Program-made: the position numbers and the translations under genes
Source: Thermodesulfovibrionales bacterium
GTDB lineage: Bacteria; Nitrospirota; Thermodesulfovibrionia; Thermodesulfovibrionales; SM23-35
Direction: 5' to 3'
Assembly (NCBI GenBank): GCA_030019415.1
Contig: JASEEX010000015.1
Span: 1-43,305, forward strand
Length of the DNA: 43,305 bases
Notes under the pieces: model-generated
What the model saw: only the letters and a program-made list of their open reading frames with translations
Database searches by the model: none
Told to the model about the DNA's origin: nothing
Shown: positions 1 to 43,305 of the stretch, piece after piece
How the letters are laid out: each line of letters begins with the position of its first letter
Numbering within the stretch: the first letter of the stretch is position 1

Positions 1-36
1 ATATTTTTGGACTTCCGCACTTCCGAACTTCCGCTC
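1..36. repeat. Octamer-periodic tract abutting the first CRISPR repeat
   Basis: Three near-perfect tandem copies of acttccg plus one variable base (period 8) occupy about positions 11-34. They run directly into a CRISPR repeat whose 3' half is intact and whose 5' half is lost. This resembles the 7-nt-periodic arm that truncates the CRISPR repeat at 8451. It could be the right arm of another inserted element lying mostly outside the window. It could also be an ordinary spacer, since 36 nt is spacer-sized. Confidence 0.5.
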
Positions 37-819
37 TGTCAAACTGATTTCCCAATGAAGAGGGAACTGAAAGAGATGTTGCTGGTAAAATGTCCCCCAA
101 AACAAATCCTGATGCAGTTTGATTCCCAATGAAGAGGGAACTGAAAGCTGTGGATTGCATCACAGGTGTCCACATACCTAACATGATGCAGTTGACTTCC
201 CAACGAAGAGGGAACTGAAAGTAGAATAAGGCTACGAGGAAGGCGCCAATGACAACGCCGAGATGCAGTTGACTTCCCAACGAAGAGGGAACTGAAAGAG
301 AATCAAATAGCAGGTGCCTATCACTTTCAGGAGCAAGATGCAGTTGACTTCCCAATGAAGAGGGAACTGAAAGTTTTTCCATTCAAAATTACAAAATGGG
401 TCAGCCAGTCGATGCAGTTGACTTCCCAACGAAGAGGGAACTGAAAGACTGTAATTAGCTGGTGAATCGTAGGAGCACTTGTTGCATGGGATGCAGTTTG
501 ATTCCCAACGAAGAGGGAACTGAAAGAGCCATGCAGGTTCAATGCGTCTCATTCTTCTACGACTCCGATGCAGTTGACTTCCCAACGAAGAGGGAACTGA
601 AAGGCTGTTTTCTCTCCTCGATGTTGAATTCCATAAAGACGATGCAGTTTGATTCCCAACGAAGAGGGAACTGAAAGTTTGACCTTTGTGCAACAAGGAA
701 GAAAAGATCGTAAGATGCAGTTTGATTCCCGATGAAGAGGGAACTGAAAGAGCGATTCTTTGAGCAGCTCTCGATTCCAGGTTACCTTGATGCAGTTTGA
801 TTCCCAATGAAGAGGGAAC
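37..819 (+). CRISPR. CRISPR array, 11 repeats and 10 spacers (type III-A associated)
   Basis: Repeats of 37 nt start with gatgcagtt and end with gaagagggaactgaaag. They lie at 37-73 (5' half degenerate), 111-147, 185-221, 262-298, 337-373, 411-447, 490-526, 567-603, 641-677, 714-750 and 789-819 (last 6 nt lost). Spacers are 36-42 nt and all differ. The 3' end ACTGAAAG resembles the AUUGAAAG-type 8-nt crRNA handle of type III systems, so transcription is called on the plus strand. CAG/CTG and TTCCC/GGGAA can pair within a repeat. Two repeat alleles are mixed: TTTGATTCCC (repeats 2, 7, 9, 10, 11) and TTGACTTCCC (repeats 3, 4, 5, 6, 8). The leader would lie left of the window or has been lost. 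The cas operon starts 84 nt after the last repeat. Confidence 0.97.
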
Positions 820-844
820 CTTTATATTTGAGAAAAGAAAAAGC

Positions 845-850
845 TATAAT
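845..850 (+). promoter_or_regulatory. Possible -10 box of the cas operon
   Basis: A perfect TATAAT lies between the last CRISPR repeat and cas10. The sequence 17 nt upstream (ttatat, 822-827) is a poor -35, so this is tentative. The cas10 ribosome-binding site aggagg (888-893) is 10 nt before the ATG. Confidence 0.35.
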
Positions 851-903
851 TTTTCTGCGACTTGTCGAGAACAGTAGGGCTGGCATAAGGAGGGCATTGG
901 AAG

Positions 904-3264
904 ATGCATCAAGACCAATCTATGTTTGATACAGAATATCTTGAATTAATAATCGGGAGTCTTTTCCACGACATAGGTAAATTTTGGCAGAGGGCAGAGA
1001 AGGATAATAAGGATTTGATAAGAAATATTAACGCAGAATTTGGTCTTAGAGGTATTGGAATGCCTGAGCACCAGTTCTGGAGTGCTTATTTTCTGAAAAA
1101 TATTCTTAATGAAGATGATGCTGCAAAAAGAGCAAAGAACCACCACAATCCAGATGACCCATTCGATTACCTTATAGCAATAGCGGATAAACTATCTGGA
1201 GAAGAAAGAGAGGATAGAGAAGGCAGTGAAAGGGCTGATCCATCAATGGAACCCCTTATATCAATTTTTTCGCAGATAAGGGGTATCAGGGAAGAAGCCT
1301 CTGAACCCTCTATATATTATCAACCTCTTGTGGGGGATGAGTTGAATTTAGAAACTTTGTTCCCTAAAGAGAAAAAAGAGGATGCATTTAATCAAAAAAC
1401 TTACAAGACTCTCTGGAAGGATTTTGAAAATACGATAAAGGAAACCAATTTAAGTGTATCCTACGATAAAAAACTTACAAGGCTTTATCATTTTTTAGAA
1501 GTCTTTACAACTTCCATCCCATCCCCTGCTTATTACTCCGTTGCAGACATTTCCCTTTTTGACCATTCAAAAACTACCGCAGCCATCGCTGCCTGTCTCT
1601 ACCAGCATTCAAGAAGAAAAGGGATGATAGATTTTAAAAAAATCCACTATGCTCTTGTGGCAAAATATAAAAAACAACCCTGTAATTTTTCTGAGATGCT
1701 TAATAATGAAGCTTTAACTCTTCTGGCTGGAGATATTTCAGGGATTCAAGGATTCATTTATGATATATCTTCGAAAGGGGCTGCGAAAAGTCTTAAGGGT
1801 CGCTCTCTATATCTATCCCTTCTACCTGAGATTATTTCAAAATATATTGTTAGAAAACTCTCTTTGCCTTATACAAATATCTTATTCTGTAAAGGTGGGC
1901 ATTTTTATCTTCTTTTGCCATTGTTGGATGAGGAAGAGATAAACGAGCTGCAAAGAAAAATAAATGAAATTCTATTCAATGCCCATAAGGGGACTTTCTC
2001 ACTTGTCATTGCTGGTGTCGCTCTCAACTTTAACGACTTTAGCGGTGATACATTGGGGAAGAAATGGTCAGAAGTGTTCGGCAACCTTCAACCTAAAAAG
2101 AAAACTAAATTCAAAGAGATTATGATGGAAAAGCCCAACGAGTTTTTTGGTCCTTTTGAATTTCCGGAAAAACTCTGTAAAGTGTGCCGTTCAAGAGAAA
2201 TCACCAATCTTGAAGAAGAGAAGTGCAGTTTCTGCGAAAGTTTTGAAGAATGCGGTGAAAAAGTTATAAAGAAAAACATTCTTAGAGAAAGGATTATATC
2301 AGAGACGCCTTTACCTACCTCTCCCAATGTCACCGACGTCTTTAAAGCTTTTGGATTTGATCTCGATTTCAGGGAGACCCCAGAGGTTCCAGCGGTTAAC
2401 TATGCTGTGAATGAAAGAAGCTTCTGGAAAAACGGGTGCGATGGGTTCGTATATCTCCCCAACCACACACCTTTAGAAAATGGCGACATATTGGATTTTG
2501 ACCATCTATCTGATAAGGCATCTGGGAAAAAAAGATGGACTGTGCTTAGAGGTGATGTGGATAACTTAGGATTAATATTTGGAAAAGGTCTTGAAAATAG
2601 AAGCATATCAAGAGTTGCTTCTTTGAGCAGAAATTTCAGCTTATATTTTACATTCTGGTTAAATGAGATATGCAAACAGGATAGATTTAAGGATAAAACC
2701 TATGTCATTTATGCAGGGGGAGATGATTTCTTTATTGTTGGAAGTTGGGATGTAATGCCAGGTCTTGCAATGTCTATAAATGAGGATTTTAGAAGATTCA
2801 CCTGTCAGAATGACCATATAACATTGTCCAGTGCCAACTTTATTGTTCCGTCCCAAAAGTATCCTCTCTACAAAGCTGCCGAGATTTGCGGTATAGAGCT
2901 TGATGAGAAGGCAAAGTTGGAGGATAAAAATAGCATTGCTTTTCTCGGAAAAGCTTTTACATGGGATGATTTTGAAAAAGTTTATGAGTTAAAAGAAGCA
3001 ATAATTGAGCTTGTCAAAAATCAAAAAGTCTCGAATGCTCTTATTCAAGCCATTTATTCAGGCTTTGCCGAGTTTGAAGGCTTTAAGAGAGGTGAATATC
3101 CAATCAACAGGGTATGGAGATTGATCTACAGTCTTTCAAGACTTGCCAGAAGACATAGAGTTGAAAATGAAATGGCAAGGATAGAAAAAAGATTAATACT
3201 GTCAAATTATAATCTTGAAATAGGTGGTCTATATGCTGCCAGATGGGCAGAGTTAGAGATTTGA
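904..3264 (+). CDS. cas10: Cas10/Csm1, large subunit of the type III-A (Csm) effector
   Basis: The 786-residue signature protein of a type III CRISPR complex. When crRNA pairs with a target transcript, Cas10 of this class makes cyclic oligoadenylate with its palm domain and cuts ssDNA with its HD domain. Visible here: an N-terminal HD motif (H22-D23 in LFHDIGKF); a first palm domain starting around the GDISGIQGF motif (G276-D277); a zinc ribbon with C425, C428, C441 and C444; and a second palm domain with an intact GGDD cyclase motif at 605-608 (YAGGDDFF). Both catalytic sites therefore look competent. The length is normal for Csm1. The start is supported by an aggagg site. It is the first gene of a tight cas10-csm2-3-4-5-6 operon, and a CARF protein at the operon end fits signalling by cyclic oligoadenylate. 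Confidence 0.96.
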   Translation: MHQDQSMFDTEYLELIIGSLFHDIGKFWQRAEKDNKDLIRNINAEFGLRGIGMPEHQFWSAYFLKNILNEDDAAKRAKNHHNPDDPFDYLIAIADKLSGEEREDREGSERADPSMEPLISIFSQIRGIREEASEPSIYYQPLVGDELNLETLFPKEKKEDAFNQKTYKTLWKDFENTIKETNLSVSYDKKLTRLYHFLEVFTTSIPSPAYYSVADISLFDHSKTTAAIAACLYQHSRRKGMIDFKKIHYALVAKYKKQPCNFSEMLNNEALTLLAGDISGIQGFIYDISSKGAAKSLKGRSLYLSLLPEIISKYIVRKLSLPYTNILFCKGGHFYLLLPLLDEEEINELQRKINEILFNAHKGTFSLVIAGVALNFNDFSGDTLGKKWSEVFGNLQPKKKTKFKEIMMEKPNEFFGPFEFPEKLCKVCRSREITNLEEEKCSFCESFEECGEKVIKKNILRERIISETPLPTSPNVTDVFKAFGFDLDFRETPEVPAVNYAVNERSFWKNGCDGFVYLPNHTPLENGDILDFDHLSDKASGKKRWTVLRGDVDNLGLIFGKGLENRSISRVASLSRNFSLYFTFWLNEICKQDRFKDKTYVIYAGGDDFFIVGSWDVMPGLAMSINEDFRRFTCQNDHITLSSANFIVPSQKYPLYKAAEICGIELDEKAKLEDKNSIAFLGKAFTWDDFEKVYELKEAIIELVKNQKVSNALIQAIYSGFAEFEGFKRGEYPINRVWRLIYSLSRLARRHRVENEMARIEKRLILSNYNLEIGGLYAARWAELEI

Positions 3265-3283
3265 AAAATGAAGGAGGCTTAAC

Positions 3284-3688
3284 ATGAATAAAGAAACGCA
3301 TAAAAACCCACAGTTCCAAAGAAGTCAAGAGAGAACCCGTAGCACTATGCCAACGGACGAGGAGATCGAAGTCATTCTTAGAGGCGACAGTGAAAAAATG
3401 ATTTCTCTTGCAGAATCTTTCGCTAAAGTCAATTTAGGAAGAGCATCTACAGCATCTATTAGAAAAGTTTACTCAGAAGTCAAAAGTATGAAGGAGTATG
3501 ACAAGTACAAGCTTGATTTATTGCGGGCAAAACTCGCCTACGTCTCACATAGACATAAGGATCTATCACCTCTCACCGAGTTATTAGATAAAACTATAAA
3601 AAAAGTGAAGAAAGAATCTTTTAGATACTTCCAGGACTTCTTTCAGGCGATTCTTGCTTACTTCTATAAATATGGGAAGACTACCTAA
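3284..3688 (+). CDS. csm2: Csm2, small subunit of the type III-A effector
   Basis: A 134-residue, charged, mostly helical protein. The segment from about residue 25 onward has the Csm2 pattern: an acidic start, then a helix with LAESFAK, then the STASIRKVYSEVK stretch near 55-67, which is the most recognisable Csm2 sequence. Csm2 subunits stack along the crRNA backbone opposite Csm3 and help hold the target RNA. The first 20 residues are polar and probably disordered. An aaggagg site precedes the ATG. It lies 19 nt after cas10 and 12 nt before csm3. Family assignment rests on this motif, size and gene order. Confidence 0.92.
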   Translation: MNKETHKNPQFQRSQERTRSTMPTDEEIEVILRGDSEKMISLAESFAKVNLGRASTASIRKVYSEVKSMKEYDKYKLDLLRAKLAYVSHRHKDLSPLTELLDKTIKKVKKESFRYFQDFFQAILAYFYKYGKTT

Positions 3689-3700
3689 AGGAGGTGCAAA

Positions 3701-4549
3701 ATGGCAGACATAATATTACAAGGCAAGATTATCATTACAGGCAGGATTAAGGCAGAAACAGCTCTACACGTAGGCGGTTCCAAGACAGGAATTGATATTG
3801 GCGGTGTTGAGAATACCGTTATCAAAGACCATGAAGATAAGCCCTATATCCCTGGTTCTTCACTAAAAGGAAAAATGAGATCGCTCTTGGAAAAGGCAGA
3901 GGGTCTGGCTGCTGAGGATAAAAGAGTTTGGCAAAAGAAGCCTGAAAAAGCAGATAAGAGCGATGGAATTAGCCTACATATTTGTAACGCGCCAGAGTGT
4001 GCTGTTTGCAATATCTTTGGTAGAAATAATGGCCCTTACGAAGTAGTTAAAGATGGCAGTCAATTGAATATAAACCAAACAACACCCAGCCGTCTCCTCC
4101 TCAGGGATGGAAAACTGATAGAATCCTCAATTCCAGAAGATGTCAAGGAAAACCTTGAGCTTGAATGGACAGAGGTTAAATGGGAAAACTCCATTGACCG
4201 CATCACCTCAGCCGCAAATCCAAGACAACAGGAAAGGGTTCCGAGGGGTGCGGAGTTTGAACTGGAGATGGTTTATAGCATCTATACTGAACAGGATAAG
4301 GCACGCTTCAGGAAAGTTTTAAAAGCTATACAACTTCTTGAGGATGATTATCTTGGCGGTAGCGGAAGCAGGGGATACGGAAAGATTAGCTTCAATAATA
4401 TAAAAATCTTCTGGAATACAAACAGTGATTATGAGACTGGAAATACCGATGTCTCTAAAAAGACTCCAAAAAAGGAAGGTTCTCTAAGGGATATCGCTAA
4501 AGAGATTGAAGATAACGCTAAACTAAATGCCCTGTTTGCAACTTCTTAG
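3701..4549 (+). CDS. csm3: Csm3 (Cas7 family RAMP), backbone and target-RNA-cutting subunit
   Basis: A 282-residue RAMP protein. Csm3 forms the helical backbone, measures the crRNA guide in 6-nt steps and cuts bound target RNA. Seen here: the glycine turn LHVGGS (22-27), the IPGSSLKGKMR motif (50-60), a probable zinc site with H93, C95, C100 and C103, and the C-terminal glycine-rich loop at 219-228. In characterised Csm3 proteins the cleaving Asp (D33 in Streptococcus thermophilus) sits in IGAIDSPVIKD. Here the aligned position is Glu37 (IGGVENTVIKD, codon gag). The target-cleavage site is therefore conservatively altered; whether activity remains cannot be told from sequence. An aaggagg ribosome-binding site precedes the start. 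The stop overlaps the ribosome-binding site of csm4. Confidence 0.95.
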   Translation: MADIILQGKIIITGRIKAETALHVGGSKTGIDIGGVENTVIKDHEDKPYIPGSSLKGKMRSLLEKAEGLAAEDKRVWQKKPEKADKSDGISLHICNAPECAVCNIFGRNNGPYEVVKDGSQLNINQTTPSRLLLRDGKLIESSIPEDVKENLELEWTEVKWENSIDRITSAANPRQQERVPRGAEFELEMVYSIYTEQDKARFRKVLKAIQLLEDDYLGGSGSRGYGKISFNNIKIFWNTNSDYETGNTDVSKKTPKKEGSLRDIAKEIEDNAKLNALFATS

Positions 4550-4558
4550 GAGATGCCC

Positions 4559-5524
4559 ATGAAATGTGAAATTGTCAAACTCTTCTTTAAATCCCCTCTT
4601 CATCTTGGAGAAAAAGAGGGCATAATGGAGGATTCCAATTTCATCATACATTCCGATACCCTTTTTTCAGGGTTATGCTATGCCTATCGTACTCTTTACG
4701 GAAAAGATGCCCTTGAAACTTTACTGGAGCAATTCAAGAATAATCCTCCTTTTTTGTTAAGTTCAGCCTTTCCATTTTGTAAAGAATATCTTCTCTTCCC
4801 TGTTCCTTTAAACTTTAGACCACCTGAAGAAGACTTTAAGTATTACAAAAAACTTCAATTAATCCCAAAAGAGCGATGGGAGGAAGTTTGCATTGGCAAA
4901 CCTTTAAAAAAAGATGGCTACGAGTTTGTTCAGGATAAGAAGGTATTGCTACCAACAAATGAGATAGAAGGGCTGAAAGAAAAAGATTATCCAATCTGGG
5001 AGGAAAAGGAGATACAAAGAGTCTCTCTGGATAGCATTACTTCTGCATCTAACCTTTTTAACTTTAGAGAAGTAGCCTTCAAGAAAGACAGCGGATTATT
5101 TTTCCTTCTGGACTGGAGAGATACTTCCTTTGTCAACAGGATAAAGGCAGCCATAAGACTTCTCGGAGAAGATGGAATTGGTGGAGACAGGGGGAGCGGA
5201 AAAGGTGTCTTTAATCCAGAATTTGGTGAACTGGAGATAAGTGATTTAAAAGGGGATTATTATCTACTTCTTTCTTTATTTTTTTCTTCTGAGGGCGAAA
5301 TGCAGGGTTTTGATGGTATATATAACTTCAAAGTGCGAGGAGGTTTTGTATACTCTTTTGATAATACAACAAGACGGAAGAAGTATGTCCGGATGCTTAC
5401 AGAAGGCTCGGTGATTAAAGGTAAAAGACCTGTTGGTTCTTTCGTAGATATTACCCCAGATGATTTTACAGAACATAATGTTTATCGCTACGGATATGCC
5501 TTCTCCATACCTATAGGAGGCTGA
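4559..5524 (+). CDS. csm4: Csm4 (Cas5-like RAMP), crRNA 5'-handle-binding subunit
   Basis: A 321-residue RAMP protein. Csm4 pairs with Cas10 at the foot of the complex and holds the 5' handle of the crRNA. Recognisable features are the N-terminal SPLHLGEKEG turn, the IHSDTLFSGL motif (30-39), which is typical of Csm4, and the glycine-rich loop GIGGDRGSGKG at 206-216. An in-frame ATG also exists at 4553, but it is one base from the aggag site (4548-4552). The ATG at 4559 has a normal 6-nt spacing and is preferred. The ribosome-binding site overlaps the csm3 stop codon, which suggests translational coupling. Confidence 0.94.
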   Translation: MKCEIVKLFFKSPLHLGEKEGIMEDSNFIIHSDTLFSGLCYAYRTLYGKDALETLLEQFKNNPPFLLSSAFPFCKEYLLFPVPLNFRPPEEDFKYYKKLQLIPKERWEEVCIGKPLKKDGYEFVQDKKVLLPTNEIEGLKEKDYPIWEEKEIQRVSLDSITSASNLFNFREVAFKKDSGLFFLLDWRDTSFVNRIKAAIRLLGEDGIGGDRGSGKGVFNPEFGELEISDLKGDYYLLLSLFFSSEGEMQGFDGIYNFKVRGGFVYSFDNTTRRKKYVRMLTEGSVIKGKRPVGSFVDITPDDFTEHNVYRYGYAFSIPIGG

Positions 5525-5525
5525 T

Positions 5526-6680
5526 ATGCCAAACTATAAATATGAAATAGAAGTCTTAACATCTTTACATATTGGCTCAGGAGAAAAGATTTATCCTCTG
5601 GAATATGTGATAGATAAAGAATTTATAAGGGTTAATATGGATAAACTCTTCGCTGAACCTTCTTTTCAGAGAGAAATGTTTATAAGAGAGTCAAAGAAAA
5701 GAGATTTCTATCTTGGTGCCTTTGATAAAAACAATTCTCTCAAATATCCTCTTTATAAAACTGCTATTGCTTTAAGCACAGCCAGTGAATTGACCAATAA
5801 TATTGGAACTCCAAATGCCCTTGTCTTAAACTTTATTAAGGAGGGTAAGAATTTCTATATACCAGGTTCCTCGCTTAAGGGGGCAATCAGGACAGCTATG
5901 TTGTGGAATTTTTTGCAGGAGGCAAATATTAGAAGTGAATTTGAAGGCAGCTTGAAAAAGGAACTCGCGAGGAAAAAAGACCCTAAAGAAGGGCGGAGAG
6001 TTAAAAGAGAGAGATTCTCACTCTCTTCAGAGGAGGCTATTTTAGGAAGGCCCAACTATAGCCTTTTAAAGGCTTTACATGCAGGAGATAGTGATTTTTT
6101 ATTACCTTCTTCTATATCTGTTGAGGTTTCAAGGGTGTTAAGCAAGACAGGAAATGGTTTTAAGTGGAAACAATTAGGACGAGATGGAGGAAACACGGAT
6201 AACCCAGGAGATGCTACCCCTATCTTTTTTGAAGCTGTGAAATCAGGAACCAAAATCAAAGGTAGCATTAAAATAGATGAATTTTTACTTTCAGAAGAGG
6301 TAGCAGCAGCCCTTAAACTCAGAGATATTACATTGTTAAAAGAATTGGCTAAAACTTGCAATGCCTTTGCCTATCACCATCTTGAAAAGGAATGGAATTT
6401 CTTTAAGTCCGTTGGGCTTAAGGAAATTCAGGATGAAATAGAAAGAATTAAAAAAATTTCTCTTACAGACAATGAATTTCTCTTGCACTTTGCATGGGGC
6501 AGTGGATATGAGGCAAAGGCATTAGGGAATACCATAGATAAGTCATTATTTAATGAGATAAGAAATGAATGGAATTTAGGGAAAAGGGGCATGGAATTTC
6601 CAAAGACGAGGAAAATTGTCTTTGAAGATGGAAAACCTAAAACAGTAACAGGCTGGGTAAAGTTAAAGTTGGAGACCTGA
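5526..6680 (+). CDS. csm5: Csm5 (Cas7-like RAMP), head subunit of the type III-A complex
   Basis: A 384-residue protein with two RAMP features: the HIGSG turn at 15-19 and the PGSSLKGAIR motif at 113-122, which is shared with Csm3. Csm5 caps the complex at the crRNA 3' end and is needed for crRNA 3' trimming in studied III-A systems. The middle (about 150-170) is a highly charged Lys/Arg stretch, probably a loop. The start is one base after the csm4 stop region, with aggagg 5 nt upstream. Position between csm4 and the CARF gene, length and motifs fit Csm5 well. Confidence 0.93.
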   Translation: MPNYKYEIEVLTSLHIGSGEKIYPLEYVIDKEFIRVNMDKLFAEPSFQREMFIRESKKRDFYLGAFDKNNSLKYPLYKTAIALSTASELTNNIGTPNALVLNFIKEGKNFYIPGSSLKGAIRTAMLWNFLQEANIRSEFEGSLKKELARKKDPKEGRRVKRERFSLSSEEAILGRPNYSLLKALHAGDSDFLLPSSISVEVSRVLSKTGNGFKWKQLGRDGGNTDNPGDATPIFFEAVKSGTKIKGSIKIDEFLLSEEVAAALKLRDITLLKELAKTCNAFAYHHLEKEWNFFKSVGLKEIQDEIERIKKISLTDNEFLLHFAWGSGYEAKALGNTIDKSLFNEIRNEWNLGKRGMEFPKTRKIVFEDGKPKTVTGWVKLKLET

Positions 6681-6696
6681 TGTTGGAGAAAGCACT

Positions 6697-7980
6697 GTGG
6701 AAGCAGGATTAATCATCACAGTGGGAACCACGGCTGAGCCCCTTGTTAAGGCTATTGAAGAAGCCGCGAATGAAAACATAACATTTATTTATCTCCTCTA
6801 CGGGAGACCTTTCCCCGACCAGACCCCCAATCCTTTTGATATCGCAAATGAGGTTAAAAAGAAGGCCTGTTCCTTAAACCTTAATGTTCGAACCTTTGAA
6901 ATTCAAGATCCAGAGGATTTTGGTTCCTGCCTGTCGACTACCTCGCACGCCATTAATCAAATAAATGAAAATGGCATAAGAAGGTTAGTTGTTAATTTTA
7001 CAGGTGGGACAAAGCCCATGAGCGCAGCCCTTACTCATGGTGTTTTAATAGAACCTGTAGATGCTGAAGTTGTGTTGGACTATACCGGTGGAATAGCAAG
7101 GAATGGGGCAGGAAGAGTAACCAGGGGAGCAATGAGGGTTAAGAGGCATCATGAAACAAGGATAGAGAAGATAGCGAGGGATGCCTTAAACCTCCTTAAA
7201 TACTGCCAATATTCTCAAGCCTTTTCTATTACTCGGAGCTTACCTGACTCTGGAAGATTTGGTTTCTTAAAAAGGGCAATTGAAGCTCTCGATCTATGGG
7301 ATAATTTTCATTATCAGGAATCCTCCGAACTTCTGAAAAAATTAAGACCGCAAACAGATGTCTTAACTGATGTCCCCTTACCTAAAGATATTTTGGAAGT
7401 TATCAAGAAATTGATACAGTCTTCCTTTTCTATTTCGAATGCGACTAATGCGTTATCAAGAATTCAAAATGGGGACGAGATAAAAAAGGCTTTGAAGGGA
7501 ATAAGCAAAGAAGAACTTTTTCTTGTCCCTGCCGATGCCTTAGAGAATGCTGGGAGAAGGTTTCTCGAAAAAAGATATACGGATGCAGTTTTAAGAGCGT
7601 ATAGGGCAATTGAGTCTGCTGTGCAAATAAAACTGATTTCCGTAGACATCAATCCTTGGGATTTTGATATAGAGCGAATTGGGGAGGAAAAGAGACAACA
7701 ATTTTCCGCCCTCACAGAGAATAATACTTTGACATCTAAACTTACTATATCCAGCGGGTTAAATCTCTTAAAGGTTTTTAATAAGGGGATTTCTGAGGAA
7801 TTAGAAAATACCTTGAAGGAGATTCAAGCGACAAGGAATAACAGCTACCTGGAGCATGGTTATCATAAAGTTAATAGAGAGCAAGCAGAAAGGATTATGG
7901 AAAATGCTGTCAGGTTGGTTGGAAATATTTTAGAAATAGATGTGAAACATATTATAGACCAGATTAAACATGAGTTATAG
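6697..7980 (+). CDS. csm6: Csm6-like CARF-HEPN ribonuclease (TIGR02710-type)
   Basis: A 427-residue protein. The N-terminal CARF domain (about 1-150) begins LIITVGTTAEPL and carries the ligand-site motif FTGGTKPMS (TGGTKP 102-107), expected to bind cyclic oligoadenylate made by Cas10. A helical linker follows, then a C-terminal HEPN-like domain with the R-X6-H motif R380...H387 (RNNSYLEH), the usual RNase site of the Csm6 group. It would thus be the collateral RNase of this system. The start is GTG with ggag 9 nt upstream; the ATG overlapping the csm5 stop (6680) is out of frame. It is the last gene of the operon. Its stop is followed immediately by a degenerate CRISPR repeat. Confidence 0.9.
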   Translation: MEAGLIITVGTTAEPLVKAIEEAANENITFIYLLYGRPFPDQTPNPFDIANEVKKKACSLNLNVRTFEIQDPEDFGSCLSTTSHAINQINENGIRRLVVNFTGGTKPMSAALTHGVLIEPVDAEVVLDYTGGIARNGAGRVTRGAMRVKRHHETRIEKIARDALNLLKYCQYSQAFSITRSLPDSGRFGFLKRAIEALDLWDNFHYQESSELLKKLRPQTDVLTDVPLPKDILEVIKKLIQSSFSISNATNALSRIQNGDEIKKALKGISKEELFLVPADALENAGRRFLEKRYTDAVLRAYRAIESAVQIKLISVDINPWDFDIERIGEEKRQQFSALTENNTLTSKLTISSGLNLLKVFNKGISEELENTLKEIQATRNNSYLEHGYHKVNREQAERIMENAVRLVGNILEIDVKHIIDQIKHEL

Positions 7981-8017
7981 GTATAAGTTGACTTCCCTAT
8001 GAAGAGGGAACTGAAAG
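7981..8017 (+). repeat. Solo CRISPR repeat directly after csm6
   Basis: A 37-nt segment matching the array repeat (TTGACTTCCC allele) from its sixth base, with six mismatches overall, four of them at the 5' end. It keeps gaagagggaactgaaag exactly. It has the same orientation as the main array 7 kb away, so the whole cas operon is bracketed by CRISPR repeats. Confidence 0.93.
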
Positions 8018-8450
8018 TATGAGCTAAGAGCATGGAGCCAAGAGCATAGAGTTAAATCAAAAGAAAGGATAAAGAAAGCATGTTCAGATTTGAAGAATTA
8101 GAAATATGGAAGCGGGGAATTGAGGTCATGGATAGGATCTTGGACATAGCGGATAAATTGGAAAAGAGAGGGCTATACAGATTTGCTGAGCAGATGAGGG
8201 GAGCGGGACTATCTGTTGTCAATAACATTGCAGAAGGGTCTGGTTGTGACACGAAGTTGGAGTTTAAGAAGTTTCTGGGATATTCGAGAAGGTCAATTTA
8301 TGAAGTTGTTTCAATGCTAAAAGTATTTAAACGGAGGGGTTATATAGATTCCGAAGAGGACATTGTTGCTGAATTAGAAGAACTGAGTAGAATGACGATG
8401 GGCTTTAAGAAAACTCTCTAAGCTCTTTGCTCTTTGCTCCGTGCTATATC
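8018..8450. mobile_element. Putative element: four-helix-bundle gene between inverted heptamer-periodic arms
   Basis: The left arm (8018-8052) reads in 7-nt words: tatgagc, taagagc, atggagc, caagagc, atagagt. The right arm (about 8412-8446), read on the minus strand, gives atagcac, ggagcaa, agagcaa, agagctt, agagagt. The arms are thus imperfect inverted repeats sharing the period and a g-a-g-c core. They enclose a single gene (8080-8421). The element sits between an intact CRISPR repeat end (8017) and the 3' 23 nt of another (8451-8473), as if it had replaced a spacer and the start of the next repeat. No transposase is present. Calling it mobile is inference from this placement. Confidence 0.6.
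8080..8421 (+). CDS. Four-helix-bundle protein (23S rRNA intervening-sequence / Avd-like family)
   Basis: A 113-residue helical protein with the family hallmarks: N-terminal FEELEIWKRGIEV, then LYRFAEQMRGAGLSVVNNIAEGSG (motif NNIAEG 48-53), then a basic helix around FLGYSRRSIYEV and a last helix ending in FKKTL. Family members are encoded in insertions in bacterial 23S rRNA genes. The Avd accessory protein of diversity-generating retroelements has the same fold and binds a reverse transcriptase and RNA. The molecular role of stand-alone members is not settled. Here it lies alone between heptamer-periodic inverted arms inside CRISPR repeats. An aagga site precedes the ATG. No CRISPR function should be assumed. 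Confidence 0.9.
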   Translation: MFRFEELEIWKRGIEVMDRILDIADKLEKRGLYRFAEQMRGAGLSVVNNIAEGSGCDTKLEFKKFLGYSRRSIYEVVSMLKVFKRRGYIDSEEDIVAELEELSRMTMGFKKTL

Positions 8451-8473
8451 CCCAATGAAGAGGGAACTGAAAG
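8451..8473 (+). repeat. Truncated CRISPR repeat (3' 23 nt)
   Basis: Exact match to positions 15-37 of the array repeat (cccaatgaag, then agggaactgaaag). The 5' 14 nt are replaced by the heptamer-periodic right arm of the four-helix-bundle element. It marks the right edge of that insertion and shows the array once extended here. Nothing repeat-like follows before the next gene. Confidence 0.92.
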
Positions 8474-8531
8474 GGTACTGACTCAAAAGAGGTCAAGTTT
8501 GTCCTGAGGCGGGAATTAAAAAATCCTGATT

Positions 8532-9521
8532 TTACTTCATAAAGAACTGTGAAATATATCGAATTGCGAGAAAGATAATAATTATTCCTAACATGAGTTT
8601 GATATACTTTTGGGGGACGAATTTCTGGAATCGTGCACCGAGATACATGCCTGCAAATCCCCCTGCCCCAAAGAGAAAACCAAGAAGCCAGTCTGGTGAA
8701 GTAGGCAATCCAGATGGGGCAGGCATAACACTGTAAAAGAACACACCTGCAATAGAGGTTAAAAACGTTCCCATCAAGGCAGCGCCAGCAATGGTATAAA
8801 CTGGTAGATGGAAGATTGCAACGTAGAAGGGTGCAAGAATTGCTCCACCACCGATTCCATAAGTACCTCCGATTATCCCGACAATAAAGGCAACGAGAAA
8901 TAAAGGGAGTGTGCTGAATGAAAATCTTTCCCCCCAGAACTCATATTCTATTCTCTTTAAATTTGCTGAGACTGTTTTAACCACGGCCTCTGGGGGAAGA
9001 CCTGAGGCTATCCTGGACTTTTGTTGTTCCTTAATCTGTTTAGACCTCTCCCTGAATTTTTCCTCGAGTGCCCTCATCTGTCTTCTCTTTGTTGCTGTTG
9101 CTTTTGCTGTAAGATCATAGAGAAGACGTCCACCGATATAAAGAAGCACACATCCAACAAAGAGCTTGAAGGCTCGTGGATCAGGCAGATACTTTACCCT
9201 GAGGTAATATCCAATAAGTACACCCGGAAGTGTTCCTACAATGACAATATTGGTCAGAGGCCATGCCATTCGGCCTTCCTTGAGATAGCGGTAAACCCCA
9301 CTCGGAATTGCGATAATATTATAGACGAAATTGGTGCTACTTACGGCTGGACTTGTAAAATTAAGAACACTCACCTGGAATGGCAACAGGAGGAAAGCAC
9401 CCGAAACACCCCCCATGGAGGTAAAGGTTGAGACGATTAAAGCGACCAGAGGGGGAATAAATATATATGTTTTAACTCCAGATACAGGGAAATGGAGGTA
9501 TAGAAAATCTAAAATTCCCAC
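8532..9521 (-). CDS. TauE/SafE family membrane permease (sulfite/sulfonate exporter type)
   Basis: A 329-residue membrane protein. Two hydrophobic halves each begin with the family's glycine-rich signature: GGVSGAFLLLPFQ near the N terminus and GGTYGIGGGAILAPF in the second half. Each half has about four membrane segments. Between them is a charged cytoplasmic loop (roughly 140-200) rich in Arg/Lys/Glu, longer than in minimal members. Family members move small sulfur-containing or organic anions; the substrate here is unknown. The frame starts with GTG at 9521, and an agggaaa stretch upstream could serve as ribosome-binding site. The ATG two bases upstream is out of frame and stops at once. 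It is transcribed alone, with no sulfur gene beside it. Confidence 0.88.
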   Translation of the reverse strand: MGILDFLYLHFPVSGVKTYIFIPPLVALIVSTFTSMGGVSGAFLLLPFQVSVLNFTSPAVSSTNFVYNIIAIPSGVYRYLKEGRMAWPLTNIVIVGTLPGVLIGYYLRVKYLPDPRAFKLFVGCVLLYIGGRLLYDLTAKATATKRRQMRALEEKFRERSKQIKEQQKSRIASGLPPEAVVKTVSANLKRIEYEFWGERFSFSTLPLFLVAFIVGIIGGTYGIGGGAILAPFYVAIFHLPVYTIAGAALMGTFLTSIAGVFFYSVMPAPSGLPTSPDWLLGFLFGAGGFAGMYLGARFQKFVPQKYIKLMLGIIIIFLAIRYISQFFMK

Positions 9522-9614
9522 ATTTTATTTTCCCTAAACGTAATTAATGTATCAAATTAAAAATTCTTATGAAATTATTATTCAGACAAAAAATAAAAAA
9601 ACACCTCTTTAAAT

Positions 9615-10646
9615 TTAAACTTTCCTCCCATATTTATGCACTGCCTCAACCAGGGCAACTGCATTTTCAACAGGTGTCTCTGGCAAGATTCCGTGTCCGA
9701 GATTGAAGATATGGCCCTTTGCAGCTTCCCCTTTCCATAAAATGTCTTTGACCCTCTCTTCAATCTCCTCTTTTGAAAGAAAAAGTGCACACGGGTCAAG
9801 GTTTCCCTGAACAACCACTCTCCTTCCAAGTTTTTTTATTGCATCAGCTATGTCAATCCTCCAATCAATTCCGATAACATCAGCACCTGATTTCTTTACC
9901 TCTTTAAGTATCCCTGCGCAATCATTTGCGAAATAGATTATCGGAACCGCTTCTCTCTTTAACTCAGAAATAATTTTCTTAAGATAGGGGAGCACGGTTT
10001 CTTTATAGTCAAAAGGTGTGAGCACACCTGCCCATGTATCAAAAATCTGTACTGCCTGGGCACCAGCCTTTATCTGGACGGAGAGATAGGAGATAACAGT
10101 TAGAGTTAATTTTTCCATGAGATAATTGAATAGCCTGTTGTTCTGAAACATCATCTTTTTTGTATGGAGAAAATTCTTTGAACCACCACCCTCAATCATA
10201 TATGTAGCAAGTGTAAAGGGGGCGCCTGAAAATCCTATCAGTGGTACCTTATCCTTAAGTTTTTCTCTCAAGATCTTAATTGTCTCAATAACAAAGGGCA
10301 TGTCGTCTTCTGCATCCGGCATAATTAACCTGTCAACAGCAGATTTGTTTCTTATCAGCTCATTGAGGATAGGCCCGTTTTTATCAGAAAATTTAAGGGA
10401 CACACCCATTGCCTCAACAGGGATGAGAATGTCAGAAAATAGTATGGCTGCATCAACTCCAAGGATGTCAACAGGCTGAAGCGTGATCTCTGCAGCAAGT
10501 TCAGGCGTCTTACAGAGCGTAAGAAACTCAACATCGGCTCGTACTGCCTGATATTGAGGAAGATATCTCCCTGCCTGGCGCATAAGCCAGACAGGTATAT
10601 ATTCAACTCTTTCTCCACGACATGCCCTGAGGAAGGTATCGTTCAT
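9615..10646 (-). CDS. hemE: Uroporphyrinogen decarboxylase
   Basis: A 343-residue enzyme of full length. It removes four carboxylates from uroporphyrinogen III to give coproporphyrinogen III. The signature RQAGRYLPQY (23-32) carries the substrate-binding arginines; the FSDILIP segment follows the conserved Asp region; the YFANDCAG and IGIDWRIDI strands of the TIM barrel are present. It starts two bases after the ahbD stop, so the two genes form one transcription unit. The pairing suggests a heme route in which HemE supplies coproporphyrinogen and the radical SAM protein finishes heme b. Confidence 0.97.
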   Translation of the reverse strand: MNDTFLRACRGERVEYIPVWLMRQAGRYLPQYQAVRADVEFLTLCKTPELAAEITLQPVDILGVDAAILFSDILIPVEAMGVSLKFSDKNGPILNELIRNKSAVDRLIMPDAEDDMPFVIETIKILREKLKDKVPLIGFSGAPFTLATYMIEGGGSKNFLHTKKMMFQNNRLFNYLMEKLTLTVISYLSVQIKAGAQAVQIFDTWAGVLTPFDYKETVLPYLKKIISELKREAVPIIYFANDCAGILKEVKKSGADVIGIDWRIDIADAIKKLGRRVVVQGNLDPCALFLSKEEIEERVKDILWKGEAAKGHIFNLGHGILPETPVENAVALVEAVHKYGRKV

Positions 10647-10648
10647 AT

Positions 10649-11728
10649 CTATTTTTTCACGACTACTTTCTTTCGTAACTTACGTGGTATATAGCTGCAG
10701 AATGGTTCTTCCTCAAGATAATTACCATATACGGCATACGCCCTTGCGCGGCATCCTCCACAGACAGTTATATATTCGCACGAACCGCACTTGCCTCTAT
10801 AGTTTTTAAAATTGCGAAGCTCTTTAAAGAGCTTCGAGTTCTCCCATATATCTTTGAAGGATTGCTCTTTGATGTTTCCTGCAGGTTTCGGAAAGTAACT
10901 GCAAGGGAGCACATTGCCATCAACATCTATAAGGCATATGAGTTGTCCTGCAATACAACCCTTAGCTCCACCTGTAGAAAATTTCAGTGTCCTCCTCTCA
11001 AACTTAACACCCTCTTGTCGTGACCTCTGGAAGACTATCCTGTAATAATGCGGCGCACATGTAGGCCTCACGAGTATATCCTTTTCACCTTTTTCCATCT
11101 GGTAGTGCCACTCGAGGATTTCTTCATAATCCTCCTTAGAGATAAGCTCATTCATTATCTCCTCGCCCCTGCCTGTGGGTACTATCATAAACATATACCA
11201 TGCCGTTGCCCCGATTTCTTTCGCAAGTTTATATACTCTCGGAATCTCTTCCTGATTTCTCTTTGTGATGGATGAATTGATGATAAACTCGATACCATGT
11301 TTTTTAAAAAGGCTTGCTGCCCTTATGCTCCCATCGAAGGCACCCTTCTGGTTCCTGAAATTGTCATGTACTTCCTCTGTTGAGCCATCAATGCTAAGAG
11401 AGACTATCTTTATTCCTGATGTTTTCATTTTATTGCAGACATCATCCCTGACGAGTGTGCCATTTGTAGCAAGGCACATCCTCAAGCCTTTATCTGTGCC
11501 ATATTTTGCAATATCAAACACGTCCTCCCTGAGAAGTGGTTCGCCCCCTGAAAGGACAACAACAGGTCTTGCGTAACCGATAATGTCCTCTATGATTCTG
11601 AACGCCTCTTTTGTGGAGAAATCAGGGTGGTCTTTTACTTCTATTTCAGATGAAGAACGGCAGTGTATGCACTTAAGATTACATCTTCTCGTAATCTCCC
11701 ATGCAATCCATTTTGGGGTAAATTCCAT
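10649..11728 (-). CDS. ahbD: Radical SAM heme synthase, AhbD-like
   Basis: A 359-residue radical SAM enzyme. The 4Fe-4S/SAM site is CNLKCIHC (C16, C20, C23), followed by [11 protein letters not shown] and [15 protein letters not shown]. The C-terminal part has a second cysteine cluster ([20 protein letters not shown], then [20 protein letters not shown]), the SPASM/twitch arrangement typical of AhbD. AhbD oxidatively decarboxylates the two propionates of Fe-coproporphyrin III to vinyls, giving heme b. The close spacing with hemE supports a tetrapyrrole role. A related NirJ-type or other SPASM maturase cannot be fully excluded. The first gene of the ahbD-hemE pair, 16 nt after hflX. The coding sequence contains a perfect 22-bp palindrome at 10815-10836. 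Confidence 0.85.
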
Positions 11729-11744
11729 CTGACCTGCCTTAGCG

Positions 11745-13403
11745 TTACCTTATCATTTCTGCCAATTTTCCATTACTATCAAAGACTCGCCGAGGCAAAA
11801 AGACCCGTTCTTCTATAGCATTTAGAAGGGGCTGAAATGTTGACGAATCGAGTGCTGAGATTGCGACTGCGCCATAGCGCAGGGCGAGATTCTGTGCCTC
11901 TTCATTACCTAATCTGTCTATCTTATTAAAGACAAGAAGCTTCCATTTCTCGGACAGATGAAGCTCCTCGAGTATTTTATCTACAGATTCTATATGCTGC
12001 TCAAAACGGGGGTTTGAGACATCAACAAGGTGCAATAATAAGTCAGCATCCTCGAGCTCCTCAAGGGTTGCTCTGAATGCTGCTATTAGATCCTTTGGAA
12101 GGTTTCTTATGAAGCCAACAGTATCTGTAATAATAACCTCCCTCTCACGGGGAAACCTCAAACGCCTGCTTGATGTGTCGAGGGTTGCAAACATCTTGTC
12201 TTCGATAAATACAGAGCTTTTCGTAAGGGCATTGAGGAGCGTTGATTTTCCAGCATTGGTATACCCTATAATAGAGATAATCGGAATGCCTCTCTGAACC
12301 CTTTTATGTCTCCTTTGTCGTCTCGCCTCGCTTAGAGATTTCAGCTCTCTTTCGAGTAGATTTATCCTGTCGCGCACCCGCCTCCTGTCTACCTCGAGCT
12401 TCATCTCTCCAGGTCCCCTTCCACCAATTCCGCCCATCAGACGGGACATGGCTGTCCCCTTACCCGTAAGCCTTGGTAGCCTGTAGTTGAGCTGTGCAAG
12501 TTCAACCTGTACCTTTCCATCCTTACTGTGTGCACGCCTCGCAAAGATATCCAGGATGAGCTGCGTGCGGTCTATTACCTTAAGTTCAGTAAACTCTGCT
12601 ATTGCCTTTGCCTGAGATGGGCTCAGGTCCTGGTCAAATATCAGAAGTGTTACACCTTTATTCATGGCATTCATAATGAGCTCTTTAAGCTTTCCTTCAC
12701 CCATAAGATATTTCGGGTTAATCTCCTTTGGTCTCTGGATAACAGCATCGAGGACGATTACATCGCTTGATCGGGCAAGCTCCTTTAGCTCTTCTACAGA
12801 ATCTTCCTGCTCATATCTTGGTCTTGTCGAAACACTTACCAGTATCGCCCTTTCTTTCCCATCTCTCTGGTCAAAGATTATCGCCCTTTCCATCTCCTCT
12901 TCAAGAGATTGTATAAAGGGATTAAAATCCAGTTTAAAGGCATAGAAATTTTTTGAGGGTAGGACTTCTATTTCCTTTTCTGAGCCCGAAGGCATTAGAT
13001 GTGCTACATAGATATTTCCTGGTAACCCATCTTTTACAGATATTGCTGCTATGAGGTCGAGCCTTAATAAGGCAAGGTCAGTAAGGTCATCTCGATTGAG
13101 GGGCTCTTCCTTCAAGTGGATATGCACCAGCCTGAGTCCTCTTAAAGCCCTTCTTCCTACAGGATAATCCTCAAGCGGAGGAATAACGATTCCCTTTGCA
13201 TCACCAACAATTACATGGGTAATAGTGCCATTCCTGTCAATGAGAATGCCTACCTGGCGACCTGTTTCAGAAGAGAGCTCAGTAAGGTATCTTCCAAGCT
13301 CGGGGGTGACTATCTCGCTATGTACCTTTCTCCGGTAAACCCTCTCGAGGGAGTTAAGATAGCTGGCCTTGAGCCCTGTCAGATTTCCGCAAATTGCTGG
13401 TAT
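11745..13403 (-). CDS. hflX: Ribosome-associated GTPase HflX, with no canonical start codon in frame
   Basis: HflX binds the 50S subunit and splits or rescues stalled ribosomes. Visible: the HflX domain with the [14 protein letters not shown] and [10 protein letters not shown] motifs, a coiled segment, then the G domain with GYTNAGKST (G1), DTVGFI (G3) and NKID (G4). The first ordinary start is GTG at 13127, but the same frame stays open and clearly conserved upstream to a stop at 13404-13406. It encodes stretches such as [16 protein letters not shown] and [16 protein letters not shown], the extended N-terminal domain seen in HflX of related bacteria. In that extension the only possible starts are ATA (13403), ATT (13394) or CTG (13382). 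A strong ggaggg lies 5 nt before the ATA. The coordinates give the maximal frame (552 residues). Non-AUG initiation, a damaged start, or a sequence error are all possible. Confidence 0.85.
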
Positions 13404-13449
13404 TTATACCCTCCGATTTTTTATATTATATCATAATGGTTAAATAACC

Positions 13450-13621
13450 GGAGCGGGAACGGGAATAACCAATCACCAAATTGCAATAACCAAATAATAA
13501 CCAATATTCAATCACCAAAAGGCATTAAATCCTAAATCCAAAATACTAAATTCTAAACAATATCGAATGACCAAAATTCAAAACATTTTTGGACATCTAT
13601 TTGGATTTGTTTAAGATTTAG
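13450..13621. repeat. Inverted heptamer-periodic tract (accaaat / ctaaatc words)
   Basis: The AT-rich gap between hflX and the macrodomain gene breaks into 7-nt words such as ccaatca, ccaaatt, gcaataa, ccaaata, then ctaaatc, caaaata, ctaaatt, ctaaaca. The right end (ttggatttgtttaagatttagatatta) is the inverse of the ctaaatc-type words, so the tract can fold back. There is no open reading frame. The period and layout match the tracts at 8.0, 31.2 and 34.1 kb, although the words differ. Confidence 0.7.
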
Positions 13622-13656
13622 ATATTAGATAGGGAAATTTAAGGAAGGGAGGTTTT

Positions 13657-14199
13657 ATGAAGGTTGTTTCTGAGAAAACCATTAATGGGAAAACCCTGAG
13701 GCTTGTTCAGGGAGACATCACAGAGAGAGATGTAGACGCAATAGTAAATGCCGCTAATGCTCATCTTCAGCATGGCGGCGGGGTTGCAGGCGCAATTGTA
13801 AGGAAGGGCGGACAGATTATACAGGAAGAGAGTAATAAGATAGGGTACACACCTGTTGGCAACGCTGCTATTACAGGTGCCGGCAGACTTCCATGTAAGT
13901 ATGTAATCCATGCAGTTGGTCCGAGGATGGGTGAAGGAGATGAGGACAATAAACTGAAAAATGCGGTTCTGAGCAGCCTACGACTCGCATCAGAAAAAGG
14001 GCTAAAGAGTATCTCTTTGCCTGCAATAAGCTCTGGTATTTTTGGATTCCCCAAGGATAGATGCGCTGAAATACTGGTAAAAGAGGCGGTGAATTGTATA
14101 AAGAAGAATCCAGAGAGCAGCCTTGAACTCATAGAATTCTGTGTCTATGACGACCTTACCATGGGATACTTTAAGAAGGAGTTTAATAAAATCAGCTAA
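13657..14199 (+). CDS. Macrodomain (ADP-ribose-binding) protein
   Basis: A 180-residue single-domain protein. It has the macrodomain signature: QGDITERDVDAIVNAAN (N31 and N34 line the ADP-ribose site), then the glycine loop HGGGVAGAI (39-47), then the second loop SLPAISSGIFGFP. Bacterial proteins of this size (YmdB/MacroD type) hydrolyse O-acetyl-ADP-ribose or remove ADP-ribose from proteins. The exact substrate cannot be told. The ribosome-binding site is gggagg (about 13646-13651), 5 nt before the ATG. It is preceded by a heptamer-periodic repeat tract and converges on the next gene with one base between stops. Confidence 0.94.
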   Translation: MKVVSEKTINGKTLRLVQGDITERDVDAIVNAANAHLQHGGGVAGAIVRKGGQIIQEESNKIGYTPVGNAAITGAGRLPCKYVIHAVGPRMGEGDEDNKLKNAVLSSLRLASEKGLKSISLPAISSGIFGFPKDRCAEILVKEAVNCIKKNPESSLELIEFCVYDDLTMGYFKKEFNKIS

Positions 14200-14200
14200 G

Positions 14201-14587
14201 TTATTGAGACTGTTTGTTGTACTGTATCCTGATTTCGTAGGTAATGCTTGCATGGTCAGAGGCAAGGGTATCACCTTTTCCATTACAAACGAGTTTTCCC
14301 TTTCCCAACTTCTTATGATGTTTAATCATATCAGTAATCACTGAGGTTAAATCAAAACCACCGTCGACACAGCCTTTTATCATGCAGTCCATATTAAAAT
14401 ATGCATAACCAGAGGGGAAGAAATTAACAGTGCGCACCATGAGAATAGGACTTACTCCTTTATGATAGTAAGTCATATGAATCACTATGCCTGAAACTTC
14501 AGGAAAGCGTTCAGAGACCAAACCAGATGCACGTCTGAGTTGTTTGTTCAGTTCCATCCTTTCCACATAATTTTGTTTGTGTGCCAT
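14201..14587 (-). CDS. Protein of unknown function downstream of cspA
   Basis: 128 residues; no family recognised. The start is well supported by aaggag 4 nt before the ATG. The N-terminal third is amphipathic and charged. The middle (about 35-85) is hydrophobic, with aromatic residues around TVNFFPSGYAYFNMDCMIKG, but has no clear membrane span. The C terminus contains CNGKGDTLASDHASITYEI. Two Cys and several His residues are present without a metal-site spacing I can name. It lies 54 nt downstream of cspA on the same strand but behind a strong terminator, so it is probably expressed by readthrough or its own promoter. Codon use looks like its neighbours. Confidence 0.75.
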   Translation of the reverse strand: MAHKQNYVERMELNKQLRRASGLVSERFPEVSGIVIHMTYYHKGVSPILMVRTVNFFPSGYAYFNMDCMIKGCVDGGFDLTSVITDMIKHHKKLGKGKLVCNGKGDTLASDHASITYEIRIQYNKQSQ

Positions 14588-14603
14588 TTTCTCCTTTCAA
14601 TAT

Positions 14604-14632
14604 AAAAGCCCCCTGTTAAACAGGGGGCTTTT
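14604..14632 (-). terminator. Rho-independent terminator after cspA
   Basis: A 12-bp stem (aaaagccccctg with cagggggctttt) around a 5-nt loop, with T-rich ends on both strands. It lies 9 nt after the cspA stop and is placed to end the cspA transcript before the unknown gene. Confidence 0.9.
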
Positions 14633-14640
14633 ATCGTCAA

Positions 14641-14841
14641 TTAAAGTTTAATCACATTGATTGCCTTAAGACCTTTTTGGCCTTTTTCAACATCAAAGCT
14701 GACTGTATCACCCTCGGCAAGAGACTTAAATCCGTTGCCCTGGATAGAGGAATAGTGGACAAAAACGTCACTCCCGTCATCGCGTGTGATAAAGCCAAAA
14801 CCCTTGGACTCATTGAACCACTTAACTGTTCCTTTAGCCAT
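14641..14841 (-). CDS. cspA: Cold shock protein, CspA family
   Basis: A 66-residue OB-fold RNA chaperone of standard length. It has the two RNA-binding motifs KGFGFI (14-19, RNP1) and VFVHYSSI (RNP2) and the usual [16 protein letters not shown] start. It binds single-stranded RNA and melts secondary structure. Ribosome-binding site: aaggaggt, 5 nt before the ATG. A long upstream non-coding stretch (to about 14990) may be a leader, as is common for cspA genes, but I see no defined cold-shock box. Confidence 0.97.
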
Positions 14842-14947
14842 CTTTTTACCTCCTTACATATAGACTAAAGTCTCAGAATGAACTTAGCCTAACAAAAACT
14901 TCTGAAACTTGTAGAAAAAGATAACATACTTGAAAATAAAAAGTAAA

Positions 14948-14981
14948 CCCCGTTAGAAGACCTTTCGCCCTTCTAACGGGG
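14948..14981. repeat. CCCCGTTAGAA-type hairpin repeat, copy 1
   Basis: A 12-bp perfect stem, ccccgttagaag with cttctaacgggg, around a 10-nt loop, flanked by gtaaa and taaat. The same hairpin with an almost identical loop recurs at 16602, and diverged forms occur at 25883 and 26528. There is no clean U tract on either side, so it is a dispersed repeat rather than a plain terminator. Confidence 0.85.
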
Positions 14982-15116
14982 TAAATACTTCCTACAAGGT
15001 TTGAAATGTTCATGATTCCAAGGCTTACGGCAAAAGTATTGAATGAGTAATCACCACAAAGGTTTAGCGTTAAACTTGTTCTCCATGCTATTATGACTAT
15101 AAACCAAGGAGGTCGC

Positions 15117-15281
15117 ATGGTAAAACATGCTGGAGCATATAAAAGTGAAAAGAGGAGAAAAGAACTGTCCCGTCTGAAAAAGCAGGAGGAGAAAAGGCAG
15201 CGACGTTTTAACAAAGGAGTCAGTGCCCAAAAGGATGCTGAGCTAATAGATTCAGAGGACAAAGACAAAGAACAACATTAA
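15117..15281 (+). CDS. Small highly basic protein
   Basis: 54 residues, very rich in Lys, Arg, Glu and Gln, predicted as one long charged helix (KSEKRRKELSRLKKQEEKRQRR) with an acidic tail. A longer frame opens at 15093. The ATG at 15117 is preferred because a perfect aaggagg (15104-15110) precedes it. Small proteins of this style occur in anaerobic bacteria, but I know of no function; a nucleic acid-binding role is only a guess from charge. The stop overlaps the vorB end by 4 nt in convergent orientation. Confidence 0.7.
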   Translation: MVKHAGAYKSEKRRKELSRLKKQEEKRQRRFNKGVSAQKDAELIDSEDKDKEQH

Positions 15282-16366
15282 AGAATAAGGTTTGTTTTTG
15301 CTAAATGAGGCTGGTAATTTAATGACTGCTGTATCTTTTCCTGAACCTCTTCAGGTGTAAAGATAGACCCGCCAGGCCTTCCGTAAAAGAGTACCTTGGA
15401 TTTACCATTAATTGCCAGTTTCACATCTTCGACCATCTGGCCGGCGTTCATCTCTATTGTAATAAACCGCCTATTTTCTTCAGCAAGCATAGAAAGTTCT
15501 TTTTCAGGAAAAGGAAAGAGGGTAACTGGTCTGAAAAGGCCGACTTTAAATCCATCACGTCTTAGCCTCCTCACCGAAGAAAGGGCAATACGTGCAGCAA
15601 TTCCAAAGGCAACTACTAAAACCTCTGAGTCTTCAACATGATAGCCAACAAACTTCACCTCTTTTTCTCTCATCTTTTCATATTTTCTCTGCAGGATAAG
15701 ATTTCTCATTTCAAGTTCACCCTCTCCCATATAAAGGGATTTGATCATTCGTGGTTCCCTGTTCTTACATCCATCGAGTATCCAGTCTTTTTCAGGAAGT
15801 TCTGGTCTTACATAAGGTGTTGGATAAAGAGGCTCAATCATCTGGCCAATCACACCATCAGTAAGGATCATCACAGGATTCCTATATTCATCCGCCTTAT
15901 CGAAGGCGAGCATCGTGAGGTCCCACATTTCCTGAAGATTGAAAGGCGCATAGACAAGTAATTTATAGTCGCCGTGGCCACCACCTTTTACTGCCTGAAA
16001 ATAATCTGCCTGGCTACCTGAGATATTCCCGAGGCCGGGCCCTCCTCTCTGCACGTTAACGATGACAGCAGGAAGCTCCGCACCTGCAAGGTATGATATC
16101 CCCTCAGTTTTTAAACTTATCCCTGGACTACTCGATGAGGTCATAGCCCTTGTACCCGCAGCAGCAGCACCATAGACCATGTTGATTGCCGCCAGCTCAC
16201 TTTCAGCCTGGATAAAGACACCGCCTGCCTCAGGCATCCTCCACGACATATACTCAGGTATCTCATTCTGGGGAGTTATTGGATATCCTGCATAGAAGCG
16301 ACAACCCGCCTGAATTGCTGCCTCAGCAATTACTTCATTGCCTTTCATGAGAATTTTTTTATTCAC
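15278..16366 (-). CDS. vorB: 2-oxoacid:ferredoxin oxidoreductase alpha subunit (VorB/KorA type), orphan
   Basis: A 362-residue alpha subunit of the ferredoxin-dependent 2-oxoacid oxidoreductases, which convert 2-oxoacids and CoA to acyl-CoA, CO2 and reduced ferredoxin. Seen: the N-terminal pyrimidine-binding domain (GNEVIAEAAIQAGCRFYAGYPITPQNEIPE), the SSSSPGISLKTEGISYLAGAE loop, QRGGPGLGN, and the C-terminal domain II with FRPVTLFPFPEKEL. The sequence is closest to the branched-chain (Vor) and 2-oxoglutarate (Kor) group; the substrate is not certain. The TPP-binding beta and gamma subunits that normally follow are absent here. The frame starts with GTG (16366); an ATG six codons in (16348) is the alternative. 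An extended -10 box lies only 7 nt before the GTG. Confidence 0.9.
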   Translation of the reverse strand: MNKKILMKGNEVIAEAAIQAGCRFYAGYPITPQNEIPEYMSWRMPEAGGVFIQAESELAAINMVYGAAAAGTRAMTSSSSPGISLKTEGISYLAGAELPAVIVNVQRGGPGLGNISGSQADYFQAVKGGGHGDYKLLVYAPFNLQEMWDLTMLAFDKADEYRNPVMILTDGVIGQMIEPLYPTPYVRPELPEKDWILDGCKNREPRMIKSLYMGEGELEMRNLILQRKYEKMREKEVKFVGYHVEDSEVLVVAFGIAARIALSSVRRLRRDGFKVGLFRPVTLFPFPEKELSMLAEENRRFITIEMNAGQMVEDVKLAINGKSKVLFYGRPGGSIFTPEEVQEKIQQSLNYQPHLAKTNLIL

Positions 16367-16373
16367 GCCTGAA

Positions 16374-16381
16374 ATTATAAC
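16374..16381 (-). promoter_or_regulatory. Extended -10 promoter element of vorB
   Basis: On the minus strand the sequence reads TGTTATAAT, a perfect extended -10 (TGnTATAAT). It ends 7 nt before the GTG start codon, so the transcript would begin at or within a few bases of the start. That implies a leaderless mRNA, or a very short leader if the ATG at 16348 is used. No good -35 was found. Confidence 0.55.
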
Positions 16382-16408
16382 ACAAAAATCCTTTAATCAG
16401 TTCATCTC

Positions 16409-16460
16409 ATAACCCCTCCTTGCCGAGGAGGGGAATAAGGGAGAGGCGAAGTAAGGTGAT
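16409..16460. repeat. Palindromic repeat (cccctccttgccgaggagggg)
   Basis: A palindromic core at 16413-16433 followed by gaataagggagaggcgaagt. Together with the next two entries it fills the 379-nt gap between vorB and glyQ, which holds no gene. It resembles dispersed intergenic repeats and has no terminator U tract. Confidence 0.6.
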
Positions 16461-16499
16461 TTGACAAAGACTTTACCCTTACTTTATGATTTTTTTGTT

Positions 16500-16603
16500 C
16501 TCTTTTGGTTTCTTGAGTTTCTCAAGTTTGTTGCGTTTTTTTTGGGTTTATTAAGAGCTCGTAAACACAATAAACTGGGTAAACCAGGTAAACTAAGTAA
16601 ACC
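16500..16603. repeat. Inverted nonamer-periodic tract (ggtttc.. / ..gtaaacc)
   Basis: The left arm has period 9: tttggtttc, ttgagtttc, tcaagtttg, ttgcgtttt. The right arm (about 16570-16603) has gggtaaacc, aggtaaact, aagtaaacc, which on the other strand gives ggttta-type words of the same period. The arms are inverted around a short core. The architecture matches the heptamer tracts, with a 9-nt word. Confidence 0.65.
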
Positions 16604-16722
16604 CCGTTAGAAGACCTTTCGCCCTTCTAACGGGAATGCTCACACGGGGCATTGACCCCGTGTTCGCTCGAAAAGGAAATTATTTTCACCCCCGCTGCAA
16701 GCAGCGGGGCATTCTAACGGGG
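16602..16722. repeat. Composite CCCCGTTAGAA hairpin with further palindromes nested in it
   Basis: It starts as the hairpin seen at 14948 with the same loop (gacctttcgccc), ending at cttctaacggg (about 16635). Then comes a block with the palindromes cacggggcattgaccccgtg and ccccgctgcaagcagcgggg, and then a second copy of the stem end, ttctaacgggg (16712-16722). This is the pattern expected if another repeat had inserted into the end of the hairpin and duplicated its arm. Confidence 0.75.
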
Positions 16723-16745
16723 TAAACTAAGAAACGGATTTCATT

Positions 16746-17621
16746 ATGTATTTTCAGGAATTGATTTTAAGACTTCACCAGTTCTGGTCAGAAAAAGGTT
16801 GTATTATCCTTCAGCCCTATGATGTGGAGGTGGGAGCTGGGACATTTCATCCTGCGACATTCTTCAGGGTCTTAGGGCCGGAGCCATGGAGGACAGCCTA
16901 TGTTGAGCCCTCGAGAAGGCCAACGGACGGTAGATATGGGGAAAATCCTAACAGGCTTCAACACTACTACCAGTATCAGGTCATACTGAAACCATCTCCA
17001 CCTGATAGTCAGGAAGTGTATCTTGAAAGCCTTTCCTATTTAGGTATAGACCCACTCAAACACGATATACGGTTTGTAGAGGACGATTGGGAATCACCTA
17101 CCCTCGGTGCCTGGGGTCTTGGCTGGGAGGTATGGCTCGATGGTATGGAGATCACCCAGTTTACCTATTTCCAACAGGTTGGAGGTATTGACCTTAAACC
17201 CGTCTCACTTGAATTGACCTATGGACTGGAGAGGATTGCCATGTACCTCCAGGAAGTGGATAATGTATTTAATCTTTTCTGGTGCAGGGACATAAAATAT
17301 GGAGAAATACATCATACTGGCGAGGTAGAATTCTCGAGGTACAATTTTGATTATGCTGATACAGAGATGTTAACGAGACATTTTGATGGATATGAGAAAG
17401 AGTCAATCAGACTCAATGAACTCGGCCTCGTGCTTCCTTCTTATGAGTTTTGCTTGAAGTGTTCACATACCTTTAATCTCCTTGATGCAAGGGGTGTCCT
17501 TTCTGTCACGGAGAGGACGGGATACATTGCGCGCGTAAGGAATCTTGCTCGACTCTGTGCAGAGGCATATTACAAACAGAGAGAAGAAAAGGCATTCCCC
17601 CTTCTTGAGTTAAAAGTTTAA
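16746..17621 (+). CDS. glyQ: Glycyl-tRNA synthetase alpha subunit
   Basis: A 291-residue catalytic subunit of the bacterial alpha2beta2 glycyl-tRNA synthetase, which charges tRNA-Gly. It has the class II signatures: [44 protein letters not shown] and [12 protein letters not shown], then [10 protein letters not shown] (motif 3 region). Full length. The ATG lacks a clear ribosome-binding site. The last codons (leu-lys-val) fall within a heptamer-periodic tract (agttaaa words) that continues to the glyS start. Confidence 0.97.
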
Positions 17622-17740
17622 AGTTAAAAGTTTAAAGAAATAGAAAACAGGAATGAATCATGACATTAAAAATAACTCCTCACTCCCCGGCCTCGCTCCG
17701 CGAAGCGGGGCAGGCCTCACTCCTCACTCCTTACTATTGT
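17605..17740. repeat. Two heptamer-periodic tracts plus a hairpin across the glyQ end and glyS start
   Basis: First tract (17605-17640): words gttaaaa, gtttaaa, gttaaaa, gtttaaa. Second tract (about 17675-17740): actcctc, actcccc, then actcctc, actcctt, actattg. The second is interrupted by the palindromic block ccggcctcgctccgcgaagc and its continuation (17684-17714), whose inverted near-copy lies at 30046-30076. The second tract and the hairpin are translated as the N terminus of GlyS. Confidence 0.75.
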
Positions 17741-19794
17741 TGGAGATAGGCACAGAGGAGATACCTGCAAGGTTCCTGCCCGGGGCAATCCAGAGCTTAA
17801 AGGAAAATGCCGCCACAATCCTGAGTGAAAACTATATCCATTTTTCAGAAATAAAGGCTTATGCAACACCGAGAAGACTTGTTCTTATAGTTACTGGATT
17901 GCCAGAGCTACAGGCAGGCCGTGCGAGGGAGGTATTCGGTCCTGCAAAAAGGGTAGCCTTTGACGAGGAAGGCAATCCAACAGAGGCAGCCTTGAAGTTT
18001 GCAAACTCTCAAGGGGTAAATGTAGAGAGTCTTATTGTAAAAAAGAGGGACAGGGGCGAATATGTGGCTGCAGTGGTTGAAGAGAAAAGGTTAGCTGTTA
18101 GAGACCTTCTGCCAGAAGTATTAAAAAAGATTACCCTTTCGATACGCTTCCCTAAGACCATGAGATGGGGAAATGGTAGCATTAGATTTGCCAGGCCAAT
18201 ACACTGGCTATTAGCGATGTTTGGTAAGGATGTCATTCCTTTTGAGATTGACGGAATAAAAAGCAGTAACATGACATGGGGGCACCGTTTCCTTTCACCA
18301 GCCGCATTTGAGGTGGAGGAGATATCGACTTACACAAACCTTCTCAAAAGCAGCTCTGTAATCCTCGACCAGGAAGAAAGAAAAAAGAAAATTCTTGAGG
18401 GTGTCAGGAGGCTTTCTGCTTCAGCAGGAGGTAAACCCGTAGAGGATGAAGAACTCATCGAGACAGTTAATTTCCTTGTTGAATATCCGTCCCCTGTGCT
18501 ATGTAGCTTTCAGAAAGGATATCTGGAACTTCCAAAAGAATTACTTATTACAGTCATGAAGGACCATCTGAGATGCTTTGCTATAAAAGATGGAGAAGGC
18601 AGACTGATCAATCACTTTATTGTCATAAGCAATACAAAAGAAGAAAATGAAGAGACAGTTAGGATTGGCGCAGAGCGAGTTATTAAGGCAAGGCTTGAGG
18701 ATGCAAAATTTTATTTCGAAGAGGACAGAAAAAAACTGCTTTATGAGAGGATAGAGGAACTAAGAAAAGTTACCTATCAAGAGAGACTCGGAAGTCTATA
18801 TGAAAAGACAGAACGGGCGGTCTCTATTGCAGAGTTTCTTGCTGAGAGGCTTTCGCCTTCAGTAAAAGGCAAGCTTGCTCGTGCTGCATGGCTTTCAAAA
18901 ACAGACCTCTTGACAGGGATTGTAAGGGAGTTCCCTGAACTACAAGGAATCATGGGTAAATACTATGCTATGCATGATGGAGAAGACAGCGAGGTTGCAG
19001 AAGCTATGGAAGAACAGTATCTTCCAGCACATTCAGGCGGAATACTTCCACAGACAGAAGTTGGAGCACTTCTCAGCATAACTGATAAAATAGATAATAT
19101 AGCTGCCTTTTTTTCTATAGGGCTTACACCTACAGGCTCTGAAGACCCTTTTGCCCTTAGAAGGCAGGCACTCGGAATTATAGCGATACTGTTAGAGAGG
19201 GGTTATCATCTACCCCTGAGAGATCTGATAGACAAGGCCTTACAGAACTTGTCAAGCGTATTCCTCTCGCCGGGGGAGATAGAGGAAAAAATCTTTCAAT
19301 TCTTCGAGCAGAGGCTTGAACCCCTATTTTCTGGCAAGGGATATAGTCCTGACCTTGTACAGTCAATCCTTTCCATGTCGCTTGATTTACATCTAAAGGA
19401 AATAGAGGGAAGGCTTGACGCCCTGAAGAGATTAAAAGAGGACAAGGATTACAACAATTTCCTCCTCGCAATGAAACGTGTTAATAATATTATTCCAAAG
19501 GAAGTAATTCCTGAATTAAAGGCAGAACTCCTTATAGAAGAGGCTGAGAAGAGGCTTAAGGAAAAACTCGATTATGTAAAATCTGATCTCCCGGGCCTTC
19601 TTAAGGAAAAAAGGTATTATAATGTAATCAATCTCCTCTCCTCCCTTACAGATCCAGTTAACCATTTCTTTGACCGTGTCCTTGTGATGGACAAACGGGA
19701 AGAGATAAGGCAGAACAGGCTGGCATTGCTGAAAGAGGTCTGGAGAACCGCCTCAACCATTGCAGATTTTTCAAAGCTCCGTGCTACTCTTTAG
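17653..19794 (+). CDS. glyS: Glycyl-tRNA synthetase beta subunit
   Basis: A 713-residue tRNA-binding subunit of glycyl-tRNA synthetase, partner of GlyQ. The family start, LLLEIGTEEIPARFLP, begins only at about residue 28. Before it is a low-complexity extension (NNSSLPGLAPRSGAGLTPHS) encoded by the heptamer tract and the inserted hairpin described separately. The rest is typical: the HRFLSP segment, the ITVMKDHLRCF region, the HD-like RAAWLSKTDLLT stretch, EQYLPAHSGG, then TGSEDPFALRRQALG and the C-terminal DALR-type helical domain with FFDRVLVMD. Ribosome-binding site at the ATG is weak (agga). Whether translation starts at 17653 or later at a non-ATG codon is open. Confidence 0.95.
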   Translation: MNHDIKNNSSLPGLAPRSGAGLTPHSLLLLEIGTEEIPARFLPGAIQSLKENAATILSENYIHFSEIKAYATPRRLVLIVTGLPELQAGRAREVFGPAKRVAFDEEGNPTEAALKFANSQGVNVESLIVKKRDRGEYVAAVVEEKRLAVRDLLPEVLKKITLSIRFPKTMRWGNGSIRFARPIHWLLAMFGKDVIPFEIDGIKSSNMTWGHRFLSPAAFEVEEISTYTNLLKSSSVILDQEERKKKILEGVRRLSASAGGKPVEDEELIETVNFLVEYPSPVLCSFQKGYLELPKELLITVMKDHLRCFAIKDGEGRLINHFIVISNTKEENEETVRIGAERVIKARLEDAKFYFEEDRKKLLYERIEELRKVTYQERLGSLYEKTERAVSIAEFLAERLSPSVKGKLARAAWLSKTDLLTGIVREFPELQGIMGKYYAMHDGEDSEVAEAMEEQYLPAHSGGILPQTEVGALLSITDKIDNIAAFFSIGLTPTGSEDPFALRRQALGIIAILLERGYHLPLRDLIDKALQNLSSVFLSPGEIEEKIFQFFEQRLEPLFSGKGYSPDLVQSILSMSLDLHLKEIEGRLDALKRLKEDKDYNNFLLAMKRVNNIIPKEVIPELKAELLIEEAEKRLKEKLDYVKSDLPGLLKEKRYYNVINLLSSLTDPVNHFFDRVLVMDKREEIRQNRLALLKEVWRTASTIADFSKLRATL

Positions 19795-19863
19795 AGTTAG
19801 ACAAAAGGAAAGGATTTTGCAACATCTCACGGCTTACTGAAGAAATATAAAGGAGGAACGCAT

Positions 19864-20628
19864 ATGGATTACAGAAGAATCATTCCCTGTTTAGACGTAA
19901 AAGATGGTCGCTTAGTTAAGGGTGTTCATTTTATTAACTTGAAGGATGTAGGTGATCCAGCAGAAGCCGGAGCCGCTTATAGCGAAGCAGGCGCGGACGA
20001 ATTGGTGTTACTTGACATTACCGCAACGATCGAGAATAGAAAGACACTTATCGATGCTGTGAAGAGAACTATAGAAAGAATTAACGTGCCTCTTACAGTT
20101 GGCGGAGGTATTAGGAGTATCAAGGACATTCAGGGTTTAATGGATATTGGAGCATCAAAGGTATCCATCAATACAGCAGCAGTAAAAAAGCCTGATTTAG
20201 TCAAAGAAGCCTCAAGAGAATTTGGCAGAGAAAAGATCGCAATTGCCATAGACACACGCAGATCAACAAGGCTTCCATCGGGCTTTGAGGTAATGGTAAG
20301 CGGTGGGACGAAACCCACAGGGATAGATGCCGTTGAATGGGCGAAACAGATTGAGGATTTAGGGGCTGGCTCGATATTGCCAACAAGTATGGACACAGAC
20401 GGCACACAGGCTGGATATGACATCCCGATGACGAGGGCAATAGCAGATGCCGTGAGTCTGCCTGTAATAGCCTCGGGTGGCGCTGGGACACTCGAACACC
20501 TCTATGAAGCCATCACTGAAGGCCATGCAGATGCCGTCCTTGTTGCCTCAATTGCACACTTCGGAAAATATACGATTAAAGAGATGAAAGAATATTTAGA
20601 TAGACGGGGAATTCCCGTGAGGTTGTAG
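19864..20628 (+). CDS. hisF: Imidazole glycerol phosphate synthase, cyclase subunit
   Basis: A 254-residue TIM barrel. With HisH it makes imidazole glycerol phosphate and AICAR in histidine synthesis. Both catalytic aspartates are present: D11 (PCLDVKDGRLVKG) and D130 (IAIDTRR). The phosphate-binding motifs VGGGIRS and SGGAGTLEHL are also seen. Ribosome-binding site: aaaggagg, 7 nt before the ATG. It is separate from the other his genes: neither hisH nor hisA is adjacent. Confidence 0.97.
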   Translation: MDYRRIIPCLDVKDGRLVKGVHFINLKDVGDPAEAGAAYSEAGADELVLLDITATIENRKTLIDAVKRTIERINVPLTVGGGIRSIKDIQGLMDIGASKVSINTAAVKKPDLVKEASREFGREKIAIAIDTRRSTRLPSGFEVMVSGGTKPTGIDAVEWAKQIEDLGAGSILPTSMDTDGTQAGYDIPMTRAIADAVSLPVIASGGAGTLEHLYEAITEGHADAVLVASIAHFGKYTIKEMKEYLDRRGIPVRL

Positions 20629-20675
20629 CTAAATCTTGGCTGGGATAAAAAAATGGTAGATATTAATTTTGAGTG

Positions 20676-21455
20676 ATGAAAGTCCTTGCAATAGATACAT
20701 CGACAATGCTCGGGGGCGTGGCTATCATGGATGATTTTTTGGGTCTGATTGCTGAAGTAAGGCTTAATATAAAATCAACACATTCAGAAAGGCTGATGAC
20801 ATCTATAGAGTATGTCTTGAAACAATCAGGATACATGATAGCGGACATGGATTTCTTTGCAGTAGCTATAGGTCCTGGATCTTTTACAGGGTTGAGGATA
20901 GGTTTGAGCACAGTGAAAGGTTTTTCATATGCTGCAGGAAAACCCGTCGTCTCTGTTCCCACACTTGAGGCACTTGCATGGAATTTTCCCTTCTGCCAAT
21001 ATCCTGTCTGTGCTATGCTTGACGCAAGAAAGAAGGAGGTATACGCTGCCTTATTTAAATGGAAAGACGATGGTTTTATAAGATTAATAGATGAGGTGTC
21101 AATAAAAGTAGACAGGCTTCTGGAAAGATTTGTTGAAAATAATCCCCCTATCCCCCCTTTAGTAAAGGGGAGTAAAGGGGGATTTGGAAGGTCGTTTTCG
21201 CATGAAAGACTTATTTTCACAGGAGACGGGACAATCCTGTACAGAGATAAAATTTTAGAGTTGACGGGTAAAAGGGCTATCTTTGCATCCCCTGAAAAGA
21301 TGGTGCCTTCACCGGCTAATGTAGCCTACATCGGAATAAAAAAGGCCTTGAGAGGTGAATTCTCTGAGCCCATAAGCCTTGTTCCATTTTATATAAGAAG
21401 ATCAGAGGCCGAGCTTAAAAGGATAGAAGGTAACCTTTCGGCAGGATCAGAGTGA
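20676..21455 (+). CDS. tsaB: tRNA threonylcarbamoyladenosine protein TsaB, with a repeat-encoded insertion
   Basis: A 259-residue ASKHA-fold protein. With TsaD and TsaE it forms the complex that puts threonylcarbamoyl on A37 of ANN-decoding tRNAs. Seen: LAIDTSTMLGGVAI at the start, the HSERLM motif, and AIGPGSFTGLRIGLSTVKGF (about 66-85). A palindromic DNA repeat (21141-21184) lies inside the gene in frame and encodes NPPIPPLVKGSKGGF at 156-170, which is foreign to the family. A GTG one codon earlier (20673) is possible; the ATG matches the family start. The stop overlaps the GTG of rimI. Confidence 0.95.
   Translation: MKVLAIDTSTMLGGVAIMDDFLGLIAEVRLNIKSTHSERLMTSIEYVLKQSGYMIADMDFFAVAIGPGSFTGLRIGLSTVKGFSYAAGKPVVSVPTLEALAWNFPFCQYPVCAMLDARKKEVYAALFKWKDDGFIRLIDEVSIKVDRLLERFVENNPPIPPLVKGSKGGFGRSFSHERLIFTGDGTILYRDKILELTGKRAIFASPEKMVPSPANVAYIGIKKALRGEFSEPISLVPFYIRRSEAELKRIEGNLSAGSE
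21141..21184. repeat. 44-bp palindromic repeat inside tsaB
   Basis: An imperfect inverted repeat, aatccccctatcccccctt on the left and aaaggggagtaaagggggatt on the right. It is of the ccccct...aggggg type usually seen between genes. Here it is in frame in tsaB and read as a Pro-Gly-Lys loop, so it behaves like a protein-coding palindromic element. Confidence 0.85.
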
Positions 21456-21922
21456 TAAAGAATACTGACGACTCTTCAGTAACTGAGATATTCATAAGAG
21501 ATATGCATGCCTCTGACATCCCTGGGGTCTTAAAGATCGAGCGCATGTCCTTCACTACCCCTTGGTCTGAGGCTGCCTTTTTTAATGAGATCCACGATCC
21601 ATATTCAATAACAAAGGTTGCTGTGCTTGAAGACGAGGTTATTGGCTATATATGTGTAAACCATATGATCAACGAAGGCCATATACTGAACCTTGCAGTT
21701 CATCCTGACCTGAGAAGACGGGGTATTGCTACTGCACTTGTTGAAGAGGTTCTGGATGAATTGAGGGGGAAAGGTTGCAGGTCCTTATACCTTGAAGTCA
21801 GGATTTCAAATCTTAGTGCAAAAAGATTTTACGAGCGTCTCGGCTTCAGGCCTGTGGATGTCAGGAGGGACTATTACACATTTCCGAGAGAGGATGCAGT
21901 TATTATGATGCTTGAGCTGTGA
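21452..21922 (+). CDS. rimI: Ribosomal-protein-S18-alanine N-acetyltransferase RimI (GNAT)
   Basis: A 156-residue GNAT acetyltransferase. Domain A with the acetyl-CoA pyrophosphate loop is VHPDLRRRGIATALV; SNLSAKRFYERLGF is the family's C-terminal motif, and MSFTTPWSEAAFFNE near the N terminus is typical of RimI. It starts with GTG overlapping the tsaB stop (GTGA), giving translational coupling. The tsaB-rimI order is common in bacteria. The first 15 residues before the conserved domain are unusual and may not be translated. Confidence 0.93.
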   Translation: MIKNTDDSSVTEIFIRDMHASDIPGVLKIERMSFTTPWSEAAFFNEIHDPYSITKVAVLEDEVIGYICVNHMINEGHILNLAVHPDLRRRGIATALVEEVLDELRGKGCRSLYLEVRISNLSAKRFYERLGFRPVDVRRDYYTFPREDAVIMMLEL

Positions 21923-22933
21923 TTATGACCATACACCTTTAATCTCTACCTCACATTCTGGGCATCTTCCGTCTTTAATCCTATTTTCGATAATGCTGAA
22001 GCCGAAGCGCTTGATGAGGAGCTTTTTGCAGTGGTGGCAATAGGTATTCTCTCCACCTTCTCCTGGTACATTGCCCTCATACACGTATTTAAGGCCTGTT
22101 TCAAAACCGATATCTCTCGCCCTTCGCAGTGTCTTTATGGGTGTCCTTGGCTTATCAGTCAATTTATATGTCGGATAAAACTGGGTTACATGCCAGGGTA
22201 TAAAGGGGTCAACTGATCTGATAAATTCTGCTATATCCTTCAGACCCTCTTCAGAGTCATTATAATCCGGAATTATCAATGTTGTTACCTCGACCCATAC
22301 ACCAAGCTCCTTCATGAGTGCTATTGTCTCTTTCACAGGCTCAAGCCTTGCACCACATACCTTCTTATAATGCTCACTGTCTCCTTTTAGATCTATATTG
22401 TTTCCGTCGAGATAGGGTGCAATCACCCTTGTTGCCTCAGGGCTTGTATATCCATTACTCACAAAGACATTCTTTATACCCCTTTCGTGTGCAAGCCTTG
22501 CGCAGTCATAAGCAAACTCAAAGAAAATGGTTGGTTCAGTGTAGGTGTAAGAGATACTCTTACACCTGTACCTTTCTGCAACCTCTACTATAGCCTCTGG
22601 AGTAACGGATTGCCCGGGAATGTCTCCACCGTGTTCCTTTGGATACTGGGATATCCCAAAATTCTGGCAGTGTGTGCAGTGGAAATTGCAGCCTACTGTT
22701 GCAATGGAAAAGGAGGTTGATTGAGGCAAGAAATGAAAGAGGGGCTTCTTCTCAATAGGGTCAATATTCATAGAGATAACCTTACCGTAAACAAGACTAT
22801 ATAGTGTGCCGTCTCTGTTCTCACGCACGAAACAGATTCCTCTCTTCCCATTTTTGATCACACAGTGGTTACCGCAGAGGAAACACCTGACTTCCTTTTC
22901 ATCGAGTTTTTCATAAAACATTGCCTCTTTCAT
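21923..22933 (-). CDS. amrS: AmmeMemoRadiSam system radical SAM protein
   Basis: A 336-residue radical SAM enzyme. The cluster motif is CNFHCTHC in VGCNFHCTHCQNFGIS, preceded by a Cys-rich N-terminal section (VRCFLCGNHCVIKNGKRGICFVRE) and followed by ISYTYTEPTIFFEF. A C-terminal zinc-ribbon-like CHHC...CPEC lies at about 304-328. This matches the AmrS family, whose usual partners (Memo-like AmrB and AMMECR1-like AmrA) are not nearby. Reaction not established with certainty. An 11-bp perfect hairpin (22543-22567) lies within the coding sequence. The gene converges on rimI with no gap. Confidence 0.92.
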   Translation of the reverse strand: MKEAMFYEKLDEKEVRCFLCGNHCVIKNGKRGICFVRENRDGTLYSLVYGKVISMNIDPIEKKPLFHFLPQSTSFSIATVGCNFHCTHCQNFGISQYPKEHGGDIPGQSVTPEAIVEVAERYRCKSISYTYTEPTIFFEFAYDCARLAHERGIKNVFVSNGYTSPEATRVIAPYLDGNNIDLKGDSEHYKKVCGARLEPVKETIALMKELGVWVEVTTLIIPDYNDSEEGLKDIAEFIRSVDPFIPWHVTQFYPTYKLTDKPRTPIKTLRRARDIGFETGLKYVYEGNVPGEGGENTYCHHCKKLLIKRFGFSIIENRIKDGRCPECEVEIKGVWS

Positions 22934-22961
22934 GAAAACATTATAACAGGTTATCTTATTT

Positions 22962-23228
22962 ATGTATAATAAACATGTGAAACTTAAGCCAGTTGCGTTG
23001 GGTATCGCCCTCGGAGCAGTCTGGGGCGGGGCATTATTTATAACAACATGGCTTTCTTACTTCACAGTATACGGAAAGTTATTTCTTGAAGCCCTTCCTC
23101 AGTCTCTCTATCCAGGATATGCCATCTCACCATTGGGGAGCCTCCTCGGCCTAATATATGGTTTTGTTGACGGCCTAATAAGTGGCGTACTGATAGGGTG
23201 GATTTATAACAGGATCGCAAAGTCTTGA
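22962..23228 (+). CDS. Small membrane protein (holin-like annotation family)
   Basis: 88 residues with two hydrophobic segments: about 11-34 (LGIALGAVWGGALFITTWLSYF) and 58-82 (GSLLGLIYGFVDGLISGVLIGWIY), joined by a loop with SLYPGYAISPLG. Proteins with this GS.xGLxxGFVDG pattern are widespread in environmental bacteria and often labelled bacteriophage holin, though phage genes are absent here. Function unknown; probably an inner-membrane protein. Divergent from amrS, 28 nt away, so a shared promoter region must be very small. Confidence 0.8.
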   Translation: MYNKHVKLKPVALGIALGAVWGGALFITTWLSYFTVYGKLFLEALPQSLYPGYAISPLGSLLGLIYGFVDGLISGVLIGWIYNRIAKS

Positions 23229-23241
23229 AACTCGAAAAAAT

Positions 23242-24417
23242 TCAGGTTCTATATGCCTTGTTTGCTCTCACATATTCCTCTGTCAGATCACAGGTCAGGA
23301 CTTTTACAGAAGACCTTCCGAGGTGTAGGTCAATAACTATTCTGATTTCTTTCTCCTTTAAGACCTCCTTTGCATCCTCATCTTTTCCTGTACCTAATCC
23401 TTTATTCACAATTTTTACCTTACCAAAATAGATATCCACCTTCTCTTCTTTAATTGGGATACCCGAATATCCGAGGGCTGCCATGATACGTCCCCAGTTT
23501 GGATCATTTCCATAAATGGCTGTCTTTACAAGGTTTGAATTTGCCACCGAAAAGGCAGCCCTTTCAGCATCCGCATTGCTCTTTGCACCTTTCACCTCTA
23601 TCTCTATAAACTTAGTTGCACCCTCTCCATCCTTAACAATCAGTCTTGACAACTCTGTGGTGGCATCATAAAGGGCCTTTTTGAAAGCGGTGTATGCTTC
23701 TGATCTCTCTGTAATTAAAGGGTTACCGAGCCGGCCATTGGCCATTATGAGTGCTGTATCATTCGTCGATCTGTCACCGTCAACAGTAATTCTATTGAAT
23801 GACTGCCTCACAGCATCCCTCAGTGTCTTATCCAGCGTCTTCTGCTGTACTGCAATATCTGTCATCAGAAAACAGAGCATGGTCGCCATATTTGGGCATA
23901 TCATACCAGCACCTTTACAGATTCCGGCGATTACGCCTCTTTTATTACTGATCTTTATCCACCTCTTCACAATCTTCGGCAATGTGTCAGTTGTCATTAT
24001 CGCTGCTGCAACATCCTCTATATTTGATTTACCAAGATTCCCTATCAATTCAGAAATCTTTGATCTCACTCGCTCCATAGGCATAGGAACTCCTATTACC
24101 CCTGTTGAGCAGACATAAACGAGAGAGGATTTTACATTGAGGCCATGAGCAACAAGTCTTGCCATCTCAGCAGCATCCTGAATGCCCTTTTTACCTGTAC
24201 ATGCATTGGCATTGCCACTGTTTATCATTATTACCTGTCCTCTGCCTGATCGTATCTTTTTAATGTTAAGTTTTACGGGTGCTGCCTTGACCTTATTAGT
24301 TGTAAATGTCCCGGCTATAACTGCCTCCGCCTCAGAGTATATGAGGGCGAGGTCTTTACGGCCTGTATCTTTGATCGCAGCCTCTGCAGTAGAAAAGAGG
24401 AATCCTTTAGGACTCAT
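23242..24417 (-). CDS. argJ: Glutamate N-acetyltransferase / amino-acid acetyltransferase
   Basis: A 391-residue Ntn-type enzyme that moves the acetyl group from N-acetylornithine to glutamate in arginine synthesis. The proenzyme cleaves itself before the nucleophile Thr in KDGEGATKFIEI. The TVDGDRSTNDTALIMANG segment, the ICKGAGMICPNMATMLCF loop and the C-terminal VRANKAYRT end are all typical. Whether it also makes N-acetylglutamate from acetyl-CoA (bifunctional form) cannot be decided from sequence alone. Last gene of the rplM-rpsI-argC-argJ run, 8 nt after argC. Confidence 0.96.
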   Translation of the reverse strand: MSPKGFLFSTAEAAIKDTGRKDLALIYSEAEAVIAGTFTTNKVKAAPVKLNIKKIRSGRGQVIMINSGNANACTGKKGIQDAAEMARLVAHGLNVKSSLVYVCSTGVIGVPMPMERVRSKISELIGNLGKSNIEDVAAAIMTTDTLPKIVKRWIKISNKRGVIAGICKGAGMICPNMATMLCFLMTDIAVQQKTLDKTLRDAVRQSFNRITVDGDRSTNDTALIMANGRLGNPLITERSEAYTAFKKALYDATTELSRLIVKDGEGATKFIEIEVKGAKSNADAERAAFSVANSNLVKTAIYGNDPNWGRIMAALGYSGIPIKEEKVDIYFGKVKIVNKGLGTGKDEDAKEVLKEKEIRIVIDLHLGRSSVKVLTCDLTEEYVRANKAYRT

Positions 24418-24425
24418 GGAGTGCT

Positions 24426-25466
24426 TTATGGGAAAAGACCCGCGGTGTCAAGTGCTGTCTTTTCATCAAATCCCATCATGATGTTCATGTTATGCACAGC
24501 CTGCCCTGAAGCACCTTTTACAAGATTATCTATTGCAGTAATTATAATAAGGGTATTTGTCCTTATGTTTACGATTAGCCCTATCTCACATAGGTTCGTC
24601 CCGCGTAGATTCTTCACATTGGGAAATCTTCCAACATCAAGAACCTTTACAAATGGTTCATTGGTATATGTCTTTTTATAAAGCTCTATAATTTTTTCTG
24701 TATCCACACTCTCTATAAGCCTCACGTACATAGTTGTGAGTATCCCTCTGTCAAAAGGGGCGAGATGAGGTGTAAAATTGACCTTTATAGCTTTACCAGC
24801 TATGGCTGAAAGCTCCTGTTCCATTTCTGGTGTATGCCTGTGACCTACCACAGCATAGGCCTTAAACCCTTCATTTACCTCACAGTATGAGTATTCGACA
24901 TCCGACTTTCTTCCAGCGCCACTTGTCCCTGACTTAGAATCTATAACTATTGAGGCTACATCAATGAGTTTATTTTTTATGACAGGATATAACCCAAGGA
25001 TTGCACCTGTCGGATAACAGCCGGGATTGGCTACAAGGCTCGCCTTGGCGATCTTTTTACGGTAAAGCTCCGGGAGGCCGTAAACAGCCTTTTCAAGAGT
25101 CCTTTGAAATTTATGGGACACCCTATACCATTCTTCATATGTCTTTATATCTTTGAATCTGTAGTCAGCAGAGAGGTCAATAACCTTCTTCCCGTTCCTG
25201 AAGAAGAAGTCCACTGCCCCTTGCGATTCTCCATGCGGAAGGGCCATAAAAAACAGTTCTGCCCTGTCAAGGATATCTTCGACATGTAACGGCTCATATA
25301 TCAGGTTTGAATATTTGTGAAGGTTCGGAAAAAGGTCAACTACAGATTTCCCTGCTGATCTTTCTGAGGTGACTGCTGTAATTGTAACTACTGGGTGTTT
25401 TGAGAGGATACGGAGTAGTTCGCCTCCCGTATATCCACTGCCACCACATATGGCAACACGTATCAT
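24426..25466 (-). CDS. argC: N-acetyl-gamma-glutamyl-phosphate reductase
   Basis: A 346-residue NADPH-dependent reductase of arginine synthesis, the step before acetylornithine aminotransferase. The Rossmann start VAICGGSGYTGGELLRIL, the catalytic Cys in NPGCYPTGAILGLYP, and the GHRHTPEMEQEL motif are present. Full length. It lies 9 nt after rpsI and 8 nt before argJ, so arginine genes are co-transcribed with two ribosomal protein genes, an order seen in several anaerobes. Confidence 0.96.
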   Translation of the reverse strand: MIRVAICGGSGYTGGELLRILSKHPVVTITAVTSERSAGKSVVDLFPNLHKYSNLIYEPLHVEDILDRAELFFMALPHGESQGAVDFFFRNGKKVIDLSADYRFKDIKTYEEWYRVSHKFQRTLEKAVYGLPELYRKKIAKASLVANPGCYPTGAILGLYPVIKNKLIDVASIVIDSKSGTSGAGRKSDVEYSYCEVNEGFKAYAVVGHRHTPEMEQELSAIAGKAIKVNFTPHLAPFDRGILTTMYVRLIESVDTEKIIELYKKTYTNEPFVKVLDVGRFPNVKNLRGTNLCEIGLIVNIRTNTLIIITAIDNLVKGASGQAVHNMNIMMGFDEKTALDTAGLFP

Positions 25467-25475
25467 ACCCTGACT

Positions 25476-25868
25476 TTATCTCTTGGAAAACTGGAATCTC
25501 TTCCGAGCACCCTTCTGACCGTATTTCTTTCTCTCTTTTTCCCTCGGGTCTCTTGTGAGAAGGCCTTCTTTCTTTAGCCTTAAACGAAGGTCATTATCCA
25601 TATTAACAATCGCCTTTGCTATGCCATGCCTTATTGCACCTGCCTGGCCTGTGAGGCCACCACCGCTTACTGTTGCAGTAATGTTGTATTTTCCTGTTAT
25701 GCCGGCAAGCTCAATTGGTTGACGTAGCATCATCCTCATTGTCTCTCTGGGGAAATAGATATTAACAGGTGTTCCGTTAATTATTATCTGGCCATCCCCT
25801 GGAGCAATGGTCACCCTTGCTATACATGTTTTTCTTCTTCCCGTTGCATAATATTGAATCTCAGCCAT
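25476..25868 (-). CDS. rpsI: 30S ribosomal protein S9
   Basis: 130 residues. [14 protein letters not shown] at the N terminus and the C-terminal tail ending [16 protein letters not shown], which reaches the P-site tRNA, are both typical of S9. A longer in-frame start at 25901 is rejected: the ATG at 25868 gives the family start MAEIQYY and has aaaggag 6 nt upstream. It lies downstream of rplM; a CCCCGTTAGAA-type hairpin sits between the two. Confidence 0.97.
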
Positions 25869-25882
25869 CCACAACTCCTTTA

Positions 25883-25915
25883 CCCCGTTAGAAAGCTTCA
25901 CCTTTTCTAACGGGG
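25883..25915. repeat. CCCCGTTAGAA-type hairpin repeat between rplM and rpsI
   Basis: Stem ccccgttagaaa with tttctaacgggg around a 9-nt loop; same stem as at 14948 and 16602 but with a different loop. It ends 14 nt before the rpsI start. On the minus strand the sequence after it is the rpsI ribosome-binding site, not a U tract, so it may attenuate or only space the two genes. Confidence 0.8.
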
Positions 25916-25935
25916 TTTATATTATACTTATCCGC

Positions 25936-26367
25936 TTACTTCAGGGGCAATATTTCCGGTTTCTGTGCCTTGTGGGGGTGTTCAGGTCCCCTATATACCT
26001 TAAGCTTCTTTAAGATTGCTCTTCCAAGCCTGCCTTTTGGAAGCATTCCCCACACCGCATCAATTATGATCTTTTCTGGTCTCTTGCTAAGACGCTCCTT
26101 TAGAGTCTCAGCCTTTAGACCACCTGGATAACCTGAATGATGATAGTAAATCTTATTCTCAGGCTTTTTACCTGTAATTTTTATTTTGTCTGCATTTATA
26201 ACAATAATAAAGTCGCCTGTGTCGATATTAGGAGTGAATATTGGCTTGTTTTTACCGCGAAGGTGAGTGGCTATCCTCGTTGCAAGCTTTCCGAGAATAG
26301 CATCTTTAGCATCAACGAGATACCACTTTCTTTCGACATCACCCTTTGAGGCAAATTGAGTCTTCAT
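25936..26367 (-). CDS. rplM: 50S ribosomal protein L13
   Basis: 143 residues with the L13 core: [28 protein letters not shown], then the [12 protein letters not shown] motif and [26 protein letters not shown]. An earlier in-frame ATG (26385) exists, but its upstream sequence has no ribosome-binding site. The ATG at 26367 follows gaaggtgag and is preferred. First gene of the rplM-rpsI-argC-argJ unit. Confidence 0.96.
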
Positions 26368-26477
26368 ATTCTCACCTTCTTTCATAAAGGAGGCTGTTCA
26401 ACAGCTCTTAACACGGGGTGTAACCCCTGAAGCAAACCACATTTGTTATTGAACACCTTCAAAAGGATTTTAAATAA

Positions 26478-26505
26478 AATAATATAATCAGCATGAGATT
26501 GTCAA
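26478..26505 (-). promoter_or_regulatory. Probable promoter of rplM-rpsI-argCJ
   Basis: On the minus strand a perfect TTGACA (26505-26500) is followed by an AT-rich -10 region (tatattattt) 13-17 nt on. The leader to the rplM start is about 100 nt and contains short inverted segments (ctgttgaacag), with no further gene. Confidence 0.5.
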
Positions 26506-26527
26506 TTGTCTGCAATGGATCATCTAA

Positions 26528-26558
26528 ACCCTGTTAGATGTTTACTATCTAACAGGGT
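26528..26558. repeat. Diverged hairpin repeat (accctgttagat)
   Basis: Perfect 12-bp stem, accctgttagat with atctaacagggt, around gtttact. It is a diverged or compensated relative of the CCCCGTTAGAA hairpins. The rest of the 431-nt gap between rplM and the regulator gene holds only the two promoters listed and AT-rich sequence. Confidence 0.75.
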
Positions 26559-26752
26559 AAATTTAACCTTAACTCGCTGGAGACGATTGGAGGATACCAA
26601 AGAAGAGAGTTCGATAATTACGAGAACTGAGAAAGGTCAGGCAGATGATCAGATAAATGAAAGTTCAAGATTTTAGAACAATTGTTCTAAAAATAGCATT
26701 TTAAATATCGTTCACTAAAATGCATTATTTGTTTTCAAATATAATTTTTTTG

Positions 26753-26781
26753 TTGACAAATAGAAATTTTTGTTGTATAAA
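26753..26781 (+). promoter_or_regulatory. Near-consensus sigma-70 promoter for the winged-helix gene
   Basis: TTGACA at 26753-26758, a 17-nt spacer and TATAAA at 26776-26781. The predicted transcript start (about 26788) is only some 10 nt before the ATG. This is the best promoter match in the window. Confidence 0.85.
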
Positions 26782-26798
26782 TTTACATAGGTGAGTGG

Positions 26799-27344
26799 AT
26801 GTTAAAGAGTTTATTCTCATCATCAATAAGGGCAGATGTTCTTTCGCTGCTTCTGAACAGCCCGGACGAGCAGTTCTATATTAGAGAGATTGCAAAGCTC
26901 CTTAGGAAAAATCCCTCCGGCGTGAAGAGGGAACTTGACAATCTTGAAAAGATGGGTATGGTGATTGGCGAAAAGGTTGCCAATCTCAAGTATTTTCGAG
27001 CGAACAAAGATTCACCTCTGTTTTCTGAGCTGAAGAATCTGATAACAAAGTCTCTCGGGCTGCCGGGTGCACTCAAGGCAGTCTTGAGGGCCTCTGGTAC
27101 AAAGGCCGCTTTTCTTTACGGTCCGTATGCAGAAGGGGACGATGTGGATACTGTAAACCTTTTTGTTATCGGTGCACTATCGTCCCTTACAAAAGAACTT
27201 AAGGATATTGAAAGAAGGTTTGATCTAAAGATTAACTGCACTATAACTGACGAGGACGAATACAGACTTAAGAAAAAGAAGGGTGATGCTAATCTGAAAA
27301 GACTCTTATCAGGTAAAAGGATTACCCTGATAGGCAGACTGTGA
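26799..27344 (+). CDS. Winged-helix regulator fused to a decayed nucleotidyltransferase domain
   Basis: 181 residues. The N-terminal half (1-70) is a winged helix: SLFSSSIRADVLSLLLNSPDEQFYIREIAKLL, then KNPSGVKRELDNLEKMGMV, then a wing with EKVANLKYFRANK. The C-terminal part (about 95-180) has the outline of a MNT-type nucleotidyltransferase, but its active-site pattern GSxxxG...DxD is changed to GPYAEGDDVDTVNLFV (108-123): the Ser is Pro and the second Asp is Asn. Catalysis is therefore unlikely. Similar fusions serve as transcription regulators of nearby genes. The 20-residue Lys/Ala peptide gene follows 63 nt on. Strong promoter; weak ribosome-binding site. Confidence 0.8.
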   Translation: MLKSLFSSSIRADVLSLLLNSPDEQFYIREIAKLLRKNPSGVKRELDNLEKMGMVIGEKVANLKYFRANKDSPLFSELKNLITKSLGLPGALKAVLRASGTKAAFLYGPYAEGDDVDTVNLFVIGALSSLTKELKDIERRFDLKINCTITDEDEYRLKKKKGDANLKRLLSGKRITLIGRL

Positions 27345-27357
27345 GCTCAGAGTGTCG

Positions 27358-27383
27358 CGCACTTACCTGCGCAAGTAAGTGCG
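27358..27383 (+). promoter_or_regulatory. Hairpin between the regulator and the small peptide gene
   Basis: Perfect 9-bp stem (cgcacttac with gtaagtgcg) around ctgcgcaa. It lies 14 nt after the regulator stop and 25 nt before the small peptide ATG. No U tract follows, so it is more likely an mRNA-stabilising or operator-like palindrome than a terminator. Confidence 0.5.
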
Positions 27384-27407
27384 GGATAGAAAGGGGGTGA
27401 ATATTTA

Positions 27408-27470
27408 ATGGCAGCAAAGAAGGCAGCCGCAAAGAAGACCGCAAAGAAGCCCGCAAAGAAAAAGAAATAA
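27408..27470 (+). CDS. 20-residue Lys/Ala-rich histone-like peptide
   Basis: A tiny frame encoding MAAKKAAAKKTAKKPAKKKK. Three signals make it credible: a strong ribosome-binding site (aaagggggtg, 9 nt before the ATG), an immediate stop (taa) and a clean rho-independent terminator 28 nt later. The composition is that of histone H1-like tails (AKK repeats), so DNA or RNA binding is likely by charge. No catalytic role is possible at this size. It could be co-transcribed with the upstream winged-helix gene. Confidence 0.7.
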   Translation: MAAKKAAAKKTAKKPAKKKK

Positions 27471-27498
27471 GTTTCCCCTACACGCACATGCGATTTCA

Positions 27499-27531
27499 GG
27501 CTGGAGAAGAAATTCTCCAGCCTTCCTTTTT
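27499..27531 (+). terminator. Rho-independent terminator after the small peptide
   Basis: Stem ggctggaga with tctccagcc around agaaat, followed by ttccttttt on the plus strand. It ends the small-peptide transcript; lpxC converges from the right. Confidence 0.9.
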
Positions 27532-27612
27532 GCGGTCCTCTACATAATAATAAAACTCAATTTTTGAAAAAATTCAAGTAAAATTTATAACTTGTTGAAA
27601 ATAAAGGATTTT

Positions 27613-28476
27613 TTAGGATAGCTGTGGTATCTCTGAGACTATTTCCCAGCAGTCCTGATAGGAGAGGAGCTTTTTCAGGAATTTCAGGTTTGTCGTATGG
27701 CCTGACTTACTGGCAACAATGTGACCGTAAATGGGAAATCCGATTAAGGAAAAGTCACCTATCAGATCAAGCATTTTATGGCGTACGAATTCGTCTTTGA
27801 ACCTAAGGCCGGAAGAATTTAATACACCGTCTTTGCTGAGTATTATAGCGTTTTCAAAGGAACCACCCTTTACAAATCCATTTGCCTCCAGGTATTTGAC
27901 ATCCTTGAGAAAACCGAAGGTTCTTGCAGGGGCTATTTCTTTCACAAAGATTTCCTCTGAAAGTTCTAAGCTTAACCTTTGCTCTCCGAGCAGGTGATGA
28001 TTAAAATGAATCCTGTATGTTATTCGTCTTCCATTATAGGGAAGGGCTGCAATCTTGGTGTGACCGTCAGTGAAGACCACAGGGTTTGTTATTCTGATAC
28101 AGGGTCTTTTCTTGCTCTGCCTTGCGATTCCACCCTTAAAGATTATGCTTATTAATTCTATTGAGCTTCCGTCAAGGATTGGTATCTCAGGCCCATTAAC
28201 TTCCACGATCAAATTATCTATCCCGAGGCCAGATAAGGCTGCAAGAATGTGTTCAACAGTCCTGATCTTCACCCCGTTATACCCGAGCGTAGTTGAAAAG
28301 GCAGTATCTATAACCGAACCCATAGAGGCCCTTATAATTATCTCTTTATCTGGCTTTACAAATATTATACCTGTATCCCTCTGTGCCGGTTTGAGGCGAA
28401 CTTTTGAATACTGCCCCGTATGCAGTCCGATACCTTCAAAGCTCACTTCCTGTTTTAAGGTCCTTTGCAGTCGCAT
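27613..28476 (-). CDS. lpxC: UDP-3-O-acyl-N-acetylglucosamine deacetylase
   Basis: A 287-residue zinc amidase, the committed step of lipid A synthesis; its presence implies an outer membrane with lipopolysaccharide. Zinc and catalytic residues are visible: H76 in TVEHILAALSGLGIDN, and the C-terminal FVRHKMLDLIGD and IVASKSGHTTNL motifs. The N-terminal LKQEVSFEGIGLHTG is standard. Full length. It stands alone, about 120 nt after tldD on the same strand, with no clear ribosome-binding site. Confidence 0.97.
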   Translation of the reverse strand: MRLQRTLKQEVSFEGIGLHTGQYSKVRLKPAQRDTGIIFVKPDKEIIIRASMGSVIDTAFSTTLGYNGVKIRTVEHILAALSGLGIDNLIVEVNGPEIPILDGSSIELISIIFKGGIARQSKKRPCIRITNPVVFTDGHTKIAALPYNGRRITYRIHFNHHLLGEQRLSLELSEEIFVKEIAPARTFGFLKDVKYLEANGFVKGGSFENAIILSKDGVLNSSGLRFKDEFVRHKMLDLIGDFSLIGFPIYGHIVASKSGHTTNLKFLKKLLSYQDCWEIVSEIPQLS

Positions 28477-28597
28477 AATTATCTGCTAAATATTTTCTGC
28501 AAATATAATGCCAGCGATAATCTGTTGTTAAATAAATGATTTAGAGGCATAGTGGTGTTGCTTATCATCTATGGGTTGTGTAGTATTTGACACAGTG

Positions 28598-29980
28598 TTA
28601 TACCTCGCCACCGACTACCATCTCAGGGATCCTGACTGTTGGCATTGCATCCGAGATAGGGACGCCCTGGGAATCTTTACCACATGTCCCGATAGAAAAT
28701 CCTAAGTCAGAACCAACCATATCTATGGATTTCAAGACCTCTGGCCCGTTTCCCGCGAGAGTTGCACCCCTTACAGGTTCTTCTATCCTGCCTTTGTTGA
28801 TAAGATAGCCCTCCTGCACCTCAAAAACAAAATCACCTGTAATTGTATTTACCTGTCCTCCCCCCATTTTTTTGACAAGCAGGCCGTACTCTACAGAGTT
28901 TATAATTTCCTCTGGAGGCATTTCACCAGGTGCAATAAATGTATTTGTCATCCTTGGTATAGGTCTATGCTGGTACGATTGCCGCCTGCCATTGCCTGTT
29001 GACTTTACTCCATCTTTTAATGCAGTTAATTTATCGTATATGTAGCTTTTTAAAATACCCCTTTCTACAAGGACACTCTGCTGGGAGGGGGTACCTTCAT
29101 CATCAAACCTGAAGGAGCCTCTCTTCTTTTGAATAGTTGAGTCATCTATTACTGTTATAAGAGGGGATGCAACCTGCTGCCCTATCTTCTTTGAGTAGAC
29201 TGATAACCCTTGCTGTGCAAAATCAGCCTCAAGGCCATGGCCTATAGCTTCATGTATCATAGTGCCTCCTGCCTCAGATGAAATAACAACAGGCATCCTT
29301 CCGCCAGGTGCCCTTCTCGCAGTAAGCATCATCACAGCCCTTTTTGCTGCCTTCAGGCTTAACTCTTCTATATCTGTTTCATCAAAGAGTTCAAAGCCGA
29401 TAAAGCCACCTGTGGATTCGTATCCTGTCTGTATAATACCGTCATCTGCAGCGATCACCTGAATTACTGTCAGTGTGTGAACCCTTTCATCCTCAGCGAT
29501 TGTTCCATCTGTTGTTGCAATCTGGACATTCTGGATAAAGTCATTGTATATGACACTGACCTGTCTTATTCTATGGTCGTAGCCCCTTGCAACACTATCT
29601 GCCTTTCTAACAAGGGATATCTTTTTCTCTACGGGTATATTTTCTGGAAGGAGCTTTATACTAAAGGAAACAGAGGGAGTTTTGATCCTCAGGTCAGTAA
29701 CAGAATCGGTAGCCTTGCCAGGTGCAGCCCTGCTTACTTCAGATGCAGCCCTTAGCAGGGATTCTTCAGACAGGTCGTTGCTGTAGGCATAGGCAGATCT
29801 ACCATTATAAATGAGGCGGATGCCCAGACCATAATCAACACCTGTGATTACTTTTTCAATCTTCCTGTCTTCGAGGTGGATGAAGATGGGCTTTTTATGC
29901 TCTACGAATATCTCTGCATATTCGTCTCCGGATGAGAAGGTCTTCTTCAAGACCTTTAAAAGAAGGTCCTTATCGAGCAT
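28598..29980 (-). CDS. tldD: Metalloprotease TldD
   Basis: A 460-residue TldD/PmbA family protein; with TldE it degrades unfolded or modified peptides and processes some ribosomal peptides. The zinc motif HEAIGHGLEAD (HExxxH) is intact, followed by GSFRFDDEGTPSQQSVLVERGIL. The C terminus, TCGKDSQGVPISDAMPTVRIPEMVVGG, is typical. The TldE/PmbA partner is not in the window. Full length. Confidence 0.96.
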   Translation of the reverse strand: MLDKDLLLKVLKKTFSSGDEYAEIFVEHKKPIFIHLEDRKIEKVITGVDYGLGIRLIYNGRSAYAYSNDLSEESLLRAASEVSRAAPGKATDSVTDLRIKTPSVSFSIKLLPENIPVEKKISLVRKADSVARGYDHRIRQVSVIYNDFIQNVQIATTDGTIAEDERVHTLTVIQVIAADDGIIQTGYESTGGFIGFELFDETDIEELSLKAAKRAVMMLTARRAPGGRMPVVISSEAGGTMIHEAIGHGLEADFAQQGLSVYSKKIGQQVASPLITVIDDSTIQKKRGSFRFDDEGTPSQQSVLVERGILKSYIYDKLTALKDGVKSTGNGRRQSYQHRPIPRMTNTFIAPGEMPPEEIINSVEYGLLVKKMGGGQVNTITGDFVFEVQEGYLINKGRIEEPVRGATLAGNGPEVLKSIDMVGSDLGFSIGTCGKDSQGVPISDAMPTVRIPEMVVGGEV

Positions 29981-30030
29981 GGTAGATTACTAAGGAAACC
30001 ATAACTAAAACCACATGTCCAGTCTGTTTT

Positions 30031-30166
30031 GTCATTCCGTGCTTGCCTGCCCCGCTTTGCGAAGCATGGCCGGGGACACGGAATCCCGTAATTTTTCTGG
30101 ATTCCGCTGGAGCCTGCCCTCTGGATTCCCCGATCGAGTCGGGGAATGACAGGAGGGCGGGAATGA
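30031..30166. repeat. Composite palindromic repeat between tldD and mtnP
   Basis: The block starts gtcattccgtg and ends gcgggaatgac, so its ends are inverted. Inside are a hairpin cluster with gcctgccccgctttgcgaag (a near-copy, inverted, of the hairpin in glyS at 17684-17714) and a 9-bp hairpin attccccga/tcggggaat at 30125-30147. It fills most of the 310-nt gap, which contains no gene. Confidence 0.75.
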
Positions 30167-30290
30167 CTGCTAAGTAACCTTATTAATAAATTTCTTAGTA
30201 TATCAGTTTTTTTAAATATTTTAATAATTTGCTATTATGTATTATGATGACAGCAGGGGTGAAAGGAAGAGATAGGTTCAAGGGTGATAT

Positions 30291-31076
30291 ATGATCAGGA
30301 TAGGGGTTGTCGGGGGAAGTGGCCTATATGATATACCAGGCCTGACCATCACAGAGTACAAAAAGATCACAACTCCCTTTGGAGACCCCTCAGATATCTA
30401 CCGTGTAGGAGAGTTATCAGGTGTAGAGGTCGTATTTCTTCCAAGACACGGCTCACCACATCATATACCCCCCCATAAAATAAACTATAGGGCAAACATA
30501 TGGGGGTTCAAAGAACTCGGCGTAGAAAGGATTATATCCATTGGTGCCGTCGGGGGTATAGATCCTGAAATAAAACCAGGAATAATCGTTGTCCCAGATC
30601 AGATTGTAGATATGACAAAGGGGAGGGAGTCTACATTCTATGATGGTGACGAAGTTGTACATGTAGACTTTACAGAGCCGTATTGCCCTGAGTTAAGGGA
30701 ATCTATTTTTAGAGCAGGCGAAAAGTCAGGGGTGGAGTTAAGGAGGTCAGGGACATATGTATGTGTGAATGGACCGAGGCTTGAGACCACGGCAGAGATA
30801 AAAATTTTTTTGAACATGGGCATTAATATTGTGGGGCTGACAGCGATGCCCGAGGCATCTCTGGCAAGGGAAGCGGAGCTTTGTTTTGCCGGTATTGCAG
30901 TTGTTACAAATTATGCTGCAGGGATTACGGAAAAAAGGCTAACAACAACAGAGGTTATGGAGATGATGGGGGGGACTACTGCAAAGGTGGTGAACCTGTT
31001 GAAGGAGGCCTTTAAACTTATACCCAGCGAAAGAAGATGTGCCTGTAAGGATGCCCTTAAAGATGCGAGGATGTAA
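30291..31076 (+). CDS. mtnP: S-methyl-5'-thioadenosine phosphorylase
   Basis: A 261-residue trimeric purine phosphorylase type enzyme that splits methylthioadenosine to adenine and methylthioribose-1-phosphate. Motifs: GVVGGSGLYDIPGL, then the phosphate/substrate segment FLPRHGSPHHIPPHKINYRAN, ISIGAVGGI, and LTAMPEASLAREAELCFAGI with the NYAAG segment. A S-methyl-5'-thioinosine phosphorylase cannot be ruled out but is less likely. The ribosome-binding site is aagggtg. No methionine-salvage partner gene is adjacent. Confidence 0.94.
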   Translation: MIRIGVVGGSGLYDIPGLTITEYKKITTPFGDPSDIYRVGELSGVEVVFLPRHGSPHHIPPHKINYRANIWGFKELGVERIISIGAVGGIDPEIKPGIIVVPDQIVDMTKGRESTFYDGDEVVHVDFTEPYCPELRESIFRAGEKSGVELRRSGTYVCVNGPRLETTAEIKIFLNMGINIVGLTAMPEASLAREAELCFAGIAVVTNYAAGITEKRLTTTEVMEMMGGTTAKVVNLLKEAFKLIPSERRCACKDALKDARM

Positions 31077-31122
31077 AAAATATCTCCTTGCTCACAGGGA
31101 TTAGAGAATATGGTATTGAGGC

Positions 31123-31152
31123 TTGACAGTGTAATTCCTGTAGAATTATCAT
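31123..31152 (+). promoter_or_regulatory. Possible promoter of the yebC-glmU-glmS operon
   Basis: TTGACA (31123-31128), an 18-nt spacer and TATCAT (31147-31152). The transcript would carry a leader of about 170 nt containing the inverted heptamer tract. Confidence 0.5.
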
Positions 31153-31179
31153 AAAAATGGCTCTTGACTAACGAGGGAA

Positions 31180-31322
31180 ATTACCAATAACCAAATTACA
31201 ATAACCAAATAATATCCAATGACCAAATTACAATAAGCAGACATTTGTTTGGTTATTGGTAATTGGAGCTTATTTGATCCGCCTGAGGCGGATTGGTTAT
31301 TGATTATTGGTTATTTAATTTG
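31180..31322. repeat. Inverted heptamer-periodic tract (ccaataa / ttggtta words)
   Basis: Left arm (31183-31240): accaata, accaaat, tacaata, accaaat and related 7-nt words. Right arm (about 31250-31322): ttggtta, ttggtaa, ttggagc, then ggttatt, gattatt, ggttatt, the inverse words. A short palindrome, atccgcctgaggcggat, is set into the right arm at 31277-31293. It would fold into a long hairpin just upstream of yebC. No gene. Confidence 0.8.
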
Positions 31323-31333
31323 GAGAAATTACT

Positions 31334-32089
31334 ATGTCAGGACATTCTAAATGGGCACAGGTAAAACACAAAAAGGCCCTTGTTGATGCAAGGAAAGGAA
31401 AAATCTTTTCCAAGATCGTTAAAGAGATAGCTGTTGCTGCAAGGCTTGGGGGTGGAGACACTGATGGAAATCCAAGGCTTAGGGCTGCAATAGAGAATGC
31501 AAAAGAGGTAAACATGCCCCGTGAGAATATAAAGAGAGCGATCATGAAAGGAACAGGCGAGCTTCCTGGCGTGGCCTATGAGGAGTCTGTATATGAGGGG
31601 TATGGTCCTGGTGGTGCCGCTATACTTTTAGAAGTGCTTACAGACAACAGAAACAGAGTGGTTTCTGAGATAAGACATATTATGACAAAAAACGGCGGAA
31701 ACCTGGGTGAGGCAGGTTGTGTTGCCTGGATGTTTGAGAAGAAGGGATACATCCTTGTTGAAAAGACAAAAATCGACGAAGATTCCCTGATAACAGTTGC
31801 CCTTGAGGCAGGTGCTGAGGACATGAAGAATGACCCTAAAGAAGAAAACTATGAGATTATTACAGCCCCTGAAGATATGAATAAGGTGAAGGCTTCTCTC
31901 GAGGCAGATGGGGTTCCTGTATCTCTCGCAGAGATAACGATGTTACCAAAGAGTTATGTTGGCCTCGATGAAAGGTCCGCAGAGCAGATGATCAGGTTGG
32001 TGGAGGCACTCGAGGAGCATGATGATGTCCAGAATGTTTATACTAATTTTGATATTCCTGATGAGGTGATGGCTAAGGTTGGCAGGTGA
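31334..32089 (+). CDS. yebC: YebC/PmpR family protein
   Basis: A 251-residue protein of the YebC/TACO1 family. Members are reported as DNA-binding regulators or as translation factors that help ribosomes through difficult peptides; which applies here is unknown. The start [27 protein letters not shown], the [17 protein letters not shown] segment and the [23 protein letters not shown] block are near-invariant in the family. A short tttggag site lies ahead of the ATG. It begins a run of five or six co-directional genes. In many bacteria yebC neighbours ruvC, which is not here. Confidence 0.96.
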
Positions 32090-32090
32090 T

Positions 32091-32708
32091 ATGGCCACTT
32101 CCATCCGTGCCACCTTCAAAAGAAGGTTTTTTGCAGGACTTCTGGTACTGATCCCTATTATTGTTACCCTCTTCATAATAGGGTGGTTCTTCAACTTTGT
32201 TGATGGCCTTCTTGAGCCCTTGTATTACAGAATTCTTGGCTACCATATCCCTGGTCTTGGCTTCATCTCAGCAATAGTACTTATATTCATCGTGGGTGTT
32301 ATCTCCACGAATGTCTTCGGGAGAAGGGTCATCAAAATTTTTGATAAGATCATGCTCAGGATACCTGTATTCAAGGGCATATACACCGCTATTAAACAGC
32401 TCGTTGATGCCTTCTCACCTGAGAGTAAAGTTTCGTCATTTAAGAAGTTCGTTGTTGTTGAGTACCCGAGACCCTGTGTTTTTGCATTCGGATTTCTTAC
32501 AAAGGAATGTGTTATTACAAAAGAGAGAGATGGCCACGAATCCTGTCTAAAGGCTGTTTATATCCCTACAAACCTCATCTACTTTGGTGAAATAGCACTC
32601 TTCAGAGATGAAGATATATTCTACACCAGCATTCCAATAGAAGAGGGGATTAAGATCATACTCTCAGCTGGTATTGTAACACCTGAGAGGATTTCTGAGT
32701 CGAAATAG
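32091..32708 (+). CDS. DUF502 family membrane protein
   Basis: 205 residues from the ATG at 32091 (a TTG four codons earlier is less likely). Two membrane segments are clear: about 14-37 (LLVLIPIIVTLFIIGWFFNFV) and 57-80 (GLGFISAIVLIFIVGVIST). Then comes the conserved cytoplasmic or periplasmic part with IPVFKGIYTAIKQLVDAFSP, VVEYPRPCVFAFGFLT and VYIPTNLIYFGEIALF (variant of the family's P-T-P loop). DUF502 proteins are widespread, and their function is not known. Spacing of 1 nt to yebC and overlap of one base with glmU imply coupled translation. Confidence 0.9.
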   Translation: MATSIRATFKRRFFAGLLVLIPIIVTLFIIGWFFNFVDGLLEPLYYRILGYHIPGLGFISAIVLIFIVGVISTNVFGRRVIKIFDKIMLRIPVFKGIYTAIKQLVDAFSPESKVSSFKKFVVVEYPRPCVFAFGFLTKECVITKERDGHESCLKAVYIPTNLIYFGEIALFRDEDIFYTSIPIEEGIKIILSAGIVTPERISESK

Positions 32709-34171
32709 TGAAGAACGTAACTAATAGCAACGTTCTGAACTTAGCAGGTGTCGTCTTGGCTGCAGGTCTTGGAAAGAGGATGGGTTCATCTTTACCAAAG
32801 GTTCTCCATAAGATTCATGGTACCCCAATGCTTCAGTATATCTTAAATACCCTTTATGGACTTAAACCGCAAAAGATTGTTGTTGTAGCAGGAAAACATT
32901 TTAAGGAAATAAGGGAATCTATAAAGGATGACAGTTCAATCTCTTTTGCACAGCAGAAGGAGGCAAAAGGTACAGGAGATGCACTCCTGAAGGCATGGCC
33001 AGCTCTCAAAGGATTTAAAGGGACAGTTATTGTTATCAATGGAGATATCCCCCTTATTACTCGAGAGACCCTCAAGAAATTTTTAACCCTCCATAAGAAG
33101 AAAGGTAATGTTATTTCAATACTCTCGTTTATGGCGAAAGAGCCAGGTTCATATGGCAGGATTATAAGAGGTGAGGCAGGTAATATAACATCCATTGTTG
33201 AGGATAGGGATGCCACGGATCTACAGAAAAATATAAAGGAAGTCAACAGCGGAATATATGCCATTGAGTCTGAGGCCTTTCCCATTCTAAAAGAGATAAA
33301 GCTAAATGAATCGAAAGGTGAATATTACCTGACCGACATGATTAGTATCGCAAGGAATAAGGGGATAAAGGTAAATGCTTATTGCACCGGCTCCGAGGAT
33401 GAGTTGATGGGGGTTAATACTCAGGAGGAGCTTGAGAGGGCCCGGCAGTTAATGAAAGACAGGATCATTAAAAGATGGATGGACAGAGGCGTGAGTTTTG
33501 TAGATACCGTTTCAGTATCTATATCTTCAGATGTTGAGATAGGTAAAGATACGCTCATCTATCCAAATGTTCATCTCGAAGGTAACACAAGAGTTGGAAG
33601 GGGGTGCACAATATATCCAAATGTTCGGATTCATAACAGCATCATAGGTGATGGGGTCGTTATCAAAGATTTGACTCTTATCGAGGGGTCTGTTGTAAAG
33701 AATAGGGCCTCTGTGGGACCCTTCACTCACATAAGGCCGGGTTCTGAGATTGGGAAAGGTGCAAAGATAGGTAATTTTGTTGAGGTTAAAAAATCAGTAG
33801 TAGGCTCCGGTACAAAGGCAGGCCATCTTACTTATATCGGTGATTCAAAGATAGGGAATAATGTTAACATAGGTGCAGGTACAATAACCTGTAACTATGA
33901 TGGTTACAAAAAGCATATTACAGTTATCGAAGACAACGTTTTTGTAGGAAGTGATTCCCAGCTTGTTGCGCCTGTAAAAATAGGTGAGGGCGCGTACATT
34001 GGTGCAGGTTCTACTATAACAAAAAATGTCCCTTCCATGGCCCTTGCCTTGAGTAGGGTACAACAGAGGCATATCGAAGATTGGGCACTTAAAAGAAAGT
34101 TAAAAGTGAGAAGTCAAAAGTCAAGAGCTAAAAATAGAGATAAAAGGAAAAAGGTAGTTAGTAGCAAGTAG
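32708..34171 (+). CDS. glmU: Bifunctional GlmU: UDP-GlcNAc pyrophosphorylase / glucosamine-1-phosphate acetyltransferase
   Basis: 487 residues. It makes UDP-GlcNAc, the precursor of peptidoglycan and lipid A. The N-terminal domain (about 10-235) carries LAAGLGKRMGSSLPKVLH; the C-terminal domain (about 255-460) is a left-handed beta helix of hexapeptides (IGKDTLIYPNVHLEG and following), with IRPGSEIGKGAKIGNFVEVKKS and TCNYDGYKKH for acetyl transfer. It starts with GTG overlapping the DUF502 stop. Residues about 465-487 are a Lys/Arg/Ser tail that is encoded by a 7-nt-periodic tract and is not part of the family core. Next gene glmS makes its substrate precursor. Confidence 0.96.
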   Translation: MKNVTNSNVLNLAGVVLAAGLGKRMGSSLPKVLHKIHGTPMLQYILNTLYGLKPQKIVVVAGKHFKEIRESIKDDSSISFAQQKEAKGTGDALLKAWPALKGFKGTVIVINGDIPLITRETLKKFLTLHKKKGNVISILSFMAKEPGSYGRIIRGEAGNITSIVEDRDATDLQKNIKEVNSGIYAIESEAFPILKEIKLNESKGEYYLTDMISIARNKGIKVNAYCTGSEDELMGVNTQEELERARQLMKDRIIKRWMDRGVSFVDTVSVSISSDVEIGKDTLIYPNVHLEGNTRVGRGCTIYPNVRIHNSIIGDGVVIKDLTLIEGSVVKNRASVGPFTHIRPGSEIGKGAKIGNFVEVKKSVVGSGTKAGHLTYIGDSKIGNNVNIGAGTITCNYDGYKKHITVIEDNVFVGSDSQLVAPVKIGEGAYIGAGSTITKNVPSMALALSRVQQRHIEDWALKRKLKVRSQKSRAKNRDKRKKVVSSK

Positions 34172-34234
34172 TAAGTAGTTAAGGGGATTGCTCTTTTACT
34201 ACTGACTACTGACTACTGACTACTGACTACTGAT
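34091..34234 (+). repeat. Inverted heptamer-periodic tract spanning the glmU 3' end and the glmS start
   Basis: Within glmU the words are agttaaa, agtgaga, agtcaaa, agtcaag, agctaaa, aatagag. From 34154: gtagtta, gtagcaa, gtagtaa, gtagtta. After a 20-nt core (aaggggattgctctttt) come five perfect ctactga words up to the glmS start codon, the inverse of the gtagtXa words. The RNA would form a long hairpin ending at the GTG of glmS. No ribosome-binding site is visible in its place. Confidence 0.85.
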
Positions 34235-36061
34235 GTGTGTGGGATAATCGGATATATAGGTAAAAGGAATGCGGTCTCAGTGATACTCGAGGGACTGAAG
34301 CGTCTTGAATACAGGGGATATGATTCTGCAGGGATCGCCTTTTTCTCTGATAAGGGCATCGAGATTAGAAGGTGTACGGGTAAAATAAGAGAGCTGGCCT
34401 CTATGCTTGAATCCGAAAACCCATCCAGTAGTACTGCGATAGGGCATACGAGATGGGCTACTCATGGGAGACCCTCAGAAGAAAATGCCCACCCGCACAG
34501 GTCAAATAGTATTGTTTTAGTGCATAACGGAATAATAGAGAATTATCTTGACCTTAAGGAGAGGATGATTGAAAAGGGATATGAGTTTAAGTCAGAGACC
34601 GACACAGAAGTCCTCTGTCATCTCATCGAGGAGTATACGAAGAGATATCCCTTCGAACAGGCTGTAAGAGAGGCCTTGAAGGAAGTTAAGGGTTCCTATG
34701 CCCTCGTTATTGTTAAGGAGGACGAGCCTGCTAAGATCGTGGGTGCGAGGAAGGATAGCCCCCTCGTTGTCGGGTTAGGTGAAGGAGAGTTCTTCCTTGC
34801 GTCAGATGTGCCTGCATTCCTGAATTATTCGAGAAACGTAATATTTCTTGACGATGGGGAGATGGCTGTCCTGACATACAAAGGCCTCATGATTACTGAA
34901 CCTGATAATACCCCTGCCCGGAAGGATGTGAAGTCTGTACCATGGAGCCTTTCGATGGCAGAGAAGGGCGGTTACAGGCATTTTATGCTTAAAGAGATAT
35001 ATGAACAGCCGAGGGCGATAGGAGATACATTGAGAGGCAGGCTTTATCCTGAAAGGGGAGCTGTGAATTTCGATGAATTCGGGTTTGGTATTGATGAGTT
35101 GAAGAAGGTCAAGAAGATTTTTATTGTGGCCTGTGGCACCTCCTATCATGCGGCCCTTACAGGCAAATATATGATAGAAGAGCTTGCAAGGACCCCCACC
35201 GAGGTTGATATCGCTTCAGAGTTTCGCTACAGGAGACCTCTTGTGAAATCTGGTGACCTTATGATAGCTATAACCCAGTCTGGAGAGACGGCTGATACAC
35301 TTGCTGCCCAGAGGGAGGCAAAAAGGCTCGGTGCAAGGATATTGAGCATATGTAATGTTGTTGGGAGTACATCTTCGAGGGAGGCCGATGCTGTATTTTA
35401 TACCCATTCGGGGCCTGAGATAGGGGTTGCCTCGACAAAGGCGTTCACAGCCCAGATTGTAGCGCTTTACCTTTTTGCAATTGGTCTGGGAAAGACAAAG
35501 GGTGTAATCTCGGAGAACATTTCAAGGGAGTTATTAAAGGAGCTTCTGATGCTCCCCGGAAAGGTGGAGAAGGCATTAGCTATAGATGAAGACATAAGAA
35601 GGATAGCAGAGGGTTTTTTTAAGGCGAGGGGGTTTCTTTACCTTGGAAGGGGCATAAATTATCCAATTGCCCTTGAGGGTGCATTAAAGCTGAAGGAAAT
35701 ATCATACATACATGCAGAGGGCTATCCTGCCGGCGAGATGAAGCACGGCCCGATAGCTCTGATAGACGAAGAGCTCCCGGTTATTGTCCTTGCACCCATG
35801 GATAACTTGCATAAAAAGATAATCTCTAATATTCAGGAGGTAAAGAGCAGAGGGGGAAGGGTAATATCAATCACGAATGATTCTGACAGTGAGATTTTCA
35901 GGACTTCAGATAAATGTATCCTTGTACCAAATACGAATTCATATCTCACACCTGTATTAATGGCTATTGCCGTACAACTCCTTGCTTATTATGTCGGTGT
36001 TTTAAGGGGGTGCGATGTCGACCAGCCGAGGAATCTTGCCAAGAGCGTTACCGTTGAATAG
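34235..36061 (+). CDS. glmS: Glucosamine-fructose-6-phosphate aminotransferase (isomerizing)
   Basis: A 608-residue enzyme that makes glucosamine-6-phosphate from fructose-6-phosphate and glutamine. The N-terminal glutaminase begins with the nucleophile Cys directly after the initiator (CGIIGYIGKRNAV), with the GHTRWATHG motif. The two SIS domains carry CGTSYHAAL, SQSGETADTL and GPEIGVASTKAFTAQ; the C terminus ends DQPRNLAKSVTVE. The GTG start is fixed by the Cys requirement; the overlapping ATG (34233) is out of frame. Directly upstream there are only tandem ctactga words and no ribosome-binding site, which is unusual for a key gene. Confidence 0.97.
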   Translation: MCGIIGYIGKRNAVSVILEGLKRLEYRGYDSAGIAFFSDKGIEIRRCTGKIRELASMLESENPSSSTAIGHTRWATHGRPSEENAHPHRSNSIVLVHNGIIENYLDLKERMIEKGYEFKSETDTEVLCHLIEEYTKRYPFEQAVREALKEVKGSYALVIVKEDEPAKIVGARKDSPLVVGLGEGEFFLASDVPAFLNYSRNVIFLDDGEMAVLTYKGLMITEPDNTPARKDVKSVPWSLSMAEKGGYRHFMLKEIYEQPRAIGDTLRGRLYPERGAVNFDEFGFGIDELKKVKKIFIVACGTSYHAALTGKYMIEELARTPTEVDIASEFRYRRPLVKSGDLMIAITQSGETADTLAAQREAKRLGARILSICNVVGSTSSREADAVFYTHSGPEIGVASTKAFTAQIVALYLFAIGLGKTKGVISENISRELLKELLMLPGKVEKALAIDEDIRRIAEGFFKARGFLYLGRGINYPIALEGALKLKEISYIHAEGYPAGEMKHGPIALIDEELPVIVLAPMDNLHKKIISNIQEVKSRGGRVISITNDSDSEIFRTSDKCILVPNTNSYLTPVLMAIAVQLLAYYVGVLRGCDVDQPRNLAKSVTVE

Positions 36062-36108
36062 TGGTGCTGTAGATTTTAATGGTAAATATCTGTTAATTTT
36101 AAAATAAT

Positions 36109-38220
36109 ATGTCAAAAGACGTCCTGATGCGTGATTTAAATCCACAGCAGAGAGAGGCCATCGTCTGTACAGAAGGTCCCTTACTCATATTAGCGGGTGC
36201 AGGAAGTGGTAAGACGAAGGTTATAGCTCATAAATTCTCATACCTTGTAAAGGCGAAGAGACTTTCCCCAGATTCGATATTCACAGTTACATTTACTAAT
36301 AAAGCATCTGATGAGATGAAGGAGAGGATATATAGTCTCCTCGAGAAAGATATCAATACCTCCTGGATAGGCACATTTCATTCACAGTGTAACAGAATAC
36401 TACGAAGGGAGATAAAGATCCCTGGATACAATAATAATTTTTCCATTTATGATGAGGGTGATCAGTATAGCCTTGTGAGACATATATTAAAGGAATTCAA
36501 GATTCACGAGGCCCTTTATAAGGGTGTTGCAACAAGGATAAGCTCTCTAAAGTCTTCCCTCACAGGGCCAGAAGAGTTTCTTTCTTCAGGTGATGGTTTT
36601 GGCTTTGATGAGAAACTGGCAAAGGTTTATGTGAGGTATCAGGATGAACTCAAGAGGAGTAACGCCCTTGATTTTGACGATTTGATTATGCTGACGGTGA
36701 AACTATTCGAAAAGAATCCGAGGATTCTGGAAAAATACCAGAATATGTTTTCTTATATACTCGTTGATGATTTTCAGGATACTAACTATGTGCAGTATTG
36801 CTTCCTTAAACTCCTGACATCCGCTCACAAAAGAATATGTGTTATTGGGGATGACGACCAGAGTATATATAGGTTTAAGGGCGCTAATGTAAATAACATT
36901 TTGAGTTTCGAGAATGACTTCCCAGGAGCAAAACTCATGGAGCTGGAACAGAACTATCGTTCTACACAGAGTATACTAACTGTTTCAGGTGCTGTGATTT
37001 CACAGAATTCTGAAAGGAAACACAAGAAGTTATGGACAGACAAAGGCTGGGGCGAGAAGGTATACTGCTGCTGGTTTCATACATATGAAGAGGAGGCAAA
37101 ATACATTGCTAAGATTATAAAGGAACTCTATCTGAAAGGGAGATATGACTACAAAGATTTTGCAATATTCTATCGTATAAACCTCCAGTCGAGGGCTTTA
37201 GAAGATGCACTGCGTGAAGAAGGTCTCCCTTACCGCGTTCTTGGTAATGTCAGTTTTTATCAATCGAAGGAAATCAAGGATGTAGTAGCATACTTGCGTT
37301 TATCGCTAAACCATGGAGATAATGTAAGCCTCAGGCGGATTATAAACTGCCCACCACGGGGAATAAGTGCAGCGACCCTTTCGAGGATAGAGCATGAGGC
37401 AAAGAAAAGATCTATATCTCTCTTTGATACGATAAAGGCGACCCTTCGTAGTGATAGCTTCTCCTCTACTGTAAAAGATAGGCTTACAGAGTTTGTCAAG
37501 CTGATTGAGGATTTCTCTGCTACAAAGTACAGGTCTGCAGCGGAGATGTTAAAAGGCGTATTTGAAAAGTCGGGTTACTCAGAAACCCAGGATAAGGAAA
37601 GGGCAAGGAACGTTGAGGAGCTCATCTCCTCTGCCGAGGGTAAGGAGATAAAGGATTTTCTTGATAGAGTGTCATTGTTTACGAGTATGGACGAAATAAC
37701 AGGAGGAGATTACATTTCCCTCATGACACTGCATAGTGCAAAGGGTCTTGAATTCCCTGTTGTATTTATTACAGGACTTGAGGAAGGTGTGCTGCCATAC
37801 TATAAGGCCTTAGAAGGTAAGGATGAGATCGCCGAAGAACGAAGGCTTTTTTATGTAGGGATGACAAGGGCAAAGGATGTCCTCTGGCTAACAGGTGCCA
37901 GTAAGAGGAGATTATACACAAAGTTACAGGATCAGGAACCTTCAAGATTCCTAAGAGATATACCCAGGAACTGCTGCCAGTGGATAGAAAATATAACAGA
38001 CTATCAGAAAATAAAGCCTGCGCCTGTGAAGAGAAAGGTTGAACCCAAACGCCCTTTCGCCCTGTATACATCTGGATGCAGGGTAAAACATCCAATCTGG
38101 GGCATAGGTGTGGTGCACGACTGTTTCGGAGACGGAGACGATCAGAAAGTAACGGTCAACTTTCCGAGTATCGGGTTGAAGAGGCTTGCAGTGAAGTTTG
38201 CAAATCTGGAAAAGATGTAG
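36109..38220 (+). CDS. UvrD/PcrA-type superfamily 1 DNA helicase
   Basis: A 703-residue 3'-5' helicase used in repair and in clearing the replication path. Motifs in order: LNPQQREAI (Q motif), LAGAGSGKT (28-36, Walker A), TFTNKASDEMKER (Ia), LVDDFQDTN (218-226, motif II), IGDDDQSIYRFKGA (III), LEQNYRS (IV), LMTLHSAKGLEFP (V), ERRLFYVGMTRAKD (VI). In motif II the usual Glu of DEFQD/DEYQD is Asp221. The C-terminal 50 residues (GCRVKHPIWGIGVVHDCFG...) form the Tudor-like domain found in PcrA/UvrD that contacts RNA polymerase. The start at 36109 lacks a good ribosome-binding site; Met7 is an alternative. Confidence 0.94.
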   Translation: MSKDVLMRDLNPQQREAIVCTEGPLLILAGAGSGKTKVIAHKFSYLVKAKRLSPDSIFTVTFTNKASDEMKERIYSLLEKDINTSWIGTFHSQCNRILRREIKIPGYNNNFSIYDEGDQYSLVRHILKEFKIHEALYKGVATRISSLKSSLTGPEEFLSSGDGFGFDEKLAKVYVRYQDELKRSNALDFDDLIMLTVKLFEKNPRILEKYQNMFSYILVDDFQDTNYVQYCFLKLLTSAHKRICVIGDDDQSIYRFKGANVNNILSFENDFPGAKLMELEQNYRSTQSILTVSGAVISQNSERKHKKLWTDKGWGEKVYCCWFHTYEEEAKYIAKIIKELYLKGRYDYKDFAIFYRINLQSRALEDALREEGLPYRVLGNVSFYQSKEIKDVVAYLRLSLNHGDNVSLRRIINCPPRGISAATLSRIEHEAKKRSISLFDTIKATLRSDSFSSTVKDRLTEFVKLIEDFSATKYRSAAEMLKGVFEKSGYSETQDKERARNVEELISSAEGKEIKDFLDRVSLFTSMDEITGGDYISLMTLHSAKGLEFPVVFITGLEEGVLPYYKALEGKDEIAEERRLFYVGMTRAKDVLWLTGASKRRLYTKLQDQEPSRFLRDIPRNCCQWIENITDYQKIKPAPVKRKVEPKRPFALYTSGCRVKHPIWGIGVVHDCFGDGDDQKVTVNFPSIGLKRLAVKFANLEKM

Positions 38221-38232
38221 CAGGATGGGAAA

Positions 38233-38520
38233 ATGAGGATATCTAAAGAAGAAATTGAACATATAGCATCATTGGCAAGGCTATATCTTTCTGAGGAAGA
38301 AAAGGAGCTATTTGGCTCACAGCTAAGCAGTATTCTTGATTACATGGAAAAGCTAAATGAACTTGATACAAAAGACATTGAACCAACATCCCATGTCCTG
38401 CCGTTGAGCAATGTAATGCGGGATGATACATTAGGGTATTCGATCCCGAGGAGCGATGCCCTGATGAACGCACCGGACCGTACAGATAAATTCTACAGGG
38501 TGCCAAAGATAATAAAGTGA
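38233..38520 (+). CDS. gatC: Aspartyl/glutamyl-tRNA amidotransferase subunit C
   Basis: A 95-residue stabilising subunit of the GatCAB complex, which converts Glu-tRNA-Gln and Asp-tRNA-Asn to the amidated forms. ISKEEIEHIASLARLYLSEEE at the N terminus, DYMEKLNELDTKDIEPTSHVLPL in the middle, and FYRVPKII at the end are all standard. Full length. GatA and GatB are not in the window. Confidence 0.95.
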   Translation: MRISKEEIEHIASLARLYLSEEEKELFGSQLSSILDYMEKLNELDTKDIEPTSHVLPLSNVMRDDTLGYSIPRSDALMNAPDRTDKFYRVPKIIK

Positions 38521-38614
38521 TGATTTTGATATCTTCTTCGGTCAAACCGTACAATCTATATACAATCTGGTCGATGAGCCAGTCGGTCTTCTGGGGTCTC
38601 TTCCACCTTTTTCC
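38521..38614 (-). pseudogene. Remnant of the C-terminus of a type IIG / Eco57I-like restriction-modification enzyme
   Basis: In the minus strand, directly after and in the same frame as the stop of the metallo-beta-lactamase gene, the translation reads GKRWKRPQKTDWLIDQIVY, then RLYGLTEEDIKII. The ID.IVY.LYGLTEEDIKI ending is a hallmark of the C-terminus of Eco57I-type methyltransferase-endonucleases. No start or body of such a gene is present. A second copy of the first part is at 40590-40682. It is a relic, and runs on antisense to gatC. Confidence 0.7.
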
Positions 38615-40180
38615 TCATCCTAAAATAATTGGGTTCCCCTTAGTCGGAACACGCAGCTTCTTTGAATCAATATTTCTTTTGAAAAACTCTGGGTTCTCGG
38701 TGTGAACTGGGATGACAAACCGTGGGTCAATTGTCTCAATGAGTTCTAATAGATCTGGACCCGCAATATGCCCCGACGAGTGAAACCCTTGCTCTCCGTC
38801 AGGCACTTTTCCTGTATGAGCATCCGGTACTCCTATGGACTGCATCTGGAACAGGCTTAACCAGTTTCTAAGCCTAACGATGTCTAACTTTTGTTCCTCG
38901 TCGAAAGCTTCGCTGGAAGAATATATATAAACTGTCCCGGGTTCAGGGTCAATTTCTATTAGCTCGTTGATGTCCCAGAAGCTGAAACATAAAATATAAT
39001 CAGCACTATTCCTTTTAACTTCTTGAGGGTCAACACATCTGTGTTTGTATCTGACATATACCTGCTCTTCCCACTTATCGAGACGCTTTGGCTCTTTATA
39101 CAGAAGTATTATTTCGTCTTGCTGAGGTGGTATGAATAGATCTGGAGCCAACGAAGCAGCTTCTAAAAGGCAAATGTCTTTGGCCGTGACCACCAGCTTT
39201 CGTTTGCAGTCTTTTGCTATTTCCCGGAATGTCAAAAGACGCTCAAGGTTACGTGGACCAAAATCTGCTATCACTAAACTGTGGCAGTTTTGAACAAGGT
39301 CAAGAGCCTTAGCATATACCGTAGCTTCATCAATAGCACTATCCATATCAACATGGGTGCCCTCGCAGATAAGAGCGAGAGGATTCAGAGCTTTGGCCGC
39401 CTCTATAAATGCTCTGGTAAGTGAGCCGTGTTTGCCGTGCATTCTTAGATCTCCAGTGTAAACGACCCAACCTTGGCTTGTTCCCAAAGCAAAAGCTGCG
39501 GCGCCGAATATTGAATGATCTACCGGGAATACCTTAATTGGTAAGCCCTCAATAGTTCCCACCCTGTTTAAACTGCATGAAATAATGTCTCTGCTACCAG
39601 ATATGTTTCGCCAGAATTTACATCCCTCTTCGGAAGGGTCCCAATCGCACACTTTAAAAGGACGTTGTTTCGCTTCGAATTTCTTATAATGACCTGACTG
39701 AAGCAGACCATTGCTTTCCACTTTAGGAATCAGATAGCATACCTCCTTCTCAAAGTCTGATTTTGATGAGTCCTGGATTGCCTTAGCTATGTAAGCGGTA
39801 CAAAGGCTGGATACTATTGGAATATCTTGACGAAGGAAAGAGATATATCCGCTGTGGTCTAAATGGGCATGGGATAAAAGAACCCCATGGAGTTCAATCT
39901 TACGGATGGGATAAGGAACACGCACTCTTGACCAGATATCGATATTCTCTATTTCTAAATCCGGCCTATAGATACCCTGTAGAGGAGGTAGCAAGCCCAT
40001 GTGGAACATGTCGAGTAATCCTCGTCGAGGGCGTGGAACTAAGTACTCTTCAAAGTATTTGTTACGAAGATTGAAATTTATGCCAAAGTCAAAAAAGAGG
40101 TTAACTCCCTGGTCTTCCAGTAGAATTTTGTTTCCGCCTATTGTATCTGCTCCGTCATATACTGTGACCGATACCATCAT
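38615..40180 (-). CDS. Metallo-beta-lactamase fold hydrolase, RNase J-like
   Basis: 521 residues. The metal site HAHLDH (H104, H106, D108, H109) and the later motifs PVDHSIFGA, VVYTGDLRMHGKHG and the C-terminal FHSSGHIAGPDLLELIETIDPRFVIPVHTENPEFF match the RNase J / beta-CASP exonuclease layout, with the central insertion carrying TAKDICLLEAAS. A long N-terminal insert (about 36-90) with FEEYLVPRPRRGLLDMFHMG and YRPDLEIENIDIWSRVRVP is not in standard RNase J. It is likely an RNA or DNA nuclease; substrate unknown. It lies between two relics of a restriction enzyme, in an accessory region, so a defence-related or horizontally acquired origin is plausible but not shown. Confidence 0.85.
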   Translation of the reverse strand: MMVSVTVYDGADTIGGNKILLEDQGVNLFFDFGINFNLRNKYFEEYLVPRPRRGLLDMFHMGLLPPLQGIYRPDLEIENIDIWSRVRVPYPIRKIELHGVLLSHAHLDHSGYISFLRQDIPIVSSLCTAYIAKAIQDSSKSDFEKEVCYLIPKVESNGLLQSGHYKKFEAKQRPFKVCDWDPSEEGCKFWRNISGSRDIISCSLNRVGTIEGLPIKVFPVDHSIFGAAAFALGTSQGWVVYTGDLRMHGKHGSLTRAFIEAAKALNPLALICEGTHVDMDSAIDEATVYAKALDLVQNCHSLVIADFGPRNLERLLTFREIAKDCKRKLVVTAKDICLLEAASLAPDLFIPPQQDEIILLYKEPKRLDKWEEQVYVRYKHRCVDPQEVKRNSADYILCFSFWDINELIEIDPEPGTVYIYSSSEAFDEEQKLDIVRLRNWLSLFQMQSIGVPDAHTGKVPDGEQGFHSSGHIAGPDLLELIETIDPRFVIPVHTENPEFFKRNIDSKKLRVPTKGNPIILG

Positions 40181-40444
40181 CCATTATCCTCAAAATGACG
40201 ACAATCAAATATTTATCTGTAATCCATAGCATAATATCAATTGTTGATTCGGTGGAAAGTTGTAGTTTCTTTCATAGATAAAAATACTTTTATTCATGTC
40301 TGTGCGCCTAACTCCAATAAGTTTCTCTACCGAGAAATTGCCAGATAAAAAGAGAGATAGACAATTTTGTATTCATAGGGGGAACGAGAAAAGGCATATA
40401 AATCGAAGGCTTATATATTTCTTTTGGTGAATTCATTTTAAAAT

Positions 40445-40585
40445 TCACAATACTTGTCTTTTATTATGCCATTTTATAAATCTTTCAATTATGCCCTCTG
40501 GAATTGCCCTTGGGCAATCAACAGGCATACCTAATACCTCATTAATTCTCTTTACTAATGCAGCTTGACCGAATGGGTAGCTTAT
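40445..40585 (-). pseudogene. Unrecognised C-terminal gene fragment
   Basis: The minus strand is open for about 45 codons without a start, reading SYPFGQAALVKRINEV and ending IIERFIKWHNKRQVL before a stop. It looks like a genuine protein end rather than noise, but I do not recognise the family. It meets the restriction-enzyme relic at 40590 with a frame shift. The rest of the gap from 40181 to 40780 holds nothing else I can identify. Confidence 0.4.
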
Positions 40586-40589
40586 ATAC

Positions 40590-40682
40590 TATCTGGTCGA
40601 TGAGCCAGTCGGTTTTGCGGAGTTTCTCTTTCAGGGGTAAAAGTTTTGAAAGGGATTTTTCGTACTCGGATTTGATATGCAT
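40590..40682 (-). pseudogene. Second remnant of the restriction-modification enzyme C-terminus
   Basis: The minus-strand translation from an ATG at 40682 reads MHIKSEYEKSLSKLLPL, then KEKLRKTDWLIDQIVYK, matching the relic at 38521-38614 through KTDWLIDQIVY, including near-identical DNA (ctggtcgatgagccagtcgg). It lacks the final LYGLTEEDI part; after the tyrosine the frame changes into another fragment. The two relics are in the same orientation on both sides of the metallo-beta-lactamase gene. Confidence 0.65.
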
Positions 40683-40780
40683 GTTTGCATGCCCGACCCT
40701 AATAATAAGCTTATGCTAAATGGCTTAAAGACCTGACCGAAACGTGTCTGTTATTAGAATAAATCTTCACATATTGGCAG

Positions 40781-40990
40781 TTATACAACTTGAAGCTTCT
40801 TTTCCATTAATTTAAGCACATCCTTAAACATGCGAGATGCCTTAAACAGTTCTACTCCGATAAGGTTGCCATTACTATCAAGTTCCATATTTACCCCTGG
40901 AGATAGTTCTACAACCTCTGCTTCTTCTCCCTCTTTTGCGAGATAGAGAATATCTTCTTCATCATCATAAAAGACCTTAAAATCATCCAT
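40781..40990 (-). CDS. DUF2283 protein, probable antitoxin partner
   Basis: 69 residues from the ATG at 40990, which follows ggaggagg; an upstream in-frame start at 41005 is less likely. The sequence FKVFYDDEEDILYLAKEGEEAEVVELSPGVNMELDSNGNLIGVELF has the strand-rich pattern of DUF2283, including YLA and the D.xGxLIGxE turn, and a C-terminal helix. Proteins of this family often follow a DUF4258 gene. Here the start codon overlaps the stop of that gene (TAATG), so the two are coupled. The antitoxin role is inferred from pairing and acidity. Confidence 0.8.
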   Translation of the reverse strand: MDDFKVFYDDEEDILYLAKEGEEAEVVELSPGVNMELDSNGNLIGVELFKASRMFKDVLKLMEKKLQVV

Positions 40991-41274
40991 TAAAGCCTCC
41001 TCCACCTGCCTGATTTTACTCTATTATCTTTCTGTCCCTCTTTTAAAGGATGTGTTGTCAGGAGTTTAACATCTCCTTCTTCATGCTTATATGCTACCAT
41101 TACATCCCTCTCCTTGTCATATATTACAGCTTTAGCCACTGCTATTGTATGCCCTGTTACAGTATCCGTGAATCTTTCCTCTGCTTTTTCAAAGATTTGT
41201 TGAGGCAGATCATAATCTATCTTTCTTAACTCAAGTCTTGTTTTAAGATGCTTTGAATATTTTACTTGCATCAT
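40990..41274 (-). CDS. DUF4258 protein, probable toxin partner
   Basis: 94 residues, basic. YSKHLKTRLELRKIDYDLPQQIFEKAEERFTDTVTGHTIAV, then a strand pair (AVIYDKERDVMVAYKHEEGDVKLLTTHPLK), is the DUF4258 layout: an N-terminal helix with a conserved His/Arg and a small beta sheet, similar to BrnT/RelE-like small toxins. It overlaps the DUF2283 gene by one base. The family is commonly treated as a toxin of type II systems; activity here is not shown. A second Met at 41271 is an equal start candidate. Confidence 0.78.
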   Translation of the reverse strand: MMQVKYSKHLKTRLELRKIDYDLPQQIFEKAEERFTDTVTGHTIAVAKAVIYDKERDVMVAYKHEEGDVKLLTTHPLKEGQKDNRVKSGRWRRL

Positions 41275-41449
41275 GAGTTTTCTCTTTGAAATTTCTTATT
41301 ATATGCTTTATCAGAATGCTCGGCATCAGGGCATCAAGTTCTTTTTAAATTTTAGATCACAAGCTTTTAAAATGATGCGTGATTCAAGCCCATTCATTCC
41401 TCGCCTTCTGAGGAGAAAAATGATAGTATTGGAAGATCCAAAAGGGTTT

Positions 41450-41977
41450 TTATTCCTTATTTTTCTTCTTTACCCCCCTTTCTTGTATCCTCATAATACT
41501 GCCCTCAGATAAACACCTTTTAAATCGCTTTTCAGTATGTTTGAACTCAAGTTTTTTATTTATGCCGGTCTTTTTTAAAAGATTTTCGAAAGAAATACCT
41601 TGTTCAGTTAAATCAAGGAGGGCTAAGGCTTTGATTGCAGCATGGTCACATGTGCATAGCAGACGATCTTCTTGTTTCTGTAACAATACTAATGCTTCTT
41701 TCTCTCCGTCATGAAGTTCTTCTTGAAATACACGATCAAATTGCTCTTTAAATGATAATAGCTCTTCAGCAGAGCATGAAAGTTCATAGATTGTTACTCC
41801 AATCTCTTTTTCAAGATCAATAGGATGTCGTATACCACGCTTATCTTCATAATAATACGTCTCTTTATGTAAGATTATTGAAGGGATATGTACTTTGTGA
41901 TTTTTTATTATGTGTTCCCATACGCTAAGTCTATGCAGGTCAATGATTACATCTGCATCAAGAAATAGCAAAAGCAA
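41450..41977 (-). CDS. PIN-like domain protein
   Basis: 175 residues. The N terminus FLDADVIIDLHRLSVWE is a PIN-type first strand with acidic D7 and D9. HDGEKEALVLL and LLCTCDHAAIKAL supply the later acidic positions expected for a PIN metal site. PIN proteins are usually Mg-dependent RNases. The C-terminal 40 residues are basic. It starts with TTG and overlaps the 3' end of the XRE-ImmA gene by 20 nt, so the two are co-expressed and translationally linked. This supports a toxin-like effector held in check by the upstream regulator, which is inference. Confidence 0.75.
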   Translation of the reverse strand: MLLLFLDADVIIDLHRLSVWEHIIKNHKVHIPSIILHKETYYYEDKRGIRHPIDLEKEIGVTIYELSCSAEELLSFKEQFDRVFQEELHDGEKEALVLLQKQEDRLLCTCDHAAIKALALLDLTEQGISFENLLKKTGINKKLEFKHTEKRFKRCLSEGSIMRIQERGVKKKNKE

Positions 41978-43115
41978 TTGAATAGTCCTCGTTCTCGTCG
42001 TAACCGTATTTTTTTAGAAATGATGTTACCTCACTAAATGGCTTATTTATATATTCAGCAAATTTTGCTTTTGATATTCTTCCCATCTGAAGCGCCTTAA
42101 TTGCGAGCGCAATATATCGTGATGAAAGATAAGGCCCCTCATCCACCCAATCTGTAATATGCATTTTTTTATCAATGTCTTTAATCTCTCCCTCTTCAAT
42201 ACATTTTTCAACATCCTTTCTCCTTAAAAGATTGAGATTGACCAATCTCCAGAGAAGCGCCTCAATAGAGACCTTAAACTCTCGCGCAATTTCAACAAGG
42301 CTAATGTAAGTGATTTTTTTATCTACAAGTCTTTTAAAGAACTCTCTACGCACTTCTTCTTCAGGCAAAAGAATGGCCGAGGCAAATGCATCAGCCCATT
42401 GTTCGACCTCACTTTTATCTTTTTTTGATTTTGAATAGATTTCTTCATCAGAAAATATATCCCATGTTATTAAATGAAATAGCTCGTGCGCCAAATCATA
42501 ATTACGTCTCCATGGAGCATCGCTGGAATTGATAAGGATTGCTCTGCCAAAATCTCCTGAAGTCGAGGCGCCGGAACCTCCTGAACCTAAATCCATATAA
42601 AGAACCAGGATACCAAGAACCTGTTCTAATATATTAGACAAAGAATAGGCTGGCCTGCCTCCAAGATTCAATATTCGTCGGTATTCTTCTGATAATTCAA
42701 CAACATAATTGAATCCCTTGGTGCGGAATTCTTTCTTATCACGTAAGGAAAAAGGGGAAATAGGCAATTTTGTATTATCCTCATTTGTAAGTTCTAAAAG
42801 TCTTTTGTAGTTTTGGCAAAATAAGAGAAATCGTCGTTCTGCTTCTATTGTCTGTTCTGTTTTTGAAGGGTCTCGCCATAACACTTTAGGCTGAGAAATT
42901 CCTGTTTGCCCTGAAATAAAAAAATCAATCTTTCTACCATAAATCTCTGCTAATTTAGCCAACTCCCATGCCTTTATATCTCTTTCGCCAGCCTCAATAC
43001 TGCTTAATGTCTGGTAGTTTGAGAATCCCATTTTCTTAGAAACATGCTTCAATGTATAATTGAGTAACTCTCTTTCCTTTCTCAAAAGATAAGCTATGGT
43101 TTTATTTTTATCCAT
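41958..43115 (-). CDS. XRE-type regulator with ImmA/IrrE zinc peptidase domain
   Basis: 385 residues from the ATG at 43115, chosen because ggagg lies 5 nt upstream (a TTG at 43127 is the longer alternative). The N-terminal helix-turn-helix spans about 5-55 (LLNYTLKHVSKKMGFSNYQT, LSSIEAGERDIKAWELAKLAEIY). The middle carries a DUF955/ImmA metallopeptidase with HELFH in YDLAHELFHLITWD and a downstream EQWADAFASAILLPEEEV, the usual third-ligand motif. The C-terminal 100 residues are helical. Such proteins cleave or bind a partner repressor or act as antitoxin-like regulators. Its overlap with the PIN gene makes a two-gene module. Upstream DNA (to the window end) is very AT-rich. Confidence 0.9.
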   Translation of the reverse strand: MDKNKTIAYLLRKERELLNYTLKHVSKKMGFSNYQTLSSIEAGERDIKAWELAKLAEIYGRKIDFFISGQTGISQPKVLWRDPSKTEQTIEAERRFLLFCQNYKRLLELTNEDNTKLPISPFSLRDKKEFRTKGFNYVVELSEEYRRILNLGGRPAYSLSNILEQVLGILVLYMDLGSGGSGASTSGDFGRAILINSSDAPWRRNYDLAHELFHLITWDIFSDEEIYSKSKKDKSEVEQWADAFASAILLPEEEVRREFFKRLVDKKITYISLVEIAREFKVSIEALLWRLVNLNLLRRKDVEKCIEEGEIKDIDKKMHITDWVDEGPYLSSRYIALAIKALQMGRISKAKFAEYINKPFSEVTSFLKKYGYDENEDYSIAFAIS

Positions 43116-43305
43116 TGGAACCTCCAAATTAGAAATAACAAAAAATTATAATTATGTCTAATAATATCTTATTATATAAGAATATGTTATTTTAATTTGT
43201 ATATGCCTTACCTCAAAATATAGTATCTTTTTAATAAATGATTAACAACGATTTCACAAATAATAACTATATTATTCAATGAGTTATAGGTTTTAACTTT
43301 TTCCT

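Follow-up and report, generated by a model that had tools for sequence, protein, structure and literature searches.

The question raised by this locus is why a small gene of the S23 family lies between CRISPR repeats, enclosed by two arms of repeated 7-nt words, and how it came to be there. The window, i.e., the whole stretch of 43,305 nucleotides that was analysed, is one entire contig of a draft genome of 1.94 Mb in 166 contigs. A CRISPR array on the plus strand at 46-830, with ten exact core repeats (GATGCAGTTGACTTCCCAAYGAAGAGGGAACTGAAAG and variants) and truncated terminal repeats, is separated from the unit under study by the type III-A operon csm1-csm5 and a CARF-HEPN effector gene (TIGR02710; together 904-7980, plus strand). 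All parts of the unit and its borders lie on the plus strand as well. A complete, slightly degenerate CRISPR repeat of 37 nt (7981-8017), whose first 7 nt are degenerate compared with the array repeats at 46-830, abuts the left heptad arm (TATGAGCTAAGAGCATGGAGCCAAGAGCATAGAGTT..., 8018-8056). The S23 gene follows at 8080-8421, next to it the right heptad arm (GCTCTTTGCTCTTTGCTCCGTGCTATATC, 8422-8450), which is the inverse of the left one, and finally the last 23 nt of a CRISPR repeat (8451-8473), a duplicated or truncated target that is identical to 7995-8017 in 22 of 23 nt and has counterparts with this arrangement in other genomes. A count of the pattern GAAGAGGGAACTGAAAG over the 1.94 Mb genome gave 12 occurrences, all of them on the contig of the window. 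The initial annotation had described mutually inverse heptad arms around 8080-8421, set between an intact repeat ending at 8017 and a 23-nt remnant starting at 8451, and our analysis bears out both observations. At the very start of the contig (1-45), ACTTCCG words precede a 5'-truncated CRISPR repeat, and another genome contains a near-identical unit end (locus L078). The segment at 11-40 on the plus strand (CTTCCGCACTTCCGAACTTCCGCTCTGTC) agrees by eye with the right-hand end of the unit at L078 in 27 of 29 nt, and is probably the right terminus of a second S23 unit cut off by the contig end.

The 113-aa open reading frame at 8080-8421 matches the S23 family profiles PF05635 (E 7e-25) and TIGR02436 (E 4e-24), and the AlphaFold2 model of the protein is a four-helix bundle (pLDDT 97.3). 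The best fold matches of this model are the S23-family structures 2gsc and 2rld, the former also being matched by sequence. The 2gsc protein, Xcc0516, is made up of five four-helix bundles according to a paper cited in PMC3936711. The S23-family gene is the single open reading frame of the unit, in which no transposase gene was found; a template/variable repeat pair was not detected within 6500-10500, and PADLOC and PHROGs returned no match. The left arm consists of agagcat-like words with a 14-nt tandem period (2.2 copies at 88%), the right arm of GCTCTTT (2.6 copies at 100%). Aligned in reverse complement, the arms reach a score of 31, compared with 29 for the 99th percentile of mismatched left/right pairs. 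They also pair in the predicted RNA fold (z -2.5), and none of 100 shuffles was equally stable. In the window copy alone the heptad signal is modest, and that it exceeds chance follows from the family-wide statistics.

For these statistics, we collected 95 distinct copies from 41 genomes of the same order (the own genome and 40 related ones) and a second sample of 79 loci from other phyla. The own genome has nine S23-family copies, most of them with 7-nt words on both sides; the words vary between copies and are inverse to each other inside one copy. For the 95 copies, identity at lag 7 was 0.342 in the left and right 160-nt flanks, with further peaks at lags 14 and 21, compared with a background of 0.26-0.28 inside the genes, at a distance of 400-700 nt and at most other lags, lag 8 giving 0.29-0.30. 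The lag-7 peak was also found in the 79 loci, among them those of cyanobacteria (0.414), Alphaproteobacteria, CPR, Chloroflexi and Bacteroidetes. Of 92 copies, 57 had own left and right arms that matched better than the 95th percentile of mismatched arm pairs (4.6 copies expected), and a far-flank control showed no excess. The periodic flanks that had been predicted for homologues are therefore present in both samples, and the transposase-free mobile unit with an S23/Avd-like protein as its sole product, as it had been proposed, proves to be one of a family with periodic inverted arms throughout the phyla tested.

The similarity of the arm 7-mers was then compared with protein identity in non-syntenic pairs. 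It is significant from about 55% protein identity and strong above 65%, where the DNA further out from the arms is not conserved. Below 50% identity these pairs gave no signal; since the correspondence holds for close relatives only, an arm word that is a fixed code of the protein sequence was rejected. The AGAGCAT word of the window is common to its nearest relatives L089, L091 and L033. Such a correspondence between word and clade is the pattern that co-evolution or recognition would give, and common descent of the whole unit may explain it too. At L259 and in the gene downstream of L033, heptad arms are translated as a lipoprotein signal peptide, so that here the repeats have turned into coding sequence. 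Elsewhere, an S23 unit is flanked by two tRNA genes (L161, 315-902), and S23-family copies are present on Riemerella plasmids; in viral contigs only seven distant relatives of the S23 protein were found. A cyanobacterial plasmid carries an S23 gene between cas6 and cas4 (L249, NZ_CP112875.1). Its arms, with long AAAAGCT runs on one side and AAAAGCC on the other, look direct and not inverted, which counts against the explanation we favour below.

Among the 95 copies, those in or directly against CRISPR arrays are L007 (the unit of the window), L022, L034, L063, L064, L082, L084, L092 and L097, and L078 is surrounded by apparent array remnants. The array-associated copies, about 10 of 95, belong to at least three clades, and array residence requires at least three changes on the tree of the 95 copies. 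A further array outside this sample (G038:C77, L274) contains two gene-less mini-units and a decayed copy. If arrays made up 1% of the sites open to insertion, finding 10 of 95 copies in them would have a probability of 5e-8, and with a share of 5% one of 0.02; in ten of the genomes with array copies, the repeat core numbers no more than tens per genome, which corresponds to roughly 0.1% of the DNA. Given that the copies are not independent of one another, we regard this enrichment as moderate. Stronger evidence comes from the clade of alignment A1, which is array-bound: every readable member lies in or beside arrays or their remnants (L082, L084, L092, L097, L119, L209, L210 and L211, L119 being from a Deltaproteobacteria MAG). 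L120, from an Acidobacteria MAG, and L212/L126 are more distant from A1 and array-resident, and the still more distant L123 and L124 lie outside arrays (L122 is the contig of L084, L126 that of L212, and L121 is masked at the junction). The family as a whole is not confined to CRISPR-Cas loci, as most of the 95 copies are found elsewhere. In the same genome as the window, an S23 unit with AATGAGC words lies directly upstream of cas2-cas1 (L005, 540-1460), preceded by a gene that may be CRISPR-related. At G000:C76:1474-2779, and at comparable positions in many genomes of the order, cas1 is accompanied by a second open reading frame, about 276-290 aa long and weakly similar to Cas1.

In nearly all array copies, the unit directly adjoins the 3' end of a complete repeat, and a small GC-rich hairpin is often present at its left end (e.g., CCGCCTGAGGCGG, CCGCCATTGGCGG and GCACACCAGAGTGTGC). 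On the right side it is followed by a repeat from which the first 12-14 nt are missing (in L120, whose repeat is 30 nt long, about 7) and which retains its last 23-25 nt. This remnant measures 23 nt in the window and in L120, 23-24 nt in L212, 24 nt in L082, L097, L119, L210, L211 and both L274 mini-units, and 25 nt in L092. The left junction together with the 23-25 nt remnant was observed in L007, L082, L092, L097, L119, L120, L210, L212 and L274, and for L211 on the right side only; the repeats involved have several different sequences. Exceptions are L022, with the 5' 24 nt of a 30-nt repeat, and L063, L064 and L209, with just 11-13 nt. The initial annotation had suggested that the unit took the place of a spacer together with the beginning of the following repeat, which stands as one reading; a target duplication of about 24 bp would fit the remnants at several repeats about equally well. 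A simple duplication is weakened by the finding that private variants of the left repeat are absent from the right remnant in all three informative cases (window, L119 and L209). Furthermore, the left repeat of L119 ends in GCGAC and the repeats of its array in GAGAC, a difference that suggests a transfer in which recombination took place within the repeat. For copies outside arrays, a masked direct-repeat test yielded a small excess of flanking direct repeats. Its sources are periodic repeats left after masking, tRNA genes and perhaps a few duplications that have decayed, and a general 24-nt target duplication is not evident for such sites as a class. Array copies are mostly located at the 3', leader-distal end of the array, a position that may be the one least damaging to old spacers.

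Gene-less mini-units with the same ends occur beside gene-bearing units or in the same array at L022, L063, L082, L097, L120, L209 and L274. They are about 100-180 nt long and have the arms and no intact gene; those of L274 keep the last codons of the S23 gene, showing that they are internal deletions. Beside them, on the reverse strand between two repeats, L274 has an insert of about 450 nt with an ASCH-like open reading frame (by eye). An intergenic site between genes for an NHL-repeat protein and a lipoprotein differs between genomes: it is empty in G002 and G025, occupied by an AGAGCAA unit in G003, G012 and G018, and occupied in G014 by a unit from another S23 clade, whose words are CGGTAAC. 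At the same site, G008 has arms like those of G014 without the gene, and G013 has a lone heptad run that is read as the signal peptide of the lipoprotein. As these genomes belong to different genera, comparison of this site reveals presence and absence, not a dated insertion. Movement between near-identical genomes was not seen, the empty alleles being found at family or order distance. Taken together, the mini-units and empty alleles favour mobility. Aperiodic flanks and a lack of empty alleles, named at the outset as signs against a mobile unit, were not what we observed; flanks are periodic and empty alleles occur at another site of the family. Two gene-less heptad hairpins in the window are possible relatives of the unit: GTAGTAA / ACTACTG at 34146-34233, between glmU-like and glmS-like genes (z -5.3), and AATAACC / GGTTATT at 31140-31315, upstream of a YebC-like gene (z -2.7 for 31140-31270).

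The orientation of the units is biased. Array copies with readable context have the S23 gene in the direction of the crRNA, and outside arrays the gene is in sense orientation in 106 of the 113 copies whose two neighbours are co-directional. This would fit a constraint at the RNA level, though the same bias may be usual for operon genes and the RAYT control comprised two cases.

Several alternatives could account for an S23 gene at this place. One of them, which gives the gene a working role as a CRISPR-Cas accessory and sees in the arms either regulatory or incidental repeats, takes up reports of S23 genes in cas loci near cas4 and cas6 (PMC3936711) and of the 23S rRNA IVP among CRISPR-linked domains (PMC10910872), to which the unit directly upstream of cas2-cas1 and a Pseudanabaena plasmid copy between cas6 and cas4 can be added. 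We consider it unlikely: about 90% of the sampled order-level copies have the same arms outside arrays, decayed genes and gene-less mini-units are found among the array copies, PADLOC gave no match, and presence of cas1 is unlinked to presence of the unit (22/32 genomes with units vs 6/9 without, p=1). Equally improbable to us is movement of the unit as RNA with a reverse transcriptase, in which the S23 protein would act like Avd and an RT-Cas1 could serve in arrays. PF05635 is structurally related to Avd (PMC10053308), an RNA intermediate agrees with a hairpin RNA and the sense orientation, and reverse transcriptase genes lie near or are fused to cas1 in G018, G014 and G030. Against this, the genome of the window has nine copies and no PF00078 match in its entirety, 21 of 29 RT-less genomes of the order carry units (21 of the 32 unit-bearing genomes are without RT), and the association of RT with the units, scored by presence, is not significant (p=0.24). 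RT-driven movement was therefore rejected. What had been observed at this locus is confirmed and extends far beyond the window, and its interpretation is supported in part, the Avd-style reverse transcriptase being the part that found no support.

Mobilisation in trans by Y1 (RAYT/IS200-type) transposases, with the unit as a single-stranded hairpin element, has a strong co-occurrence on its side, Y1_Tnp being present in 31 of the 32 unit-bearing genomes and in 2 of the 9 others (p=1.2e-5, 41 genomes), and the small hairpins at the left end of many array copies would suit such an element. The co-occurrence may merely mark genomes rich in mobile DNA, and the inspected RAYT genes have ends unlike those of the units (GGGACACATCCCAT, GGGTCAGGTC and GGGGACGGTTC) and no clear lag-7 peak. 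Y1 insertion is not known to produce a target duplication, and the repeat remnant would be left without explanation. RAYT mobilisation was rejected on account of these ends, and we rate it a little lower still than the two preceding proposals. The RAYT (Y1_Tnp) genes at L278-L297 have conserved inverted ends such as GGGACACATCCCAT and GGGTCAGGTC. The least credible of the alternatives is that Cas1-Cas2 integrated the unit as if it were a very long spacer and made the second-strand cut within the repeat. It would explain why the left end falls exactly on the repeat-spacer boundary in most array copies, and Cas1 was found in the searched order-level genomes that have such copies. Substrates of Cas1-Cas2 are as a rule of spacer size; the units are mostly leader-distal in their arrays, and the same units occur outside arrays, including in genomes without cas1. 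Since RT is absent, the RAYT ends differ, cas1 is not associated and the units run sense, we favour an intervening-sequence-like unit that would persist in RNA which is processed or co-transcribed, and that would be moved by a putative agent acting in trans.

On this view, the unit at 8018-8450 is probably, with considerable room for doubt, one copy of a mobile element with hairpin arms that is akin to the S23 intervening sequences found in 23S rRNA, inserted at a repeat edge and spread in trans. Sequence comparison establishes the membership in the family, the periodic complementary arms, the recurrent junction, the gene-less internal deletions and the empty alleles elsewhere. In the mechanism we propose, the unit, a single S23 gene between complementary arms built of 7-nt words, would have entered the array at the 3' edge of a repeat, with its gene pointing the way the crRNA is transcribed. 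The arm RNA would fold into a stem that isolates the insert in the transcript, as in rRNA intervening sequences, and insertion into a processed non-coding RNA such as that of a CRISPR array would thereby be tolerated. The S23 protein, a pentamer in solved relatives, may recognise its own heptad arms; copies would spread through a putative enzyme acting in trans and, between arrays, by recombination via the CRISPR repeats. The S23 gene near CRISPR systems would then be largely a passenger and not a Cas accessory.

The rRNA intervening sequences have an S23 open reading frame and a 28-bp terminal stem, and are excised by RNase III (PMC4990558); S23 open reading frames are also reported in 16S and 23S insertions of CPR (PMC11270868). 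The unit resembles the 23S rRNA intervening sequences of Coxiella, Leptospira and CPR in its protein family, single open reading frame, complementary arms, size of about 430 nt and a processed non-coding RNA as target (PMC4990558, PMC11270868). It differs in that its target is a CRISPR array or intergenic DNA and not rRNA: no S23 unit inside rRNA was found in 16 distant loci, one of which lies between two tRNA genes, and that of the window lies between CRISPR repeats. The clade-specific 7-nt periodic arms may be a further difference, and the array junction has a 23-25 nt repeat remnant. Intergenic tandem 7-nt words are shared with the heptameric repeats known as cyanobacterial STRRs, TAACTGA of Beggiatoaceae and the G-rich heptamers of Xanthomonas and Nostoc (PMC4679880, PMC4692102). 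The available portions of these reports describe no link to S23 or complementary arms, whereas here heptads and S23 occur together in every phylum tested. With Avd of diversity-generating retroelements the protein shares its fold class and a distant homology (PMC10053308), but neither a reverse transcriptase nor a template or variable repeat was detected alongside the unit, and it was not assigned to these retroelements. The 23S_rRNA_IVP genes of cas loci belong to the same protein family beside CRISPR-Cas (PMC3936711, PMC10910872); these studies list the gene as associated, whereas here it appears as cargo of a mobile unit with defined junctions, which would be a different reason for the association. 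Like MITEs and REPINs, the family has gene-less hairpin derivatives that share ends with coding copies; unlike them, it has no family-wide conserved terminal sequence, and no transposase with matching ends was found.

The S23 family, the rRNA intervening sequences, S23 genes in cas loci and heptameric repeats are thus already known. In the accessible parts of the open-licence literature, we found no description of heptad arms around S23 genes or of the array junction, and the heptad-armed S23 unit and its junction with CRISPR repeats may be new. On a broader scale, and only tentatively, these units could represent a pan-bacterial class of mobile elements without a catalytic protein, whose clade-specific 7-nt arms would be recognised by a pentameric S23 protein. 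Some clades would be specialised for insertion next to the 3' end of CRISPR repeats, duplicating about 24 bp, and the class might be one source of bacterial heptameric repeats and of rRNA intervening sequences.

The favoured reading of the window unit as a mobile hairpin element joins three loose ends, namely the intergenic heptameric repeats, the rRNA intervening sequences with S23, and the recurrent appearance of 23S_rRNA_IVP in lists of CRISPR-associated genes. Should it hold, S23 genes near CRISPR systems would largely be passengers of a mobile hairpin, and CRISPR arrays would be hosts of a selfish element. The ligand of S23/Avd-type pentamers would also become testable, the candidate being the heptad arm of the protein's own unit.
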